Source: Nitrospirota bacterium
GTDB taxonomy: Bacteria; Nitrospirota; Nitrospiria; Nitrospirales; Nitrospiraceae
Assembly: GCA_016219645.1 (NCBI GenBank)
Contig: JACRLR010000019.1
Location: 62,001 to 126,000, forward strand
DNA: 64,000 bases
Direction of reading: 5' to 3'
Each line of letters starts with the position of its first letter. The stretch's first letter is position 1. The notes beneath the pieces were generated by a model that saw only the letters and a list, made by a program, of their open reading frames with translations, was not told where the DNA came from and did not search any database. The position numbers and the translations under genes are program-made. Shown here piece after piece: positions 1-64,000 of this stretch.

Positions 1-2
1 TT

Positions 3-524
3 CGGTTCGTGTGCGTGGGAGAAGGACCGGTTGAGTATCGCGATTTGCTCCATCAACTGACTCGAACGTTGAAGTTAACTGAACATGTGATCTGGCTGGC
101 CGGACGCAGCGACATGCCCGCTGTCTACAATGGACTGGACCTGCTAATCAGCAGCTCGACCACCGAGGGATTCAGCAACGTCGTCGCAGAAGCCATGGCC
201 TGTGGGGTGACGTGTGTCGTGACGAACGTCGGCGATTCTGCCTGGCTTGTGGGGAACCTAGGTGAGGTGATTCCGCCTCGTGATCCGGTCGCGTTGGCGA
301 ACGCATTGAATAAGTTGATCGATCGAAGACCGCATACTCCGGCTCAAATCCGCCGGCGCATCGTCGAGCAATTCTCGTTTGAGAAACTCGTGAACGATAC
401 CGAGCACGTTCTTCTCACGTTGCTGCAAGGCACGGTTCACGATCCCTCGAGTACTGCGCGGATGGAAAACGGTGAGCCAGAGAAATTCCCTGTTGGAATG
501 AACAAGAGGCCGAGGGCGTTGTGA
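3..524 (+). CDS. Glycosyltransferase family 4, C-terminal part (cut by window edge)
   Basis: The reading frame is open to the left edge, so only about the last 173 residues are present. They hold the nucleotide-sugar half of a GT-B fold enzyme of the GT4 family. The stretch EGFSNVVAEAMACG followed by VVTNVGD and a PPRDPVALA segment is the classical donor-binding site, with the E-x7-E spacing. It should transfer a sugar from a nucleotide donor to a lipid-linked oligosaccharide on the cytoplasmic face of the inner membrane. It is clearly paralogous to the full-length enzyme at 2014-3201, where the equivalent stretch is EGFPNVVSEAMCCG. The family call is firm; donor and acceptor cannot be read from the sequence. 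Confidence 0.9.
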   Translation, partial: RFVCVGEGPVEYRDLLHQLTRTLKLTEHVIWLAGRSDMPAVYNGLDLLISSSTTEGFSNVVAEAMACGVTCVVTNVGDSAWLVGNLGEVIPPRDPVALANALNKLIDRRPHTPAQIRRRIVEQFSFEKLVNDTEHVLLTLLQGTVHDPSSTARMENGEPEKFPVGMNKRPRAL

Positions 525-653
525 CTCGCGAGAGGTAGATCGGCCTGGACCGCAGCAGGCGAAGAGGCAAGGCATACGCTTCGGCACCTTGAGCCTCTGA
601 GCGGTGTAAGAACACCGGCGGCGAATTTCAACATCCTGTTAGAGGATATGCCG

Positions 654-1895
654 ATGATATGGGCCTACTATCGCAACGTACTCGCAATCTTTGCCGTGGC
701 CACGATTTGCACCGGATGGTCAACATATCAATCTTATGCATACCCAGCTCTTGGGCAAGCGAAGGATTGGATTTTTGGTCTGTCCCTGTTGTCGTTACCC
801 CTGTGGTTACTCACACCGACGTTCAGACGGGACTTTCTGAAGGTGCCTCTCGTCGTCTGGTGCTTCGGGTTCGCGTGGGTGACGATGTTATGGTTCCTCG
901 GGTCCTCCCAATCCGAGACCGCATGGAGGGACGTGCGGTTAAGGCTGTCGGCCATCATGCTGGTCCTGTCCTGTCTGATGATCTTTGCAAGTCCCAGCGC
1001 AGTCCGTTCGGCACGATGGACGCTCGTGTTCTCGGTGCTGCTTGGAGTGACGCTCAATATCTACGACTTCTTTGTGCCGATGACTTTCAGCGAGTTTCAA
1101 GGTCGCGCCGCCGGCCTCTACATAAACCCAAACATTTCTGGCGAAGCACTGGTACTAGGGATGATCCTGAGCGTGACGGTTCTGCCCTCCTCCTGTCGGG
1201 GTCCATTCCTATTGTTGACGGGAGTTGGAATATTTTTGACCTTCTCCCGCGGTGGTATCTTGGCCTGGTTAATAGCTGTGAGTGGCTTGCTCTTATTCAC
1301 AAAGGTCGTGCGAGCGAAGGATCTGATTTCGACGTTCTTGGTGAGCCTCCTCGTCGTGGGCATCGTCCTTCTGCCGAAGCTGGACGCCATCCTGACGACG
1401 ATGGACCAAAGCGGCGCGATCAGTAAGGATACTGAGACGCGGTTAGCATGGCTCACAGATCCCTTCGGGGTGCCCGATAATTCCGCTTTGGCGCGCAAGT
1501 ATGTCGCGGAACAAGCCTGGAGGAAGTTCACCGATCACCCTTGGATTGGGAGTGGGACTGGAACGATGTATGAATCGTTCGACATCCCGCCGCATAACCA
1601 ATATCTGTCCTATATGCTGGACCATGGGGTTTTGGGTGCGGCCATCGTGCCGTTGTTGATCCTGTCCCTCATCTGGAAGGCGCGTGGAGAGACGAGGCGC
1701 CTCGGGCTCCTCTTCGGCGCGACCATCTTGTGGCTGTGCTTCTTCACTCACTCGATTCTGGACTTCGGCCACTGTCTAGTCCTGTTCGCGCTACTGGCCG
1801 CCATGGTTTCGACAGAATCATTCCTGGTCCGTGACGCAACCAAGGCCACGGCGGCGGGCGAAGCGACCCTCGACAAGGCTTTGTCGGGGGCGTAG
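654..1895 (+). CDS. O-antigen ligase / Wzy-like polymerase membrane protein
   Basis: About 413 residues, strongly hydrophobic, with ten or more predicted membrane segments. A long periplasmic loop lies late in the protein, around GSGTGTMYESFDIPPHNQYL, and the motif FLTFSRGGILAW lies near the middle. This arrangement is that of the Wzy_C/O-antigen ligase family, which joins or polymerises undecaprenyl-linked glycans in the periplasm. The His-Asn pair in the loop (PPHNQYL) is the usual conserved feature. Two ATG codons, at 648 and 654, are in frame; the purine-rich AGAGGA at 641-646 fits the second (7-base spacing) and is too close to the first. It sits between two GT4 genes in the exopolysaccharide locus. 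Ligase and polymerase cannot be told apart by sequence reading. Confidence 0.88.
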   Translation: MIWAYYRNVLAIFAVATICTGWSTYQSYAYPALGQAKDWIFGLSLLSLPLWLLTPTFRRDFLKVPLVVWCFGFAWVTMLWFLGSSQSETAWRDVRLRLSAIMLVLSCLMIFASPSAVRSARWTLVFSVLLGVTLNIYDFFVPMTFSEFQGRAAGLYINPNISGEALVLGMILSVTVLPSSCRGPFLLLTGVGIFLTFSRGGILAWLIAVSGLLLFTKVVRAKDLISTFLVSLLVVGIVLLPKLDAILTTMDQSGAISKDTETRLAWLTDPFGVPDNSALARKYVAEQAWRKFTDHPWIGSGTGTMYESFDIPPHNQYLSYMLDHGVLGAAIVPLLILSLIWKARGETRRLGLLFGATILWLCFFTHSILDFGHCLVLFALLAAMVSTESFLVRDATKATAAGEATLDKALSGA

Positions 1896-2013
1896 CAGAC
1901 TCTTGCGTCTTTTCCGGGCCATACCGGTTGTACCGACACAGGTGTTCAGGCTGAAGACGATGAAGCTGTGTGCGGGATTTTCATAACACTCCCGTGCGTC
2001 CTGAAGGAGCCCC

Positions 2014-3201
2014 GTGACTAACCAAATGCCCCTCACTAGTGGTACACACAAGCCCCTCTCCATCCTCTATGTGACCACCGCGCTGATAGCAGGCGGAGCG
2101 GAGATGATGTTGTATCGGCTTCTTTCGCGCCTGGACCGCACCAGATTCACTCCCCAGGTCGTCTCGCTGCTGGAGCATGGTCCCATCAGCAGGAAGATCC
2201 AAGCCTTGGGGGTTCCCGTGCGATCCTTGGGCATGAAAGTAGGGGTTCCAAATCCAGCGGTCGTGCTGCGGCTCGCTCGGTGGCTGAGGCAGGATCCACC
2301 GGATATGATCCAGACATGGATGTACCACGCCGATCTGGTCGGCAGCTTGGCGGCTCGGTTGGCGGGAAACATTCCGGTGGCCTGGGGAATCCGGCACAGC
2401 GATCTGAGTCCCGAGACAAGCAGCCGCCTGACCCACCTGACAGTGAAGACTTGCGCAGTCTTATCTCATTGGTTGCCCGATCGCATCGTCTGTTGCTCCG
2501 AGGCAGCCCGGCAGGTTCATACGGCCATCGGGTATGCCGCTGAAAAAATGGTGGTGATTCCCAACGGGTACGACGTGGGAACCTTCCGCCCGGATTTTGG
2601 TGCGCGCGCATCTGTTCGAAAGGCCCTCGGCCTGTCCGAGGACATCCCAATCATCGGCATGGTCGCCCGCTTCGATCCCCAGAAAGACCATCGCACCTTT
2701 ATTCGGGCTGCGCAATTGCTTCATCGCGACAGACCGGATGCCCATTTCCTCCTGTGCGGGATGGAGGTGACTTGGGAAAACCAGGTACTCACTCGATGGA
2801 TCGACGACGCGGGCCTTCGAACCCATTGCCATCTGTTGGGGCGGCGCGATGACGATATCGCCAATGTGACTGCCGCCCTGGACATCGCGTCGCTCTCGTC
2901 TTCCTACGGCGAAGGATTTCCCAACGTGGTGAGCGAGGCCATGTGCTGCGGCATTCCTTGCGTCGTGACCGATGTCGGCGATGCCGCTCTCATCGTCGGA
3001 CAGACCGGCCTCGTGGTGCCGCCGAGAAATCCTGAGGCCTTGGCAGATGCCTGGCGCACCATGCTGGAGATGGGCTGCGAAGGTCGAAGGCCCATGGGAA
3101 TCGCGGCGCGGCAACGGATCAAAGAACGATTCGACATCGGGGAGATTACCGGTCGATACGAACATCTGTTCGAGGAACTCGCGCGATGTGCGCGGGCCTG
3201 A
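2014..3201 (+). CDS. Glycosyltransferase family 4 (GT-B)
   Basis: A complete 395-residue GT4 enzyme. The N-terminal acceptor domain opens near residue 15 with ILYVTTALIAGGAEMML, the glycine-rich loop typical of the family. The C-terminal donor domain carries GMVARFDPQKDH and YGEGFPNVVSEAMCCGIP. The start is GTG at 2014, preceded at five bases by AAGGAGC; the in-frame ATG at 2026 is too far from that ribosome site. Its nearest relative in the window is the truncated enzyme at the left edge, which suggests tandem duplication around the polymerase gene. Role: addition of one sugar during repeat-unit assembly of the exopolysaccharide. Specificity is not readable. Confidence 0.9.
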   Translation: MTNQMPLTSGTHKPLSILYVTTALIAGGAEMMLYRLLSRLDRTRFTPQVVSLLEHGPISRKIQALGVPVRSLGMKVGVPNPAVVLRLARWLRQDPPDMIQTWMYHADLVGSLAARLAGNIPVAWGIRHSDLSPETSSRLTHLTVKTCAVLSHWLPDRIVCCSEAARQVHTAIGYAAEKMVVIPNGYDVGTFRPDFGARASVRKALGLSEDIPIIGMVARFDPQKDHRTFIRAAQLLHRDRPDAHFLLCGMEVTWENQVLTRWIDDAGLRTHCHLLGRRDDDIANVTAALDIASLSSSYGEGFPNVVSEAMCCGIPCVVTDVGDAALIVGQTGLVVPPRNPEALADAWRTMLEMGCEGRRPMGIAARQRIKERFDIGEITGRYEHLFEELARCARA

Positions 3202-3298
3202 CGTATCTCTTTACCCCTAACAGCCTTCAGCCTATTTACCTGAGTAGTTACCTTTTATAAGACTCTCTACGCTTCACGGTTTTCAGAAAGAGCAACCT

Positions 3299-5353
3299 AT
3301 GTGCGGGATCAGCGGGTTTCTTGACACATCGCGGCGCAGGGGAGCCGACGAACTTCGAGATATCGTGCTACGTATGGCCAACAGTCTCCACCACCGGGGA
3401 CCTGACGACTTCGGTTCGTGGGTCGATGCGGCAACCGGCATCGCGCTCGGGCATCGCCGCTTGTCGATCTTGGATCTCTCTCCGCTCGGCCATCAGCCGA
3501 TGCACTCGGCCTCCGGCCGCTATACGCTCAGTTTCAACGGCGAGATATACAATTTCAGGGCCCTACGTAGCGAATTGGAAAACCTGGGACATACCTTTCG
3601 CGGCCATTCGGATACCGAGGTAATGCTTGCTTGCTTTTCGCAGTGGGGCGTTCATCAGGCCGTGAAGCGTTTCAACGGCATGTTCGCCTTTGCTTTGTGG
3701 GACCGTGAGGAGCGTCTGCTCTACCTGGCTCGCGACCGGTTCGGCGAAAAGCCGTTATACTACGGGTGGATGGGGAAGACGTTCGTATTCGCCTCCGAAC
3801 TCAAGGCTGTGCGAGCGCATCCGGACTTCGAGGCGAACATCGATCGGGACGTCTTGGCGCTCTACTTTCGTCACGGCTTCATTCCTGCTCCCTATTCGAT
3901 CTATCGCGGGGTTTCTAAGGTCTTGCCTGGTACGGTCTTGACCATCGCTCCCGAAACGGGCTCCCCTCCAAAATTAACTCCCTATTGGTCCGTTCGAGCC
4001 GTCGCCGAACAGGGGAGCGCGAATCCTTTCAGCGGCACCGAGACGGAGGCAATCGCGCGCCTGGATGAGTTGCTGAGGGATGCGGTCAAGCTCCGGATGG
4101 AGGCGGACGTGCCGTTGGGCGCATTTTTGTCCGGTGGCGTAGATTCCTCGACCATCGTTGCACTCATGCAGGCGCAAAGCGCAGAGCCCGTGAGAACCTT
4201 CAGCATCGGGTTTCACGAGGTGGCCTACAACGAAGCCGAATACGCGAAAGCGGTGGCGACGCATCTCGGAACGGCCCACACCGAGCTGTACATGACACCC
4301 GAAGAAGCCATGGCTGTCATCCCCCGCATCCCCAAGCTCTACGACGAGCCGTTTGCCGACCCCTCGCAAATCCCGACATTTTTGGTTTCTCAGTTGGCTC
4401 GCCGGGATGTGACGGTGAGCTTGTCGGGGGATGCCGGCGATGAACTGTTTGCCGGCTATACCACCTACTTCTGGGGGCTGCGTATTTGGAAACACATCGG
4501 GTGGATGCCTCGATCCCTGCGGGCGCTGTCGGCGAGAGGGTTGACCATGCTGTCCCCGTCTTCTTGGGAGTCCCTGTTTCGGATGATCGAACCGATCTTT
4601 CCGAAGCACCTCCGGCAGCGGAACCTTGGCCTCAAGCTCAGAGTGCTTGCCGACATCCTCCCCGCAGAAAGCGCTGAAGCTTTGTATCGGGCCATCCTCA
4701 GTCATTGGGACGCCCCCGGCTCGTTGGTCATTGGGGCGTCGGAGCCTCCGACCCAGTTGACGGATCGGACCCAGTGGGGGAATCTTCCCGACCTGCTTCG
4801 GCGCATGATGTACACGGACGCGATGATGTATCTGCCCGACGACATCCTCGTGAAAGTGGACCGGGCCAGCATGGGCGTGAGTCTCGAAGCGCGCGTGCCC
4901 CTTCTAGACCATCGCGTGGTCGAGTTTGCCTGGCAGCTCCCTGTCTCGATGAAAATTCGCGACGGGCGCGGGAAGTGGATCCTCCGGAAATTGCTCTCCC
5001 GCTATATTCCCCCCGCGCTGTTCGACCGGCCCAAGATGGGGTTCGGCGTGCCAATCGGCGCATGGCTCCGCGGTCCCCTGAAAGAATGGGGCGAGGCGCT
5101 ACTGGACGAGAAGCGGCTGAAAGACCAAGGACTCCTCAATCCGGACCTCATCCGAGGCAAGTGGGGCGAGCATCTCTCCGGGACGATGAATTGGGAAACT
5201 CCCTTGTGGGACGCGCTCATGTTCCAAGCCTGGTTGGAACATGAGCAACAGACGACGCTCGATGATGCACCAAGAGAAGCCGCGCGGCAGGTCAGGCTGA
5301 ATGGTAATCGCCAAGGCCTGGGATGTCGTGTGAATCATGGCCTCTATGAGTAA
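3299..5353 (+). CDS. asnB: Asparagine synthase (glutamine-hydrolysing), EPS-locus type
   Basis: 684 residues. The mature N-terminus is MCGISGF, so Cys2 is the glutaminase nucleophile of a class II amidotransferase. The N-terminal domain runs to about residue 220, with RGPDD and FNGEIYN motifs. The synthetase domain follows, with the pyrophosphatase loop LSGGVDSS at 277-284 and SGDAGDELFAGY further on. The family uses ATP and glutamine to amidate a carboxylate, normally aspartate. Copies inside capsule and EPS loci are often suspected of amidating a sugar acid or of supplying nitrogen for amino sugars, and that is possible here. The tail after about residue 630 is longer than in the shortest homologues. 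Neighbours on both sides are EPS genes. Confidence 0.93.
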   Translation: MCGISGFLDTSRRRGADELRDIVLRMANSLHHRGPDDFGSWVDAATGIALGHRRLSILDLSPLGHQPMHSASGRYTLSFNGEIYNFRALRSELENLGHTFRGHSDTEVMLACFSQWGVHQAVKRFNGMFAFALWDREERLLYLARDRFGEKPLYYGWMGKTFVFASELKAVRAHPDFEANIDRDVLALYFRHGFIPAPYSIYRGVSKVLPGTVLTIAPETGSPPKLTPYWSVRAVAEQGSANPFSGTETEAIARLDELLRDAVKLRMEADVPLGAFLSGGVDSSTIVALMQAQSAEPVRTFSIGFHEVAYNEAEYAKAVATHLGTAHTELYMTPEEAMAVIPRIPKLYDEPFADPSQIPTFLVSQLARRDVTVSLSGDAGDELFAGYTTYFWGLRIWKHIGWMPRSLRALSARGLTMLSPSSWESLFRMIEPIFPKHLRQRNLGLKLRVLADILPAESAEALYRAILSHWDAPGSLVIGASEPPTQLTDRTQWGNLPDLLRRMMYTDAMMYLPDDILVKVDRASMGVSLEARVPLLDHRVVEFAWQLPVSMKIRDGRGKWILRKLLSRYIPPALFDRPKMGFGVPIGAWLRGPLKEWGEALLDEKRLKDQGLLNPDLIRGKWGEHLSGTMNWETPLWDALMFQAWLEHEQQTTLDDAPREAARQVRLNGNRQGLGCRVNHGLYE

Positions 5354-5429
5354 TTGGGGCATAATGAGCGGACGCTCGGACGTCACTATCGTCGTCAACA
5401 TTCCTCCAGCTCCCATAAGTTGAGATTCA

Positions 5430-5550
5430 TGACACAGCGGCCTTGCACCTCCCGGATCAGCTGCGCTCGCTCCGGCCCAGGGGCGTACGAGCGGAGGAAC
5501 CCTTGAAGCGAGGCATCGATCCGGCGGTTTGCCTCAAGGCGACAGGAATG
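5430..5550 (+). pseudogene. Decayed fragment of a polysaccharide deacetylase gene
   Basis: The gap before the deacetylase gene contains a stretch matching that gene's own interior. GGATCAGCTG followed by GTACGAGCGGAGGAA at 5453-5500 corresponds to GGATCAGCTG and GTCCGAGCGGAAGAA at 6217-6261. It reads DQLRSLRPRGVRAEE against DQLLALRPRAVRAEE in the intact protein. A second match, AAGCGAGGCATCG at 5506-5518, corresponds to 6362-6374, so about 100 bases are missing between them in this copy. It is best explained as the remnant of a second deacetylase gene. There is no intact frame. Confidence 0.6.
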
Positions 5551-5587
5551 AGAATGAGGATGAGGATGTCTATTCAGAAGGTTGGCA

Positions 5588-6628
5588 ATGACCAGTAAGA
5601 ATCCCGGCACGATGGTGGTAAGTCTCGATCTGGAATTGGCATGGGGGCGATTCGACCTGCTTCCCCTCGTCACGCTTGAGCACGAGTCGAGGCAAGAACG
5701 GAAACACATCACGCCGCTCTTGGCTCTCTTCGATCGCTACGACATTCCTGCGACCTGGGCGGTAGTCGGCCATCTCATGCTCGAGAAGTGTCTGCGCAAT
5801 CAACAGGGCATCGCGCATCCCGATCTGTTCCCCCATGCGAACTATTCCTGGTTCCCATTCGATTGGTATTGTTTTGATCCCTGCACGACGGTCGATTCCG
5901 CCCCAGCCTGGTACGCACCGGATATAGTGGAGCGGATTCGCCGTGCCCGTGTCCGTCACGAAATCGGGTCGCATACGTTCGGCCATATCTACTATGGAGA
6001 CCCGGAATGCACTCCGTCGGTCGCACTGGCTGATCTGGATGCCGCGCTTGAAGCAGCCTCTCGGCAAGGGATCGTGCTGAAAAGTTTGGTCTTTCCTCGC
6101 AACCAGGTTGGCCACCTGGATGTCCTCAAGCGTTTCGGATTGCGGTCGTATCGAGGGCCGGAGCCTCCACTCATCCGCACAGAGAATCGAACGCTTCAAA
6201 GGGCCATACATTTCTTGGATCAGCTGCTTGCACTTCGGCCGAGAGCCGTCCGAGCGGAAGAAACCCTGCCGGGATTGTGGAACCTCCCCGGCAATCATTT
6301 TTTTATCGCACGCGACGGGATGCGTAAGATGATTCCGATGGCCAGCCGTGTGTTGAAAGGGAAGCGAGGCATCGCACAGGCAGTGAAGACCGGCGGGCTG
6401 TATCACCTCTGGTTTCACCCGTTCAACCTGAACGAAGATACCGAAGCCATGATGTCAGGCTTGGCCGCGATCTTCGAGGACGCCCATCGCATGCGCGAGC
6501 AAGGGCTGCTGGAGATCCTCACCATGGATGACTATGCACGGCGACTCGAGCTTGAGAAGCCAGAAGGACGCCGCGCGGCGGAACAAGACATTCCTGAGGG
6601 ACAGCCGGAGACGCAATTGTCGGTATAA
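5588..6628 (+). CDS. Polysaccharide deacetylase (CE4-like)
   Basis: 346 residues with a NodB/CE4-type layout. SLDLELAWGRFD near the N-terminus supplies the first acidic motif; TWAVVGHLM follows, and EIGSHTFGH holds the metal-binding histidines. The late LWFHPFNL segment is the usual last motif. Such enzymes remove N-acetyl groups from amino sugars in exopolysaccharide. No signal peptide is evident, so the substrate may be lipid-linked on the cytoplasmic side, or export may occur by another route. The start chosen is ATG 5588, six bases after AGAAGG; a TTG two codons earlier is the alternative. It ends shortly before the next glycosyltransferase and probably shares its transcript. Confidence 0.85.
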   Translation: MTSKNPGTMVVSLDLELAWGRFDLLPLVTLEHESRQERKHITPLLALFDRYDIPATWAVVGHLMLEKCLRNQQGIAHPDLFPHANYSWFPFDWYCFDPCTTVDSAPAWYAPDIVERIRRARVRHEIGSHTFGHIYYGDPECTPSVALADLDAALEAASRQGIVLKSLVFPRNQVGHLDVLKRFGLRSYRGPEPPLIRTENRTLQRAIHFLDQLLALRPRAVRAEETLPGLWNLPGNHFFIARDGMRKMIPMASRVLKGKRGIAQAVKTGGLYHLWFHPFNLNEDTEAMMSGLAAIFEDAHRMREQGLLEILTMDDYARRLELEKPEGRRAAEQDIPEGQPETQLSV

Positions 6629-6641
6629 GGGAAGTCTCAGG

Positions 6642-7949
6642 ATGCAGGGAGGGGTCGGGGGGCTCAACATGGCGATGCCGAACGATACGGAAACGAAGCC
6701 GATCACGTTGGTACATATCACGACGGTACCCCAGTCCCTCACGTTCGTGATGGGGCAAGTGGGGTATATGAAAGCTCGAGGCTTCAATGTCGTCGGTCTC
6801 TCTTCGCCCGGTGAGTGGCTCAACCGTTTCGCAGAGCGTGAGGGAGTGCCTGTCCACGCCGTGGAAATGCCGCGGCGCATCACTCCATGGCGTGATGTCC
6901 TTGCTGTGCTGAAGCTGGTGCGGCTGCTTAGCCGGATCCGCCCGCAGATCGTGCACGCACATACTCCCAAAGGCGGATTACTCGGGATGCTGAGCGCCTG
7001 GATAGTCCGGACTCCCGTACGAATCTATCATATGCACGGGCTCCCCTTCGTGACCGCCACAGGCTTGACGCGCCGGCTTCTGATCTGGAGCGAGAAAATT
7101 TCTTGCCGCTTGGCCCATCAAGTGCTGTCCGTGAGTGCATCCTCTCGCGCGCTTGCGGTGGAAACGGGACTGTGCCGAGCCGACAAGATCAAGGTGGTGT
7201 TGAAGGGAAGCATCAACGGGGTCGACGCGGTCGTTCGGTTCAATCCCTACAATGTGCCGCGGTCGTCCAGGGAGGAGACTCGGCAGAAATACGGCATCCC
7301 GACCGATGCGACCGTGTTAGGGTTTATCGGACGGATCGTCCTGAGCAAAGGTCTCGTGGAGCTTACGAAGGCGTGGGGTCAGTTGCGCGCTGACTTTCCG
7401 GCGTTGCACCTCCTACTCGTCGGCCCGCTGGAGCCGCAGGATCCGATCCCAAGAGATGTCGAGGCGTCGTTGCGGAAAGATTCACGCGTGCATCTTATCG
7501 GGGAAGAGTGGGATACACCGGCGCTCTATGCCGCTATGGATGTATTCGTCCTTCCCACTCATCGGGAAGGCCTGCCGGGTGTGCTGCTTGAAGCAGCGGC
7601 GATGCAGGTGCCGGTCGTGGCGACCAGCGTGACGGGCTGCGTGGATGTCGTTCAGAACGGTGTGACCGGCTTGCTGGTTCCGCCGTACGATGCGGCAGGC
7701 TTGGCTGGGGCACTCAGAACGTATCTGCACGATGGGAAACTTCGCCAGCGCCATGGAGCGGCGGCGCGCGACCGGGCGCTTCGGGAGTTCCGTCCAGAAG
7801 GAATCTGGCAGGCAGTCTACGAAGAGTATCTGAAGCTGCTTGAGAAGAAGAGGATTCCGGTGCCAGACACAGGTATCGCCGTTTCTCTTGGAGAATCCTC
7901 AGAGAAAGTAGTGGGATCGGAGAGACGGTTGCTCAACACCTCCAGTTAG
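6642..7949 (+). CDS. Glycosyltransferase family 4
   Basis: About 435 residues. The acceptor domain begins with ITLVHITTVPQSLTF and contains VHAHTPKGGLLGMLSAW and RIYHMHGLP. The donor domain contains GFIGRIVLSKG and HREGLPGVLLEAAAMQVP, followed by VNGVTGLLVPP-like residues (QNGVTGLLVPP). This is the CapM-like branch of GT4. ATG 6642 lies nine bases after AAGGGA; ATG 6669 (MAMPND) is an equally plausible start, while upstream in-frame codons would overlap the deacetylase gene by 100 bases. The C-terminal 35 residues are polar and probably unstructured. Confidence 0.9.
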   Translation: MQGGVGGLNMAMPNDTETKPITLVHITTVPQSLTFVMGQVGYMKARGFNVVGLSSPGEWLNRFAEREGVPVHAVEMPRRITPWRDVLAVLKLVRLLSRIRPQIVHAHTPKGGLLGMLSAWIVRTPVRIYHMHGLPFVTATGLTRRLLIWSEKISCRLAHQVLSVSASSRALAVETGLCRADKIKVVLKGSINGVDAVVRFNPYNVPRSSREETRQKYGIPTDATVLGFIGRIVLSKGLVELTKAWGQLRADFPALHLLLVGPLEPQDPIPRDVEASLRKDSRVHLIGEEWDTPALYAAMDVFVLPTHREGLPGVLLEAAAMQVPVVATSVTGCVDVVQNGVTGLLVPPYDAAGLAGALRTYLHDGKLRQRHGAAARDRALREFRPEGIWQAVYEEYLKLLEKKRIPVPDTGIAVSLGESSEKVVGSERRLLNTSS

Positions 7950-8036
7950 CATGACCGATCGAATCATGAGTAAGAAAGTATCTACCCTCCGGTGAGGGAA
8001 TCTCAGCCATAAAGCGGGCAAACAGGAGGATCGCAT

Positions 8037-9140
8037 ATGTCGACATCATTCGAAGTATTGACTGCTGATACAAAGCATGGCGAGGCGTGGGATGCCATGG
8101 TGGCCGGGATGGACCGGTGTGACGTGTACTTCCACAGAACCTTGTGTCAGGCCTTTGCGGAATATGAAGGATGCGTTGCGCGGCTGGTTTGTTTTCGTCG
8201 CGGCGAATCCGTGATTGTGTATCCGTTTTTTCAGCGCCGCATTGCCTCATTGCCATTCCTGCAGTCGCCCCAACAATGGAACGAGTATTCCGACATCGTC
8301 TCCCCCTATGGATACGGCGGTCCCCTGGCACAGCTGGTGGAGAATGGCGAGCAAGAGAAAGAGCGGATTTGGTCCGAGTTTCTAGAGGCGTTCCATGCCT
8401 ATTGCCTCGAGGAAAACATTGTGAGCGAATTCGCGCGGCTGCATCCCTTTCTGCAGAACCATCGGCATGTGAATCTCTCGAACGGGCTCGAACGGCGCGG
8501 CACGGTTGTGACTGTGGATCTCTGTCAATCGGAAGAGGAAATCTGGCAGGGGTTTACGAAAGAGAATCGGAAGAAGATCGTGCGCGCGGAGGCGAACGGA
8601 CTGCGGGTGAAAGAAGCCGACACGCCGGCCGATGTGCAACTGTTCGCCGAACTCTATTACCTCAATATGCAGCGGCTGCAAGCGCGTGACTGGTATATGT
8701 TTCCTGAATCCTGGTTGAGCGACCTGCATGCCCGCTTCTCGGAACACCTCACGTTATTCTTTGTGTATGAAGGAGATCGCGTCGTAGCCGGTGGGTCCGT
8801 GTTTCATATGAACGGACTCGTCGGCAACTTTCTGTCGGCTACGGCGGAAGACCCTGGACAGTTTGCGCCGAATAATCTCTTGTTCTGCGAAATTATCCGG
8901 TGGGCCAAGCGCCGTGGGTATCGCTGGTACAACATGGGGGGGGGATACCGGAATAACGACGGTGTGATGCGGTTCAAGCTCAACTTTTCCCAGCACACCG
9001 AGGATTTCTATACCTATCAAAAGGTCCATCTTCCACAAGCCTATGAGGCGCTGGTTCAGGAATGGCGCCAGACCCTCTCATCGACTATTGAGCTGGAAGA
9101 AAGCAAGTACTTTCCCCTGTACAGAATGAGCCAGCCGTAG
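8037..9140 (+). CDS. FemAB / BioF2-like GNAT-fold aminoacyl- or acyltransferase
   Basis: 367 residues with the double-GNAT layout of the FemAB and acetyltransferase_6 groups. The second domain shows KENRKKIVRAEANGLRV followed by FFVYEGDRVVAGGSVF and NLLFCEIIRWAKRRGYRWYNMGG. The WYNMGGGY ending is characteristic of EPS-associated FemAB-like proteins. These enzymes transfer amino acids or acyl groups to a cell-envelope acceptor, so modification of the polysaccharide is likely. The start is well supported by AGGAGG eight bases upstream. It is soluble and has no signal peptide. Confidence 0.82.
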   Translation: MSTSFEVLTADTKHGEAWDAMVAGMDRCDVYFHRTLCQAFAEYEGCVARLVCFRRGESVIVYPFFQRRIASLPFLQSPQQWNEYSDIVSPYGYGGPLAQLVENGEQEKERIWSEFLEAFHAYCLEENIVSEFARLHPFLQNHRHVNLSNGLERRGTVVTVDLCQSEEEIWQGFTKENRKKIVRAEANGLRVKEADTPADVQLFAELYYLNMQRLQARDWYMFPESWLSDLHARFSEHLTLFFVYEGDRVVAGGSVFHMNGLVGNFLSATAEDPGQFAPNNLLFCEIIRWAKRRGYRWYNMGGGYRNNDGVMRFKLNFSQHTEDFYTYQKVHLPQAYEALVQEWRQTLSSTIELEESKYFPLYRMSQP

Positions 9141-9226
9141 GGCGATGCTGAGAGAATGCCGCCGCATTTCTCGGTCATCTCCGATTCCAGCAGTACCTTG
9201 TTCTCTGAAGCGAGGGGCAAGCATTC

Positions 9227-9670
9227 ATGAAGACCGTCGTTCTCTATGCCTCAAGCCATGGATCGACTCGCAGGGTGGTAAAAACGCTTGCAGAGACAGT
9301 CAAGTTTTCATTCGATTGTTTTGATGTGAAGAGTCTCACGGACTCGAGTTCGATGGGCAAGTACGATGTATTTCTATTTTTTTGTCCGACCTATGGGAAT
9401 GAAGAGCTTCAGCAGGATATGGAGCGGTTCATCATCGCTTTTAAGCTGGATATGTCAAGCAAGTATTATGCGATCTGTGAGCTTGGCAACTACTACGGGT
9501 ACGAAGCCGATTTTGGCGCAATGAAAATCATCCGGCATCATCTGGAGAAACTGTGCGGCAAGGAACTGGTCAGCCCTCTGTCGATGGACAGCCTGCCGAA
9601 AAAAGATTGGAAGGCTTTCGCCACCTGGTGCGGAAAACTCAACGAGACTCTGCGAGAGACACATGAATGA
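9227..9670 (+). CDS. Flavodoxin-like protein
   Basis: 147 residues. The N-terminus VVLYASSHGSTRRVVKTLAE is the phosphate-binding loop of flavodoxins, which bind FMN. FFCPTYGNEELQ and ICELGNYYGYE correspond to the two loops around the isoalloxazine ring. It is a short-chain flavodoxin-type electron carrier, or an FMN-binding regulator. It overlaps the following LRR gene by eight bases, so the two are translationally coupled. The base composition of the pair is more AT-rich than the flanking EPS genes, which hints at separate acquisition. No redox partner is visible nearby. Confidence 0.85.
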   Translation: MKTVVLYASSHGSTRRVVKTLAETVKFSFDCFDVKSLTDSSSMGKYDVFLFFCPTYGNEELQQDMERFIIAFKLDMSSKYYAICELGNYYGYEADFGAMKIIRHHLEKLCGKELVSPLSMDSLPKKDWKAFATWCGKLNETLRETHE

Positions 9671-10628
9671 TTTCGACGCCATCGATCTGTTGAAGAAGAA
9701 GGTCGGGGTTCCGTTTCACTACCGATTTGAAAACGAACGGTGCGTGGAGCTCGATCTCGCGTCTCAGGACTATATCTTTCGCGGCCTTATTCGCCATCAT
9801 ACGCAAAGCGAAAAAGCGGAAATCCTGTGCCTCATTGCCGGCCTGACATCCTTGCAGCGGCTCAACCTGCGCAGCAACATGTTCCATTCGATACCGGACT
9901 ACTTCGGTAATCTGACGCAATTGCGGTATCTGGATTTGAGCTCGAATCATTTAGAAAAGGTTCCCTTGTGGATACACGCGATCGCGGACTTGGAACATCT
10001 CAACCTATCGGCTAACGAAATCAGTGAGCTGCCCTCATTTTTAAGCAAGTTTCACAATTTGAAAACATTGCGTCTCCACAAGAACACCTTCAGAGTCTAC
10101 CCAGATGAATATGGCGCATGTACAAAGCTTGAACTGCTGAATCTGTATAGCAGTCGATTGAGGCACATCCCCTCTGTCATTTTTGACTATTCCAAATTAA
10201 GAGTGCTGGCCTGGGGAGTGACGCCAATCGCCGAGCTCCCGGAGGACATTGAACGGTTAGGGGAATTGGAGTGTTTGATGCTGCAGTGTAACTGCGTGAG
10301 CGTTCTTCCGGAGACATTGTGCGAACTCAAACATCTAAAAGGCTTGTTTCTCCTTCAAAATAAACTCAAGGAATTGCCGAAAGGCATCGGTAATCTGGAA
10401 AACCTGGAGCACATGACGTTGTATCAAAACGAGCTTGGCAGCTTGCCTGCATCTTTTGAGAACTTGAAGAATCTCAGGAAGCTGAATCTTGCCTGGAATC
10501 AATTCGAGGAGTTGCCTTCCGTCATTACTGGCTTGCCGAAGTTAGAATGGTTTGGCTTTTTTTACAATCCTATCCGGGGCGAGATGCCAAGGCTGAATCA
10601 TATTAAAGAAGTGATAGTGGAGAAGTAG
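9663..10628 (+). CDS. Leucine-rich repeat protein
   Basis: 321 residues. From about residue 63 to the end there are nine to ten LRRs of 23 residues, with the pattern LxxLxLxxNxLxxLPxxIxxL (for example LRYLDLSSNHLEKVPLWI and LEHMTLYQNELGSLPASF). Solenoids of this kind bind proteins. There is no signal peptide, membrane segment or enzymatic domain, so it is predicted to be a cytoplasmic scaffold or sensor. The first 60 residues are not repeat-like. Its start lies inside the flavodoxin gene, which argues that the two proteins act together. The function is unknown. Confidence 0.88.
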   Translation: MNDFDAIDLLKKKVGVPFHYRFENERCVELDLASQDYIFRGLIRHHTQSEKAEILCLIAGLTSLQRLNLRSNMFHSIPDYFGNLTQLRYLDLSSNHLEKVPLWIHAIADLEHLNLSANEISELPSFLSKFHNLKTLRLHKNTFRVYPDEYGACTKLELLNLYSSRLRHIPSVIFDYSKLRVLAWGVTPIAELPEDIERLGELECLMLQCNCVSVLPETLCELKHLKGLFLLQNKLKELPKGIGNLENLEHMTLYQNELGSLPASFENLKNLRKLNLAWNQFEELPSVITGLPKLEWFGFFYNPIRGEMPRLNHIKEVIVEK

Positions 10629-10637
10629 CAGCACTAA

Positions 10638-10670
10638 CCCGCGTTATTCATGAACACCTCTGCTGCAATA
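10638..10670 (+). repeat. Solo end of a MITE-like element
   Basis: CCCGCGTTATTCATGA at 10638-10653 followed by ACACCTCTGCTGCAAT matches, with few changes, the terminal 33 bases of the element at 35644-35903 (read on its minus strand) and the left end at 29220. No partner end was found between here and the next gene, so this is a solitary or decayed terminus. Confidence 0.5.
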
Positions 10671-10734
10671 GCCGATCCTTACGTCAGGCGAGACGGGCGA
10701 GACTAGCGGGAAAAGCCCGACTCGAAGTTTGGGG

Positions 10735-10764
10735 TCCGAAGTTCCGTAAACCTCGAACTTCGGA
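10735..10764 (+). repeat. Intergenic hairpin
   Basis: TCCGAAGTTC at 10735-10744 and GAACTTCGGA at 10755-10764 form a perfect 10-bp stem with a 10-base loop. There is no T-run after it, so it is a weak terminator candidate. It may be a chance product of the degenerate intergenic repeats common in this genome. Confidence 0.4.
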
Positions 10765-10880
10765 TCTTGATCCATCGACCATCTTACACGTCACGCGTGT
10801 CTCACGTTTCGCGATTGTCGCCCATCACGCCACCATATCGCAACGGACCGTCTGAGTCATGCCGGCTAGGGATTGGATGC

Positions 10881-11507
10881 ATGTACCCAATGGTGAAGCG
10901 CCTCATAGACATCGTCGTTGCTTCTGCGTGCCTGATAGTTGCCGGTCCGCTCATGATCGTGGTGGCGATCGGCATTCGCGCAACCATGGGATCGCCGGTG
11001 CTGTTCCGTCAGCGCCGCCCAGGCTTGGATGGCAGGATCTTTACGGTGATGAAGTTTAGGACGATGTGCGTGGATCGCGAACGCGAGTGTCAATCGCAGT
11101 TCGACGCCCATCGCGTCACGCCGCTTGGGAAAATACTTCGGCAGACCAGTCTCGATGAGCTGCCTCAGCTGTTCAACGTGCTGCGCGGGGAGATGAGTCT
11201 GGTCGGTCCGCGGCCGCTCTTGCCGGAATATCTTCCCTATTACAGCCAACGCGAAGCCCTCCGGCATACGGTCAGGCCCGGCATCACAGGGTGGGCGCAA
11301 ATTAACGGGCGAAATCGTCTCTCTTGGGATCAGCGGCTTGCGCTCGATGTCTGGTATACGGAGCATCAATCGATGCTCCTCGATCTCCGCATTTTGTATT
11401 TGACAGCGATCAGAGTGCTCCAGCGCCGTGATATCAACCTGAACACGCAGGTGAATCTACTACCGCTCGATCAAGAGCGGGCTCATTCCGCAACTCCGCC
11501 TCTCTGA
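10881..11507 (+). CDS. Undecaprenyl-phosphate sugar phosphotransferase (initiating enzyme)
   Basis: 208 residues, the catalytic core of the bacterial sugar transferase (WcaJ/PssY-like) family without the large N-terminal membrane region. One hydrophobic segment near residues 9-30 is followed by PVLFRQRRPGLDGR, FTVMKFRTM, TSLDELPQLFNVLRGEMSLVGPRP (read in pieces) and RPGITGWAQINGRN. These are the signature motifs of the family. It transfers a sugar-1-phosphate onto undecaprenyl phosphate and so starts repeat-unit synthesis. ATG 10881 is eight bases after TAGGGA, and ATG 10890 is possible. A diverged, truncated duplicate of its C-terminal half lies at 12707-13015. Confidence 0.93.
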   Translation: MYPMVKRLIDIVVASACLIVAGPLMIVVAIGIRATMGSPVLFRQRRPGLDGRIFTVMKFRTMCVDRERECQSQFDAHRVTPLGKILRQTSLDELPQLFNVLRGEMSLVGPRPLLPEYLPYYSQREALRHTVRPGITGWAQINGRNRLSWDQRLALDVWYTEHQSMLLDLRILYLTAIRVLQRRDINLNTQVNLLPLDQERAHSATPPL

Positions 11508-11568
11508 GCGTTTGAATCATCGGGGAGAACCATCCGACATTACTGAGGCAACAGGCCAAAGAAGAATT

Positions 11569-11679
11569 ATGAAGTTTCCCGTCATTCGACTTGACGTCTA
11601 CACACGCCGCGATGGCATTAGCTTCCACGAGCGGACAGTTTTCTTCCAGACGCTACTGATGCGCCCTCGGTTTTCATAA
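11569..11679 (+). pseudogene. Orphan 5' end of a DegT-type aminotransferase gene
   Basis: The segment reads MKFPVIRLDVYTRRD and stops after 36 codons. Its first bases, ATGAAGTTTCCCGTCATTCG, correspond to the start of the intact aminotransferase at 13078 (ATGAAATTTCCTATCATTCG), and the preceding 60 bases also resemble those before 13078. After about ten codons the similarity is lost. It therefore marks the left copy of a duplicated junction, not a functional gene. Confidence 0.65.
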
Positions 11680-11814
11680 GTGGTGGCGAGAGAGGCCTCT
11701 CACCCTTCGGCTCCTGCATCTTACCGCCTTCTCAGGACACACCGAACCGATCTGGGCGTCTTCCCTGCTTTCTGGAAACCGCCATTGGAGTGTGAGAACA
11801 CCGCGCGATTCTGC

Positions 11815-11970
11815 TCAATCCTTTGCTTCAAAATTTTCACCTTCAGGATGATTCTTGACGAGGAAAAGTACCACCTTCTCAACCAGCGAGCTCGAGTAAG
11901 ATGCCCGGACCAGGATCCCACGAGAGCGCATTTCTTTCCTCAGTATCGCCAGTAGGTCCACAAATCTCAC
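11815..11970 (-). CDS. Possible small ORF or gene remnant, unknown
   Basis: A 51-codon frame opening with GTG reads VRFVDLLAILRKEMRSRG and ends in NFEAKD. The composition is protein-like, but no ribosome site or homologue is evident. It lies in the roughly 550-base gap between the sugar transferase and the P-loop protein, overlapping a poor 91-codon frame on the other strand. Apart from the aminotransferase remnant, nothing else convincing was seen in that gap. Confidence 0.2.
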   Translation of the reverse strand: MRFVDLLAILRKEMRSRGILVRASYSSSLVEKVVLFLVKNHPEGENFEAKD

Positions 11971-12055
11971 AGAGCTGTGCCTCCATTACCTTGCCGTTCT
12001 TGATTGAGCAGCAGGACAGGCAACGTGCGAACGTGCAGCCAGAACGGTTGAACCC

Positions 12056-12679
12056 ATGAGTCTCTTGAGCGCTCAGCAGAGCCACCCATATTCAAAAAAG
12101 ATAACTCAACAGTTACTTGGTTCAAGGCGAGTTGCCGTCATCGGAAATCAGGGTGCTGGGAAAACGACCCTTGCGAACACGTTGGCGAAAATGATCGGCG
12201 TCGACTATGTCGAGGTGCCTTGGGTGAATGAGATGACCCAGCCCGAGAAAGAGGAGATTAAGCGGCAAATGGCACAGCGTGAGAACTGGATCGTGGACGG
12301 TGACTTCGGATTCCTCGACATGGCCGAAACCATCATCCATCTTGATTTTCCCCTCTCTCTTTGTCTCTGGCGGACCACCATGCGCAGCATCAAACGATTT
12401 CTGAAGTGGGACTTCGGGACGATGAACGTGTTAGCAGCAATTCCAGTAAGAATCACCCAACTCCTTCGCCTTCTATCCGAGGTGTACTGGTACCCATCCG
12501 AAGCAGTGGCCACGCCACAGCCTGAGCCAGCAGCGGGATCCTCTAAAGCCGTGATCGTTCTTAAATCGCCCAAGGAACTGGAGCTTTTCCTGTCATCGAT
12601 TGAGCTGCCGGCACAACCGTGTCACCTCTCGGCGGAGAGAAAGATCACTCCTAGCGCCATAGTTTCTACGAAGAATTAA
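12056..12679 (+). CDS. P-loop kinase-like NTPase (adenylate kinase / FlaR-like)
   Basis: 207 residues. The Walker A motif GNQGAGKTT lies near residue 31, followed by NWIVDGDFGFLDMAETIIHLD, the arrangement seen in small kinase-like proteins once called topology modulation protein FlaR. The LSLCLWRTTMRSIKRF segment matches the helix bearing substrate-binding arginines. The C-terminal 60 residues, after EVYWYPSE, are low in recognisable features. It lies exactly between the two copies of a duplicated stretch, so it may have arrived with the rearrangement. The substrate is unknown. Confidence 0.75.
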   Translation: MSLLSAQQSHPYSKKITQQLLGSRRVAVIGNQGAGKTTLANTLAKMIGVDYVEVPWVNEMTQPEKEEIKRQMAQRENWIVDGDFGFLDMAETIIHLDFPLSLCLWRTTMRSIKRFLKWDFGTMNVLAAIPVRITQLLRLLSEVYWYPSEAVATPQPEPAAGSSKAVIVLKSPKELELFLSSIELPAQPCHLSAERKITPSAIVSTKN

Positions 12680-12706
12680 ACATAACGCAGGAGAGAGCTG
12701 CGTTCT

Positions 12707-13015
12707 GTGCGTCAGGGAACGAGCCATCTCTTACCCAGGTATCTACCCCATTATACTGAGCGCGAATGCCAGCGGCATGCCGTCAAACCAGGCATTACCG
12801 GGTGGGCTCAGGTTAACGGGCGGAATGCCATTTCCTGGGATCAAAGACTCGCATTTGACGTCTGGTACGTAGAGCACCAATCACTGCTCCTTGATTTTCG
12901 CATCCTGTCTCTAACTTTCCTGAGAGTTCTCCAATGTCGTGATATCAATCAACCTTGTGCAGATTATGTCCCGCTTGACGAGGAACGCAGACATTCCCCA
13001 ACTCCGTTCCTCTAA
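12707..13015 (+). pseudogene. Truncated duplicate of the initiating sugar transferase (C-terminal half)
   Basis: About 98 codons are clearly homologous to residues 110-208 of the protein at 10881. RPGITGWAQINGRN there is KPGITGWAQVNGRN here, and both end in a PLD(Q/E)ER(A/R)HS(A/P)TP(P/F)L stretch. The membrane anchor, the VLFRQRRPG motif and the catalytic Asp-Glu region are absent, so it cannot be active alone. Divergence between the copies is considerable, pointing to an old duplication or to recombination between related loci. It could be expressed from GTG 12707 but is best treated as a remnant. Confidence 0.8.
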
Positions 13016-13077
13016 CATTTCTCTCGCCCCATGCAACACCATCGGCCATTGGAGCGCCAACAAAACAAAGGAGGGTT

Positions 13078-14193
13078 ATGAAATTTCCTATCATTCGACC
13101 TACGCTCCCGTCATTGAGCGATATCATGCGACTCGTCGGTCCGAGTTGGGACTCGGGAACCGTCACAGTCGGTCCCACCGTCAGGGCTCTCGAGGAGGAG
13201 GTGTGCCGTCAAACCGGCGCGCGATACTGCGTGGCGCTGTCGTCCTGTACGGCCGGATTGATGTTGATCCCAGGAGCCCTGGGATTGCGGCCCGGGAAAG
13301 AAGTCATCGTTCCGTCGTTTACCTTCGCTGCGACAGCCCAGGCCTTGTTGTGGAATGGGCTGACTCCGGTATTCGCCGATTGTCTGCCGGGAACCTGCAC
13401 CATCGATCCCGAAGACGTCGAACGGAACCTCTCTCCGGACACGGCGGCGATTTGCGGTGTATCGATCTTCGGCTTGCCCCCCGACTACGGGGCCTTGCTC
13501 GAGCTAAGTCGCCGGAAAGGAGTGCCCGTCTATTTCGACAGCGCGCAAGGGCTGGGCGCGACCTATCACGGTCAGCCGCTGGGGGGATTCGGCGTTTGTG
13601 AGATCTTTTCGATGAGCCCGACGAAAGTCGTGACAGCGGTCGAAGGAGGACTGCTGACGACGAATGACCAAACCCTCGCGGAGCGAATCAGGTCGATGCG
13701 GGATTACGGCAAGGATCCTGTGAAGGGAGAAGAGATGCATCATCTGGGCCTGTCCGCCCGAATGAGCGAGCTGCACGCGGCGGTCGGGCTGCTCTCCCTG
13801 CGCCGCATGGGAGAACTGGTGAAGGCGCGCAAGGAACTCATTTCGATCTATCGAGATCGGTTGGGCAGACTCCCAGGCTGTTGGGTCCAGAAGTTTCCAG
13901 CCGATCGGACAACGAGCGGGAATTACTTTGTGTTGTTTATCGCAGAGAGCGCGAAACGGAGTCGTGATGAGGTCTACGAGGCGCTCAAAGAGAAAGGGAT
14001 CCAGACGAAACGTTATTTCTACCCGCCGGTTCATGAGCACGCGATCTTTCGACAAGTTCCTATGCGCGTGAGTTCGCATCTCACACACACACCGAAGATT
14101 AGCCGTGAGGGCCTGGCGCTTCCATTGTATTCACACATGACCCTCGAAGAGCTTGGATACATCTGCTCACAGATCGAGCAGTTGCTGGGGTGA
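13078..14193 (+). CDS. DegT/DnrJ/EryC1/StrS family sugar aminotransferase
   Basis: 371 residues. PLP-dependent aminotransferase fold: ALSSCTAG near 54-61, EVIVPSFTFAATAQA near 75-88, VYFDSAQGLG with the PLP-stacking aspartate, and the Schiff-base lysine at about 183 in MSPTKVVTAVEGG. Such enzymes aminate nucleotide-activated keto sugars. Together with the 4,6-dehydratase-like protein at 14981, they would make a dideoxy-amino sugar. The start is strong: AAAGGAGGG sits three bases before ATG. The stop overlaps the next start (GTGA), so the two genes are coupled. Confidence 0.92.
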   Translation: MKFPIIRPTLPSLSDIMRLVGPSWDSGTVTVGPTVRALEEEVCRQTGARYCVALSSCTAGLMLIPGALGLRPGKEVIVPSFTFAATAQALLWNGLTPVFADCLPGTCTIDPEDVERNLSPDTAAICGVSIFGLPPDYGALLELSRRKGVPVYFDSAQGLGATYHGQPLGGFGVCEIFSMSPTKVVTAVEGGLLTTNDQTLAERIRSMRDYGKDPVKGEEMHHLGLSARMSELHAAVGLLSLRRMGELVKARKELISIYRDRLGRLPGCWVQKFPADRTTSGNYFVLFIAESAKRSRDEVYEALKEKGIQTKRYFYPPVHEHAIFRQVPMRVSSHLTHTPKISREGLALPLYSHMTLEELGYICSQIEQLLG

Positions 14194-14882
14194 GAACGCT
14201 AGGAATTGGAGAAGAAAGTTTGCTCAGGATGAAGGACGCTGCCGCCCGGCGGTCATATGCCAGAGGTGGAAGTGTCCTGCTGATGGCGCTCCTGCTTTCG
14301 TTTGGGTCTCTGTACGGAGCGAACTGGCTCATCTTCCATCCAGACATCACGCCTGGGTTTCTTCATGACCCGCTACTCGGGATACCACAATCTGCCGATG
14401 TGATTGTGGTACTGGCAGGGAATGGTGAGCGCATCTTGTATGCAGCATCGTTAATAGAGAGAGGCCTGGCGCCGAGACTGCTGACCACGCTGGTCGATCC
14501 CGCATGCCTCCGTGCCGGACATCCGCTTGGCACTTGTGCCACCGGTGTGCGCAATACTGCCGATGAAGCATTGGTGATGCGTCGTGTTCTCGAAAGAGAG
14601 CAGATGGAACGCATCATGATAGTGACCTCTCGCTCTCATCTCGTGAGAGCTACGGCTGTCTTCCGTGTGGTGTTTCTTGGAAGCGGCATGGAATTGAATG
14701 TCGTGCCCACTCCGCACGATTCTTTCCACGAATCGCCTGCGATTCGGGAACTGCTGTCATTCTTTCCCAGCCTGGGATGTGCCGTGCTCGGTCGACTGAA
14801 TCCTGAACTGTACGGATGGATCATGCAATACCGCCGCCCGGTGCTCCTTCGCGACGCTGCAACATCGGCGTACGACGCCTGA
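14190..14882 (+). CDS. YdcF/SanA-like DUF218 membrane protein
   Basis: 230 residues. One N-terminal membrane segment (VLLMALLLSFGSLYGANWLI) is followed by a DUF218 domain: DVIVVLAGNGERILYAASLI, a conserved NTADEALVMR, and IMIVTSRSHLVRATAVFR. DUF218 proteins are implicated in envelope integrity and undecaprenyl or polysaccharide metabolism, but the reaction is not established. The GTG start overlaps the aminotransferase stop by four bases; ATG 14229 is an alternative that would still keep the membrane segment. Confidence 0.82.
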   Translation: MRTLGIGEESLLRMKDAAARRSYARGGSVLLMALLLSFGSLYGANWLIFHPDITPGFLHDPLLGIPQSADVIVVLAGNGERILYAASLIERGLAPRLLTTLVDPACLRAGHPLGTCATGVRNTADEALVMRRVLEREQMERIMIVTSRSHLVRATAVFRVVFLGSGMELNVVPTPHDSFHESPAIRELLSFFPSLGCAVLGRLNPELYGWIMQYRRPVLLRDAATSAYDA

Positions 14883-14980
14883 AGAAAACTCTGTCCTGAC
14901 CGGACTGCCGAAGCCCCACTCCACAATCTGAGAGATAGTCTCGGTCAACCACCCACGCTCGTACCAGTAGGATTATTGCT

Positions 14981-16870
14981 ATGTTTAGTGCCTTGCTCCG
15001 GTTCCGCCGGCCTCTTATCGTCATGACCCACTTGTTCCTGGTCGCGCTCGCCAATTATCTGGCGTTTTGGCTCAGGTTCGACGGAGCAATTCCCGATTGG
15101 GCGATGGGGCTGTTCATGCAAACACTGCCTCTGTTGGCGGTGATTCGTATGCTGATTTTTATCCCGTTTCGCCTCTATCAAGGGATCTGGCAGTACACGA
15201 GCGTCTGGGACTTCAAAAACATCATCGCCTCCTCGATCTTGGGAATCGCCGTGTTTTATTGTGCAGTTCAGTGGGGGCTTGGACTGGAGCAGTATCCGCG
15301 GTCCATTTATGTAATGGATACGGTCCTGCTCATTGGACTGATGGGGACGATTCGTCTCAGCCGTCGCTTGTACTATGACACTACCCAACTCCACGCCAGC
15401 GAAACCCGAGTCCTTGTCTATGGAGCCGGTGATGCCGGTGAGAGCCTGGTCAGGGCGCTGAAACATGGTCCGGTGAACGGATTCAAACCGGTCGGTTTCC
15501 TCGACGATGACCCGGAGAAAACAGGCCTGCGTATTCACGGCATGCGGGTCCTTGGCGGGCGCCAGGACCTCAGCCGGATTGTGGCGGAAGTGGCCCCGCA
15601 TGTCGTCCTGCTGGCGATGCCGAGCGCCAAGCCCCGCGTGATGCGCGATCTGGTGAAACTGCTGGAGTCCCACAAGGTGAGAATCCAGACCGTGCCGGAT
15701 CTTCACAGCATTCTGGAGGGCCATGTCGAGATCACCAGGATCCGGAATCTGGCGGTTGAAGATCTTTTGGAGCGGGCTCCCGTCGGGCTTGAAGTGACGC
15801 CCCTGCGCCGTCTGATCAAAGGCAAGTCAATCATGGTCACCGGCGCGGGCGGCTCAATCGGGTCGGAACTGTGCCGGCAGATCGCGGCCCTTGAGCCAAG
15901 CTGCCTGACTCTGTTCGAACGATATGAAAACAGCTTGTTCGCCATCCATAACGAGCTGGTCGATCGTTCGCGCGCGATCCCGGTTTTTCCGATTGTGGGG
16001 GATGTGGGAGATGAGGTCCGTGTGGAGAAGATTTTGAAATCCTTTAATCCTGCCGTCATCTTCCATGCCGCGGCTCACAAGCACGTGCCGCTGATGGAGG
16101 GCAGCCCCTGCGAGGCGGTGAAAAACAATGTGCGGGGAACTCGGATTGTTGCCCAGGCGGCGGCCCGTTGCGGGGTCGGGCAATTCGTCATGATCTCCAG
16201 CGATAAAGCGGTGAATCCGACCAGCACCATGGGAGCGACCAAGCGGGTGGCCGAACTCGTCGTACAAAGTCTGGAGGAACGAGGCCGGACAAAATTCATG
16301 ACCGTCCGGTTCGGGAATGTACTGGGAAGCAACGGCAGCGTCGTGCCGCGGTTTCTTGAACAGATCAAGGCGGGCGGACCGGTGACCATCACGCATCCTG
16401 ACATCCGCCGGTTTTTTATGCTGATACCGGAGGCTGTGCAGCTGGTTTTGCATGCTGCCGCTCTGGGTGAGGATGGGGCAATCTATGTGCTGGAGATGGG
16501 GGAGCAGATCAAGATTGTAGATTTGGCACGGAATCTCATCCGCCTGGCGGGACTGGTTCCAGATGAAGATATTCCTATCTCGTTCGTGGGTCTTCGGCCC
16601 GGTGAAAAGCTGTTTGAGGAATTGGTCGGGCAGGAGGAGACTATCGAGCGGTCGGCGTTGGAGAAGATTCTGAAGGTCAAGTCGGGCCCTCCCTACAATC
16701 CTTATGCGTTCATGCCGCTGGTGGCTTTATTGGAGCAACGCGCGGCTCTGCAGGATCTCGATCTCGTGATAGATCTTCTTCGTGAATTGGTGCCAACCTT
16801 TACACCCAACGGAGCCTACGCTGCTCAGGAGGCCGAACGGGTCTTTTTAGGTTCCTATAATGGCCGCTGA
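14981..16870 (+). CDS. CapD/FlaA1/WbpM-like nucleotide-sugar 4,6-dehydratase
   Basis: 629 residues. Four N-terminal membrane helices span about residues 12-125. A first Rossmann unit (RVLVYGAGDAGESL, near 143) is followed by a catalytic SDR domain with VTGAGGSIGSELCRQ near 286 and SSDKAVNPTSTMGATKR at 406-422. The Met417/Lys421 pair replaces the usual Tyr-x3-Lys, as in the WbpM/FlaA1 group. The predicted reaction is 4,6-dehydration of a UDP-N-acetylhexosamine, making the keto sugar for the DegT aminotransferase. It is inner-membrane bound. Confidence 0.92.
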   Translation: MFSALLRFRRPLIVMTHLFLVALANYLAFWLRFDGAIPDWAMGLFMQTLPLLAVIRMLIFIPFRLYQGIWQYTSVWDFKNIIASSILGIAVFYCAVQWGLGLEQYPRSIYVMDTVLLIGLMGTIRLSRRLYYDTTQLHASETRVLVYGAGDAGESLVRALKHGPVNGFKPVGFLDDDPEKTGLRIHGMRVLGGRQDLSRIVAEVAPHVVLLAMPSAKPRVMRDLVKLLESHKVRIQTVPDLHSILEGHVEITRIRNLAVEDLLERAPVGLEVTPLRRLIKGKSIMVTGAGGSIGSELCRQIAALEPSCLTLFERYENSLFAIHNELVDRSRAIPVFPIVGDVGDEVRVEKILKSFNPAVIFHAAAHKHVPLMEGSPCEAVKNNVRGTRIVAQAAARCGVGQFVMISSDKAVNPTSTMGATKRVAELVVQSLEERGRTKFMTVRFGNVLGSNGSVVPRFLEQIKAGGPVTITHPDIRRFFMLIPEAVQLVLHAAALGEDGAIYVLEMGEQIKIVDLARNLIRLAGLVPDEDIPISFVGLRPGEKLFEELVGQEETIERSALEKILKVKSGPPYNPYAFMPLVALLEQRAALQDLDLVIDLLRELVPTFTPNGAYAAQEAERVFLGSYNGR

Positions 16871-16942
16871 TGTGTTCCAGCGATCGTGGCACAACGAGAG
16901 TGTCAGTATTCAGGCATTCGGAAAAGCGCCGAGGAGGCAACT

Positions 16943-18208
16943 ATGACACCATCCAATCGGAATTCGACCTTGGGCGCCTGGCTCTGGCGCCTCACACAAT
17001 CGACCTGTTTCTTCCTGGTAGCGATGCTCGTGAACGGCGTTGCGGTTGCCGTTTCTGCTCCGCCTCAGAGCGGACATCAATATCAATTGGGGCCAAACGA
17101 CGTGGTTCGTATCATGGTGTTCGGGGAAGAAGACCTCACGGTTGAAAGCAAAGTGGGAGGCGACGGCATCATCAATTTCCCGCTACTTGGCTCAGTCCCC
17201 ATCGCCGGAAAAACTGTCAACGAATTGCAGGAATACCTGGCAGGTCGGTTGGCAGAGGGCTATGTGCGGTCGCCGAAAGTGACTGTCTTGCTGGTGCGCT
17301 ACCGCAACTTCTACGTGCACGGGGAAGTGAAGACGCCGGGCGGCTATCCCTATGAAGCGGGGCTCACGGTGCAGAAGGCCATCAGCCTGGCCGGTGGCTT
17401 TACCGAGAAAGCCGAGACCAGGAAAATCGCTGCAACCCGTGTTGTGGGAGATCGGGCCGACACGATGATCTTGGGGATGGAGGCTCCTATTTTCCCCGAC
17501 GACATCCTCGCTGTCGGGCTCATGCAAAAAATCTTTGTGAGCGGAGAGGTGAAGACGCCTGGCCGTTACCCCTACGAGCCGGGACTCACTGTCCAAAAGG
17601 CCCTATCGATGGCAGGAGGGTTGACCGAACGCACAGACCTGTCCAGCATCAAGCTCACCCGGTTCAAAGAAGCCGGCGTCGAGACAGAACCCAGCGCATT
17701 CGAGACCCCGGTGCTGCCTGACGACATCATCACAGTCGAGGGACCGAGTCAGCGGCAGAAGCTTTATATATCGGGCGAAGTCAAGACTCCAGGCCAGTAC
17801 CTCTACCAGCCAGGACTCACCATCCAGAAGGCGCTGACGATGGCCGGCGGGTTCACCGACAAGGCGGACAAGGCTCAGGTAAAAGTGACGCGATTCAAGG
17901 GCAATGCCGTTGAAACGATGTTGCTGGAGGCGGACACAGTCGTCATGCCTGACGATCTGATTGTCGTTGTGCAAGCCAAGAAGATCTATGTCAATGGAGA
18001 AGTGAAGTTATCGGGTGCCTTTCCTTATGAGAAGGGACTGACGGTGCATAAAGCCATCACGATGGCCGGCGGGTTTACCGACAAGGCGGCCAAGACATCG
18101 ACGAAGGTGCTCCGCAGCATCGACGGGCAGGAGCACTCGGTCGAGATCGCACTTGATGCTCAGGTTCTGCCCGAGGATATCATCGTGGTGCCGCAGCGAT
18201 TCTTCTAA
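16943..18208 (+). CDS. Polysaccharide export protein with four SLBB repeats (Wza-like)
   Basis: 421 residues. After a signal-like segment (about 15-38), the poly_export domain starts at YQLGPNDVVRIMVFGEEDL. Four tandem SLBB units then follow, each opening with the pattern GEVKxxGxxPYExGLTVxKA(I/L)xxAGG. ATG 16943 follows GAGGAGGC at an ideal distance, and the longer frame from 16886 is not needed. Wza-family proteins form the outer-membrane polysaccharide channel or its periplasmic collar. There is no lipobox cysteine and no obvious C-terminal transmembrane helix, so this is a periplasmic or atypical variant. The C-terminal motif VLPEDIIVVPQRFF is shared with the next protein. Confidence 0.9.
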   Translation: MTPSNRNSTLGAWLWRLTQSTCFFLVAMLVNGVAVAVSAPPQSGHQYQLGPNDVVRIMVFGEEDLTVESKVGGDGIINFPLLGSVPIAGKTVNELQEYLAGRLAEGYVRSPKVTVLLVRYRNFYVHGEVKTPGGYPYEAGLTVQKAISLAGGFTEKAETRKIAATRVVGDRADTMILGMEAPIFPDDILAVGLMQKIFVSGEVKTPGRYPYEPGLTVQKALSMAGGLTERTDLSSIKLTRFKEAGVETEPSAFETPVLPDDIITVEGPSQRQKLYISGEVKTPGQYLYQPGLTIQKALTMAGGFTDKADKAQVKVTRFKGNAVETMLLEADTVVMPDDLIVVVQAKKIYVNGEVKLSGAFPYEKGLTVHKAITMAGGFTDKAAKTSTKVLRSIDGQEHSVEIALDAQVLPEDIIVVPQRFF

Positions 18209-18408
18209 CAGCAGAATGCTGAAACCGTCCGCCAGCTTCGTTCTTGCCGCGGCCAGAGGCCGAACGCACTAAATAGGAATAGGCATCGTTTCTTCCCGTG
18301 ATGGTTCAAACAAAACCCCTCACGCGAAGGAATAGACGGCCCCATGGAGTCGAGTGGCGGCTCAACGGGGGGCACGAATGATGACGCTGCTACGAAAGGA
18401 GAAGGAAA

Positions 18409-19176
18409 ATGACAATTCTTCGTCACCTTATTAGTCTGTTCTTCGCTGTCATGCTTATCTCCGAAGCCGTGGCAGTTGAGGTTCCCAGCCAACGCGATAT
18501 CTACCGGATCGGACCGAACGATGTCATTCGGGTTCAAGTGTTTGGCGAGGATGAGTTGTCTCTGGAACGGAAGGTGGAGGGAGATGGAAAAATTGACTAT
18601 CCCCTTTTGGGCGCCGTTCCTGTCGAAGGCAAGACGGTTCAAGAGCTCCAACAGTATCTGACCGCACGCCTGGCATCAGGATACCTCCGAAAACCGAAGG
18701 TGAGCATCTCGATTGTACGTCATCGGAACTTCTATGTGAGTGGGGAAGTCAAGACGCCGGGCGGGTTCCCCTATGAAGAAGGGCTCACTCTCCAAAAAGC
18801 CATTGCCATGTCAGGCGGGCTCACCGAGAAATCGGACAAGACCGAGATCCTGGTGAAGCGGATCAACGGTCCGGTTACTGTAAGCCTCAGGCTTGAACCG
18901 GATGCTCTCATCATGCCCGATGATCTCGTTGTGGTCGCGCAGGTACAGAAGTTCTACGTCAACGGTGAAGTGAAAAAACCCGGTGATTACGCGTACGAGA
19001 AAGGGCTCACGGTTCACAAAGCCATCACGATAGCCGGAGGATTTACTGAAAAAGCCTCGAAGGGTTCGACGAAGGTCTTGCGCACCGTCAACGGGCAAGA
19101 GGAGGCCCTCGAGACGACTCTCGATTCCCTCACGTATCCCGGCGACATCATCGTGGTTCCCCAGCGGTTCTTTTAG
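18409..19176 (+). CDS. Polysaccharide export protein with two SLBB repeats (Wza-like)
   Basis: 255 residues: a signal peptide of about 23 residues, a poly_export domain (YRIGPNDVIRVQVFGEDEL) and two SLBB units of the same type as the upstream paralogue, ending in DIIVVPQRFF. It appears to be the short form of the protein at 16943, differing by loss or gain of two repeat units. AAAGGAGAAGG supports the start. It probably works with the larger paralogue in exporting the same polymer. There is no co-polymerase (Wzc-like) gene in the window. Confidence 0.9.
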   Translation: MTILRHLISLFFAVMLISEAVAVEVPSQRDIYRIGPNDVIRVQVFGEDELSLERKVEGDGKIDYPLLGAVPVEGKTVQELQQYLTARLASGYLRKPKVSISIVRHRNFYVSGEVKTPGGFPYEEGLTLQKAIAMSGGLTEKSDKTEILVKRINGPVTVSLRLEPDALIMPDDLVVVAQVQKFYVNGEVKKPGDYAYEKGLTVHKAITIAGGFTEKASKGSTKVLRTVNGQEEALETTLDSLTYPGDIIVVPQRFF

Positions 19177-19398
19177 ACGGGTGACTTTCTGGGCGCGTTC
19201 CCTTGCACCGGTGAGCGATCGCAAGGCTGTAGGGAAATGGCTACTATCGGACAGACAAACCGCTCAGGATACTCAGCGATCTCCCCGTGATAATACGACG
19301 TTGGAGCAATGTGCCTTGCAGGCACCCGAATTGCTTGCGTTCAGCCACAGATGCGAACCAGTCGTGGAGAGGAATTGTTCCGGTTCAGAGGGTCCACC

Positions 19399-20682
19399 AT
19401 GCACGAGACAACACAACGTGAAGCGAATGCAGCTCGCGGCTCTCATCCTAGAGAATTCTCATCTTTGAGTCTCTGGACATTGTTGACCGTCGCCTGCTTG
19501 ACCGCTTGCTTCGGAAGCGAGTCTTTCGCCCAGGTGGTCTATCCACCAAATACAATTTATGACGGGCCTAAAAAGGTTCCATCCCTTCCTCGTCCCGGCT
19601 ATCTGCAGCCTATAATTGATCCTGTTTTTGGAACCAAGGTAACCAGAATCAGCGATGAATCGATGGGGCCCTCAAAACCGTCGCGCTTGCAACATCACTA
19701 CTCGAAGGACCAGGCCTGGAATTGCGATATGACATTGATAAAGCTACACGCCGCGGAATTTATCTTGGACGCGAAAACATATCAAATCGTCACCAAACAG
19801 GGTAGTAAGAATGAACCAAAGTGGTCAACTGTGGACCCAAACGTTATCTTCTACGTCAGCGGAAATCAGTTCCGTAAGTGGAACGTCCGAACAAATGCCG
19901 ATACCCTGCTCCATACATTTCCTGAAGGGAACATCTCGATAGGGGATTATGAAGGCAATATCTCCATTGGAGATAAATATGTTGTCCTAAATGTGGGCCC
20001 GACTCTCGCCATCGTCTATGACATAGCGAACGATGTCGTTATTTCAAAGAAAGATATCGGAGCCGCTGCATCAGATTGGATGTCCATCTCACCATCAGGA
20101 AATTATGTTGTGCTGCACAGCAACACCGGCGGCGGCGTAGTGGTTCATGACCGCAATTTAAATTTTTTACGTAAAATCTTTAATCACGGTTCCCATGCAG
20201 ACCTGGGGTATGACGGATCCGGCAACGAAATAGATGCGCAAGTTTGCACGGGCAAGGGAAGGGCCCGTCTGGATAACGGGCTTATGTCTGAATTGATGCC
20301 GGGATTTAACGAATGCGGTCATCTATCGCTCCGAAGTTACAAACGTCCGGGATGGGCCTTGAAATCAGGGGATGGGGAACTATATGCGATCAAGCTTGAC
20401 GGCAGCGGCATTGTTCAGCGTTTTACCCATGAGCATTCATCCGGCGCAACCTACGATTCACAACCCAAAGGTGTTATCAGCCCCGATGGCTCCAAAGTGA
20501 TGTGGAATAGTGACTGGGGATCCGGATCAGTCTACGCCTATGTGGCTGAGATGCCCGGGAACTCAGTTGATACCGTGCCCCCGGCTGCCCCAACAGACCT
20601 CAGGGTGACGGGCATCTTGCGGACCGGGCTCAACCCTTCCTTAGACGCTTCGACGGGTATCGCCGACGCAACAGCCCATTGA
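19399..20682 (+). CDS. Exported propeller-like protein, function unknown, truncated fibronectin-like end
   Basis: 427 residues. After an N-terminal membrane/signal segment (TLLTVACLTACFGSESFAQ) come repeated beta-rich stretches with aromatic-Asp pairs (FILDAKTYQIV, YYVxG-like FYVSGNQFRKWNV, MSISPSGNYVVLHS, GVISPDGSKVMWNSD). This is typical of a beta-propeller reading out stored values. VDTVPPAAPTDLRV near the end looks like the first strand of a fibronectin III domain, but the frame stops about 25 residues later, so a C-terminal part may be lost. Codon and base use are more AT-rich than the EPS genes. ATG 19399 follows GAGGG by six bases. No catalytic residues can be assigned. Confidence 0.6.
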   Translation: MHETTQREANAARGSHPREFSSLSLWTLLTVACLTACFGSESFAQVVYPPNTIYDGPKKVPSLPRPGYLQPIIDPVFGTKVTRISDESMGPSKPSRLQHHYSKDQAWNCDMTLIKLHAAEFILDAKTYQIVTKQGSKNEPKWSTVDPNVIFYVSGNQFRKWNVRTNADTLLHTFPEGNISIGDYEGNISIGDKYVVLNVGPTLAIVYDIANDVVISKKDIGAAASDWMSISPSGNYVVLHSNTGGGVVVHDRNLNFLRKIFNHGSHADLGYDGSGNEIDAQVCTGKGRARLDNGLMSELMPGFNECGHLSLRSYKRPGWALKSGDGELYAIKLDGSGIVQRFTHEHSSGATYDSQPKGVISPDGSKVMWNSDWGSGSVYAYVAEMPGNSVDTVPPAAPTDLRVTGILRTGLNPSLDASTGIADATAH

Positions 20683-20712
20683 GCCTCCGTTGTGATCCTC
20701 AATCATTGACCA

Positions 20713-21109
20713 TCAGGGGTAGACACCTTCCGGACGTGGGCCTGTCGCCTGGCATTGAGCCGCTATGCGACGATCGCCTTCCACCTTGTCAGGCAAGTAT
20801 CCGAGTTGAGCGCTCAGCGCTTCCAGACCCTTTGCGATCATGAGACTGATCCCCGGCGTGGTGAGGACGCTCAACCAGTGGAGCATCAGCGTCCCCTCGA
20901 TTCCTTCATCCAAACTGTCAGACCTCCACGTTCCCCTTCGCCGTTTGCACGAAGCCCGGGCATTTGTCGATCGCGGGGCGCCGCATTATTTCCAAGGTGG
21001 GGCAAAAGCGGATACGACAAGCACCACCTTGGGACGGTGATGATTGCGCTTGTTGTGTAAGACTGTGCGCAGGCCGATGGCATAGACGAGTTCGATTTTA
21101 TGGGTGATG
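20713..21109 (-). pseudogene. Decayed coding stretch, unidentified
   Basis: Read on the minus strand, one frame gives HKIELVYAIGLRTVLHNK and HRPKVVLVVSAFAPPWK, then a stop. A shifted frame gives IDKCPGFVQTAKGNVEV, and the first frame resumes with GISLMIAKGLEALSAQLGY to a stop at 20713. These pieces look protein-like but need frame changes to join. It fills the 430-base gap before the GNAT genes. No family was recognised. Confidence 0.3.
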
Positions 21110-21113
21110 GAGT

Positions 21114-21932
21114 ATGGAGACGGTAATTAACCCGCGAGTCAGAAGATACCGTGAAGGGGACGCAGTAGCGCTTGTCACGCTATGGAATGCGGCTCATCGG
21201 GAGTACGGTGGATATGTTCCGAGAACATTGGCCTATTGGAACTGGTGTGTGCTTAATCGTCCTAAGGTGTCGGTGGATGATGTTTTGGTGATTGAAGAGG
21301 GCGGGGCAATCCTAGGTTATGGGGTGCTTGGTCCTAAAAATTATGTACTTGAGTTTGCGATTGAGCCCACACTGTCACGAAGAAGGATGAGTGAGATCGC
21401 CACTACGCTTTGCAACGCACTGGAGAAGCGGGCCAGCGCCAAAGGAGATCCGGCAATTTACATGACTGTACCAGCCGGCAATCTGGCTCTATGTGAGGCC
21501 TTACGTGCTTGTGACTACTCGGAAATTAAGGGTGAGTTTTTGAACGTGACGATCGTGAATCCCGTGGCCCTAATGCAGCGAGTTCTTGAATATCGCCGTA
21601 AAATCATCCCCGAAGGCTGGGCGAAAACATTCTTGCTCGAGTTCGCAAATGGGTACTATAGATTTAACCCCTTTCCGAAAGTGTATGTTCAGATTGGAGA
21701 TAATTGCCTGGCAGTGGCTCCTGTTACGACGGAACCGCCCCTAGATTGTCGAATCAACATGAGTCTATCTGTCTTTGCAGAAATGATTTTTAAGCGGTTG
21801 ACCTTTGAGTCAGCGATCGAATCTGGGCAGGTCACGGTGACGCCCCACTCCGAACTTTACGCCGCTCAGCAACTTGTACGCCTCCTCACCTTGCCTGCTC
21901 CTTGGTATTCCCCCTTGGCCGATAGGCGCTGA
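21114..21932 (+). CDS. GNAT-type acetyltransferase-like protein
   Basis: 272 residues. The first 150 residues have a GNAT-like order (VRRYREGDAVALVTLWNAAH, then VLVIEEGGAILGYGVLG, then a helical stretch, then ALCEALRACDYSEIKGE). The C-terminal 110 residues (FNPFPKVYVQIGDNCLAV and later) resemble a sterol-carrier-like add-on seen in some GNATs; that part is uncertain. A close companion gene follows at 21971 with the same layout. Both precede the aminobenzoate-type operon and may acylate its product, but they could equally belong to the EPS region. No strong ribosome site precedes ATG 21114. Confidence 0.6.
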   Translation: METVINPRVRRYREGDAVALVTLWNAAHREYGGYVPRTLAYWNWCVLNRPKVSVDDVLVIEEGGAILGYGVLGPKNYVLEFAIEPTLSRRRMSEIATTLCNALEKRASAKGDPAIYMTVPAGNLALCEALRACDYSEIKGEFLNVTIVNPVALMQRVLEYRRKIIPEGWAKTFLLEFANGYYRFNPFPKVYVQIGDNCLAVAPVTTEPPLDCRINMSLSVFAEMIFKRLTFESAIESGQVTVTPHSELYAAQQLVRLLTLPAPWYSPLADRR

Positions 21933-21970
21933 CTGAATCGAGAACGTCAGAAGAAGGAGTCTATTGTCTC

Positions 21971-22798
21971 ATGTCCGCCACAAGCACATCGCGACCTCGC
22001 TCGTATCAAGGAGGGGACGAGACTCGAATTGCCGCCATACTCAATGCGTCTCATGCGAAAGCATGGGGAAATGAATCGTTCTGGCGGTGGAAACATTCGT
22101 TGCGACCGGATTTCTCTCCAGATGACGTGACGGTGTCAGTCATCGATGGTGAGATTGTCGGTTGCTTTCATGGGGCAATTCTTCCGGTTCGGCTGGAGGA
22201 CGGGTTGGATGTCCCGATGTGCGTCGAAGGTGATTTTGCCGTACTTCCTGAGTACAGGAAAAGGGGGCTTCCCCTGGAGGCCCATGATCTTGCCGACAAG
22301 AGGTTGCTCGAAGCCGGTGTCATCTTGCGAGGAGGATTTACATCGCAGGAGCTGAATGAACGCTTCTATCATCGGCAATTCGGATACATCTTCGCGCCGA
22401 CCGAGACAGTACGATTCGTCAAGATTCTAGGATTGGATCCTCTCCGGGAAAGAGTCACGCAGCTCAGCGAACGGTTACTCAACAGCGGAATACTTAGTGA
22501 GGTGTTTAAAGGAATCCATTTAATCACTGATGTCGCTTTTGACCAGTTGCCTCCTGCCCATTTGGAGATGTCCGAGAAATCACTCGTCTTAGTTCCAGGA
22601 GTTGCCCATACGCCTCATATGCAGGTGCGCATTCCATATGGTCTGCTCATTCATGCTCGGCGTGGCCCCTTCAGCTTGTTTCTAGCCGTGCTCAGAGGGA
22701 TGACTTCCGGGAGTGTGCGGGTAAGAGGGCTGCTGCGCAACCTGCCGACGCTGTGCAGGCTTATCGTTAGACTTGTTAGCAGACGGAAATTGATATGA
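21971..22798 (+). CDS. GNAT family N-acetyltransferase
   Basis: 275 residues. RIAAILNASHAKAWGNESFWRWKH at the N-terminus, VSVIDGEIVGCFHGAI, and then MCVEGDFAVLPEYRKRGLP, the acetyl-CoA pyrophosphate loop (with RKRG in place of RGRG). The segment GGFTSQELNERFYHRQFGY is the usual acceptor-side end of the fold. The last 100 residues are a second small domain. The stop lies only 42 bases before the DAHP synthase start, so co-transcription with that operon is likely. Confidence 0.72.
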   Translation: MSATSTSRPRSYQGGDETRIAAILNASHAKAWGNESFWRWKHSLRPDFSPDDVTVSVIDGEIVGCFHGAILPVRLEDGLDVPMCVEGDFAVLPEYRKRGLPLEAHDLADKRLLEAGVILRGGFTSQELNERFYHRQFGYIFAPTETVRFVKILGLDPLRERVTQLSERLLNSGILSEVFKGIHLITDVAFDQLPPAHLEMSEKSLVLVPGVAHTPHMQVRIPYGLLIHARRGPFSLFLAVLRGMTSGSVRVRGLLRNLPTLCRLIVRLVSRRKLI

Positions 22799-22840
22799 AG
22801 ACTCGTCGTGCCGATAGCTTCCGCTAATTCGAGAGACGAT

Positions 22841-24232
22841 ATGTCGAACCATGCAATCAAGTGTTTGGAAGATTCCAATGCGACGGGCAATCCATGGGCT
22901 CCTGATTCCTGGCAAGGGAAACCTGTTTCCCAACAGCCGGTGTACAGGGATTCTGAAAGCCTTAAGAAGGTCCAGGCCCAACTCGCGAAGCTTCCGCCGC
23001 TGGTGACAAGTTGGGAAGTCGAGGCCCTCAAAACCCGGCTCGCTGAGGCGGCCAGAGGGGAGCGATTTCTGTTACAGGGTGGCGACTGCGCCGAAAGCTT
23101 CGAGGAATGCGAGCCCGAGGCCATTGTCAATAAGCTCAAAATCCTGCTTCAGATGAGCCTGATTATCGTCCACGGGAGCAAGAAGCCGGTAATTCGGGTG
23201 GGACGATTTGCGGGGCAATACGCAAAGCCACGGTCGGCTGAAGCGGAAACGAGGTGTGGCATAACACTGCCGGTCTACAAAGGTGACATGATCAATCGCC
23301 CCGGTTTTACCGAGGTTGACCGGACACCTGACCCGGTGTTGCTGCTACGGGCATACGAACGGGCTGCCTTGACGATGAACTTCATCCGCTCTCTCACCAC
23401 AGGCGGGTTTGCAGACTTGCATCACCCGGAAAATTGGGACCTCGGTTTCATCGGCCATTCCCCGCTCGCAGTCGAGTGGAAACGTGTGACCATCTCGATC
23501 GGGGAGTCGATTCGTTTCACGGAAGCACTCAGCGGCACCACGATCGCAGAGTTGTGCCACGCAGATTTCTTCACCAGCCATGAAGGGTTGCACCTGCTGT
23601 ACGAGCAAGCTCAGACGCGTCGAGTCCCACGTCGAGAGGGAGTATATAACTTGTCGACACACTTTCCCTGGATTGGCAATCGAACCAGATCATTGGACGG
23701 GGGTCATGTCGAGTATTTTCGGGGCATAGCCAATCCCATCGCTGTCAAGATTGGGCCGGAGATCACGTCGAACGAGCTTCTCGCTCTCATCGACAGTTTG
23801 AATCCTGCAAATGAACCTGGCCGGCTCACGCTGATTCATCGGTTCGGTGCGAATATGATATCCCGCCGCTTGCCTCCGCTTCTGCGCACCGTGCAAGAGG
23901 CGAATAGGATTGTGCTCTGGTGTTGCGATCCGATGCACGGGAATACGAAGGTGACCGGCGCAGGGATCAAGACCAGGTATTTTCAGGATATTCATGAAGA
24001 ACTGGAGCAGGCCTTTGACATACATCAGGCCGAAGGGACGTATCTTGGCGGCCTCCACATCGAGCTGACCGGCGAAAACGTAACAGAATGCATCGGTGGA
24101 CCGGGAGGACTCACGGAGGCGGATTTGGGGAGGACGTATACAACACTCTGCGACCCACGACTGAGTTGCGAGCAGGCGTTGGAGATGGCGATGGTCGCTG
24201 CTCAGCGTATGTCGGCGCCGTCAGTTCGATGA
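22841..24232 (+). CDS. Class II 3-deoxy-7-phosphoheptulonate (DAHP) synthase
   Basis: About 463 residues, the length of plant-type (class II) DAHP synthase. Recognisable segments are WQGKPVSQQPVYRD, FLLQGGDCAESFEEC, KPVIRVGRFAGQYAKPRS, FTSHEGLHLLYE, LIHRFGANMI and WCCDPMHGNT, with the metal and phosphate ligands of the family. It condenses phosphoenolpyruvate and erythrose-4-phosphate, the first step to chorismate. Class II enzymes placed next to chorismate-using genes are typical of dedicated secondary pathways. ATG 22841 is preferred (GAGAG upstream); GTG 22808 is possible. Confidence 0.95.
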   Translation: MSNHAIKCLEDSNATGNPWAPDSWQGKPVSQQPVYRDSESLKKVQAQLAKLPPLVTSWEVEALKTRLAEAARGERFLLQGGDCAESFEECEPEAIVNKLKILLQMSLIIVHGSKKPVIRVGRFAGQYAKPRSAEAETRCGITLPVYKGDMINRPGFTEVDRTPDPVLLLRAYERAALTMNFIRSLTTGGFADLHHPENWDLGFIGHSPLAVEWKRVTISIGESIRFTEALSGTTIAELCHADFFTSHEGLHLLYEQAQTRRVPRREGVYNLSTHFPWIGNRTRSLDGGHVEYFRGIANPIAVKIGPEITSNELLALIDSLNPANEPGRLTLIHRFGANMISRRLPPLLRTVQEANRIVLWCCDPMHGNTKVTGAGIKTRYFQDIHEELEQAFDIHQAEGTYLGGLHIELTGENVTECIGGPGGLTEADLGRTYTTLCDPRLSCEQALEMAMVAAQRMSAPSVR

Positions 24233-24286
24233 GGGGGGCAGGTCTGCAGGGCATTGGTTACTAAAGTAGTAAGGAGGATAACATCC

Positions 24287-25759
24287 ATGTCTGACACACG
24301 AAGCAAATGGCTCCAGACTGTTCTCAAGTATAAGCTGAATCCGGACAAGGCCGGGTCTGCCACGGTGTGGTGTCCAGACTTGGAACAGGTGCCGCGGCAA
24401 AGACTCAAAGAGATTCAGAGCGACAAACTCGTGGCGGCATTTTCCTACCTGTATGAACAGAGCCCCTTCTACAATGAAAAATTCACAAAGGCGGGGCTGC
24501 ACCTCGGCGACATCACTTCGGTACATGATCTGCACAAGATCCCAATCACGACAAAGCACGACTGGCTCAAAGATCAGGCTAACAATCCGCCATGGGGAAC
24601 ATTTTCCCCTCTTTCTCAAGATCGCTGGACAAGCGAAGGGTGGATGATGTTTGCCACGTCGGGGACGACCACGAACCTTCCTCGCGTCTTTCGGCACACG
24701 AAGCACGATAGGGACATGTGGGCGTGGCTCGGGGCACGGGCCTATTGGGCAATGGGCGTGCGGCCGGGCGACATCGTCATGAATTGCTTCGGCTACGGCC
24801 CATCGGTCGCATTCTGGTGCCTGCACTACGGCATGAATGTGATGGGGTGTCCTGTCATTCCCGGTGGCGGGATGAATACGCAGAGACGTGCTCTGTTCAT
24901 TCATGCGTATAAACCGACCGTTCTGGCCTGCACCCCCTCATATGCCCTGTACCTCGGCCGCGCGATGGAAGAACTCGGCTATTCGCCGGAAGAGAGTTCG
25001 ATCCGTATTGTAATCACCGCTGGTGAGCCGGGCCCCTGCATTCCTTCGACAAAGGAGCGCATTGAATCGCTATGGGGAGCCAAGCTGCATGACGACTTCG
25101 GATGTACGGAAGTCGCCATGACACCGTTCGGATACACATGCGAACAAGAAGTGAACCAGTCAGAACGTCCGGCCAATGTCCATTTGATGGAAGATGCGTA
25201 TATTGCCGAGGTTGTGCATCCTGAAACGTACGAACCGGTTGAGGATGGCAAGGAAGGGCTACTCGTCGTGAGCAATCTCTTTTCTGAGTCTCAACCGATT
25301 CTCCGCTTCTTAATGGGGGACCTCACGGCTCTCACAAAGGAGCCATGCGTTTGTGGCCGCACGCACATGCGGGCGATTGGAGGATTGCGGGGCCGGGCGG
25401 ACGGTATTGTCAAGATACGGGGAATCGCTTTTTTCCCGAGCACGATCGAAGACAGCATTCGAAGGCATCCGGATCTTGGAGACGAGTTTCAGGTAGAAAT
25501 TTCCAGAAAAAACGATATGGATCAGGTCAAAATTACCGTTGAACCAAAATCGGCGATTCCTAAAGAGTCGTATTCCACCCCTCGTGATCGCCTGCAGCGC
25601 GAGCTAAAGGGCGTGTTGGGTATCGAAGTCGCCGTCGACCTCGTTCCGTACGGCACACTGCCGAGAAGCTCCTCCAAAAGCCAGAGAATCATGGATCTGA
25701 GAGAGCCTCCCTTCCGGTCGAATTTCATCAAAAAGCCGGAAAAAGATCCGACCCTCTAA
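24287..25759 (+). CDS. Phenylacetate-CoA ligase-like AMP-forming enzyme (PaaK family)
   Basis: 490 residues. The adenylate-forming P-loop is FATSGTTTNLPRV; the middle holds NCFGYGPSVAFW and VITAGEPGP; FGCTEVAMTP is the A5-like motif; and RFLMGDLTAL plus IGGLRGRADGIVKIRG close the large domain. These are PaaK-type features, an aryl acid to aryl-CoA ligase with a cysteine-containing CVCGRTHMR segment. In this operon the natural substrate would be the aromatic acid made next door, possibly 4-aminobenzoate, but that is inferred from position only. AAGGAGG lies nine bases before ATG 24287. Confidence 0.85.
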   Translation: MSDTRSKWLQTVLKYKLNPDKAGSATVWCPDLEQVPRQRLKEIQSDKLVAAFSYLYEQSPFYNEKFTKAGLHLGDITSVHDLHKIPITTKHDWLKDQANNPPWGTFSPLSQDRWTSEGWMMFATSGTTTNLPRVFRHTKHDRDMWAWLGARAYWAMGVRPGDIVMNCFGYGPSVAFWCLHYGMNVMGCPVIPGGGMNTQRRALFIHAYKPTVLACTPSYALYLGRAMEELGYSPEESSIRIVITAGEPGPCIPSTKERIESLWGAKLHDDFGCTEVAMTPFGYTCEQEVNQSERPANVHLMEDAYIAEVVHPETYEPVEDGKEGLLVVSNLFSESQPILRFLMGDLTALTKEPCVCGRTHMRAIGGLRGRADGIVKIRGIAFFPSTIEDSIRRHPDLGDEFQVEISRKNDMDQVKITVEPKSAIPKESYSTPRDRLQRELKGVLGIEVAVDLVPYGTLPRSSSKSQRIMDLREPPFRSNFIKKPEKDPTL

Positions 25760-25796
25760 CGATACAGCGAACAGCGCATAGCAAGGACTAGCCGAT

Positions 25797-26672
25797 ATGC
25801 CGGTGGTTGTCTGTCTCAACGGGCAATTTGTCTCCAAAGAAGATGCGAAGGTATCCCTCTTCGACCATGGGTATCTTTTCGGCGACGGTATTTTTGAGAC
25901 GCTCAGAGCTTATGGAGGCAGCATTTTCAGGCTGGGGCAGCATCTCGATCGACTGTGGCGATCCGCGAAGTATTTTCATCTCAGCATTCCTTGTTCAAAA
26001 GATGAGCTCGGTGAATTGAGTCGCAAGGCGTTGACACACAGCGGCCTGCAGGATGCCTATCTCAGAATCACGATATCTCGCGGGATCGGCGAGCGAGGAA
26101 TTGACCCGGAGTCCTGCACATCGCCGACGGTGTCTATCATCGTCAAAGACCTGCCTCGCTATCCCGACGAATGCTATCAAAGAGGAGCAGACACAAAGAT
26201 TCTCGCGGTGAGAAAAATCGCCGACGAGACTCTCAGCAATCAGGTCAAAGGCTGCAATTTCCAGAACAATATTCTCGCCAAAATAGAGCTGAACCAAGCC
26301 GGATTGATCGAAGGCTTCATGCTGAACACCCGTGGTTTTGTTGCAGAGGGGACAGTGAGCAATGCGTTTGCCGTTGCCAGAGGGGTGCTCTGGACGCCCT
26401 CAGTGTCCTCGGGGTGTCTGGAGGGAATCACTAGAAACGCTGTCATCGAGATCGCTCGAAAGCAATACAGCATCCCTGTCGAAGAAAAGGAATTGACGCG
26501 CTACGACCTCTACACGGCTGACGAATGTTTTATGACAAATACCATCATGGAAATCATGCCGGTGCGTTCTGTGGATGGGCGTCAGATCGGTGCCTCCATT
26601 CCGGGAAGCATGACGCAACGACTGACAGACGGATTTCACCAGCTGATTAAAAAGGAGAGGGAAAATGGCTGA
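25797..26672 (+). CDS. Class IV PLP enzyme: aminodeoxychorismate lyase or aminotransferase
   Basis: 291 residues of fold-type IV. LFDHGYLFGDGIFETLR is the family opening, Lys151 in NQVKGCNFQNNILAK is the PLP lysine, and NTRGFVAEGTVSNAF plus GCLEGITRN are the cofactor phosphate motifs. By sequence alone it could be a branched-chain aminotransferase-like protein. Its position directly before pabB and pabA favours aminodeoxychorismate lyase, which yields 4-aminobenzoate and pyruvate. Its stop overlaps the pabB start by eight bases. Confidence 0.78.
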   Translation: MPVVVCLNGQFVSKEDAKVSLFDHGYLFGDGIFETLRAYGGSIFRLGQHLDRLWRSAKYFHLSIPCSKDELGELSRKALTHSGLQDAYLRITISRGIGERGIDPESCTSPTVSIIVKDLPRYPDECYQRGADTKILAVRKIADETLSNQVKGCNFQNNILAKIELNQAGLIEGFMLNTRGFVAEGTVSNAFAVARGVLWTPSVSSGCLEGITRNAVIEIARKQYSIPVEEKELTRYDLYTADECFMTNTIMEIMPVRSVDGRQIGASIPGSMTQRLTDGFHQLIKKERENG

Positions 26673-28176
26673 TGTAATGAAGTACGCCTATATTCTCCAA
26701 GAGATCGACTCGCCTGTGAGTTTATTTGACTACTTCAAGACCTTCGCTCACGAAGAGCATTCGTTTCTCTTGGATAGCGTCAGGGACCCTGAGAAACTCG
26801 GCCGGTATTCATTTGCCGGCAGACAGCCCTTTCTGGTGTTCAAGAGCAAAGGCCGGCAAATTGAAATCCATGAACAGCACGGGATCATTCGGAAGGAAGG
26901 ACAGCCATTCCAGGAACTTAGGCTCCTTCTTTCGCGGTACAAAGTTGATCCGTCTGCCTATCGAGACAGCCAGATTCCTTTTCTCGGAGGGGCCGTCGGC
27001 TACTTCGGCTATGAATTGAACTATGTACTGGAAAAGTTGCCCTGTCTTGGTGATGACGACCTGGGTTTGCCGGACAGCTACTTCATGTTTGTCGATCATG
27101 TACTGATCTACGATCATCTCGAAAAGAGACTGTTTCTGTCGGTAATCGCGTTCGATGAAACTCAGGAAGCGGCTGATGAAAAAGTTCAGGGACGCTTTAA
27201 CGAGCTCCGTCAGTGGATGCTATCCGTAGAAGCCGAGCAAGTAGCTGAAGGGGAAAGTCAGACAAGTGATCAGCTCAATCCAGAAGTGGATCGAGAAACC
27301 ACCTCAACCGAAGTTCACTTTCGAGAGATGTTTAACGAATCGCAGTATATGGCTGCCGTTCAAAAGGCGAGAGACCATATTTTTGCCGGGGACATCTTCG
27401 AGGTCTGCATGACGCATCGGTTCGAATGTGACTTTGACGGCGATCCGTTCGCTCTGTACAAAGACCTGAGACGAATCAACCCTGCACCCTTTGCCAGTTT
27501 CTTGAACCTACCGTGTGTGAAAGTCGTGTCTTCGTCTCCGGAACGGTTTGTTCGGGTCGACCGGCAGGGGTGGTGCACGAGCCGTCCAATCAAAGGCACC
27601 AGACCTCGTGGGAAGACGCCGAGGCAGGACAAACAGCTCCACCGCGAGCTGATGGCGAGCATCAAGGATCGCGCGGAAAACATGATGATTGTCGATCTGG
27701 TGCGCAATGACTTTGGACGAGTCTGTGAGGTGCCAACCGTTCAGGTTTCCGAGCTCATGATCATCGAAAAGTATGCGACTGTATTCCAAATGGTTTCGAC
27801 GATTATGGGCAAGCTGGAACAGGGGAGAAACAGCCTGGACCTCGTCGAGGCCTGTTTCCCTGGTGGCTCGATGACCGGCGCGCCAAAAATCGAAGCCATG
27901 AAAATCATCGACGCGCTTGAGCCGGTAAAGAGAGGAATCTACTCCGGCTCAATAGGATACATTGACTACGCCGGCAACCTCGACTTGAACATCGTGATAC
28001 GGACGATCCTGATCAAGGACGGAAGGGCCTATTTTCAGGTTGGCGGAGCGATCGTCGCAGATTCCGACCCTCGGGATGAATATTTGGAAACACTCCATAA
28101 GGCAAAAGCGTTGAGACTTGCCTTGCAAACCGCTGTGCAGCAACTTGCGCCGGTTCCTGCGCTTCAAAAGGGGTAA
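26665..28176 (+). CDS. pabB: Aminodeoxychorismate synthase component I
   Basis: 503 residues of the chorismate-binding TrpE/PabB family. The deciding signature is RPIKGTRPRG with Lys310. PabB carries this lysine as the nucleophile, whereas anthranilate synthases usually have PIAGT. Further motifs are DIFEVCMTHRF, IVDLVRNDFGRV, CFPGGSMTGAPK and QVGGAIVADSDP. It aminates chorismate to 4-amino-4-deoxychorismate using ammonia from PabA. The start overlaps the previous gene and has AAGGAGAGGG just upstream. An acidic linker near 190-215 is not conserved-looking. Confidence 0.92.
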   Translation: MADVMKYAYILQEIDSPVSLFDYFKTFAHEEHSFLLDSVRDPEKLGRYSFAGRQPFLVFKSKGRQIEIHEQHGIIRKEGQPFQELRLLLSRYKVDPSAYRDSQIPFLGGAVGYFGYELNYVLEKLPCLGDDDLGLPDSYFMFVDHVLIYDHLEKRLFLSVIAFDETQEAADEKVQGRFNELRQWMLSVEAEQVAEGESQTSDQLNPEVDRETTSTEVHFREMFNESQYMAAVQKARDHIFAGDIFEVCMTHRFECDFDGDPFALYKDLRRINPAPFASFLNLPCVKVVSSSPERFVRVDRQGWCTSRPIKGTRPRGKTPRQDKQLHRELMASIKDRAENMMIVDLVRNDFGRVCEVPTVQVSELMIIEKYATVFQMVSTIMGKLEQGRNSLDLVEACFPGGSMTGAPKIEAMKIIDALEPVKRGIYSGSIGYIDYAGNLDLNIVIRTILIKDGRAYFQVGGAIVADSDPRDEYLETLHKAKALRLALQTAVQQLAPVPALQKG

Positions 28177-28182
28177 GCCATC

Positions 28183-28764
28183 ATGAAGATAGTAATACTC
28201 GATAATTACGACTCGTTTACGTACAACCTGTATCAATACGTGGCGGAACTCAACGGGAAACCGTTGGTTTATCGGAACGATGCGTTAACCCTTGCCCAGC
28301 TCCAAGATCTGAAGCCGGACCGGGTCATTATTTCTCCCGGCCCAGGGAATCCTGAAGACCCGAACTACTTCGGCATATGCAAGCAAGTCATCACCGATCT
28401 GGGTCCGACGGTGCCGATCCTTGGAGTGTGTTTAGGCCACCAAGGAATTATTCATGCTTTCGGGGGCAGAGTCGTAAGGGCGCCCTACCCGATGCACGGG
28501 AAAACCAGCGTCATTTACCACAATAACCAGGGAATCTTTAAGGGGCTTCGCAACGGAATTGAGGTGATGCGGTATCATTCCCTGATCGGGGAGCGGAGCA
28601 CATTACCCGACAGTCTCGAGGTTACTGCCAAAACGTGGGACGAGATTATCATGGGTGTACAGCACCGGCAGTACCCGATTCATGGAATCCAGTTCCATCC
28701 GGAGTCGGTAGGAACGTCGTTGGGGAAGAGGATTCTCAAGAAGTTTCTCGAACTGAAAGTGTGA
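28183..28764 (+). CDS. pabA: Aminodeoxychorismate/anthranilate synthase glutamine amidotransferase
   Basis: 193 residues, a class I glutaminase. ILDNYDSFTYNLYQY opens the domain, GVCLGHQGI holds the nucleophile Cys83, and FHPESVGT supplies His172 and Glu174. The gene begins six bases after pabB ends, with AAAAGGGG as ribosome site. It supplies ammonia to PabB. It is the last gene of the operon that starts at the DAHP synthase or at the preceding GNAT gene. Confidence 0.93.
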   Translation: MKIVILDNYDSFTYNLYQYVAELNGKPLVYRNDALTLAQLQDLKPDRVIISPGPGNPEDPNYFGICKQVITDLGPTVPILGVCLGHQGIIHAFGGRVVRAPYPMHGKTSVIYHNNQGIFKGLRNGIEVMRYHSLIGERSTLPDSLEVTAKTWDEIIMGVQHRQYPIHGIQFHPESVGTSLGKRILKKFLELKV

Positions 28765-28854
28765 CCCTCCACGTCATCTCATTGCACGAGATGGTAGCAC
28801 CATTGGAGCGCAAAATTAGCTGTAAGGGAGCTGTGGAACTGACCGCCGCGAAGC

Positions 28855-29052
28855 GTGCCTCAGCGCTGTGCGATTCATAAGAGCCGGAACCTGCAGCGGC
28901 ACCTGGCCAAGCCGTACCGTCACGAGGCGTATCGGCAGCTCATGACAGCCTTGGAGCAGACGAGCGATGCCGACGCCCGGCGGATGCTGCTGGAGTTGGA
29001 GGCGTGGCTGCGGACCAAGAACGAGTCGGCGTCGGACCGGGGATTTCGATGA
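28855..29052 (+). pseudogene. Transposase fragment (IS256/mutator-like)
   Basis: About 65 codons reading PQRCAIHKSRNLQRHLAK and EAYRQLMTALEQTSDADAR resemble the interior of mutator-type transposases, where an (Q)RCxxHKxRN motif lies between two catalytic acids. Both catalytic regions are missing. It is a dead fragment left by an insertion event between the pabA operon and the regulator gene. Confidence 0.6.
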
Positions 29053-29219
29053 ACAGCCGTGCTGCGAGGAAATACAATGGGCTTCGATCCGCAAGTCTAC
29101 GTGATCGCGTGATCCATTAAGGAGAACCGGTCCCATTCAGTGAGCCTGACTTCGTACCCCTGCCAAATATCCCCCATCGTGTAACGTATTCTCGCCTTCC
29201 CACGAGCTCTCGCACCCAC

Positions 29220-29346
29220 CCCGCATTATTCACAAAGACTTCTACCGCGACCTGCGATACGCCGCTGCGACAAGCAGTCCGGCGGAGGGCTAGCTGCGCG
29301 CGGCCGTCTCCGCGGTTTCGTCACGAATTTTCGTGAATGATGCGAG
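29220..29346. mobile_element. MITE-like element, short copy
   Basis: CCCGCATTATTCAC at 29220-29233 faces TCGTGAATGATGCGAG at 29331-29346, an imperfect terminal inverted repeat. Inside the left end, AAAGACTTCTACCGCGACC, and inside the right end, GGTTTCGTCACGAA, match the element at 35644-35903 read in reverse. No gene is inside. The interior is about half the length of the other copy. Together with the transposase fragment it fills the 590-base gap after pabA. Confidence 0.65.
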
Positions 29347-29354
29347 CTGAGGTA

Positions 29355-30062
29355 TCAGCTGGTGCCGAATTCAACAAGCCCCTGCCGGTGGGCTGCAATG
29401 AGCAGCTGTTGCCGATTGGAGACATGCAGCTTACTAAAGATCGCGGTAAAGTGATGGCGGACCGTCGTTTCTGAAATGCACAGCCAATCCGCGATTTCCA
29501 TATTCGTGAACCCCTTCGCAAGCGACCGTATGACTTCTCGTTCTCGAGAGGTCAGGCTCTCAATAAACCCCACCCGCTTGAGATCAGTGGTCCTGGTCGA
29601 AGGCGTATCGCTGATCACGCCGGTGGCGGGTTGCGCAGGTCGAGGACCCATGGATCTTGGAACGTCGCCGCACAGGGATTCAATGACGGCAAACAGGACG
29701 GCAGCCGGTTGAATGGTCAACACGACTCCTTCGGCGCCTGCTGCTAAGGCCTCGCGTGTCAACGTCTCATCGTGCAATCCACTCAGCACCAAGATGCGCG
29801 AATCGGCGGCCGCCGCGCGCAATGCTCTGATGAGCGCCGACGAGTCTGTATCGACCAGTCTCAGATCGACGACGACGACCTGCGGCTTTTCCCGAACAAC
29901 GGTGTCCACCGCCTGAGAGCTCACGGCGACTTCAGCAATTTCTGAGACGAAGGGAGACTCTTTCAAGATAATGTGCAATCCCCTGCGCAGGACAGGATTG
30001 TTACTAATCAGCACGATTGTGAGTGCGCGAGAGCTCAATTCTTGAATGGCCGATTGTTTCAT
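29355..30062 (-). CDS. NarL/LuxR-type response regulator with atypical receiver
   Basis: 235 residues. An N-terminal receiver fold (about 14-130) keeps the phosphoacceptor Asp66 in VVVVDLRL. A C-terminal LuxR helix-turn-helix (about 168-232) shows LTSREREVIRSLAKGFTNMEIAD and TVRHHFTAIFSKLHVSNR. The acidic pair that normally opens the receiver is replaced by SNN (residues 20-22), and the conserved lysine after GAEG is not present, so phosphorylation may be lost or altered. No sensor kinase is adjacent. Upstream lies a strong hairpin (30089-30128). Targets are unknown. Confidence 0.88.
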   Translation of the reverse strand: MKQSAIQELSSRALTIVLISNNPVLRRGLHIILKESPFVSEIAEVAVSSQAVDTVVREKPQVVVVDLRLVDTDSSALIRALRAAAADSRILVLSGLHDETLTREALAAGAEGVVLTIQPAAVLFAVIESLCGDVPRSMGPRPAQPATGVISDTPSTRTTDLKRVGFIESLTSREREVIRSLAKGFTNMEIADWLCISETTVRHHFTAIFSKLHVSNRQQLLIAAHRQGLVEFGTS

Positions 30063-30088
30063 CTTGCTTCTTATACCTCGTATGATTC

Positions 30089-30128
30089 CAGCCTATTCGC
30101 CGAAGCGGCCTCTCCGGCGAATAGGCTG
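30089..30128. promoter_or_regulatory. Long perfect inverted repeat upstream of the LuxR-type gene
   Basis: CAGCCTATTCGCCG (30089-30102) and CGGCGAATAGGCTG (30115-30128) form a 14-bp perfect stem around a 12-base loop, 27 bases before the regulator's start codon. It could be an operator for a dimeric regulator, an mRNA leader structure, or a terminator for something transcribed toward it. No T-run follows on either strand, which weakens the terminator reading. Confidence 0.45.
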
Positions 30129-30201
30129 CTGTTATGAGTCAGCCAGGACTGGTGTTGGGCGCCCGTTAGATTCTCATTCCGTAAGCTCTCGCGTCAAGTA
30201 G

Positions 30202-30426
30202 GCAGGGCGCTATCTATGTAATGCAACGACTGGTTCAGGGGAACTAGGAGAGCCCCTAGTCCTAAAGGGAAACATTACCAGCGCCTACGACAGCAACCTG
30301 GCGTACACCCTGCATCTTTTGCACAGAGAAGATTCCATCACCAGTTTGTTGGATTCGGCCCTGCCGTCTTCCCAGTTGACCCAGCTCGATAGTTCTATTA
30401 GCGTAGCGGTCCAACAACTCTGCTAG
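30202..30426 (+). other. Open frame without a start codon, possible gene remnant
   Basis: A stop-free stretch of 74 codons just before anmK reads protein-like residues such as NITSAYDSNLAYTLHLLH and SQLTQLDSSISVAVQQL. It lacks ATG, GTG or TTG in a useful position. It may be the tail of a lost gene or a chance frame. Otherwise the 387 bases between the regulator and anmK hold only the inverted repeat at 30089 and a short ACTAGG/CCTAGT pair near 30244-30261. Confidence 0.25.
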
Positions 30427-30449
30427 ACGGTTTCTGGAGGGAGCAAGGA

Positions 30450-31628
30450 ATGCATGTCGTAGGACTCATGTCTGGAACATCCGGTGACGGGGTTGATGCA
30501 GCACTCGTGAACATTACCGGGCGAGGCCGCTTCCTGAAGGCGCGCACGCTCGCAGCACATACGTTGGCCTATCCACGCTCGTTACAGCAGCGCATTCTCT
30601 CTGCGTCGGTTTCCGGGACGGTCGCGGATGTGTGTCATCTCAATGCGTTGCTTGGCGAATGGTTCGCGAATGCGGCGCTGCTCGTGATTCGGCAGGCGAA
30701 ACTTCAGCCGACCGATGTGGCGTTCATAGGCTCTCATGGGCAAACCCTCCACCATCTTCCCCATGGGATCCATGCGACTGGCGTCGGTGCGATCCGTTCT
30801 ACCCTCCAAATCGCCGAACCGGCGGTCATTACCGAAAGAACGGGGATTACAACCGTGGCTAATTTCCGTTCGCGTGACATTGCCGCAGGAGGCCAGGGGG
30901 CTCCACTGGCGCCTGTTGCTCATGCGTTGCTTTTGAAACACGCGCGTCGTGCACGGTTGGTGGTGAATCTCGGGGGCATCAGCAACGTGACATATGTACC
31001 GAAAGGGGGCCATCTCAGTGGGGTGCTGGCATTCGATACAGGGCCGGCCAATATGGTACTCGATGGCCTAATGGCGCGTGTAACCGACGGACGGTTGTCG
31101 ATGGATCGTGATGGGAAGTTGGCTATGAAAGGGGAGGTCGATTCACGACTGTTGGGCAAGTTACTCGCGCATCCCTTTCTATCCAAGCGTCCGCCCAAAT
31201 CGACTGGGCGGGAAGCTTTCGGTCCTGCTCTCGTCGAGGAACTGATTGCGATTCAGCAGCAACGGAGCCTCTCGATAGAGGATCTATTGGCGACCTGCAG
31301 TATGTGGACTGCCAAGGCGGTCGGAACCTCGCGCCGTTGGATAAGCGGGGAGATCGATGAAGTGGTGGTGGGAGGCGGTGGCGTCAGAAACCGTAGGATC
31401 ATGAGTCAGCTGGCGACAGAGTTCGCTCCGGTTCCGGTCACCACATTTGAGACGTTAGGGTGGGACAGTAAGGTGTTTGAAGCTGTGGCCTTCGCGCTGT
31501 TGGCGTATCAAACCGTGACGGGGCAGTGGGGCAATATCCCGTCTGTGACAGGCGCGAACCATCCGGTGCTGCTTGGGACGATTGTCCCGAACGGACCGCG
31601 GTGGCGCGAATCTCTTCCCGGGCGGTAG
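30450..31628 (+). CDS. anmK: Anhydro-N-acetylmuramic acid kinase
   Basis: 392 residues. The opening VGLMSGTSGDGVDAAL is the ATP/sugar-kinase signature of AnmK, followed by SHGQTLHHLPHG, TVANFRSRDIAAGGQGAPL and LVVNLGGISNVT. It opens and phosphorylates 1,6-anhydro-MurNAc to MurNAc-6-phosphate in cell-wall recycling. GGAGGGAGCAAGGA precedes the ATG. It is likely co-transcribed with the following DUF2726 gene (five-base gap). Confidence 0.95.
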   Translation: MHVVGLMSGTSGDGVDAALVNITGRGRFLKARTLAAHTLAYPRSLQQRILSASVSGTVADVCHLNALLGEWFANAALLVIRQAKLQPTDVAFIGSHGQTLHHLPHGIHATGVGAIRSTLQIAEPAVITERTGITTVANFRSRDIAAGGQGAPLAPVAHALLLKHARRARLVVNLGGISNVTYVPKGGHLSGVLAFDTGPANMVLDGLMARVTDGRLSMDRDGKLAMKGEVDSRLLGKLLAHPFLSKRPPKSTGREAFGPALVEELIAIQQQRSLSIEDLLATCSMWTAKAVGTSRRWISGEIDEVVVGGGGVRNRRIMSQLATEFAPVPVTTFETLGWDSKVFEAVAFALLAYQTVTGQWGNIPSVTGANHPVLLGTIVPNGPRWRESLPGR

Positions 31629-31633
31629 TCACG

Positions 31634-32149
31634 ATGGTGGAGATTGTATCCATCGTCATTGTCATCGGGCTCCTGGGTTTCCTGGTGTGGCGTTTGAAGG
31701 GCTCGTCAACCACTGGACCATCCGGGAGAGAGCCCTTTGTTCTTCCTTCCGGCGTCACGCTGCGCCCCCAGCCTCTTCTGACCGACACGGACCTTCTCCT
31801 GTACAATCTCATACGGCTGGCCGTGGAAGACCATTATCTGGTTTTTGCGAGGGTTCCCCTCTGGGCTGTCGTCAGCGTCGAGGCAGAAGGCAAGATCCGG
31901 TCGCAGGTGTTGCGGCAAATCGCGCTCAAGCAACTCGACTTTGTGTTGGTCCATCCAGGAACGAAGTCCGCAGAGCAGGTTGTGTTGCTGGAGGATGATT
32001 TTCCTCCTCAGCCGCATGAGGTCATTCGGAGAGGGGAGATCCAGTCTGTGTTACAGGCAGCCGGCATCACAGTGATCACCTTGAAGCCCCACACCTCCTA
32101 TACGGTGCCTCAATTGGCTCAGCTGTTTGGTGTGAGTGATGACGAGTGA
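31634..32149 (+). CDS. DUF2726 domain protein with N-terminal membrane anchor
   Basis: 171 residues. One N-terminal membrane segment (IVSIVIVIGLLGFLVW) is followed by a DUF2726 core: LLTDTDLLLYNLIRLAVED, VFARVPLWAVVSVE, and later LKQLDFVLVHPGTKSAEQVV. The family is related to restriction-endonuclease-like folds, but the function of membrane-anchored members is not known. ATG 31634 is preferred because earlier in-frame codons lie inside anmK. It ends 18 bases before the convergent CpoB-like gene. Confidence 0.75.
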   Translation: MVEIVSIVIVIGLLGFLVWRLKGSSTTGPSGREPFVLPSGVTLRPQPLLTDTDLLLYNLIRLAVEDHYLVFARVPLWAVVSVEAEGKIRSQVLRQIALKQLDFVLVHPGTKSAEQVVLLEDDFPPQPHEVIRRGEIQSVLQAAGITVITLKPHTSYTVPQLAQLFGVSDDE

Positions 32150-32167
32150 TGGACGCGCGAGGTGAAA

Positions 32168-32680
32168 CTAGTCGGAAAGACTGTTGCCGGTTAGTTGAGG
32201 AGTTGGTTCCGCCTCTCGCATCGGTGCTGCGTCGAGAGCTTTCCGCGCCAGCTCTGCTTCTGGACTGTCCGGATATTCATCGAGCACCCGCTCGTACATC
32301 GTACGGGCCTTCTCGTGGTCCTTCAGCCTTGTGTAGGTTTGCCCGATTTTCAACGTTGAGGCAGCAATCCTCGGACTGAGCGGGTAGTAAGACACAACAT
32401 GGTAGAAGGTCTTCAGGGCTTCTTTGTACCGGCCCAGCCGATACTGGCATTCTCCCATCCAGTATTGTGCATTGGGTGCTAACGAAGACTGCCCGTGGAG
32501 TTCGAGAAAGAATCGAAAACCGGCCAGCGCGGCCTCGTAATCACGGTGTTTGTATTCCTCCATGACCCGATCGTAGAGATGGCGAGTAGCATCCTGCTTG
32601 TTGGAGGGGGCGGCCACAGCGAGATTGAGAGAAAACAGCATCGCCAACAGTCCTGGAAGCACGGTCATTAGGATCTTCAT
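32168..32680 (-). CDS. CpoB/YbgF-like periplasmic TPR protein
   Basis: 170 residues. A signal peptide (cleavage after NLAVAA) is followed by TPR units of the YbgF type: YDRVMEEYKHRDYEAALAGF, LAPNAQYWMGECQYRLGRY, and AASTLKIGQTYTRLKDHEKAR with DEYPDSPEAELA. CpoB coordinates cell-wall synthesis with Tol-Pal constriction. No tol or pal gene is near, so the family call is secure but the precise role is inferred. AGAGGT precedes the start. Confidence 0.8.
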   Translation of the reverse strand: MKILMTVLPGLLAMLFSLNLAVAAPSNKQDATRHLYDRVMEEYKHRDYEAALAGFRFFLELHGQSSLAPNAQYWMGECQYRLGRYKEALKTFYHVVSYYPLSPRIAASTLKIGQTYTRLKDHEKARTMYERVLDEYPDSPEAELARKALDAAPMREAEPTPQLTGNSLSD

Positions 32681-32981
32681 GGTAATACCTCTTACGTCTC
32701 GGGAAGGTCTCGCTATCCGTTCTCTCGTTGGAACGCAATCGTCGTGCCACCATGCCAGGACCTCATGCGGCTAAAACCGACAAGATTTCAAGGCCTTGAT
32801 ACTATCCAAGGCCAGGATAGGCCTGGAATTGTCGAGCGTCTGTTCCTGCAGGACGACAGATTTGTACGATTGGTGCGGGAGTCTCCCCATTTCCTAGATG
32901 GAGACAGCCACTCAACGAAGTGGCCACAGTAAAGAGCCGGTGACCAAATACACAGGAAAGGGACCGTGAAGTGGGTTGGAC
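32681..32981. promoter_or_regulatory. Divergent intergenic region
   Basis: 300 bases between two divergently transcribed genes, so promoters for both should lie here. Short inverted segments are visible (CTATCC/GGATAG near 32807-32822), but no convincing -35/-10 pair, riboswitch or coding frame. Confidence 0.3.
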
Positions 32982-33770
32982 ATGTTGACTGATCCTCCGG
33001 CAAATCCACTCGGAGGAAAGACCTTGATCGTCGATGCGCATAACGGTGACTCGTATCGGCGACCGAGTGCGGCACTACTCGATGCAGGAGAATATGATCA
33101 GATCTTTGTTCGCCCTGGAATCTATGAGGACAAAGTCTTTATCACGGGGCGACCGATTCATCTGTTAGGCGCTGGTCGAGACGAGGTGCAGATTTTTTCC
33201 CGTCGTGGGGGTCCGCTCTATCTCCAGCAGGTGCCAAGCGGTCGCATTTCCGGCATCACGTTTCGATACGTCGGCAGCGATCAGCATTCAGCGATGAACC
33301 TGCTCGATTCGACTTGTGTTGTGACACAGTGTCGTGCCATGGAGGGCATTCTATCCGGCGTGGTGATTTATGGGCCGCAATCACGACCGACATTTGCGGA
33401 GAATGAAGTCTGTGGAAACCGCGAATCCGGGATTTTCGTGTTTGCCGGGGCACAGCCAAGGATCGCCGATAATGTCTGTTGGAATAACCACCATTTCGGT
33501 ATTGCGGTGCGGGATCCTGGAAGCCATCCGGAGCTTATCAGAAACCAGTGCCGAGAAAATATGTTGAGTGGGATTCTCCTCTTTCATCACGCGGAAGGGC
33601 TCCTCGTCGACAATATCTGCAGCGAGAATCAGCACTGGGGGATGGTGATGACTCCTGACTGCCGTCCTACTCCCGGCCGTGAGGCGCTCGATACCTCAAA
33701 CATTCTTGCCCCCAATCCACGGGGGACCTTGGTCGTGACGGATCAGCCCTTGAGTGACATCGGACGGTGA
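32982..33770 (+). CDS. Right-handed parallel beta-helix (NosD-like) protein
   Basis: 262 residues made of beta-helix coils: IFVRPGIYEDKVFI, GVVIYGPQSRPTFAENEVCGN, GIFVFAGAQPRIADNVCWNN, FGIAVRDPGSHPELIRNQCREN and GILLFHHAEGLLVDNICSEN. The regularly spaced Asn and Cys residues are typical of NosD/PbH1 repeats. No signal peptide is seen, so the location is uncertain. These proteins often bind or cut carbohydrates, but no catalytic cluster is apparent. ATG 32982 is chosen; a TTG two codons earlier is possible. Confidence 0.78.
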   Translation: MLTDPPANPLGGKTLIVDAHNGDSYRRPSAALLDAGEYDQIFVRPGIYEDKVFITGRPIHLLGAGRDEVQIFSRRGGPLYLQQVPSGRISGITFRYVGSDQHSAMNLLDSTCVVTQCRAMEGILSGVVIYGPQSRPTFAENEVCGNRESGIFVFAGAQPRIADNVCWNNHHFGIAVRDPGSHPELIRNQCRENMLSGILLFHHAEGLLVDNICSENQHWGMVMTPDCRPTPGREALDTSNILAPNPRGTLVVTDQPLSDIGR

Positions 33771-33812
33771 GTGGCAGGACTAGCGAAGGGTTCTGCAAGT
33801 GGCACAAATGCA

Positions 33813-34736
33813 TCAGGGACGAAGGTTAGCCGAGGGAGTTCCGGAGACCCTGTGAAGGTGAAACGCATTGCCGCCTAGCTGTTTTGCTCGATACATCGCT
33901 GTGTCCGCATGCTTCAGTAATTCGTCGACCGGATGATCGTCGTGAGGGTAAATCGTAATTCCAATGCTGATGCCGATGGAGATGTGCTCCCCTTTCAACT
34001 CAAAAGGCGTGGCGATGGATTCTGTGATCCGCTTTGCGACCATGAGAATATTCTCTTCGGAAGTGACTCCTTCGAGAATAATCGTGAACTCGTCTCCGCC
34101 CATCCGGGCCACGGTGTCGACTTCCCGTACACAGGCCTTGAGTCGTTCAGATACGGTCTTGAGTAATTCGTCGCCCATATCGTGGCCGAAGGTGTCATTC
34201 ACCGCTTTGAATCGGTCCAGATCGAGGAGCATCAGGCCGATCGGTTGTTGCATACGCTTGCTTCGCGCCATCGCCTGAATGAGCCGATCACGAAAGAGAT
34301 TGCGATTGACTAGGCCGGTCAAGTGATCATACTGTGCCAGGTAGGTCAGATGTTCTTCAGCCCGTTTCCGCTCGATAGCATAGCGGACCGCACGAGCCAA
34401 CAGTTCGGGATGACCTTGGCCTTTGACGAGGTAATCCTGTGCCCCCTGTTGAACGGCTTGCAGAGCCAAGGTTTGGTCGTTTACGCCGCTCAAGACGACG
34501 ACTGGGACCGTCGGACTGGTGGCGTGGACCTGTCTCACCGTCGCCAGACCGAACCCATCAGGGAGTGACAGATCCAAGAGTACGGCATCGAATCGCTCTC
34601 GGCTCAGAAGGGCGAGTCCTTCTCCCAATGTTTTCGTACGGGTAATCTTGAACTCCTCGATGCTCCACTCAGTGAGAAGATCTCGCGTGAGCTGGGAGTC
34701 GACGTCATTATCTTCAACAAGGAGTACGTTGATCAT
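33813..34736 (-). CDS. Response regulator with GGDEF diguanylate cyclase domain
   Basis: 307 residues. Receiver domain (1-120) with acidic residues VEDND and phosphoacceptor Asp55 in AVLLDLSLPDG. GGDEF domain from about 135: LAQYDHLTGLVNR, LLDLDRFKAVNDTFGHDMGD, and the active-site GGDEF at 213-217. REVD at 204-207, five residues before it, is an intact inhibitory I-site, so product feedback is expected. It makes cyclic di-GMP when phosphorylated. The nearest plausible target type is the PilZ remnant at 35.3 kb. No kinase is adjacent. Confidence 0.93.
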   Translation of the reverse strand: MINVLLVEDNDVDSQLTRDLLTEWSIEEFKITRTKTLGEGLALLSRERFDAVLLDLSLPDGFGLATVRQVHATSPTVPVVVLSGVNDQTLALQAVQQGAQDYLVKGQGHPELLARAVRYAIERKRAEEHLTYLAQYDHLTGLVNRNLFRDRLIQAMARSKRMQQPIGLMLLDLDRFKAVNDTFGHDMGDELLKTVSERLKACVREVDTVARMGGDEFTIILEGVTSEENILMVAKRITESIATPFELKGEHISIGISIGITIYPHDDHPVDELLKHADTAMYRAKQLGGNAFHLHRVSGTPSANLRP

Positions 34737-34925
34737 CTGACGCTTTCGGTATCGGGTGAACTTCTGAATCGGCTCCCAGTTTCAAGGTCCGGACTGGCTG
34801 TCAATGACGAGGCTGGTCACCATGAAGTCCTGATTATAGCTAGGAGACAGGGGGAGGATAAACAAAATCTGAAATACTGCCAGGGAGAGGCGTGAAAAGC
34901 GTAGGGAGCAGGAAGGAAAAGATAC

Positions 34926-35246
34926 CTATCCCTGAGGCAACAAGGGCGGAACATTCTGATAAATTCCGTGCGGCAGACGTTCGGGGCCGATGATCCCTTC
35001 GCAGGCATATCCTGGCTCGAAAGGCCAGAGGAGGGACCGGCCTTGCCAGGAACCTTTCACCTGGACTCGGCCGATCGGGACTCCAAGGCGAGCCGCCTCC
35101 TCGTGCATGATGGAGAGACAACCTTCATAGGTAGATGCACGGCGGCCGAGCATGATCGGCTGGCCTGTCTGGCTATGAAATATCGTATAGGGCTCAGCGC
35201 AACCTGCCAGGATCAGGATCATGAAGAGCATGAGAGCCTTGGTCAT
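34926..35246 (-). CDS. Small lipoprotein, function unknown
   Basis: 106 residues. A lipoprotein signal peptide ends in LILAGC, followed by the mature chain AEPYTIFHSQTG. Two further cysteines (near 43 and 82) may pair. GAGAGGA precedes the start. No domain is recognised. It is likely anchored in the outer or inner membrane facing the periplasm. Confidence 0.72.
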   Translation of the reverse strand: MTKALMLFMILILAGCAEPYTIFHSQTGQPIMLGRRASTYEGCLSIMHEEAARLGVPIGRVQVKGSWQGRSLLWPFEPGYACEGIIGPERLPHGIYQNVPPLLPQG

Positions 35247-35298
35247 GAACCTGTCCTCTCACACGTTGGAATGAATCTTTCCAAGAACGCCACCTTTC

Positions 35299-35520
35299 TC
35301 ACGCGTGTGATCGAAGTGGCCGTGTATGCGGTATATCATGCTTGACGAACTGGCCCACGCGGACTTGGTCTCCACTTGGCAGTTGAATAAATTCAACCCC
35401 GAACCGTCGTTCCTCACACCAGCGGACTTTGGCTAATCCGACCCGGAGCGGAGAGTTGCTGCCAGGCACGAGCAGCCTCATCTCAAGATAGGGGCCTGGT
35501 CAGACAATTCGGAGAGGGAA
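35299..35520 (-). pseudogene. Truncated PilZ-domain gene
   Basis: The residues MRLLVPGSNSPLRVGLAKVR and FGVEFIQLPSGDQVRVGQF are the last strands of a PilZ (cyclic di-GMP binding) domain. Just before the first methionine the frame reads PGPYLE and then meets a stop, while PYLEMRLL is normally internal to the domain. The cyclic di-GMP binding RxxxR and DxSxxG motifs are missing. The upstream sequence has a shifted frame (YASLSELSDQ) that may be the eroded preceding strand. A MITE-like element begins 124 bases further upstream. Confidence 0.6.
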
Positions 35521-35643
35521 GCGTACCACAATCTGATCTCGCCACGCGAGAGGCCCCTCGTTTGCGGGGTCTGCGCAAGAGACATTAGATGCTCTCTGTT
35601 CCCATGGAGCGGACCGCGAGCGAACCGCCGATGTCCCGCTTGG

Positions 35644-35903
35644 CCCGCATTATTCACGAGAGTTCGTGACGAAACCACCGAGACGCCACGCGAGACGGGC
35701 GCGCGGAGCCGCGAGGGAGGGAGGCATACTTGAAACAGTATGTTGACCGACTGAGCGGCGAGCCCGCCCGCCGTCAGGCGCGTCGCCACCGCGCTTGCGA
35801 GGTCGAGCGCCCTTTGTATGATCCTGGCGCGAAGAAAGAATACCGCAATGAGTTCTGATTTTCGTGCGGCGGTTGCAGTAGAAGTCTTCGTGAATAATGC
35901 GGG
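35644..35903. mobile_element. MITE-like element, 260 bp, with 16-bp perfect terminal inverted repeats
   Basis: CCCGCATTATTCACGA at 35644-35659 and its exact complement TCGTGAATAATGCGGG at 35888-35903 bound a non-coding 260-bp segment. The subterminal parts, about 25 bases at each end, are shared with the copy at 29220-29346. There is no transposase gene inside. The right end directly abuts the stop codon of the gene at 35904. Ends of this kind suggest mobilisation by a full-length IS elsewhere in the genome; the IS family cannot be fixed here. Confidence 0.75.
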
Positions 35904-36266
35904 TTAGGGAGTGGTTTCGAGTATGGCGATCAATGCGCGGTAGGTCAGTTCACGAATTCTTGCCTTCGACGATGGTTGGTCACTGCTGTTGATCTCCAAC
36001 CACACGCGGTCCGCCACCTGGGTGCGGGCGTCGTTACACAGGCCCCACATCTGATGGAGAAACCCGTCCGGTAATCCGACTTGCATCCCCTCAGACTCAA
36101 TGCGATCGTCCAGTATGGCCAACAAATCGGTCAGCGCCTGATCCGGCCGATAGGGTGTAACAGAAAAGCCGAAGGAGGTATGAGCCGCCGTCTCTTGCTC
36201 CGCCTGCACCACCAGATCCCTCATATACTCTTTGAGTAAACCTGTTACATGACCAGACAATGCCAT
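35904..36266 (-). CDS. Hypothetical protein
   Basis: 120 residues, mostly helical and acidic: VTGLLKEYMRDLVVQAEQET, ALTDLLAILDDRIESEG and LIAILETTP. ATG 36266 is chosen because GAGGAGA lies five bases upstream on this strand. The stop codon begins at the very base after a MITE terminus, so the original C-terminus may have been altered by insertion. No family was recognised. Confidence 0.6.
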   Translation of the reverse strand: MALSGHVTGLLKEYMRDLVVQAEQETAAHTSFGFSVTPYRPDQALTDLLAILDDRIESEGMQVGLPDGFLHQMWGLCNDARTQVADRVWLEINSSDQPSSKARIRELTYRALIAILETTP

Positions 36267-36449
36267 ACCGTTCTCCTCGCCCACATTATGCGGATCTGTC
36301 GGAGGGGGAGCAAGAACCGCAGTGTGATTGACCAGCCAATCAACGGTTCTCTATGATGCCGATACGAACGGCAGGGGACTTGTTTTGCCCTCTGCGGAGG
36401 GGCCTGTCCCATTGCTCCTCCACGAAGGCTGTGGGCAAGGCTGGTGATC

Positions 36450-37235
36450 ATGGAACGATTTGAGGTGGCGCTGAATACCCCGGCCGGACGTCTGACCACC
36501 GCCATTGATGTGCCGACAGGATTCATTCCCATCACTGCGATTGTTCCAGTCACGCGCCGCCTTGGGGAAGAAGCCGCGGAGTTAGAAGTCCAGCAGGCCG
36601 TCGAAGCAGGCAGGACGGTTTCCTGCCGAAAGGGCTGTGCTGCCTGTTGCCGCATGCTGGTCCCGCTTTCCGCGCCGGAAGCCTTCGCGCTCAGCGAATA
36701 TGTGGAACAGTTGCCACCGGATCGGCGAACTCTCCTGCTCAATCACCTGAGCGACACGAAGGATCGTCTGATTCGCGAAGGCCTGTGGGATCGGCTCAAT
36801 GACGTGGCAGAGACCTCCCGGCCGGTAGCGGATGAAGAACTCGACCCGATCAACCAATCCTATTATGCATTAAGAATTCCATGTCCCTATTTGGAGAACG
36901 AACTCTGTTCGATTTATGAGGCGCGACCAGCCGCTTGCCGGGAACTCCTCGTGACCTCACCGGCGGAACTCTGCCAGGATCTTGTGCACAATCCGATCGT
37001 GCCCCTGCCGGTCTCGATGCGAATCAGTTCCATTCTGGGACTGGTGTGGGGGACGTTAACCAGCGCTCCTCCGCGGCTCATTCCGCTTCCGATGGCCTTG
37101 GAATGGGCCGAGCAGCACGAGGAGGAAGCCAGGCGGACGTGGCCCGGCTCATCGCTCTTGGATCAGGTGCTCGACAAGATGTGGCGGTTTTTGAGCCAGG
37201 AGTTTCAAAAACGTAGCAACGAAGCTGACGGCTAG
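36450..37235 (+). CDS. YkgJ-type cysteine-cluster protein
   Basis: 261 residues. The cysteine pattern CRKGCAACCRML near residue 55 plus CPYLENELCSIYEARPAACR near 145-165 is the CxxCxxCC...CP...C...RP..C signature of the YkgJ family, thought to bind zinc or an iron-sulfur cluster. The function of the family is not settled; some members are linked to methylation or flagellin modification. It is followed by thrH after 33 bases. Confidence 0.82.
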   Translation: MERFEVALNTPAGRLTTAIDVPTGFIPITAIVPVTRRLGEEAAELEVQQAVEAGRTVSCRKGCAACCRMLVPLSAPEAFALSEYVEQLPPDRRTLLLNHLSDTKDRLIREGLWDRLNDVAETSRPVADEELDPINQSYYALRIPCPYLENELCSIYEARPAACRELLVTSPAELCQDLVHNPIVPLPVSMRISSILGLVWGTLTSAPPRLIPLPMALEWAEQHEEEARRTWPGSSLLDQVLDKMWRFLSQEFQKRSNEADG

Positions 37236-37268
37236 ATTCTACTACTGCGAGCGATAAGGAGAGACAGC

Positions 37269-37886
37269 ATGCACAAGCCTGTGATTGTCTGTTTAGACTT
37301 GGAAGGAGTGTTGGTGCCGGAGATTTGGATTAACGTCGCACTCAAAACCGGCATTGAGGAATTAAAGATCACCACCCGTGAAATGCCCGACTACAATGCC
37401 TTGATGACCCGGAGGCTGGCGATTTTGGATCAGCACAAGCTCACGATCCGGGATATTCAGGAGGTCATCGAAAAGATGGGGCCGTTGGAAGGCGCCGTGG
37501 CTTTTATCGCCTGGCTTCGCGAGCGATGCCAGGTGCTCATCCTGTCCGATACGTTTTATCAGTTTGCCCAACCGCTGATGCGCCAGCTGGGGTTTCCAAC
37601 GCTCTTTTGCAATCAATTGGAGATCGATCCAGCCGGACGCATCGTCAACTACCACATGCGGATGCAGAATCAGAAAAAACACTCGGTCGCCGCGCTCAAA
37701 TCACTCAATTTCCATGTCCTGGCCGCCGGCGACGCGTACAACGACACCGCCATGTTGGGGGAGGCCCATGCGGGATTTTTCTTCTGCCCGCCTGAGCACC
37801 TCCCCAAGGAATTCCCGCAGTTTCCTGTCACGAAGACATACAGTGAATTGCAAGCGCGCTTCGCAGAGGCAGGGAATTTCAAATAG
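37269..37886 (+). CDS. thrH: Phosphoserine phosphatase / homoserine phosphotransferase
   Basis: 205 residues, HAD superfamily. Motif I is CLDLEGVLVPE (instead of the usual DxDxT), motif II is ILSDTFYQF, and motif III/IV is HVLAAGDAYNDTAML. The DLEGVLVPE form is diagnostic of ThrH, which removes phosphate from phosphoserine and can transfer it to homoserine. It therefore probably finishes serine synthesis and may feed threonine synthesis. AAGGAGAG precedes the start. Confidence 0.93.
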   Translation: MHKPVIVCLDLEGVLVPEIWINVALKTGIEELKITTREMPDYNALMTRRLAILDQHKLTIRDIQEVIEKMGPLEGAVAFIAWLRERCQVLILSDTFYQFAQPLMRQLGFPTLFCNQLEIDPAGRIVNYHMRMQNQKKHSVAALKSLNFHVLAAGDAYNDTAMLGEAHAGFFFCPPEHLPKEFPQFPVTKTYSELQARFAEAGNFK

Positions 37887-37968
37887 CTGTCAGCCTTCAG
37901 CTACAACGCGATTCCTCCCTTCACCCCTCCTTACGAAGGAGGGCTAAAGACACTGAGCGCTGACAGCT
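37885..37968. terminator. Inverted repeats between convergent thrH and recQ
   Basis: AGCTGTCAGC (37885-37894) and GCTGACAGCT (37959-37968) make a 10-bp stem that reaches from the thrH stop to the recQ stop. Inside it, CCCTCCTT-ACG-AAGGAGGG (37925-37943) makes an 8-bp hairpin. The convergent placement suggests a bidirectional transcription end, but no T-run is present. Confidence 0.5.
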
Positions 37969-37970
37969 CT

Positions 37971-39830
37971 CTACTCCCCATTCACCACTTGCAGCACCCG
38001 CCGGCCATACCGTTCAACCTTTAGATCACCGATGCCGGGAATCTCCAGCAAGGCAGCGGACGTCTCCGGCTTGTGACCGGCAATGGCCCTCAATGTCTTG
38101 TCATGAAAAATGAGAAAGGCTGCGACGCCTTCTTCCTCGGCAAGCTCTGTGCGGAGTTGCCTGAGCCGCTCAAAAAGCTGCGGGTCCACCGGAGCAGCTC
38201 GCGGGGCAACCACAGAAGACATCCTTTCGCGGAATGGCTTCGCCACCGGTGAATCGGACTGAGGCCCTTCTAAATGATTCGACACCTCAGCACTGACTCC
38301 TTGCAGAATTTCCCGCCCCTTGTGCGTCACATCGAGCGTGGGATACTCCGTGCCTTCGACCTGAAGATGCCCCGAATCAATCAGAGCCTTGACCAGGCTG
38401 GTTACCGATAACTTTGTCTGCGTGCGACAGGTTCCGTATGTTGGGCAGTCTTCCGCTCCATAGGCCATCAGTGCCTTGGAACGACTTCCCCGAAGAATCT
38501 CAACGATTCGGCTCACACCAAACCGACCCCTGCACCAGGATACGGTTTCCAATATGGTCTTCGAGGAAACGGTGGCCTCCCGAGAGACCGCCCTGCTTGG
38601 CTGCCGCTGCGGCGCGACACAGCGATCGCAGAGACCGCAGGGGCCTAGAGCCAGTTCAGCTTCATCGGTGAAGTACTCAAGAATCGCAAGCTGCCGGCAG
38701 GTCGGCACCGAAACATATCCCAGCATTTCTTGAAGCAGCGTTTTCATCCGTTCCGCGCGATCCACACCCTCGGAATCTTTTGCCGCCTGCTGAATGAAAT
38801 ATTCCTGCGTAGACAGATCACGCTCATGAAACAGTAACCAGCAGGAGGCCGGATGTCCGTCGCGACCGGCCCGTCCGACCTCTTGATAATAGGCCTCCAC
38901 ACTTCCCGGAATGTCGAAATGGACGACCAGCCTGACATCCGACTTATCGATACCCATCCCGAAGGCATTCGTCGCAGCCAAAATCCGTAGAGTCCCTCGT
39001 CGGAACTCGTCATGCACAAGTCGCCGCCCCTCATCCGAGAGACCGGCATGGTAGTAGCCGACCGACTGGTGAGAGCGTTCCAGCCATTCCGCGACCTCTT
39101 CCACGCCACGGCGCGTCGCACAATAAATCAGGACCGTGCCCTGCTCAGTCTCGTCAACCAGGCGCTCCAATGTCACCAATTTTTCCTGGCGAGATTGGCA
39201 AAGACGGACAGACAAGGCGAGGTTGGCCCGGCGGAACCCTGTGACCAATCGGAATGGGTCGCGGAGCGACAACCGTCTACAGAGATCCGTTTGCACGCGG
39301 GCAGTAGCTGTGGCAGTCAAGGCCAAACAGGGGGGATTGGTCAATTCCTGGCGCAGGCGGCCGATCTTGAGATAGTCGGGCCTGAAATCGTGACCCCACT
39401 GGGAAATGCAGTGCGCTTCGTCGACGACCAGCAACGAGACCCAGAGGGAACGCAAGAACCGGAGAAACCCCTCGTGCTGCATCCGTTCGGGCGCCAGATA
39501 GAGCAACTGCAGCCGCTTCTGGTTCAGATCCTCCATTACACGGCTCTTTTCAAGCCCGCTCAGGCCGGAGTGAAACGCCGCCGCCGCAATTTTCCGCTGC
39601 CTCAAGGCAGCCACCTGATCCTGCATCAAGGCGATGAGTGGAGAAATGACCAGGGTCAGTCCGGGCAACAGGGTCGCAGGCAATTGATAGCAGAGCGATT
39701 TTCCTAGCCCGGTCGGCATGACTGCCATCGCATCGCGCCCGGCTAGCACCGCGCGAATGACCTCTTCCTGGCCGGGCCGGAACTTCGCAAAGCCGAACTG
39801 TTCGCTGAGCTGTCGAGTGAGATCATCCAT
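37971..39830 (-). CDS. recQ: ATP-dependent DNA helicase RecQ
   Basis: 619 residues. Helicase motif I is MPTGLGKS (38-45), motif II is DEAH (137-140), with HCISQWGHDFRPDY and a VGRAGRDG motif VI. A zinc-binding segment ends in CGLCDRC, followed by winged-helix (RQC) and HRDC domains (LRAIAGHKPETSAALLEIPGIG). It unwinds DNA 3' to 5' in recombination and replication-fork repair. ATG 39830 is taken because the only longer start is a TTG 26 codons earlier in poorly conserved sequence. Confidence 0.95.
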   Translation of the reverse strand: MDDLTRQLSEQFGFAKFRPGQEEVIRAVLAGRDAMAVMPTGLGKSLCYQLPATLLPGLTLVISPLIALMQDQVAALRQRKIAAAAFHSGLSGLEKSRVMEDLNQKRLQLLYLAPERMQHEGFLRFLRSLWVSLLVVDEAHCISQWGHDFRPDYLKIGRLRQELTNPPCLALTATATARVQTDLCRRLSLRDPFRLVTGFRRANLALSVRLCQSRQEKLVTLERLVDETEQGTVLIYCATRRGVEEVAEWLERSHQSVGYYHAGLSDEGRRLVHDEFRRGTLRILAATNAFGMGIDKSDVRLVVHFDIPGSVEAYYQEVGRAGRDGHPASCWLLFHERDLSTQEYFIQQAAKDSEGVDRAERMKTLLQEMLGYVSVPTCRQLAILEYFTDEAELALGPCGLCDRCVAPQRQPSRAVSREATVSSKTILETVSWCRGRFGVSRIVEILRGSRSKALMAYGAEDCPTYGTCRTQTKLSVTSLVKALIDSGHLQVEGTEYPTLDVTHKGREILQGVSAEVSNHLEGPQSDSPVAKPFRERMSSVVAPRAAPVDPQLFERLRQLRTELAEEEGVAAFLIFHDKTLRAIAGHKPETSAALLEIPGIGDLKVERYGRRVLQVVNGE

Positions 39831-39980
39831 GGTGAGAACGTATCGATGATGGATGGTTGGGGAACATGGGCGCGAGAGGAGTATAGAGGACCGACTCACG
39901 GCGGGCAAGACCGCGTGCGAGAATGGGATTTGAGCTAGAATTTTGAACGAGAGATAGGCGATGGGCCTGGCTGACTCTGT

Positions 39981-40092
39981 GCAGGATGCTCAAAAAGGCT
40001 GTCCAGCAAGGCCGCAGTGAGCGACTAACGATGATCTTTCCAAGCTTGCTCTTGCACGTTGTCCAGGATGGCAGGCTTTTTCAGTATCCTGC
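39981..40092. repeat. Palindromic dispersed repeat, copy 1
   Basis: GCAGGATGCTCAAAAAGG begins the repeat, and CTTTTTCAGTATCCTGC ends it in inverted orientation. AGCAAGGCCGCAG follows the left end, as in the copy at 56208-56335. The right end touches the stop codon of the porin gene on the minus strand, so the structure may end its transcript. The 260-base gap between recQ and the porin otherwise holds nothing recognisable. Confidence 0.7.
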
Positions 40093-41802
40093 TTAGAAGT
40101 TCACCCAGAGCTGGGCATAGGCCCAATCCTGATCGGTGCTGGTGCCCAGGTTCTGCTCGATATAGTCGCCGGCGAAGAGGTGACCATAGCCGGCCTGGAA
40201 GGATAACTTGCCCTCCATGAAAAAGCGCGTCCAAATGATATCCAATTCGTTGCCGATGTGCCTCGTGGTGTTGTTCGTCTTCGAATAGACATAGACAGTT
40301 TGGGAGGCGCGATACCAGTTATCCTTCGTATTGGCCAGGTTCAGGCTGGTGGCCCAAATTTCAATGTGGTCATCCTTGGTCGGGCGAAATTGGAGGTTAA
40401 TCGAGGGTTTCATCATGTTCCTCCAGCCAATGGTATCCATATAGCCCATGTGGATATGGTTGGTCCCCCACAAATTCTCAAACGTGTTGGCAGTCTTACA
40501 ACCTGTGGCCTCACCGCCAGGGAGCGTGCAGTTTGCCCTGCCATCGCCGGAGGCATAGTCGAAGTTGAACGCCAACCGGGGTTTCCATTCCCACTCGTAA
40601 TGTGTGTATCCGATCCAGGTCCTGGTGGCCCAGGCATTGATGCTGAGATTCTTTTGATTGCCATAGCCTGCGTTGGCTCCACCGTTGTCACCCATTTGAC
40701 CGAACTGCCAGATCGTCTCGTTCCATCCGTCTATGTTGCCTTTGCGCAGCTCGATCCGGTTTCCGATCATGTGACGAGTCTGGTTCGAGTGCTTCGGTGT
40801 GCCGAGACCCTGGTTCCGGTTGTCTCCCGAGTTGTACCGGTTGGAATAGAGGATGTAGTAGGGCTCGATCACGAATCCCGGTACCGACTTGATCTGGTTG
40901 TAGAAGAGAAACACGTCGGAATCGATGTTCGCGCTGCCGTTATTCAATGTGGGGTTGTTGCTACCACTGACAGGAAGGTTGTTATGGAGCGCACCGAGCG
41001 GCTCTCCTTGCCCGAGATCAGACTCAGAAGTGCGGAACCAACCAGCATAGCTATCCCAGGCTTTCGTACTGTACTGCAACATGATACCGTCAAAGGCAAA
41101 TCCTGTGTTGGACCAATCGAAGGCGCCGAATATCGAGTGGTTGCCGAACACCACATATTGACGGCCGGCCTTCACGCTCAGGCCCTCGGCTCCGGCGAAG
41201 TTCCGGATCAACATGTAGGCGGCCCGGACGCCCAAGGAGCCGCCGTTCCCGAAGCAAACCTGGGAGTTCGTGCAGTTTTGGCCGTTCTGAGTCCGCTGGT
41301 TGTCTTGGACCGGGGTACCCTGTAGCCCGTTGGCACCCCACACGGATGCGTATTGGAGTTCCATGTAGAAATTCACGTCCGGGGAGAGGTCATAGCCGAA
41401 ACCTAAACGTGCCTTCTGCAAGGCGTAGCTATCGTTTGCCTTACCGGGCGTACCGTTCGCAGAGGTTTGGCCGTTGAACGTATTGCAGGCTCCTAAAGTA
41501 TTACCAGCCATGGCGCTCCCGAAGCAAATATTGTTCCGCATTTCATACCGTATGCGAAGGTCAGCACGCATCCAGAACTTATTAATGTCAAAGTTTTTCC
41601 CGATCTTCGGGTCGTAGAGCTCGTAGGCTTCTTTGTCCGGAATCGCTCGAGCCACGACCGCAGTATGGGTGATTTTTTCACCCGCGGGCAATTCAAATGC
41701 CGCTTGTGCCAGGGACGTCTCGAATGACATCTCTGTTGCGACCACGGCCGCACAGCAGAGAATAGCAAGACTGGCCTGTCCTATCTGCCCGATGATTCTC
41801 AC
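40093..41802 (-). CDS. AlgE-like outer-membrane beta-barrel (alginate_exp family porin)
   Basis: 569 residues with a signal peptide (MRIIGQIGQASLAILCCAAV, cleavage near LAQA). The rest is a beta-barrel of alternating strands, including FWMRADLRIRYEMRN, GLSVKAGRQYVVFGNHSIFG, WTRFFMEGKLSFQAGYGHLF and the terminal aromatic WVNF that marks barrel proteins. FDWSNTGFAFDGIML and KAGRQ are characteristic of the alginate-export family. It probably serves as a selective or general outer-membrane channel. The GTG start has AGGAGA seven bases upstream. Confidence 0.88.
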   Translation of the reverse strand: MRIIGQIGQASLAILCCAAVVATEMSFETSLAQAAFELPAGEKITHTAVVARAIPDKEAYELYDPKIGKNFDINKFWMRADLRIRYEMRNNICFGSAMAGNTLGACNTFNGQTSANGTPGKANDSYALQKARLGFGYDLSPDVNFYMELQYASVWGANGLQGTPVQDNQRTQNGQNCTNSQVCFGNGGSLGVRAAYMLIRNFAGAEGLSVKAGRQYVVFGNHSIFGAFDWSNTGFAFDGIMLQYSTKAWDSYAGWFRTSESDLGQGEPLGALHNNLPVSGSNNPTLNNGSANIDSDVFLFYNQIKSVPGFVIEPYYILYSNRYNSGDNRNQGLGTPKHSNQTRHMIGNRIELRKGNIDGWNETIWQFGQMGDNGGANAGYGNQKNLSINAWATRTWIGYTHYEWEWKPRLAFNFDYASGDGRANCTLPGGEATGCKTANTFENLWGTNHIHMGYMDTIGWRNMMKPSINLQFRPTKDDHIEIWATSLNLANTKDNWYRASQTVYVYSKTNNTTRHIGNELDIIWTRFFMEGKLSFQAGYGHLFAGDYIEQNLGTSTDQDWAYAQLWVNF

Positions 41803-42193
41803 AAGGGTTCTCCTCTCCAGCGGTAGTCGCTAGGGGTAGACCGTCTACTGACCTGCCCCGGACCCGTGAGCCGAATTCTCTGGTCTTTGGAAATCTGCCG
41901 ACGCTACGGGAGAGGATACGGCCATCATATAGATAGCCCTATCCTTCAGGCGGATGACACAAAAGACGACTGCGGCTGGGGTAGCATGTAGCGGCTTCAC
42001 GCCGGCTCTTTTGTAAGACGCTCAGCCTCACACGCTGATGGAGTGATTCACACTTCTAACGGGTACGAAATCGATGGGGAGATTTTTGTGGCGCCAATAC
42101 TAATGATGTGGGGGAGAGAATGCAACTGGTTCGTGAAGGGGAGAGTAACCTAGAAAAACTCTGGAAGGTATCTCTAGGCCGGATTCTGTACCG
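41803..42193. other. Intergenic region between porin and TatA genes
   Basis: About 390 bases upstream of the porin (minus strand) and downstream of the second TatA. The porin promoter should lie here. A 6-bp pair CCTAGA/TCTAGG near 42149-42178 could end tat transcription. No coding frame or known RNA was seen. Confidence 0.3.
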
Positions 42194-42493
42194 CTAGGTC
42201 TGATTGGCAGATCCTTTTGAATCAGCTTGTTGTTCTGCCGGCTTCGTTGCGGCAGTGATCTGCTCTTCTGCGTCTTTGATTGAAGCTTGAAAGTCTTGCT
42301 CGACCGTCTTTATTTCCTGCTGGATCATATTGAGTTCCGGTTCTACCGACTTCCGCAAGTCTTCCGCCGTCTCCTTGACCCCCTTGACCGCTTTCCCGAC
42401 CTGGCGAACGACTTCAGGCAGCTGCTTGGGGCCGAACAGCAAGAATGCAATGACCAAGATAATGAGAATCTCGCCGACGCCCAATCCAAACAT
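42194..42493 (-). CDS. Twin-arginine translocase TatA/TatE-family protein
   Basis: 99 residues. One membrane segment (GVGEILIILVIAFLLFGPKQLPEVVRQVGKAV) with the hinge FGPKQLP, then an amphipathic helix and a charged tail. This is the TatA/TatB fold. The tail length and lysine/glutamate content would also suit TatB. It lies downstream of a second TatA (42597), and no TatC was seen in the window. Confidence 0.88.
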   Translation of the reverse strand: MFGLGVGEILIILVIAFLLFGPKQLPEVVRQVGKAVKGVKETAEDLRKSVEPELNMIQQEIKTVEQDFQASIKDAEEQITAATKPAEQQADSKGSANQT

Positions 42494-42563
42494 GGCTCGT
42501 CATACGTAAATCATCAGGCATCATACGGAAAGCAAAGTAGGAAGCGTGTGATTCCTCTTGGCG

Positions 42564-42595
42564 CTTCACGCCTGACGCCTCACGTTTCACGTCTC
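42564..42595. repeat. Degenerate tandem repeat between the two TatA genes
   Basis: CTTCACGCCTGACGCCTCAC followed by GTTTCACGTCTCC is a run of near-identical seven- to eight-base units based on CTCACG(T/C). The same kind of sequence occurs in several other gaps of the window. Confidence 0.5.
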
Positions 42596-42596
42596 C

Positions 42597-42866
42597 TTAC
42601 CCTTGCTTGACCTGCTTCCCTGATTGAACCGGCGCCGATGCCGGCGGGGCCGCCTGCGATTGTGCAATCTGCGAGGGCGGCGTTTCAGGCGCATCGGACG
42701 GAGGAGGCGTCACGTCGATGGCATCTTCCTCGTTGACGCTCTTCTTGAAGCCTTTAATGGCCTTCCCGAGCCCTTCGCCCAACTGCGGAATCTTGCCCGC
42801 GCCGAAAATGATCAAGACAATGACCAGAATCAGCGTCAATTCCATCCATCCAAACGATCCAAACAT
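42597..42866 (-). CDS. tatA: Twin-arginine translocase TatA
   Basis: 89 residues. [21 protein letters not shown] gives the membrane helix and the FGAGKIP hinge, followed by [16 protein letters not shown], the amphipathic helix of TatA. The tail is rich in proline and alanine. It forms the size-variable pore for folded proteins. A related protein follows 103 bases downstream on the same strand. Confidence 0.92.
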
Positions 42867-43150
42867 TGATTACTCGCTTTCTCTTCTTAATCCCCCCCAA
42901 GTTCGTTTACTCCAGGGCTCTAAATCATGCGAACTGGCGGGGCCTTCCTCATGCGAGGAGAAGAATATGAAGGCTATAGGAGAACAGGAATTGAGTCAAG
43001 CCCCAACTCGCTCCCCCAATAGAGGGATGAGAGACCTTTGGCTAACCCTTGCGTGTTACAGAGGGGGTTAGCGAATGAAGGGCATTCTCGCGTTTAAGTC
43101 AATGGTTGAGACAGAATTGGGCGAGTAGTCACTTGCGCTTGCCCTCAATC

Positions 43151-44203
43151 TCAGCTTGCTGACGAAGGTATGGCCTTGAGTGGCAACGGTGTCCAGCTTG
43201 CGCCTGCATCGGTCGAGCGGTACAGGCCGCTCCCGTTCGTTCCGGCATAGAGGATGCGTGAATCGCGCTGGTTCATCGCAAGGGCGCGAATATTCAAGGA
43301 AGCAAGTCCGTTATTGATCGGACTCCAAGATTGCCCACTATCGGAGCTCTTCCAGACCCCTCCAGGCCCTCCGATATACAGAGTTTGAGGCTGGGCTGGG
43401 TCGAGGAGGATCGCGCTGATGAACAGATCCGGGAGTGATTGTCCGATGCGCTCCCATTGTTCCCCGCGCGTCGCGGTGCGGAAAAGGCCCTTGGTTGTTC
43501 CGGCATAGACGATGTCCGGGTTCACCACGTCGAAGACAATGGCATTGACCCCCAACGCCATAGCCCCCATCAGCTCCTGTTCAGAAATCAACCCATTGTT
43601 TATTTTCTTCCATCCCATCGCAGCACTGTCGGACCGATAGATTCCTCCCGTAGTTCCCGCATAGAGGACCCGGGGATCACGGGGATGAATGGCGATGGAG
43701 ACCACGATATGAACTTCTTTCATCCCCGCCATGCGCTCTTCCCATTCACGTCCGCCGTCTTTGGTGTAAAAGGCGCCGACGGTTGTGGCGGCATACATCT
43801 GGTCATGATCTGTCGGGTGAAAGACGAACTGATTGATAAAGGAGACATGTTCTTTCAGTCCGACGTTGTGGGGAAGCCAATGTTGCCCGCCATCCGGACT
43901 CTTGTAGACGGCATCGGCCATTGTGCCGGCATAGATCGTCGCCGGGAACTGAGGATCGATCGCCAGGGTCGTCACTCGTCTGGCGCTGAAACTTGGGAAC
44001 CGTTCCCACAGTCGGCCCCCGTCGCGCGACTTATAGACCGCATCGTTCGTGGCGACATAGAGAATCTCCGCGTTCGTCGGGTGCAGAGCGATGGAGACAA
44101 TCGCCTCGCTCTCCTTCTGGCAGCCAGCGCCCGCCAGGCAGAAGAATAAGGCAAGGGCGCAGGCGAATAGCCGCTGGATCTGAATGGTTCGAAGCATCGT
44201 CAT
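43151..44203 (-). CDS. BNR/YCF48-like repeat lipoprotein (seven-bladed propeller)
   Basis: 350 residues. A lipoprotein signal ends in CLAGAGC, then six to seven repeats with the pattern (I/L)YAGTxxGxYxSxDGGxxW: VYKSRDGGRLWERF, AVYKSPDGGQHW, AFYTKDGGREW, GVWKSSDSGQSW and GLYRSTDAGASW. These are sialidase-type Asp-box blades of a propeller. The function may be binding or assembly in the envelope; the PSII-stability-factor branch is a relative. It lies just downstream of the M48 operon on the same strand, with a 113-base gap. Confidence 0.82.
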   Translation of the reverse strand: MTMLRTIQIQRLFACALALFFCLAGAGCQKESEAIVSIALHPTNAEILYVATNDAVYKSRDGGRLWERFPSFSARRVTTLAIDPQFPATIYAGTMADAVYKSPDGGQHWLPHNVGLKEHVSFINQFVFHPTDHDQMYAATTVGAFYTKDGGREWEERMAGMKEVHIVVSIAIHPRDPRVLYAGTTGGIYRSDSAAMGWKKINNGLISEQELMGAMALGVNAIVFDVVNPDIVYAGTTKGLFRTATRGEQWERIGQSLPDLFISAILLDPAQPQTLYIGGPGGVWKSSDSGQSWSPINNGLASLNIRALAMNQRDSRILYAGTNGSGLYRSTDAGASWTPLPLKAIPSSAS

Positions 44204-44316
44204 GATGGACAACTTGTGCAGGGGAAATAGGCGAGAAACCTAATCACAGCGGTTGGAGGGGAGTCAAGATAGATGGAGGTAACCGGTGAGAGAAACCCGT
44301 AACTTTTAGCGCCAGC

Positions 44317-45549
44317 TTAGCGTGGGCAACTAGAATTAAGCTTCAAATCCGTCCGTTCCCAGAACTTGTAGCCCAGGGCTGTTTCGAGCGCTTTCAGCCG
44401 TTCTTCTGAGTATGGATGGTCTGCCGTCAATTTTTCGATAGGATTATCGGCTTCGTTGCGAGCGCTATCGCCAAGTATCCGCCGCTCTTCGAGTTCGTTC
44501 TTGAGTCTGGTAAAAAAATTGTCGTGCGATAACCCTTCTTTGATACCGATCGGAGATGCCCCAGCGGCAAGGGCCATCTGGGCTCCGAGTAGATCAGCCT
44601 GCAATTCCTGTTCACGAGCGAACTGTGCCAGCTGCGCCTTTAGTTCGACCTCCCGATGCAGCTCCTCTCTTGGCGTGAGGGGCTGGCCCGTTTGGTATTT
44701 TTGATAGATGCGGTCACGCACGTCCGTGAGACGATCCCCCTCTACAGGGTCGAGACGAACAGAGTTCAGCTTATTTTCCAACGCTTCCCGCACGATGAGC
44801 TTGTTGTAATGATTGAGCTGAATATGGGCAAGCTCATGTCCGGCGATGAACAGAAGCTCATCTTCCGAAGGTGCGCGATCGAGATAGCTTTGGTCGAAGT
44901 AAATGGTTGAAGCAGTGGCTGCCGCGCCCATCCCGCTCGGCTTTGCCAAAATGCGAACATCGACTGGCACGGAAGCTTGATCCGATGATCCCTGAACGCG
45001 TTGAACTATAGCTTTAAGCCGTTGTTCGATCAGCGGATTCCTGACGAACCCGTGCTTGGCTTCAGCGACCTCGTCCCAGCTTTGGCCATGTCGATTCGCG
45101 AAATGGGCCAGCCGATCCCAAGCCTTGCGAACCAATTTATCCAAGGGGGCTCGTTCCTTCACGCCCAGCTCTGGAAGAAGATAGGTGATGGCCCGTGTCG
45201 TGAGATTGAGTTGGGCGTCTGCCAGGCGGACTCTCTCTTCCACCTTGGCGAGCGCATCCCGAGAGATAATCAACGCCCGATCGGCCTTTTCGTGCGCGGC
45301 ATAATGAACGGGCCGGTCGCTGAGCGAGCGAATGAACGTTTCGATATCAGAAATCTTGTCTTGGGCATGGCGCTTCTCGGCCAACGCCGCATCTTTCTCC
45401 GCCTGCTGGCAGGACAACAGCCGCTCGATCTTGGCGCGAGCGGCGATCCGGGGATCGGCCTGGTCGGCCGCAAAGGAGGCGGCTGCGGGCAGCATTAGGT
45501 GACACAGAATCACGACGGAACATGCAATGGGAGAGGCGCGCCTTTGCAC
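44317..45549 (-). CDS. Periplasmic M48-family zinc metalloprotease
   Basis: 410 residues. A signal peptide (ending AAASFAA) is followed by a helical region of about 100 residues. The metalloprotease core has HELAH at 238-242 and a third ligand in EQELQADLLGAQM. This is the M48 (BepA/LoiP-like) layout without the C-terminal TPR domain. Such enzymes degrade misfolded outer-membrane proteins. The GTG start lies five bases after the stop of the coiled-coil gene, so it is the last member of a five-gene operon with three TPR lipoproteins, which could supply the missing TPR function in trans. Confidence 0.85.
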   Translation of the reverse strand: MQRRASPIACSVVILCHLMLPAAASFAADQADPRIAARAKIERLLSCQQAEKDAALAEKRHAQDKISDIETFIRSLSDRPVHYAAHEKADRALIISRDALAKVEERVRLADAQLNLTTRAITYLLPELGVKERAPLDKLVRKAWDRLAHFANRHGQSWDEVAEAKHGFVRNPLIEQRLKAIVQRVQGSSDQASVPVDVRILAKPSGMGAAATASTIYFDQSYLDRAPSEDELLFIAGHELAHIQLNHYNKLIVREALENKLNSVRLDPVEGDRLTDVRDRIYQKYQTGQPLTPREELHREVELKAQLAQFAREQELQADLLGAQMALAAGASPIGIKEGLSHDNFFTRLKNELEERRILGDSARNEADNPIEKLTADHPYSEERLKALETALGYKFWERTDLKLNSSCPR

Positions 45550-45554
45550 GGCGG

Positions 45555-46562
45555 CTATTCCTTCTCTGCCTTCATCGCCTGCTGTTTCTGCTTCTCGGCT
45601 TCTTTCAGTGCCGTCTTGGCCTCCTCGGCGTTCCTCTTGGCGTCCGCGAGATCTTTCGTCGCGTCTTCATCCAGCTTGATCGCCTCGTTGAGGAGCTTCT
45701 CTGCCTGGGCGAGTTTGTCGTCCTCGATCTTCTTCTCTTCCGGCCGGCTCGGAGGAATTGTGGCCACGTGCATGCGTTGTTCCTGGAGCTTCTTCTCGGC
45801 CTCGCGGCGAAGCTGCTCAATCATCCGCTGCTCGGCCTCGACTTGTTTCAGCCGCGCTTCAGCCCTGTTCTTACGCTCAACGGCCGCAAGATAGCCGTCC
45901 CAGGCCTTTTCCGTCCTCTGTGCCAGGCCAGGATCGACTGCCCGACCTTCGACGGTCTTCGGTTCAGCGAGATCTGGAGCGTCAGCACTTACAGGGACGT
46001 CTTGCAGGATGCTTGACGGATGTGAAGGCCGGCTAAATAGATCGCTTCCGGATTTGAGTTTCAGCTCCTGTGTCTCCATCCGTTTGAATCCGAGATCCGT
46101 TCGCCCCAAGGAGTTTTTGAGATTGGACATGAGCACTTGGTGTCTGCGTTCCCTTTCTTCCTGTTCACGCCTTCTCAATTCTTCGAGCCTAATCCTTTCT
46201 TGGTCCATTTCCCAAGCCCGCTGCATCCGGTTCATCTCAGCTTGTCGTGCATTGGCTTCCATGCTCTCCCGGATCGCATTTCCCAGCGCGGAGCCAAAAG
46301 CCCCGGCCAACCCGAGCGCGGCCTGCTCGCGAGAAGAATACCCTCCACCACCGAACGATCCTCCAGCACTACTTCCAGGAATACAGCCGAGCCCCCCTTG
46401 ATTAGTGATCGTTCCACCTTGCTGTGCGCACCATCTTGCATACTCGTTAGCCTGAGCCCCTTCGCCGATGGCAAATACCACGGCTGTAGAAATTCCATGC
46501 CAGCTGACAAGAATCAGACTTGCCACTGTGAGCATTGGTCCAGTATGCCCAGATCTATTCAT
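45555..46562 (-). CDS. Exported coiled-coil protein, unknown
   Basis: 335 residues. A signal-like segment (MLTVASLILVSWHGISTAVV) is followed by a Gly/Ser-rich stretch (GGSFGGGGYSS) with two cysteines nearby. A long charged coiled coil then covers about 110-150 and 230-330, rich in Glu, Lys and Gln (AEAEKLLNEAIKLDEDATKD-like heptads). ATG 46562 has GAGGGG seven bases upstream. No family was recognised. It sits between the TPR lipoproteins and the M48 protease with gaps of 14 and 5 bases. Confidence 0.72.
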   Translation of the reverse strand: MNRSGHTGPMLTVASLILVSWHGISTAVVFAIGEGAQANEYARWCAQQGGTITNQGGLGCIPGSSAGGSFGGGGYSSREQAALGLAGAFGSALGNAIRESMEANARQAEMNRMQRAWEMDQERIRLEELRRREQEERERRHQVLMSNLKNSLGRTDLGFKRMETQELKLKSGSDLFSRPSHPSSILQDVPVSADAPDLAEPKTVEGRAVDPGLAQRTEKAWDGYLAAVERKNRAEARLKQVEAEQRMIEQLRREAEKKLQEQRMHVATIPPSRPEEKKIEDDKLAQAEKLLNEAIKLDEDATKDLADAKRNAEEAKTALKEAEKQKQQAMKAEKE

Positions 46563-46576
46563 GGTGTTTCCCCTCA

Positions 46577-47593
46577 TTATTTCACCTTCAATTCCCACTC
46601 ATAGATTTTGTCCTGTGCAGCGCGGGCGTCGGGACTGTCCGGGACGAGGACGATAAACCGCTTCATGCTTTCGATTGCGCTGGCATAGCGGTTCTCCTCG
46701 GCCAAGACCAGCGAACGGTTAAAGTGCGCTTCTGCCCACCAAGGCGCCACGGCAATCGCAGCATCGTATTTGGCGATGGCTTCTTCGTATCGTTTATCCT
46801 GGACCAGCGATTCCGCCTGTAGAACGAATCGACGTGCGGTTTCAGGGAGGCTTACTGACTTCGGCGAGGAACGGACGAGTCGACCCAAAGCCTCCAGAAC
46901 CATCTCCATCTGCCCAGGTCCAGGAGCAGTCCGGTAGGCTTCGGCATAGAGGGTTAGAGCGGTGGGCCAGTCACCCATCGTTTCCTTAGTTTTGATCTGC
47001 TGTAGCAACTTGGCGTATACTTCATTCCTTCTGCGGTGACCAAATTCCGCAGCAGGCGTCACACATTTATCCACAGCTGAGTCAATGGCCTGGAAGACAC
47101 GCCATCCGGTTCCTTCGGAAGATCCCTGCCAGAGAATGATGCCTGACTTTAGCTCTGAGAGACGGCAGTCGAGGATGACGACAGCTTCAAGCGTATTCCT
47201 GTCCCGTCTTGCCACATGAAACTGCCGAATGGAGGCTGACATTAGGAGAGGCTCTTCCGGTCCACCCGTGGTCGTACCATTGGACCGAAAGATAGGGTGG
47301 AGTCCAGCATCCATCAAATGAGTTGAAAATGCGGATCGAATCAAATCTGTGCGCGACAGGTCGGCAGTCAGACCAGGTCCGAGATAGGTGGGATCCCGTT
47401 GGTATTCAGGGGCAGCTGTTGTCTCTTCCACCTGCTCAACGATTACCATCGCTTTGCCGATTGGGTTAGGGGTGGGACGCTCGTAATACCCTTTCAGTGG
47501 CATGACTAAAGGCGCTTTGGCGCAGCCAGTGGTCATGAGTAGGACAGCTCCGACGCATGCTACGACGGGTGGGGCATATTTCGTTAATATCAT
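46577..47593 (-). CDS. TPR lipoprotein, paralogue 3 of the tandem set
   Basis: 338 residues. The lipobox ends at Cys24 (LLMTTGC). The N-terminal part (about 30-200) is a mixed domain shared with the next two genes (YQRDPTYLGPG; ILDCRLSELKSGIILWQGSSEG). The C-terminal part has TPRs with YEEAIAKYDAAIAVAPWWAE, then HFNRSLVLAEENRY and SPDARAAQDKIYEWELK. The tail motif is nearly identical in all three paralogues. It is probably an outer-membrane lipoprotein facing the periplasm. No named family was recognised for the N-terminal domain. Confidence 0.8.
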   Translation of the reverse strand: MILTKYAPPVVACVGAVLLMTTGCAKAPLVMPLKGYYERPTPNPIGKAMVIVEQVEETTAAPEYQRDPTYLGPGLTADLSRTDLIRSAFSTHLMDAGLHPIFRSNGTTTGGPEEPLLMSASIRQFHVARRDRNTLEAVVILDCRLSELKSGIILWQGSSEGTGWRVFQAIDSAVDKCVTPAAEFGHRRRNEVYAKLLQQIKTKETMGDWPTALTLYAEAYRTAPGPGQMEMVLEALGRLVRSSPKSVSLPETARRFVLQAESLVQDKRYEEAIAKYDAAIAVAPWWAEAHFNRSLVLAEENRYASAIESMKRFIVLVPDSPDARAAQDKIYEWELKVK

Positions 47594-47640
47594 TGTCCGT
47601 TTCAGTGACCAGAGCCACTGTCTCGTTTCTTCTCAGACAT

Positions 47641-48990
47641 CTACTTCTTGAGAGATCCCGTTGTCGCTCCGAAGACGCTTCTCGATTGACCCACCGATTC
47701 TCCAAGCGTATTCAAAGCGTCACCGGTTTGCCGCATAGTCTCCTCTGTGGATCCTGGCACTTGCGACCGCTGGTCTGAGCCCACAGTGCCATGGCTATTG
47801 GTTTCTAGCTCCCACTCATAGAGCTTGTCCTGGGCCGCCCGGGCATCGGCGCTATCTGGCGTCAGGAGGACAAAATGCTTCATTCCAGCTATCGCTTCGT
47901 GGAAGCGATTCTGGTTGGCGAGCACCAAGGCTCGATTGAAATGGCCCTCGGCCCACCAGGGTGCAATCTCCAAGGCTTTCTTGTAGAGAGCCACGGCTTC
48001 TTCATACCGTTTCCTCTCTACGAGACTCGTCGCTTGTACGCCGAACTTGCGCGCTTCCTCCGGCAGGGCTGGCTTGCTCGGCATCTTCCGCAATACCCGT
48101 GCGATGCCTGCGAGTGTGGATGAAGTCTGTTCCAGGCCCATTGCAGAACGGTAGGCTTGCATGTAGAGCAAAAGCGTTCCCTGAAGATCACCGGATGTCT
48201 CTCGTTCCTGTACTTTCGCCAGCATGCGGGTCTGCGCCTCTCCTTGCAGTTTGGCGCTGAGCTGCCGGATTCCAGATTTAGCAATCAGATTCCCCACGGC
48301 ATCCTCAATGGCGTCACGCACGACAGTGCTACGCTCTTGGTTCCACCTCACGTTCTGAGCGATTTCCACATCACTATACTCATGCATCGCCAATTCGGCC
48401 TTTCCTTCAATAGTTCCCTGCCACAATGGTGTGGCTTGGCCTGGCTGGAATAGCTGGCAATCCATCACCACATTCGCCTTAATTTTGTCCAAGTGGCCAG
48501 CATTGGCGATCAACACAATAATTAAGGACAGATCGTTTGTGACCGCAAACGAACGGAGCTTCGCGTGAAGTACCAAATGCCCTTCCGGCAGCGAACGAAC
48601 CTGATCCAGGCCTGTTTCGGTGCGAGCCATTGCCGACAGGCCCATTTTACTCAGGCCAGCCGTCACCCCATCTTGGATGACCTCCGCCCGGTGTCGATCG
48701 GCCCGATACTGATTGGTATCGTGACGGAGTGGCACTAGCATCAAAAATCCCCAATGCGAGACATCTTGTCCCAGCGACTTTGGATCCTTTTGCTGTTCAA
48801 GATTCGTAACGGCATCTTCCACACGCAGCACCGACACCACCGGGGTCTTTTGTTCTTGTTGACCGGGAGCCTGCCACAGATTCGCTGTTGGCATCATTAC
48901 TTGACGAGTGCAGCCGGTCATGGCAACGAAGGCGCAAACCACTACTATCAACGATTTCCAGCGCCTATCCCGGCTGTAACTCCTACTCAT
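47641..48990 (-). CDS. TPR lipoprotein, paralogue 2 of the tandem set
   Basis: 449 residues. The lipobox ends at Cys27 (FVAMTGC). The N-terminal domain (VVSVLRVEDAVTNLEQQKDP, LPEGHLVLHAKLRSFAV, VVMDCQLFQPGQATPLWQG) is followed by TPRs ending in APWWAEGHFNRALVLANQNR and DARAAQDKLYEWELE. Unlike its siblings it has an extra polar tail of about 50 residues rich in Ser, Gly and Thr. ATG 48990 is preferred, with GAGGT eight bases upstream. It lies 47 bases before the start of paralogue 3. Confidence 0.82.
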   Translation of the reverse strand: MSRSYSRDRRWKSLIVVVCAFVAMTGCTRQVMMPTANLWQAPGQQEQKTPVVSVLRVEDAVTNLEQQKDPKSLGQDVSHWGFLMLVPLRHDTNQYRADRHRAEVIQDGVTAGLSKMGLSAMARTETGLDQVRSLPEGHLVLHAKLRSFAVTNDLSLIIVLIANAGHLDKIKANVVMDCQLFQPGQATPLWQGTIEGKAELAMHEYSDVEIAQNVRWNQERSTVVRDAIEDAVGNLIAKSGIRQLSAKLQGEAQTRMLAKVQERETSGDLQGTLLLYMQAYRSAMGLEQTSSTLAGIARVLRKMPSKPALPEEARKFGVQATSLVERKRYEEAVALYKKALEIAPWWAEGHFNRALVLANQNRFHEAIAGMKHFVLLTPDSADARAAQDKLYEWELETNSHGTVGSDQRSQVPGSTEETMRQTGDALNTLGESVGQSRSVFGATTGSLKK

Positions 48991-49051
48991 TGAGGTGACC
49001 TCTTGCATGGTTTGACCCTTCCTCCCGGCTCGTGGCGTTGTTTTCCCTCTA

Positions 49052-50221
49052 TTATTTCTTTTCTAACTCCCACTCATAGATCTTATCTTGCGCCGCGCGG
49101 GCATCGGGTGAATGAGAGGCAAGCACGAGAAAGAGTCTCATGCTCGCAACCGCATCGTGGTAGCGATTTTGACTGGCCGCCACCAACGCACGATTGAAAT
49201 GGCCCTCCGCCCACCATGGCGCGAGTTCCAAGGCTTGGTCGTAGAGCGCAAGCGCTTCGTCGTACCGCTTCTTTTCGACAAAGCTCGTGGCTTGTACCCC
49301 ATACCTTCGTGCTTCTTCCGGGAGCGCAGCCTTATCGGACTGGGCGCGGGTCAATCGAGCAATAGCGTTGATGACCGGCAACGACCGATCTTCTGTATCG
49401 GCCAAACCGTATGCCTTGGCATAGAGCTGCAAAGCCTGCGGTAACATCCCGACGGTTTCCGCCTCCTGGCTTGCCTTGACCGCCTTTGCGTAGGCCTCCC
49501 TGCGGAGCAGCGCGCTGATTGAGTGGAGGCCGGACTTCGTCATGAATTCCTGGACAGCTGAGTCGAGGGCTTTACGGACGACCCAGGGTTTATGCAGTTT
49601 CCAGTCGATTTTCATTGCGTCGGTGATCTCGCCCTCGTCCGCTTTTCCTTCAGCGATGCCTTGCCACAGAGGCATGGGATTACCGGGTTGATGCACTTGA
49701 CATTCGAGTGCAACTCTGGTCTCCAATTTCCCATACCCGCCCACGGTGTCCAGGATCAGCGTGATGAAGGAGACCGAGTTACTGACCTCTATCGAACGAA
49801 TCTTGGCTGACACCACCAGATGACCTTCAGGGAGATGAGTCAATTGGTCGAGCCTTCGGTCTGGTTGATAGGCCATAGTCAATCCAGCCTCGCTCAGTTT
49901 GGTGGTGAAGGCATCCCGAACGATATCGGTTCGCTGATTGTCGCTGAGGTACTCATTCCATGTCCAAGCGATGGGGATTGGCCCAATCAAGAAAAATCCG
50001 CTCGTGCCATCTCCGAGATAATGTGGATCTTTTTGATATTCTGAAGCTTGGGTCGTATCTTCGACGCGCAGTAACGTTACCGCTGGTTTTTTCACTGCCA
50101 ATGAATCAGAAGCTCGATGCATATCGTTCATAGTGATCACGACTTGGCTGGTGCATCCAACTCCTAACATGCCCCATAGCCCCAGGATTGCGGCCAGTAC
50201 CCAGTGTCCATTGGTTTTCAT
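49052..50221 (-). CDS. TPR lipoprotein, paralogue 1 (first gene of the operon)
   Basis: 389 residues. The lipobox ends at Cys23 (GMLGVGC). The shared N-terminal domain shows AVTLLRVEDTTQASEYQKDP, LPEGHLVVSAKIRSIEV and LECQVHQPGNPMPLWQG. The C-terminal TPRs hold YDEALALYDQALELAPWWAE and DARAAQDKIYEWELEKK. ATG 50221 has GAGGGAGG in the ideal place; a much longer frame upstream is not needed. The operon promoter should lie just upstream, in or after the palindromic element at 50376-50570. Confidence 0.85.
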   Translation of the reverse strand: MKTNGHWVLAAILGLWGMLGVGCTSQVVITMNDMHRASDSLAVKKPAVTLLRVEDTTQASEYQKDPHYLGDGTSGFFLIGPIPIAWTWNEYLSDNQRTDIVRDAFTTKLSEAGLTMAYQPDRRLDQLTHLPEGHLVVSAKIRSIEVSNSVSFITLILDTVGGYGKLETRVALECQVHQPGNPMPLWQGIAEGKADEGEITDAMKIDWKLHKPWVVRKALDSAVQEFMTKSGLHSISALLRREAYAKAVKASQEAETVGMLPQALQLYAKAYGLADTEDRSLPVINAIARLTRAQSDKAALPEEARRYGVQATSFVEKKRYDEALALYDQALELAPWWAEGHFNRALVAASQNRYHDAVASMRLFLVLASHSPDARAAQDKIYEWELEKK

Positions 50222-50375
50222 TTCCGTCCTCCCTCTTGAAACGACTAGAGTCAGAACATTGTGCCTTCGCGGCATCATCACACGTAATGGAACTTTGCAG
50301 CGAATCCTCTGAAAACTATAGCAGGCTTCGTCAAATCTGTTTGGAGAACCAACGGGGCATTCCACATTTCTCGGC

Positions 50376-50570
50376 GCGGGGGTGGGGCTCAGAGCGGACA
50401 TCACCGGAGGAGCGGGGACCCGTCGAGGCGCGGCGCGGAAGGAAAGCTGGAACTGATGGAAGGCACGCGACTGCCTAGTCGCGCCTGATGGAATTCCAGA
50501 AGGATTCCGCCGGGACGCGCCCGAAGGGGTCGCTCCGGGAGGTGCGGGAGCGGTTGAGCCCCACCCCCGC
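50376..50570. repeat. Long palindromic element
   Basis: GCGGGGGTGGGGCTCA (50376-50391) and its exact complement TGAGCCCCACCCCCGC (50555-50570) enclose 163 GC-rich bases. At the centre, GCGACT-GCCT-AGTCGC around 50468-50483 gives a second hairpin. There is no gene inside. It lies in the 590-base gap between the lipoprotein operon and the BrnT remnant. It could be a mobile MITE-like element or a strong transcription barrier. Confidence 0.55.
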
Positions 50571-50811
50571 CCGGCGGTATTTCCCCCTGCGCCTCAAGTC
50601 TTGCGGTACGACATTCTGCCAGGTCAAGAAGATCGCAGTGCGGCACTTGGGGGCTGGGGACTGCGAGGTCGCGTTCGCGATGCAAAGGAAGGGTTGACTC
50701 CCTCAGTGAAGCCTATAGAATCCACCGCGAGTTGGTGCATCCATACAACCTAAACAGGTGGCTGTATTATTGTGAGACTTGACCCGGTTCGTGCCAGGCT
50801 ATGATGGCTAC

Positions 50812-51333
<522 letters not shown>

Positions 51334-51425
51334 CTCTACGTTAGACAGCAGGCGAGTTCTATTGAAGCCGAGCACTCTCAGGTAGGACCACTTCAGGCAG
51401 CGGCAAGCATCACTTTTCTATCCAG

Positions 51426-52553
51426 TTACAGCTTATTGGGGATACGTTCGGCGTAGCCGGTCAGTTCCATGTAGCCCTGTCCCGTGATCGGCTGTCCCTC
51501 TCTTGTGCCGCGGGCTTCGATCGCGCCTTCCCAATAGGTCACTTGGGTACTCCGTGTCGTGATGAGTTCCTGCCCGGCCATGAGCGGAACGACATCGAGA
51601 GCGAGTTGTTGTGAGGGAATCGTCAGCCGCCAACGCTGCGGATAGCGTGCGTGGCTGGTCTGGCTTGTCCAATAACTCAACGGCTCCAGGGTGAAGTCTC
51701 CGAGCGAGAGATGGTGCCCACGTCCGTCGCGGTCGACCAGCGTGCCACTTGAAGCAGGATCGGCTGATCCATCCCTTCGGCGAAGTCGATAGAGCATCAA
51801 TTCCCTCTGGTCGTCCAGTTGCAGGCTGAACCAGTCCCATCCGACCAAATCCTTCCCAAGGTCGGCAGAACCGAACTCATGGTCCATCCAACTCTTGCCG
51901 GTCACGTCGAACGTTTCGCCTCCGATCGTGACGGTGCCGGTCGTGGCCAGCCTGGTGAAGGAATAATAGTGGGAGGCCGCGACCGAGCCTTTGCGGCTGA
52001 TGCCGCCGGTGCCATGCACGACAAGCGGTTTTTCCGGCGAGACGGTGAAGTGTATGGCAAGTTCTCCGTCTGCTGCCCGGAGAGTCTGTGTGTCGGGAGC
52101 TGCCGATGGCGATTCAGCGCTCCAGTTATCGATCCAGACGTGGAGTCGATCACGCCCGGCGCCGGCCTTGCCCAAGCCTGACCTGCTCATTTTCTCTGCA
52201 TAATGAAACCGTCCATTGCTGAGATCGCTCACGGCAAAATGGGCCAGGTAGAGATGTGTGACGGCCCACTGGGACGGCAGGGTCTTTGTCTGCTCCCGGG
52301 GCATGCCACGGCGGAAGAAGGTCAGCTCATAGCCGAATGCCCGGCCGTTCTTCGCCGTGAGTTGGCCCGTGTAGTACCACCACTCGGTACGAAATTCTTC
52401 ATGCGCCCCGTGATCGCGCGGGAAGGCGTATCGGTAGCCTTCTGTCGCGACTCGGAATTCCTCTGCCATATCGGCTGCCTGTCCTGGCACGACGACCAGC
52501 AGACTGCTCGCCAGGAACAGTATGTGTCGAAGCTGAGGCCACAACTTGTGCAT
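51426..52553 (-). CDS. CrtC/AttH-like lipocalin-fold protein
   Basis: 375 residues. A signal peptide (ILFLASSLLVVVPGQAA) precedes a domain with FRTEWWYYTGQL, FGYELTFFRR, WAVTHLYLAHFAVSDL, KSWMDHEFGS and LVGWDWFSLQLDD. These are hallmarks of the CrtC/AttH (hydroxyneurosporene synthase-like) family, a tandem lipocalin fold. Many members lie next to LolCDE-type ABC genes and are not carotenoid enzymes. The ABC pair here (53411) is of the ABC-2 type and on the other strand, so a shared role is not established. ATG 52553 gives a normal signal peptide. Confidence 0.85.
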   Translation of the reverse strand: MHKLWPQLRHILFLASSLLVVVPGQAADMAEEFRVATEGYRYAFPRDHGAHEEFRTEWWYYTGQLTAKNGRAFGYELTFFRRGMPREQTKTLPSQWAVTHLYLAHFAVSDLSNGRFHYAEKMSRSGLGKAGAGRDRLHVWIDNWSAESPSAAPDTQTLRAADGELAIHFTVSPEKPLVVHGTGGISRKGSVAASHYYSFTRLATTGTVTIGGETFDVTGKSWMDHEFGSADLGKDLVGWDWFSLQLDDQRELMLYRLRRRDGSADPASSGTLVDRDGRGHHLSLGDFTLEPLSYWTSQTSHARYPQRWRLTIPSQQLALDVVPLMAGQELITTRSTQVTYWEGAIEARGTREGQPITGQGYMELTGYAERIPNKL

Positions 52554-52721
52554 GTGCAATGGATGCTCCGAACGGGATGAGAATGATCGCGTGCGCTTAT
52601 ACCATGCTTCGGCAGACAGCACAAATCGCCTGTGTTGACGCTGGTTTTTATGCATTCGACTGTTGGGTGTTGCGCGGCTCGCGCCGTTGACAACTTTGTC
52701 AGCCATCAGCTATCGTGAGCC

Positions 52722-53411
52722 ATGCAGACCGATCACGGGCGAGAGCCTCACGAGCGCGATCATCGCGATACGACCACGCCGTTTCCCATTCCCGCGCGGA
52801 TTCCGGTATTTCCGCTCCCGAACGTTGTGCTGTTCCCCAAGACCTATCTCCCGCTGCATATTTTTGAGCCGCGCTACCGCGCGATGATCTCGGATGCGGC
52901 CATGAGTGGACAGTGCGTCGGTATGGCCCTGCTGAAAGAGGGATGGGAAGTAGACTATTGTGGCCACCCCCCTGTGTTCTCCAGAGGCTGTGTCGGTCGG
53001 CTGGCCAACGTCCAGCCGCTCGCCGATGGACGCTCCAATATTCTGCTGCAAGGGCTGGAGCGGTTTGAAATTGAACGGGAGTGGTATGACAAGGTCTATC
53101 GTGAGGCCACGATTTCTCTTGTGGCCCGGGATAGAGAGGCATCGCTTGATCCGGCAGTCCGTCGGCGCCTCTTCGCCGTTCTCGAGTCCTATCTCCGATC
53201 CCGCGATGACATGCCGACATGGCAGGAGATATTCCGGGAAGAAGCGAGCGACGAGATTGTCATCAATGCTCTGTCCACCTACTTGGAGTGTACGCCTTTG
53301 GAAAAGCAGTTCCTGTTGGAGGCCGAGAGTCTCCAGCAACAAGCCCGCCGTCTGAACGATCTCATCGAGTTTATGATTCACGATCGACCCGGCGCGAAGG
53401 GCTGGGGTTGA
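52722..53411 (+). CDS. LON substrate-binding domain protein
   Basis: 229 residues. IPARIPVFPLPNVVLFPKTYLPLHIFEPRYR (read in parts) opens the N-terminal domain of Lon, followed by VGRLANVQPLADGRSNILLQGLERF and a helical part. No AAA or protease domain follows. Such stand-alone proteins occur widely; their role is not settled. The stop overlaps the next ATG (TGATG), so it is coupled to the ABC transporter genes. Confidence 0.88.
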   Translation: MQTDHGREPHERDHRDTTTPFPIPARIPVFPLPNVVLFPKTYLPLHIFEPRYRAMISDAAMSGQCVGMALLKEGWEVDYCGHPPVFSRGCVGRLANVQPLADGRSNILLQGLERFEIEREWYDKVYREATISLVARDREASLDPAVRRRLFAVLESYLRSRDDMPTWQEIFREEASDEIVINALSTYLECTPLEKQFLLEAESLQQQARRLNDLIEFMIHDRPGAKGWG

Positions 53412-54379
53412 TGGATCGCGCTACTGCCATCGAGGTTTCTCACCTGACGAAAGCCTATGACGGCCATACCGCTGTTTCCGATCTGTCGTTTCAGGTCTAT
53501 GCAGGCGAAATTTTCGGTTTGCTGGGACCGAACGGCGCGGGGAAAAGTACTACGCTCCGGACGCTTATCACGCTGCTCACGCCGACGTCGGGCGCAGCGA
53601 GCGTGTTAGGCCACGATACGGTGCGCGAAGCGGATGTCGTCCGGAAACTGATCGGCTACGTGCCTCAAGAGCGGGCCATCGATCGTTTTCTCACCGGCCG
53701 GGAACATCTCGAACTCCTCGGCGCCCTGTACCATCTGCCCAAAGCCGAAGCCGCAAAACGCATTGCCGAATTGCTGAAGCTTGTAGAGCTGGAAGAGTCT
53801 GCTGATCGCCCGGCGAAAACGTACTCCGGGGGCATGAAGCGGAAACTCGACATTGCCTGCGGCCTCTTGCCGGATCCCAAGATCTTGTTCCTCGATGAGC
53901 CGACACTCGGTTTGGATGTGCAGAGCCGGCTCCGGATTTGGGATTATGTGCGGATGTTGAAGGAACGCGGCATGACGATCGTGATGACGACGAACTATCT
54001 GGATGAGGCGGACCAGCTCTGCGATCGGTTGGCGATCATCGATAAGGGAAAAATTATGACGCTGGGATCGCCGACTGAGCTGAAGGTCGGACTGGGTGGC
54101 GATATTGTGTCATTGACCTTGAAGGATCAGAGCAAGATCTCCACATTGGTGTCGGCATTGACGAAGCAACCAGCGATGCGAGCGGTCAAGGCGACGCCGA
54201 CCGGCCTGGATATCCGGGTCGAATCACCCGAGAAGGCCCTGCCCGCCATCCTTGAGTCTGCCAATCGATTGGACTGTCAACTGGAGTTTATTGAGTATCA
54301 CCGGCCTCGGCTGGACGACGTGTTCATCGCCCATACGGGCCGCCGCATTCAGGATGAGGCCACGAATGTCGCGGAATGA
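53411..54379 (+). CDS. ABC-2 transporter ATP-binding protein
   Basis: 322 residues. Walker A is GPNGAGKST (39-47), the signature is YSGGMKRKL (138-146), and Walker B is KILFLDEPTLGLD. The switch position is TTNYLDEADQL with Asn195 where most ABC proteins have His. The C-terminal 80 residues are the accessory domain of the DrrA/CcmA-like group. It pairs with the permease at 54464. The substrate could be a drug, a lipid or a glycan; nothing in the sequence decides. ATG 53411 overlaps the preceding stop. Confidence 0.93.
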   Translation: MDRATAIEVSHLTKAYDGHTAVSDLSFQVYAGEIFGLLGPNGAGKSTTLRTLITLLTPTSGAASVLGHDTVREADVVRKLIGYVPQERAIDRFLTGREHLELLGALYHLPKAEAAKRIAELLKLVELEESADRPAKTYSGGMKRKLDIACGLLPDPKILFLDEPTLGLDVQSRLRIWDYVRMLKERGMTIVMTTNYLDEADQLCDRLAIIDKGKIMTLGSPTELKVGLGGDIVSLTLKDQSKISTLVSALTKQPAMRAVKATPTGLDIRVESPEKALPAILESANRLDCQLEFIEYHRPRLDDVFIAHTGRRIQDEATNVAE

Positions 54380-54463
54380 TGGATGGTCAATGGTAAATGT
54401 TCAATCAAGACCGAGTCTCTTCATGAACCATTTCACATTAAACATGCAACATTGAGCGGAGCG

Positions 54464-55243
54464 ATGAGCGACTACTGGCAAGAAATCAGCGCCTTGACGA
54501 TGCGGTGGGTCCGGCGGCTCAGCCGCGAGAAATTCAGCATGTTGTTCACGCTCGTGCAGCCCATGCTGTTCTGGCTCATCTTTTTCGGCAACCTGTTTCA
54601 GCGGGTCGCGGATGGGCAAGTCACGCAGGCTCCCGACTACATTAGCTTTCTCACGGCGGGTGTCGTCATCATGACGGTGCTCAACAATGGCCTTGCCGGG
54701 GGTGTCGATCTGCTGTTCGACAAAGAAAATGGATTTCTCGAGCGGTTGATGACCACCCCGATTCATCGGACATCCGTCATCCTGAGCCGCTTTATTTTCG
54801 TGATGACGATTACGTCGCTCCAAGTGCTGGTGATCATCGGAGTGGCCTTTCTATTCGGCGTTCAGCCGGCGACGGGGCTCCTTGGTATTGCCGCGATCTT
54901 GATGATCGGGATGCTCTTCGGTGTCGGCCTCACCGCGATTTCCATGGCGATGGCCTTTTCTGTGAAGAGTCACGGCGACTTTTTTTCGGTCTTGGGATTT
55001 CTGTCGCTTCCGATGATTTTCTTGAGCTCGGCGCTCGTACCCTTGGCTGGGATGCCGGCCTGGATGGGGTTCCTGGCGCGCTTTAATCCGATGACCTGGG
55101 CGATCGATGCGGTGCGGCCCCTGATTTTGTCCGGCTGGACAGAGGCGCTTCCCCATGTTGGGATGGTTGTGGTGGTCATGGTGATCTTTGACGCGCTCTG
55201 CCTCTACGGGAGCGCCAAGGTGTTCCGTCGGGCAATGGGCTGA
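54464..55243 (+). CDS. ABC-2 type transporter permease
   Basis: 259 residues with six membrane segments (for example FTLVQPMLFWLIFFGNLF and IFVMTITSLQVLVIIGVAFL). The family motif NGFLERLMTTPIHRTSVILSR lies on the cytoplasmic side, as in DrrB-like permeases, and LPMIFLSSALVPLAGMP marks the C-terminal half. ATG 54464 (MSDYWQE) follows a GGAG. The 84 bases before it hold AT-rich degenerate repeats rather than coding sequence. Confidence 0.9.
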   Translation: MSDYWQEISALTMRWVRRLSREKFSMLFTLVQPMLFWLIFFGNLFQRVADGQVTQAPDYISFLTAGVVIMTVLNNGLAGGVDLLFDKENGFLERLMTTPIHRTSVILSRFIFVMTITSLQVLVIIGVAFLFGVQPATGLLGIAAILMIGMLFGVGLTAISMAMAFSVKSHGDFFSVLGFLSLPMIFLSSALVPLAGMPAWMGFLARFNPMTWAIDAVRPLILSGWTEALPHVGMVVVVMVIFDALCLYGSAKVFRRAMG

Positions 55244-56130
55244 TGCAAGAATCCGTTCGGAGTTCCAGCATGCTCGTAAACGAGAGTCAAATCCGGGCCC
55301 TGATCCGGCTGTTGGCTGATGAGGACGAGAAGATTGTCCAGACGATCAGCGGGAAGCTCATCGACATCGGCCCTTCAGCGGTTCCCCTGCTTCAGGAAGC
55401 GGAAATCGAACAGCCGGAAATGGCTGATCGTCTTGTTTCGGTGCTCGAGGAGATCCGCGGGGGAGACCTTGAGGATGAACTGATGCAGCTGGTGGCGCTC
55501 CCGGATGGCCAGATGGATCTCGAGCAGGGTGCGTTCTTGATCGCTCGATATGCCTATCCTGCCCTGACGGTAGCCTCCTATACGAGGCAGCTCGATGAAA
55601 TGGCGCAGGAAGTACAGGATCGGATCGGCCCTCGAGCTTCGGGAGAGGAAACGATCAAGACGTTGAACCGATACCTCTTTACGGAGCAGGGATTCAAGGG
55701 TAATACGAAAAATTACTATGAATTGGAAAATAGCTATCTCAACTGCGTGATTGATCGACGAACGGGGATCCCCATCAGCCTGTCGACGGTCTACCTGCTC
55801 GTCGGGAAGCGGCTGGGTCTTCCGGTTCATGGCATCGGGATGCCGGGTCATTTCTTAGTGAAGTACGAGTCGGATCGCTACAAAGTGTTTGTCGATTGTT
55901 TTAACGGGGGAGCGTTGCTGACCGAAAAGAATTGTCAGCGATTTCTTACCGAGGCCGGCTATGGATTTGACGAGAAATACCTGCAGCGGAGTCCGGTGCG
56001 CGCAATTCTGTCCCGCATGATCAAAAATCTCTTAGCCATCTATGCGAAACTCGATGATCCGCTCAAGAAGGCCCGCCTGACGAAATTCATCGAGATTCTC
56101 GGGTGCGACAACCGGGAAGGCGGACTGTAA
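55243..56130 (+). CDS. SirB1/transglutaminase-like (Transglut_core2) protein
   Basis: 295 residues. The N-terminal third is helical. The core has LNRYLFTEQGFKGNTKNYY, ENSYLNCVIDRRTGIPISLS, GMPGHFLVKY and VFVDCFNGGALLT. These are the Cys-His-Asp-like motifs of the SirB1/Transglut_core2 family. The activity is not established. It overlaps the permease stop (TGATG), so it belongs to the same transcript, and it ends before the palindromic repeat at 56208. Confidence 0.85.
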   Translation: MQESVRSSSMLVNESQIRALIRLLADEDEKIVQTISGKLIDIGPSAVPLLQEAEIEQPEMADRLVSVLEEIRGGDLEDELMQLVALPDGQMDLEQGAFLIARYAYPALTVASYTRQLDEMAQEVQDRIGPRASGEETIKTLNRYLFTEQGFKGNTKNYYELENSYLNCVIDRRTGIPISLSTVYLLVGKRLGLPVHGIGMPGHFLVKYESDRYKVFVDCFNGGALLTEKNCQRFLTEAGYGFDEKYLQRSPVRAILSRMIKNLLAIYAKLDDPLKKARLTKFIEILGCDNREGGL

Positions 56131-56142
56131 CGCTCGCAGATC

Positions 56143-56170
56143 AGTCTGTCCGGTCTATTCGGTCTATCTG
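56143..56170. repeat. Degenerate tandem repeat
   Basis: AGTCTGTCCGGTCTATTCGG followed by TCTATCTG is three near-copies of an eight-base GGTCTATC-like unit placed just after the SirB1-like gene, in the same style as the repeat at 42564. Confidence 0.45.
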
Positions 56171-56207
56171 GTGCGATGAACAAGAGAGCAGAGTGCGGAA
56201 AACCTAC

Positions 56208-56335
56208 GCAGGATGCTCAAAAAGTTCCTCCAGCAAGGCCGCAGCCGATGAAAGCACCGCAGGCGTAGCCTCAGGGCTACGTTGAGGATGCTTTCGAGGG
56301 GAGAACGCCGCTGGCGGGCTTTTTCAGCATCCTGC
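56208..56335. repeat. Palindromic dispersed repeat, copy 2
   Basis: GCAGGATGCTCAAAAAG at the left and CTTTTTCAGCATCCTGC at the right are inverted copies; CAGCAAGGCCGCAG follows the left end as in copy 1. An internal hairpin CGTAGCC/GGCTACG lies near 56264-56281. It separates two convergent genes, and its right end overlaps the stop codon of the MBL gene, as copy 1 does with the porin stop. Confidence 0.75.
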
Positions 56336-57090
56336 TAGAGTTTGATTGCCATTAAGTCCTGTGCAACGACGATCTTCCCTCCGAACGCTTCTCCTGCCTG
56401 CTCCCTCACATTGTATCGGTCGGTCATCGGATAGAAATGGGACAGTACGAGCCGGCCGATTCCGGCTTCTCTCGCCACTTGTCCACATTGACCCGCATGC
56501 AGGTGGACCGGGTTCGGACGGCTGGCCGGGAAGGAACAATCCAGCACAGCGAGATCGGCGTCTCCACAAAGGCGCACGAGGCTGTCGCAGTACTGCGAAT
56601 CGCCGGAATAGGCCAGAGCTTTCCCGCCATACTCGATTCGATACCCCAAGCAGTGGAGGTTCTCTGTGTGGGTCACAGTTCGAGGAATCACGGTCGTGGT
56701 TCCGATCATAAATGCCCGATCGGTTACTTCTTTGAAGTGAACCGGGAATAGCGCCCGACTAAAGCCCGGCAGGGTCGCGAAGAGAGTTCGGAAGAGTTTC
56801 TTGGTTCCGCGAGGGCCGATGACGGTCAGCGGCGGCCTGGTTCCTCTCTGGTATTTGGTAAAGATCATGGCATCGAAGAAATAGGTGATGAAATCGGAAA
56901 AATGATCGGCGTGGTAATGGGAGAAGAGAATGTGGGTAATCCGATGCCGGTTCACGCCAGTTTTGAGTAAATTCGCCAATGTGCGCGGGCCAAAGTCCAA
57001 CAATAATGTGTGGTCGGTGCGGACGAGATAGCCCGAGGCTGCTCTGGTCGGATGTACGTTTGTGCCGGAGCCCAGAATCGTCAGGCGCAT
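56335..57090 (-). CDS. MBL-fold metal-dependent hydrolase (RNase Z-like)
   Basis: 251 residues. MRLTILGSGTNVHPTRAASG opens the fold, FSHYHADHFSD supplies the HxHxDH metal site, and YSGDSQYCD, VLDCSF, HLHAGQCG and LVLSHFYP supply the remaining ligands. It resembles the RNase Z / arylsulfatase-like branch of the superfamily but lacks a long exosite arm. The substrate is unknown. It probably shares a transcript with the MarR gene just upstream. Confidence 0.9.
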   Translation of the reverse strand: MRLTILGSGTNVHPTRAASGYLVRTDHTLLLDFGPRTLANLLKTGVNRHRITHILFSHYHADHFSDFITYFFDAMIFTKYQRGTRPPLTVIGPRGTKKLFRTLFATLPGFSRALFPVHFKEVTDRAFMIGTTTVIPRTVTHTENLHCLGYRIEYGGKALAYSGDSQYCDSLVRLCGDADLAVLDCSFPASRPNPVHLHAGQCGQVAREAGIGRLVLSHFYPMTDRYNVREQAGEAFGGKIVVAQDLMAIKL

Positions 57091-57098
57091 AGATCAAA

Positions 57099-57623
57099 TC
57101 AGGCTTGGGATGAGGTTACGGTTGAGTCAGGCCGGATGCGGCTTTTCATTCGTTTAAGCTTAGCATAGGCCCCGGCTTCCTCTCGAAAGCTATCCCGCAG
57201 CCGAATCAGCAACGCACAGGCGACGTCGACGTCTTTGCGGCTCAGTGCCCGTTCAAAGAACGGCCTGATGAAGGCGATATGTGCGGCAAATGTGTCGCGG
57301 AACACCTTGTCGCCCTTTTGGGTCAATCGGATCTTGACACAACGCCGGTCGTCTTTCATGGAATCCCGTCGAATGAACCCCTTTGCAACGAGGCGATCAA
57401 GGACGCCCGTCAGGGTGCCCTTGGTGACCAACGTTCGGGCAGAGAGTTCGGAACAGGTGCGTCCATCCGTGTCGCCGAGCGTCGCGATCACATCGAACTG
57501 TGATGGGGTCAAGCGCAGGGACTTGATATGACGATTATCGATCAGCTCGAAGGCCAGATAGGCCTCGACGAGTGGTCGCAAGACTTTCAGATAGGGATCA
57601 TCATTCAGATCCGGCAACTCCAT
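57099..57623 (-). CDS. MarR-family transcriptional regulator
   Basis: 174 residues. The winged helix-turn-helix runs LTPSQFDVIATLGDTDGRTC, LSARTLVTKGTLTGVLDRLV, FIRRDSMKDDRRCVKIRLT. Long N- and C-terminal helices form the dimer interface. Eight bases separate it from the MBL hydrolase, so it may regulate that gene. The upstream region consists of palindromic repeats, and no clear operator could be singled out. Confidence 0.9.
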   Translation of the reverse strand: MELPDLNDDPYLKVLRPLVEAYLAFELIDNRHIKSLRLTPSQFDVIATLGDTDGRTCSELSARTLVTKGTLTGVLDRLVAKGFIRRDSMKDDRRCVKIRLTQKGDKVFRDTFAAHIAFIRPFFERALSRKDVDVACALLIRLRDSFREEAGAYAKLKRMKSRIRPDSTVTSSQA

Positions 57624-57668
57624 GCCGGAGAATAGTCCGTGCTAGAACTAACCGTCAAGAGGGGAGAC

Positions 57669-57758
57669 GGGCAGCCTGGTCGTCCTCCTGCTCGCGGAAC
57701 GCGCGCCCTAAGAAGAGCCTCGTTCGACGCGCGCAATCGAGGATCGACCAGGCTGCCC
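57669..57758. repeat. Palindromic repeat, family 3, copy a
   Basis: GGGCAGCCTGGTCG (57669-57682) pairs perfectly with CGACCAGGCTGCCC (57745-57758). The interior is close to the reverse complement of the copy at 58776-58865 (shared CGCGGAACGCGC and GCGCGCAATCGAGGATCGA). It does not encode anything evident. Confidence 0.7.
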
Positions 57759-57777
57759 TTGAAGGAACATATGGAAA

Positions 57778-57867
57778 GAGCGGCCAGGTGCCCTTCTTGC
57801 TCGCAGCGCCCCCACGATGAAGCGGTGGTCGCTCGATGCGCGCAGTGAAGGGCAACCTCGGCCGCTC
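57778..57867. repeat. Palindromic repeat, family 3, copy b
   Basis: GAGCGGCCAGGTGCCCTTC at the left is nearly the complement of GAAGGGCAACCTCGGCCGCTC's core at the right. GGTGGTCGCTCGATGCGCGC inside recurs inverted at 58563-58582. With copy a it fills the 362 bases between the MarR gene and the ORF6N gene. Confidence 0.6.
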
Positions 57868-57985
57868 CTCCCTTCCGTTTCACCCACTCAAATGCTTCCA
57901 TTTCAGGCGCGCCTGCGTTGATTTTCTGTGATGAAAACGGTAGTTCTGTTCGCGCCGTGTCCTCTCGTACAGAACGGAAAAGAAC

Positions 57986-58363
57986 ATGAGCGTTCTGGTT
58001 CCTCGGGAAAGAATTGAGCAGACAATTCTCCTGATCCGTGGTCATCGAGTCATGCTGAGCCCAGACCTTGCCGATCTCTATGCAGTTGAGCCGCGTGCCC
58101 TTATACAGGCTGTGAAACGCAATAAGGACCGATTTCCACCCGACTTCATGTTTCAACTGACAGAGCGGGAATTCGGCCACTTGAAATCACAATTTGTGAT
58201 TTCAAGTTGGGGCGGCCTCCGTAGAGCCTACCCCTATGCGTTCACCGAGCAAGGCGTGGCAATGTTATCCAGTGTGTTGCGAAGTAAGAGGGCTGTTCAA
58301 GCCAACATTGCCATCATGCGGGCCTTTGTGCGTCTCCGAGAAATGATCGGATCGAATGCTTGA
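57986..58363 (+). CDS. ORF6N-domain protein, probably shortened
   Basis: 125 residues. [40 protein letters not shown] and [13 protein letters not shown] are the ORF6N domain, a phage-derived DNA-binding module; [20 protein letters not shown] ends it. Homologues usually continue another 40-80 residues with a coiled coil after FVRLREM, but here the frame stops at about that point, so the C-terminus is likely lost. It is set between blocks of palindromic repeats, typical of acquired DNA. Confidence 0.8.
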
Positions 58364-58547
58364 CCGTGCACGTTGCAATCGGACAGTTCACGGGAAAGGG
58401 GGAAGACGTTGTCAGTGAGAGAAACCGGGACATTCTGTTCTTCGAGTTTGAAATGCATCGGCAGTAGGTGAACTCGTCCAAGGAGGTGTAACGTGCGAGA
58501 CCCTTCACAATTTTCCATCTCCTATACCTCCCTTGAAAGGAGTCGCC

Positions 58548-58660
58548 GAGGCTGCCCTTCACTGCGCGCATCGAGCGACCACGTTTCTATAATGGTCCCT
58601 CTAAGTTCGCTTGCTTGTCTCTTCAAGGGTAGCGTGGTTGATCCTCGAATGCGCTCGTCG
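58548..58660. repeat. Palindromic repeat, family 3, composite copy
   Basis: GAGGCTGCCCTTCACTGCGC at the left and AAGGGTAGCGTGGTTGATCC near 58626 repeat units found in the other copies, here joined with different spacing. It lies in the 640-base gap after the ORF6N gene, which otherwise has no coding sequence. Confidence 0.5.
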
Positions 58661-58775
58661 GGCGACCGGCATCCATATGATTGATCCTTCCAAGCTTGCT
58701 CGTTATGTTCTCAGGGATGGGGGCTGATTGATCTTTCACTGCGCGCCTCTTCCCGCTGCCCCATTTCATTTTTAA

Positions 58776-58865
58776 GGGTAGCCTGGTCGATCCTCGATTG
58801 CGCGCGTCGAACGAGCACATTCTGATCGTGCGCGTTCCGCGAGCAGGAGGACGGCCAGGCTACCC
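58776..58865. repeat. Palindromic repeat, family 3, copy c
   Basis: GGGTAGCCTGGTCG (58776-58789) and CGGCCAGGCTACCC (58852-58865) pair at 13 of 14 positions. The interior, GATCCTCGATTGCGCGCGTC and GCGTTCCGCGAGCAGGAGG, is copy a in reverse. Confidence 0.65.
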
Positions 58866-59001
58866 TTCTCATCCTTCTGAGGCCGCGCGTTGCGCGAGCA
58901 CAGAAGATCGTCAGCCTCCATCTCCTCCTCTGTTCCGGGAGCAAGGGATCGGCACGGGTGTCATTTCGCCTCCTTCCCCATCCTGTTATGATACTCACCC
59001 C

Positions 59002-59634
59002 ATGAACACTTGTTCTGAATCAGGCAAAACCAATCTAGCTGCCATTGGGGTTGTCCTCGGCGTTGTGATTGCCGGCGTCTGGATATGGAAGCGTCTGTCA
59101 CTCGAGACCCAGGAGTACGTGATCGATCAAGCCGTTCCTGTCGCGTTTGCGGTGTTGGTCGTCGCGATAGGACTGGGTTTATTGGCCCGGGCGATCAACC
59201 GGCGCAGGGCGCTACGGCGTGAACGTGCGAAGTTGTTGGCTGCTTTCGAACAGGCCACGGGAGAGGAGAAGAAGCTGGAGATCGCCTTTGCATTGATTGA
59301 GATGAATGGGTATCGGGCCGAAGGGCTGGAGTCTGCGATACCAGCCTTACGAGACCTCTTTGCGACGACCCTGCAGCGGGCGTTGGGCGACAAACAACAC
59401 AGGATTCGTGGGATGGCAGCCAGTTACCTCGGTGTCCTGAACGACAAGACTGTCGTTCCTCTTTTGCTGAAGGCACTGGAAGACGAGCATGCCTATGTAC
59501 GCTCCAGCGCAGCGTTGGGATTAGGCCGGCTGCGTGCCGGTGAGGCGAGAGAGAAATTGACGGCTGTCATGGAGGGGGATTGGGATCAAACCGTCAGGAG
59601 TCGATCGAAGGAAGCGTTGGAAAGGATCAAGTAA
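59002..59634 (+). CDS. Membrane-anchored HEAT-repeat protein
   Basis: 210 residues. Two N-terminal membrane segments (LAAIGVVLGVVIAGVWIW and VPVAFAVLVVAIGLGLLA) are followed by basic residues and a helical repeat part: HRIRGMAASYLGVLNDKTVV, PLLLKALEDEHAYVRSSAAL and GLGRLRAGEAREKLTAVM, two to three HEAT units. It is likely an inner-membrane scaffold. The long upstream extension of the frame is only the palindromic repeat, so ATG 59002 is used. Confidence 0.72.
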   Translation: MNTCSESGKTNLAAIGVVLGVVIAGVWIWKRLSLETQEYVIDQAVPVAFAVLVVAIGLGLLARAINRRRALRRERAKLLAAFEQATGEEKKLEIAFALIEMNGYRAEGLESAIPALRDLFATTLQRALGDKQHRIRGMAASYLGVLNDKTVVPLLLKALEDEHAYVRSSAALGLGRLRAGEAREKLTAVMEGDWDQTVRSRSKEALERIK

Positions 59635-59710
59635 ATCGCGCGAAGGCGCGAGACTTGCGAGAAAAGCGCGACGTGTGAAGAAGGTTGAAGGGCTCGGACC
59701 TGCGAATTCA

Positions 59711-59740
59711 GACCTTCGGCCTTCAGTCTTCAGCCTTCCG
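59711..59740. repeat. Degenerate tandem repeat
   Basis: GACCTTCGGCCTTCAGTCTT followed by CAGCCTTCCG is a run of seven-base CCTTCAG-like units between the HEAT gene and the convergent phosphoesterase gene. The same unit appears near 3221-3236 (CAGCCTTCAGCC). Confidence 0.5.
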
Positions 59741-60584
59741 ATTCAGCCTGTTCGTCGCTCCATTCAATATAGGCAATCTCCGGTGTGCAATTCAATCGCA
59801 AAGGAAGAAACGACCATCCGAGCCCGCGATTGACATAGAGTCTGCGTCCCGGTTCTCCATGATGCCCATCGATCCTGCCGCTGCACCCAGGTGGGAGCCA
59901 GAATGTCGGTATGCCGGGTATGCGCCATTGACCTCCGTGGCTATGTCCACAGAGGATCAGATCAACGGCGTGGTGCGCTTCCAGCTGATCGAGGATATTC
60001 GGCGCATGGGCCAGCAAGAGGTTGAAACGATTCTCTGCGCGCGGTGGTAGACAGCCCAAATCAGCCCGATGCAGGGAGGGGTCGTCGACGCCGACAATGG
60101 CGATTTCGCCACTGCCTACGGGAATGAAGGTGGTCTGGTTGATCAAAAAGGTGATCTTGTGGCGGTCGGCGAGTTCGCAGTACTGGTCGATCGGCACGCC
60201 GCTGTAGTGATCATGGTTGCCCAAGGTCACGTAGACCGGTGCAATCTTCCGCAAGCCGGCGAGAAATCGGAACAGGTGAGGCAATCCCTCTGGTACATTG
60301 AGCAGGTCGCCGGTGACAAAAATCCAGTCGGGGCGAAGTTCGCCGACGGCGGCGAGGATGAGGTCATGTCGTGGCTGATAACGGTCGAGATGCAGATCGC
60401 TCAGATGAGCAGCCCGCCGTCCGGCCAGGAGTCTGTGCCTATAGGTGAGTCGGGACACCTCGTGTGTGGAGAGCCCGATTTCCAAGTGGGGCACGAGACT
60501 AAAGAGCCGATAGAGGGGCTCGCTGAGATAATAGCCGATGACGGAACGGGTCTGATCAGGCCAGGACCCGGGACGTCGACTCAT
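59730..60584 (-). CDS. Metallophosphoesterase (YaeI-like)
   Basis: 284 residues. AAHLSDLHLDRYQPRHD, IFVTGDLLNVPEG, VYVTLGNHDHYSG and LILCGHSHGGQWRIPG are the metal-site motifs of calcineurin-type phosphoesterases; the GHSHGGQ form is typical of YaeI/LpxH-like members. It may act on lipid A precursors or another phosphoester. Its start overlaps the stop of the upstream membrane protein (ATGA). Confidence 0.9.
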   Translation of the reverse strand: MSRRPGSWPDQTRSVIGYYLSEPLYRLFSLVPHLEIGLSTHEVSRLTYRHRLLAGRRAAHLSDLHLDRYQPRHDLILAAVGELRPDWIFVTGDLLNVPEGLPHLFRFLAGLRKIAPVYVTLGNHDHYSGVPIDQYCELADRHKITFLINQTTFIPVGSGEIAIVGVDDPSLHRADLGCLPPRAENRFNLLLAHAPNILDQLEAHHAVDLILCGHSHGGQWRIPGIPTFWLPPGCSGRIDGHHGEPGRRLYVNRGLGWSFLPLRLNCTPEIAYIEWSDEQAESEG

Positions 60585-61270
60585 CCCATCACCCGATCCA
60601 GTTCGACGCGGTCGGAGGGAGTCACTCGATAGCCTCGCTCATAGAGATCGCTCATGCCTTGCATCAAGTCGTCCATGTTGCGCTTGTGATACCAACTGTC
60701 GAATCGTTCCGTGAGCGCTGTGACCTGCTTCGTAGTTGGGTCTCCATCATCGTACGAGAGTGAGAGGGAGCGGAACAAGTCACGAATTTCTGCAGGGCTG
60801 TACATCGCATCATCGTTCTGGTCGGCAACCAGGGCGAACTCGTAGAAAGTGAGACTGACGGAGAGTAACGCCTGTGTCTTGGCAAGATCATCTCGCGCAT
60901 CGTCGATGCCACCTGGATAAGCGTGATGACAATCCATTTCTGGCTGCGACGACGGGGTGGCGTTCCAGCTGATTCCTTGCGCGGCAGGACGAGGGGTCTT
61001 TTTCGCCCTATAAAACCATGAGACGCAGTTGTTCGCCTGTGCAAAATCCTGTTTGTCTTTGTGGATCTGCCGTCCAATATGTTGGGTGAACTGTTGAAAA
61101 ATTCCGTTTTCTCTACCCACTGAACTTTCTGGGAACAGAACATAGATCAGAACGGTGAGAAATACCCCTGCTCCTACGAGATTATATCCAGATCGTTGGA
61201 CTCTTCGAAGGTAATCAGGACCGGTTCTTCGGTAGAAAGCTAAGAGAAAAGACATAAAAAAGTATACCAT
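60581..61270 (-). CDS. Membrane protein of unknown function
   Basis: About 229 residues. A membrane segment (VGAGVFLTVLIYVLFP) lies near the N-terminus, then a soluble region with NNCVSWFYRAKKTPRPAA, a helical part, and YSPAEIRDLFRSLSLSYDDG, FDSWYHKRNMDDLMQ. The start is uncertain: ATG 61270 or ATG 61255 are plausible, and a longer frame reaches 61408 but overlaps truD. It is translationally coupled to the phosphoesterase. No family was recognised. Confidence 0.55.
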   Translation of the reverse strand: MVYFFMSFLLAFYRRTGPDYLRRVQRSGYNLVGAGVFLTVLIYVLFPESSVGRENGIFQQFTQHIGRQIHKDKQDFAQANNCVSWFYRAKKTPRPAAQGISWNATPSSQPEMDCHHAYPGGIDDARDDLAKTQALLSVSLTFYEFALVADQNDDAMYSPAEIRDLFRSLSLSYDDGDPTTKQVTALTERFDSWYHKRNMDDLMQGMSDLYERGYRVTPSDRVELDRVMG

Positions 61271-61370
61271 GCACGTTGGCGTATCGCGCCAGGAGATGCT
61301 GAAACAATGCATCTGAGTGAAGAGGTCTACGAGGCGATGACATGCAAATGACGAAGGGCTCTCCTGCACC

Positions 61371-62423
61371 ATGACCATGCCGTTTTTGACAGCGCCATTG
61401 CCTGGCATCGGCGGACAAATGCGGACGATCCCCGAAGACTTTCAAGTCGAGGAGCGTCCGTTATATCTCCCTTGTGGAGAGGGTGAGCATCTCTACATCA
61501 AGATCAAAAAACGCCTGCTCTCGACTCCGGACCTCGTCCTGCGATTGTCCTCTGTCTTGGGAGTGAAAGCACAGGCGATCGGAGTGGCGGGTCTCAAAGA
61601 CGCCAGGGCCGTGACCACGCAGATGGTTTCGCTCCTCGGCCTCACGGCTGACCGGCTGGATCGCCTGACAGTGGACGACCAACTCTTGTCTGTGGACGTA
61701 CTTGGCCGACACCGCAATCGCTTGCGGCCCGGGCACCATGCGGGCAATCATTTTCGGTTGGTGATCCGGGATGTCGCGCCGCACGCCAGCCAGACGGTGC
61801 CTTTAGTCCTAGACATGCTGGTGCGAAGAGGCGTGCCGAACTATTTCGGCCCGCAACGGCAAGGGCGAAGCGGGCAGAACTACCAGACTGGGGCCGAATT
61901 ATTGGTAGACCCAGCACGTCGAAACAGGCTGAGCCGGTCCAAGCGCATGTGGTATCTCAATGCTTATCAGTCGTACTTCTTCAATAATATATTGGCCCGA
62001 CGCCTGGATCGGCTTGATCGTGTGTTGGTTGGAGACTGGGCCATGAAAATGGAGAACGGCGCCTGTTTCCCGGTCGAGGATGCCGTGAAGGAACAGCCAC
62101 GAGCCGACCGGTTCGAGATCAGTCCCACCGGTATCCTATTTGGATCGCGCGCCTCGTGGGCCGGCGGAGAACCTGGCGAGATCGAACGGGCTGTGGTTGC
62201 TGAAAGTGGAGCCACGCCGGAAAGTCTCACCGAAGCCGCGAAGGCCTGTGGGTTTCGCGGTGAACGGCGCTCGCTCCGGATCCCTCTTACCGATTTGGAT
62301 TGGGCCCTGGAAGGGGCGGTGCTGACCATTTCCTTTTCACTTCTGCCAGGGGCCTATGCGACGAGCGTATTACGGGAATTAATGAAGGTGAGCGAGGGGC
62401 CAGAGGCGAGGGCCAAGGGATAA
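61371..62423 (+). CDS. truD: tRNA pseudouridine-13 synthase
   Basis: 350 residues. IPEDFQVEERPLYLPCGEGE opens the TruD fold, and VAGLKDARAVTTQ carries the catalytic Asp77. HAGNHFRLVIRDV, GVPNYFGPQRQGRSGQNYQ and MWYLNAYQSYFFNNILA follow in the correct order. It isomerises U13 in tRNA. It is transcribed divergently from the unknown membrane protein. Confidence 0.95.
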   Translation: MTMPFLTAPLPGIGGQMRTIPEDFQVEERPLYLPCGEGEHLYIKIKKRLLSTPDLVLRLSSVLGVKAQAIGVAGLKDARAVTTQMVSLLGLTADRLDRLTVDDQLLSVDVLGRHRNRLRPGHHAGNHFRLVIRDVAPHASQTVPLVLDMLVRRGVPNYFGPQRQGRSGQNYQTGAELLVDPARRNRLSRSKRMWYLNAYQSYFFNNILARRLDRLDRVLVGDWAMKMENGACFPVEDAVKEQPRADRFEISPTGILFGSRASWAGGEPGEIERAVVAESGATPESLTEAAKACGFRGERRSLRIPLTDLDWALEGAVLTISFSLLPGAYATSVLRELMKVSEGPEARAKG

Positions 62424-62520
62424 GAGATAAGACGGCTCCAAACGAAATCGGGATTGTCGCCCTATGAGAGCGTGCTATTATGACTTGGCATAGACATTGG
62501 TCCCTGGCGCATCTTGCTTC

Positions 62521-62547
62521 CCTCTAGCCCCTAGCCTCTAGTCTATC
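62521..62547. repeat. Degenerate tandem repeat
   Basis: CCTCTAGCCCCTAGCCTCTA followed by GTCTATC is built of CCCTAGC-like seven-base units just upstream of the TIGR00300 gene. Confidence 0.45.
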
Positions 62548-62559
62548 AGGGAGTGTGAT

Positions 62560-63804
62560 GTGAACCAGACTCAAGAAACTGTTGTATTGACCGGCCACAT
62601 CATCGATTCGTTGATCCTGGCGAAGGTGCTGGACACAATTCTAATGCTGGGCGGCACGTTTGACCTCGAGGATATGCGGATCGGCAAGACCCGTGAGGAA
62701 CCGTCGCGTGTCAGAATCGTCGTGCAGGCCTCGTCGGCGAAGCTGCTTAGTGAGATTCTCCATGCCATTCAACCGCATGGCGCATCGGTCGAAAGTGAAC
62801 GGGATTGCCGGCTGAGTCCGGCGCCGGCGGACGGCATCTTTCCCGACGAGTTCTACGCGACCACTCATTTGCCTACTCAGGTGCGAGTCTGTGATCAGTG
62901 GGTCGAGGTGGCGGAGATCGAGATGGATCTGGGAATTCTTGTGGATCCGGTTCAACTCACGGCGAAGACTGTTCCGATGGGAGAGGTAAAACGGGGAGAT
63001 CAGATCGTCATTGGCCGTGAAGGCGTGCGAGTCATCCCTCTCCAACGGCCGCGTGACCGTGATGTGTTCGGTTTCATGGAGTCTCAAGTCTCGTCCGAGC
63101 GTCCCCATGGGCGTGTTATCAGCGACATTGCCAAACGCCTGATGCAATGTCGAACAGGATTCCGGGAGGGGAAGACAGGCAGCAAGGTGCTATTGGCGGG
63201 AGGCCCGGCGATTGTCCACGCAGGAGGCCGCGAGGCGCTGGCGTGGCTCATCGGCGAGGAGTTTATCCATGTCCTGTTCTGCGGGAACGCGCTGCCGGCT
63301 CATGATATGGAAGTTGATTTCTACGGCACGTCCCTCGGTTATGGGCAGGCGGCTGGTCGCGTCGTACCGCATGGGCATGAGCACCATCTGCGAACGATTA
63401 ATCGGATCAGAGCCATCGGCAGCATTGAGGCAGCGGTCAGGTCAGGAGTCGTTAAGACCGGAATTATGGCGGCCTGTGTGCGGCGGGGCGTCCTCGTTGT
63501 GATGGCCGGTACGATCCGTGATGACGGCCCCTTGCCCGGCGTGATAACTGATTCGGTAGAGGCCCAGGCAGCCATGCGTGCGGCAATCCCCGGTGTCGGA
63601 TTGGCCCTGCTCGTCGCCTCGACGCTGCATGCGGTGGCGACGGGCAATTTGTTGCCTGCCACGATTCCATCCGTCTGCGTCGATGTGAATCCGGCCGTCC
63701 CGACAAAACTCGCGGATCGGGGAAGTTTTCAGGCAGTCGGGCTGGTAATGGACGCTGCTTCGTTTCTGAGCGAGCTGGCGCGTGAGCTGGGGGCTCGACT
63801 GTGA
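62560..63804 (+). CDS. LOR/SDH (TIGR00300) family protein, ornithine cyclodeaminase-like
   Basis: 414 residues, matching the TIGR00300 / LOR-SDH bifunctional-enzyme conserved domain. The N-terminal part is VLTGHIIDSLILAKVLDTIL and DEFYATTHLPTQVRV; the C-terminal NAD-binding part holds LLAGGPAIVHAGGREALAWL, VLFCGNALPAHDMEVDFYGT and HHLRTINRIRAIGSIEAAV. In cyanobacterial AgrE/ArgZ this domain converts ornithine to proline. The GTG start follows AGGGAG by six bases. The next gene is an amidinohydrolase-type protein, so the pair would equal a split AgrE. Confidence 0.9.
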   Translation: MNQTQETVVLTGHIIDSLILAKVLDTILMLGGTFDLEDMRIGKTREEPSRVRIVVQASSAKLLSEILHAIQPHGASVESERDCRLSPAPADGIFPDEFYATTHLPTQVRVCDQWVEVAEIEMDLGILVDPVQLTAKTVPMGEVKRGDQIVIGREGVRVIPLQRPRDRDVFGFMESQVSSERPHGRVISDIAKRLMQCRTGFREGKTGSKVLLAGGPAIVHAGGREALAWLIGEEFIHVLFCGNALPAHDMEVDFYGTSLGYGQAAGRVVPHGHEHHLRTINRIRAIGSIEAAVRSGVVKTGIMAACVRRGVLVVMAGTIRDDGPLPGVITDSVEAQAAMRAAIPGVGLALLVASTLHAVATGNLLPATIPSVCVDVNPAVPTKLADRGSFQAVGLVMDAASFLSELARELGARL

Positions 63805-63916
63805 TTGTCGATCTCGTTGTTGCGGTTCATTTGGTGTGTTTAGTTGATTTGGTTAGTCCGGTTCAAGCACACACACGAAACAAACCAATGCAACCATCCA
63901 ATGTTCTGGAGAGGTC

Positions 63917-64000
63917 ATGAGTCGTCTATTGGTCTGCCCACCTGACTACTTCGGGATCGAATACGAGATCAATCCCTGGATGCGCCGGGTGAACGCCGTC
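63917..64000 (+). CDS. Amidinohydrolase/arginine deiminase-like protein, N-terminus (cut by window edge)
   Basis: Only 28 codons are in the window: MSRLLVCPPDYFGIEYEINP and WMRRVNAV. This opening (CPPDYFxIxYxINPWM) is characteristic of the amidinotransferase/dimethylarginine dimethylaminohydrolase-like enzymes that act on arginine. GGAGAGG precedes the ATG at two bases. Its place directly after the TIGR00300 gene suggests arginine dihydrolase activity. Confidence 0.75.
   Translation, partial: MSRLLVCPPDYFGIEYEINPWMRRVNAV

Follow-up and report, generated by a model that had tools for sequence, protein, structure and literature searches.

A TIGR00300-type ornithine cyclodeaminase gene and an arginine dihydrolase-like gene form a probable arginine-breakdown operon in Nitrospira

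The gene pair and its junction

The window, i.e. the whole stretch of 64,000 nucleotides that was analysed (G000:C19:62001-126000), is placed in Nitrospira because its near kin include, by record title, Nitrospira sp. CG24E, N. moscoviensis and Ca. N. defluvii. It closes with the gene of a TIGR00300 protein and the start of a second gene, here labelled GME after its guanidine-modifying domain. The following features were found (positions are those of the window):

62560 to 63804, + strand: gene of the TIGR00300 protein (LOR/SDH-type ornithine cyclodeaminase), 414 amino acids, GTG start; from the open reading frame, profile and domain matches and a structure model
63805 to 63916, + strand: spacer of 112 bases, consisting of a dispersed, imperfectly palindromic, hairpin-forming repeat and then GGAGAGG ahead of the ATG; from a genome repeat search and the fold
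63917 to 64000, + strand: first 84 bases of GME, the gene of a 266-residue arginine dihydrolase-like (pentein) protein; from the contig sequence and profile matches

The GME gene begins with an ATG at 63917 and its stop side lies beyond the window at window coordinate 64717 (L027:7918-8718). An earlier note had described a complete TIGR00300 protein at the window end with an amidinohydrolase-type gene starting 112 bases downstream, and had proposed to complete the latter from the neighbouring sequence. All of this held: the frame of 414 amino acids scores above the TIGR00300 cut-off, the gap runs from 63805 to 63916, and the second gene is present whole on the same contig with 266 amino acids.

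We compared the region with the other genomes of the order, a set of 31 genomes which includes the window genome and of which several are incomplete. A TIGR00300 match was obtained in 18 genomes and a GME-type match in 21, the latter count including a fragment (G002) and a weak match of 36% (G029). GME lies directly downstream of the TIGR00300 gene on the same strand in 18 of the 18 genomes with TIGR00300. The pairing is therefore not due to chance, and a fortuitous pair of open reading frames is ruled out by this conservation across relatives. Calling the longest frames overlooks the TIGR00300 gene at one locus (L068) and GME at another (L083); both are recovered by genome searches. In G010 (L087) both genes are absent precisely between their usual neighbours, truD and a zinc-ribbon gene, and G019 retains GME with no TIGR00300 in the genome.

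Two further loci deviate from the usual arrangement. The GME gene of G005 (L084:2854-3828) lacks the stretch around N69 and has an altered C-terminal end without C260; either gene decay or a misassembly would account for this. In another Nitrospira (L100:9918-10004) TIGR00300 is shrunk to a frame of 28 codons, as judged by eye, with the ATGA overlap to an intact GME kept; a genome-wide search gave no other TIGR00300 match there, and the reduction may be genuine or stem from the assembly.

The junction differs between the relatives. The genes overlap in 8 of the 18 genomes (G004, G005, G006, G007, G011, G022, G025 and G028), in several of them at GGGTGGAAGCCATGAG or near it. The spacer of the window has 33 other matches in its own genome at E ≤ 0.001 and folds with -35.7 kcal/mol (z -2.99); it was not listed by a search for inverted repeats with arms of at least 12 nt, so that the hairpin is a statement of the fold. 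Judged by eye in the junctions of L010-L026, a hairpin-like stretch of TTTGGTT-type units is present in the junctions of the window genome, G013, G018 and G008, a distinct hairpin-like insert (GTGAAA.../TTTCAC...) in that of G012, and a third one, GCAGGATGCT...AGCATCCTG, in those of G001 and G017. Since three different-looking repeats occupy one junction, repeats apparently entered more than once, and such entry into the TIGR00300-GME junction seems to have recurred in Nitrospira. A search of 2801 bases around the junction gave no Rfam element up to E 0.1, and one promoter-like and one terminator-like match represent no excess over shuffled sequences. Outside the window, 3' of GME, there is an inverted repeat with 21-nt arms (GCAGGATGCT...) at window coordinates 64825-64951 (L027:8826-8952); arms resembling it flank the inserts in the G001 and G017 junctions.

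Family assignment and fold of the two proteins

In the NCBIfam search the TIGR00300 gene product reached 445 bits against a cut-off of 410.8 (E 2.4e-133), covering positions 5-404 of the 407 of the profile, and by this curated score it is a full-length member of the ornithine cyclodeaminase family. The Pfam domains PF04455 (residues 6-103), PF21571 (105-187) and PF21570 (189-406) follow one another along the chain. The predicted model (mean pLDDT 84.9) superimposes on 3c2q_B with Z 40.0 and an rmsd of 2.0 Å at 44% identity over 327 residues, and the identity to AgrE (6lrf/6lrg) is 38% across the structural alignment. A profile built from 22 relatives matched AgrE, ArgZ, 3c2q and MJ1480 only among the solved structures. 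The structural comparison additionally assigned the catalytic domain (residues 164-413) to the deoxyhypusine synthase fold (7cmc_D, Z 18.3, 3.6 Å, 223 residues). From its family the window protein would make proline from ornithine.

The closest solved relatives of GME are ArgZ (6jv0, E 6e-73) and AgrE (6lrf, E 8.8e-71), both aligned over residues 3-264. The pentein (guanidine-modifying) fold was confirmed on a model of the N. moscoviensis GME, which is 76% identical to the window GME (mean pLDDT 96.3); this model superimposes on ArgZ 6jv1 with Z 43.5 and an rmsd of 1.0 Å over 264 residues at 44% identity, the next fold family being DDAH with Z 31.5. Six residues of GME, N19, N69, E116, D120, H164 and C260, align with those of ArgZ; we take these positions to be the catalytic ones. 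Two of them had already been mutated by the ArgZ crystallographers, as follows from the titles of 6juz (N71S) and 6jv1 (C264S). All six residues are kept in 110 of 110 GME family rows, comprising the window protein, 42 from Nitrospirota and near kin, 38 other split, 3 Gastranaerophilales and 26 fused rows, of which two pairs are identical (L157 and L204, L223 and L224) and from which the damaged G005 gene was left out. At position 69, four DDAH-like rows of less than 30% identity carry Asp instead. Thus the dihydrolase residues for which the earlier note had asked are in place, and with H164 and C260 present the second gene does not turn out to be what that note had named as its refutation, an amidinotransferase lacking the catalytic Cys/His set. 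An unrelated amidinotransferase is ruled out by the GME residues together with the fold ranking (Z at most 26.2 against 43.5 for the N. moscoviensis relative).

The curated models are less decisive for GME. It scores 274.3 bits with the arginine dihydrolase model NF052232, below the cut-off of 450, and 231.5 bits with the Mtb-type dimethylargininase model NF045659, below the cut-off of 300, whereas the fused protein L205 reaches 540 bits with NF052232.

Gene order across bacteria and origin of the fusion

For a wider view a GME alignment scan was evaluated for the best 80 of 583 confirmed loci, a survey biased to near kin. In 55 of these 80 loci a TIGR00300 gene is directly upstream of GME on the same strand, and the phyla of the 55 include by record title Nitrospirota, Planctomycetes, Chloroflexi, Armatimonadetes and Deltaproteobacteria. 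Two of the 80, both from Gastranaerophilales, have only the N-terminal domain of TIGR00300 upstream of GME, and 23 have no TIGR00300 in the stretch examined, some of these stretches ending near GME. When 22 of the 23 (all except L122) were searched genome-wide, 18 had TIGR00300 elsewhere and four had none; in many Planctomycetes among the best 80 of 583 the two genes lie apart. Within the same 80 loci there was neither a fused GME-TIGR00300 gene nor a TIGR00300 gene downstream of GME. An overlap of exactly four bases was found in 29 of the 55 pairs, the spacing being approximate in 9 of the other 26, where the aligned start is no start codon.

Fused genes were collected from 79 genomes of the phylum to which a Gastranaerophilales genome belongs, a sample which by our reading is Cyanobacteriota. 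A GME match was found in 29 of the 79, fused in 26. The remaining three are the split form of G047 from Gastranaerophilales, L231 of G111, which is closer to dimethylargininase, and a weak match in G108. A GME tree was built from 86 thinned rows, and its 14 fused rows form one clade (SH-aLRT 100) with Gastranaerophilales as sister (96); the outgroup of this tree is a very long branch, several deep branches are weak, and two of its Gastranaerophilales rows are labelled 'adjacent' on the N-terminal domain alone. A TIGR00300 tree of 79 thinned rows likewise unites the fused rows in a single clade (SH-aLRT 100). Its labels 'adjacent' and 'apart/other' follow the fetching search and not the gene layout, therefore only the result for the fused rows was used; this tree does not order the split and the fused form. 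In two Gastranaerophilales loci (L157:9785-9982 and L165:9747-9959) a small free gene with the PF04455 region only precedes GME; the open frames have 99 and 102 codons, and no match to the remainder of TIGR00300 was found in genome-wide searches of the Gastranaerophilales genomes.

The earlier note had stated that the two parts of AgrE/ArgZ are here separate genes in reversed order. They are indeed separate reading frames with the cyclodeaminase first, but its label 'split form', as if a fused AgrE had come apart, has to be given up as the survey points the opposite way. Going by the distribution, separate genes with the cyclodeaminase first seem to be the more widespread arrangement, the fusion being peculiar to cyanobacteria. 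This arrangement has the look of an ancestral state and not of a broken one, the window pair is probably not a broken-up AgrE, and we read the fused genes as the outcome of a single fusion with reversed order in Cyanobacteria.

That the separate genes arose when an AgrE-like fusion split in a Nitrospira ancestor is very unlikely. The characterised enzymes of this kind are fused, and when the TIGR00300 tree is rooted on archaeal 3c2q the fused clade stands beside all others, so that this tree alone would permit a split. However, the fusion is GME-first and was seen in the Cyanobacteriota sample only, with none elsewhere in the best 80 of 583 loci, whereas the TIGR00300-first order spans the five phyla named above. 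Moreover, Gastranaerophilales, which the GME tree places next to the fused clade, have their free PF04455 gene before GME, thus also in the TIGR00300-first order, and archaeal 3c2q is a chain without a GME part. A different objection concerns the reaction itself: GME could be a dimethylargininase or an arginine deiminase yielding citrulline, with the ornithine enzyme as its neighbour by chance or for regulation. The Mtb-type dimethylargininase is the third-best NCBIfam model for GME behind two arginine dihydrolase models, and L231, for which the Mtb-type model gives the best score (208 against 179 bits), nevertheless possesses N19 and N69; these residues are therefore not specific to the dihydrolase. 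Since sequence alone does not settle the choice between dihydrolase and dimethylargininase, most of the argument is carried by the ornithine-using family of the partner gene. GME is directly linked to a gene of this family in 55 of the best 80 of 583 loci and across five phyla, both parts are fused in 26 genomes, and GME scores 43 bits better as an arginine dihydrolase than as an Mtb-type dimethylargininase. We consider a citrulline-forming GME improbable and take the protein as a putative arginine dihydrolase with ornithine as product.

Proposed pathway, cofactor and known systems

It is likely that the pair is an arginine-breakdown operon representing the wider, cyclodeaminase-first form, whose parts cyanobacteria fused once in the opposite order. 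In the proposed scheme both genes would be co-transcribed as one operon. GME would hydrolyse arginine to ornithine, two ammonia and CO2 through a covalent intermediate at Cys260, the amidino adduct formed from arginine and C260 being resolved in two hydrolytic steps. An amidino adduct and two hydrolytic steps also characterise the reaction of ArgZ/AgrE. The TIGR00300 protein, by analogy with its family, would then oxidise, cyclise and re-reduce ornithine: an imine would form, the third ammonia would be lost at ring closure, and reduction would give proline, presumably by passing a hydride internally on a cofactor of nicotinamide type. The two proteins may form a physical complex. In the window genome the junction, which is overlapping in many relatives, would be held apart by the hairpin-forming repeat. 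For AgrE one CO2 and three NH4+ have been described, ornithine being the intermediate and proline the product (Flores 2021, PMC8262935). The chemistry which the earlier note had thought likely, from arginine over ornithine to proline plus ammonia, is thus supported at the level of the sequences, the activities being those expected from the families.

A proA match is present in 31 of the 31 genomes of the order, in 29 of them over the cut-off, so that these genomes probably have the route from glutamate to proline as well. With proline thus probably also made from glutamate, the pair is more likely catabolic or recycling; a role of the TIGR00300 protein as a requirement for proline synthesis is disfavoured by proA and a role in breakdown is favoured.

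The cofactor of the TIGR00300 step is a separate matter. In NCBIfam release 20 the family is named 'ornithine cyclodeaminase, nickel-pincer nucleotide-dependent', whereas PDB entry 6lrg is by title a ternary AgrE complex with ornithine and NAD+. In the open-access papers searched we found none on the nickel-pincer nucleotide with an ornithine cyclodeaminase; PMC11796402 and PMC12611868 mention neither ornithine nor cyclodeaminase. The genes larB, larC and larE are all over cut-off in the window genome, where larB and larC sit on another contig (C18), and within the order all 18 genomes with TIGR00300 have larB and larE over cut-off beside larC. When the order, the Cyanobacteriota sample and control genomes were pooled, larC was present in 46 of 46 genomes with TIGR00300 and in 38 of 78 without it, G047 (N-terminal domain only, no larC) being counted among the latter. 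The separate counts are 18/18 against 10/13 in the order (Fisher p 0.064), 26/26 against 24/53 in the Cyanobacteriota sample (p 2.5e-7) and 2/2 against 4/12 in the controls (p 0.16), statistics which ignore relatedness and genome incompleteness and of which only the Cyanobacteriota comparison is significant alone. The classical client LarA (PF09861) was found in two of the 31 genomes of the order, one being the window genome; in most genomes the cofactor genes therefore serve something else.

The lar genes are also found near the pair. Both larB and larC lie downstream of GME in 20 of the best 80 of 583 loci, all from Nitrospira/Nitrospirota and one of them L100, and in 8 of 20 stretches of a second set, which partly draws on identical contigs; what is seen here is a single gene order passed on by descent and does not represent independent events. 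In many Nitrospira only a few genes lie between GME and larB-larC. The sole locus beyond this group in the best 80 of 583 is L154 (Planctomycetia), with larC 7 kb downstream. In several Nitrospira, the window genome included (L077:7993-9782 on C18), gpsA and larB share a few bases, larC being mostly one small gene further. Eight genomes of the order (G003, G010, G015, G021, G024, G027, G029 and G030) have larB, larC and larE over cut-off without LarA or TIGR00300 and may contain an unrecognised user of the nickel-pincer nucleotide.

In 114 TIGR00300 rows, which include 3c2q and some repeated loci, K383 and the histidines H220, H248, H273, H276 and H357 show a conservation of 98% or more. Going by the C-terminal ends of the alignment (413 to 357), and barring a larger gap, K383 would lie within two residues of K329 of deoxyhypusine synthase, of which a K329A variant has been solved (title of 8a0f). 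No LarA-like fold was among the best 50 structure matches of the TIGR00300 model, which does not argue against such a fold. Both NAD+ and the nickel-pincer nucleotide fit a hidden hydride transfer.

Nickel-pincer nucleotide as the TIGR00300 cofactor has about even odds in our estimation, and the rival to it, a protein running on tightly bound NAD+ alone and without nickel, comes only slightly short of an even chance. NAD+ is favoured by the 6lrg title and by the match to deoxyhypusine synthase, several entries of which hold NAD by title; furthermore, larC is not specific to TIGR00300, the 10 genomes of the order which keep larC without TIGR00300 implying that other clients must exist. Against NAD+ alone stand the name of the family, the pooled larC counts and G019, in which none of larB, larC and larE is over cut-off and TIGR00300 is likewise absent. 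Tentatively, and at less than even odds, we put forward a fuller reading in which nitrite-oxidising Nitrospira would convert arginine to proline and three ammonia by a translation-coupled system of two proteins with a nickel enzyme as the second, the pair being ancestral and AgrE/ArgZ a one-time permuted fusion. The nickel-pincer nucleotide would then be held in the deoxyhypusine synthase-like fold, perhaps on the invariant Lys383, with metal ligands among H220, H248, H273, H276 and H357.

If the interpretation is right, the enzyme with which cyanobacteria recycle nitrogen goes back to a wider and modular origin, and nitrifiers possess a route freeing ammonia from arginine. The separate proteins would allow each half-reaction and the cofactor (NAD+ or nickel-pincer nucleotide) to be studied unfused.

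A comparison with known systems shows both likeness and difference. Deoxyhypusine synthase shares the fold of the TIGR00300 protein over residues 164-413, but the identity is only 10% and no sequence-level match was found among the solved structures with the profile of the 22 relatives up to E 10. The archaeal MMP_1218-type ornithine cyclodeaminase (3c2q, Methanococcus maripaludis S2) is also of TIGR00300 type; it is a chain of 345 amino acids without a GME part, whereas the Nitrospira gene is paired with GME. MMP_1218 is reported to turn ornithine into proline (PMC10809761). The Mtb-type dimethylargininase is likewise guanidine-modifying and N19/N69 are shared by L231, but the neighbour of the window GME belongs to an ornithine-using and not to a citrulline-using family. 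Our search of the open-access literature on AgrE/ArgZ, Nitrospira arginine dihydrolase and ornithine cyclodeaminase gave no description of the two-gene TIGR00300-GME layout. Both domains of the bifunctional arginine dihydrolase/ornithine cyclodeaminases AgrE (Alr4995, Anabaena) and ArgZ (Sll1336, Synechocystis) are present in the window pair, whose GME part is 44% identical to ArgZ and has the six compared catalytic-site residues. AgrE/ArgZ is, however, one chain with GME first, whereas the window has two genes with the cyclodeaminase first and a gap of 112 bases, and its proteins score 352 and 273 bits with the model of the bifunctional family NF052231, below the cut-off of 1025. To sum up, the pair is real, well conserved and most likely functional in the way the earlier note supposed, and it represents a layout variant of a known enzyme system.
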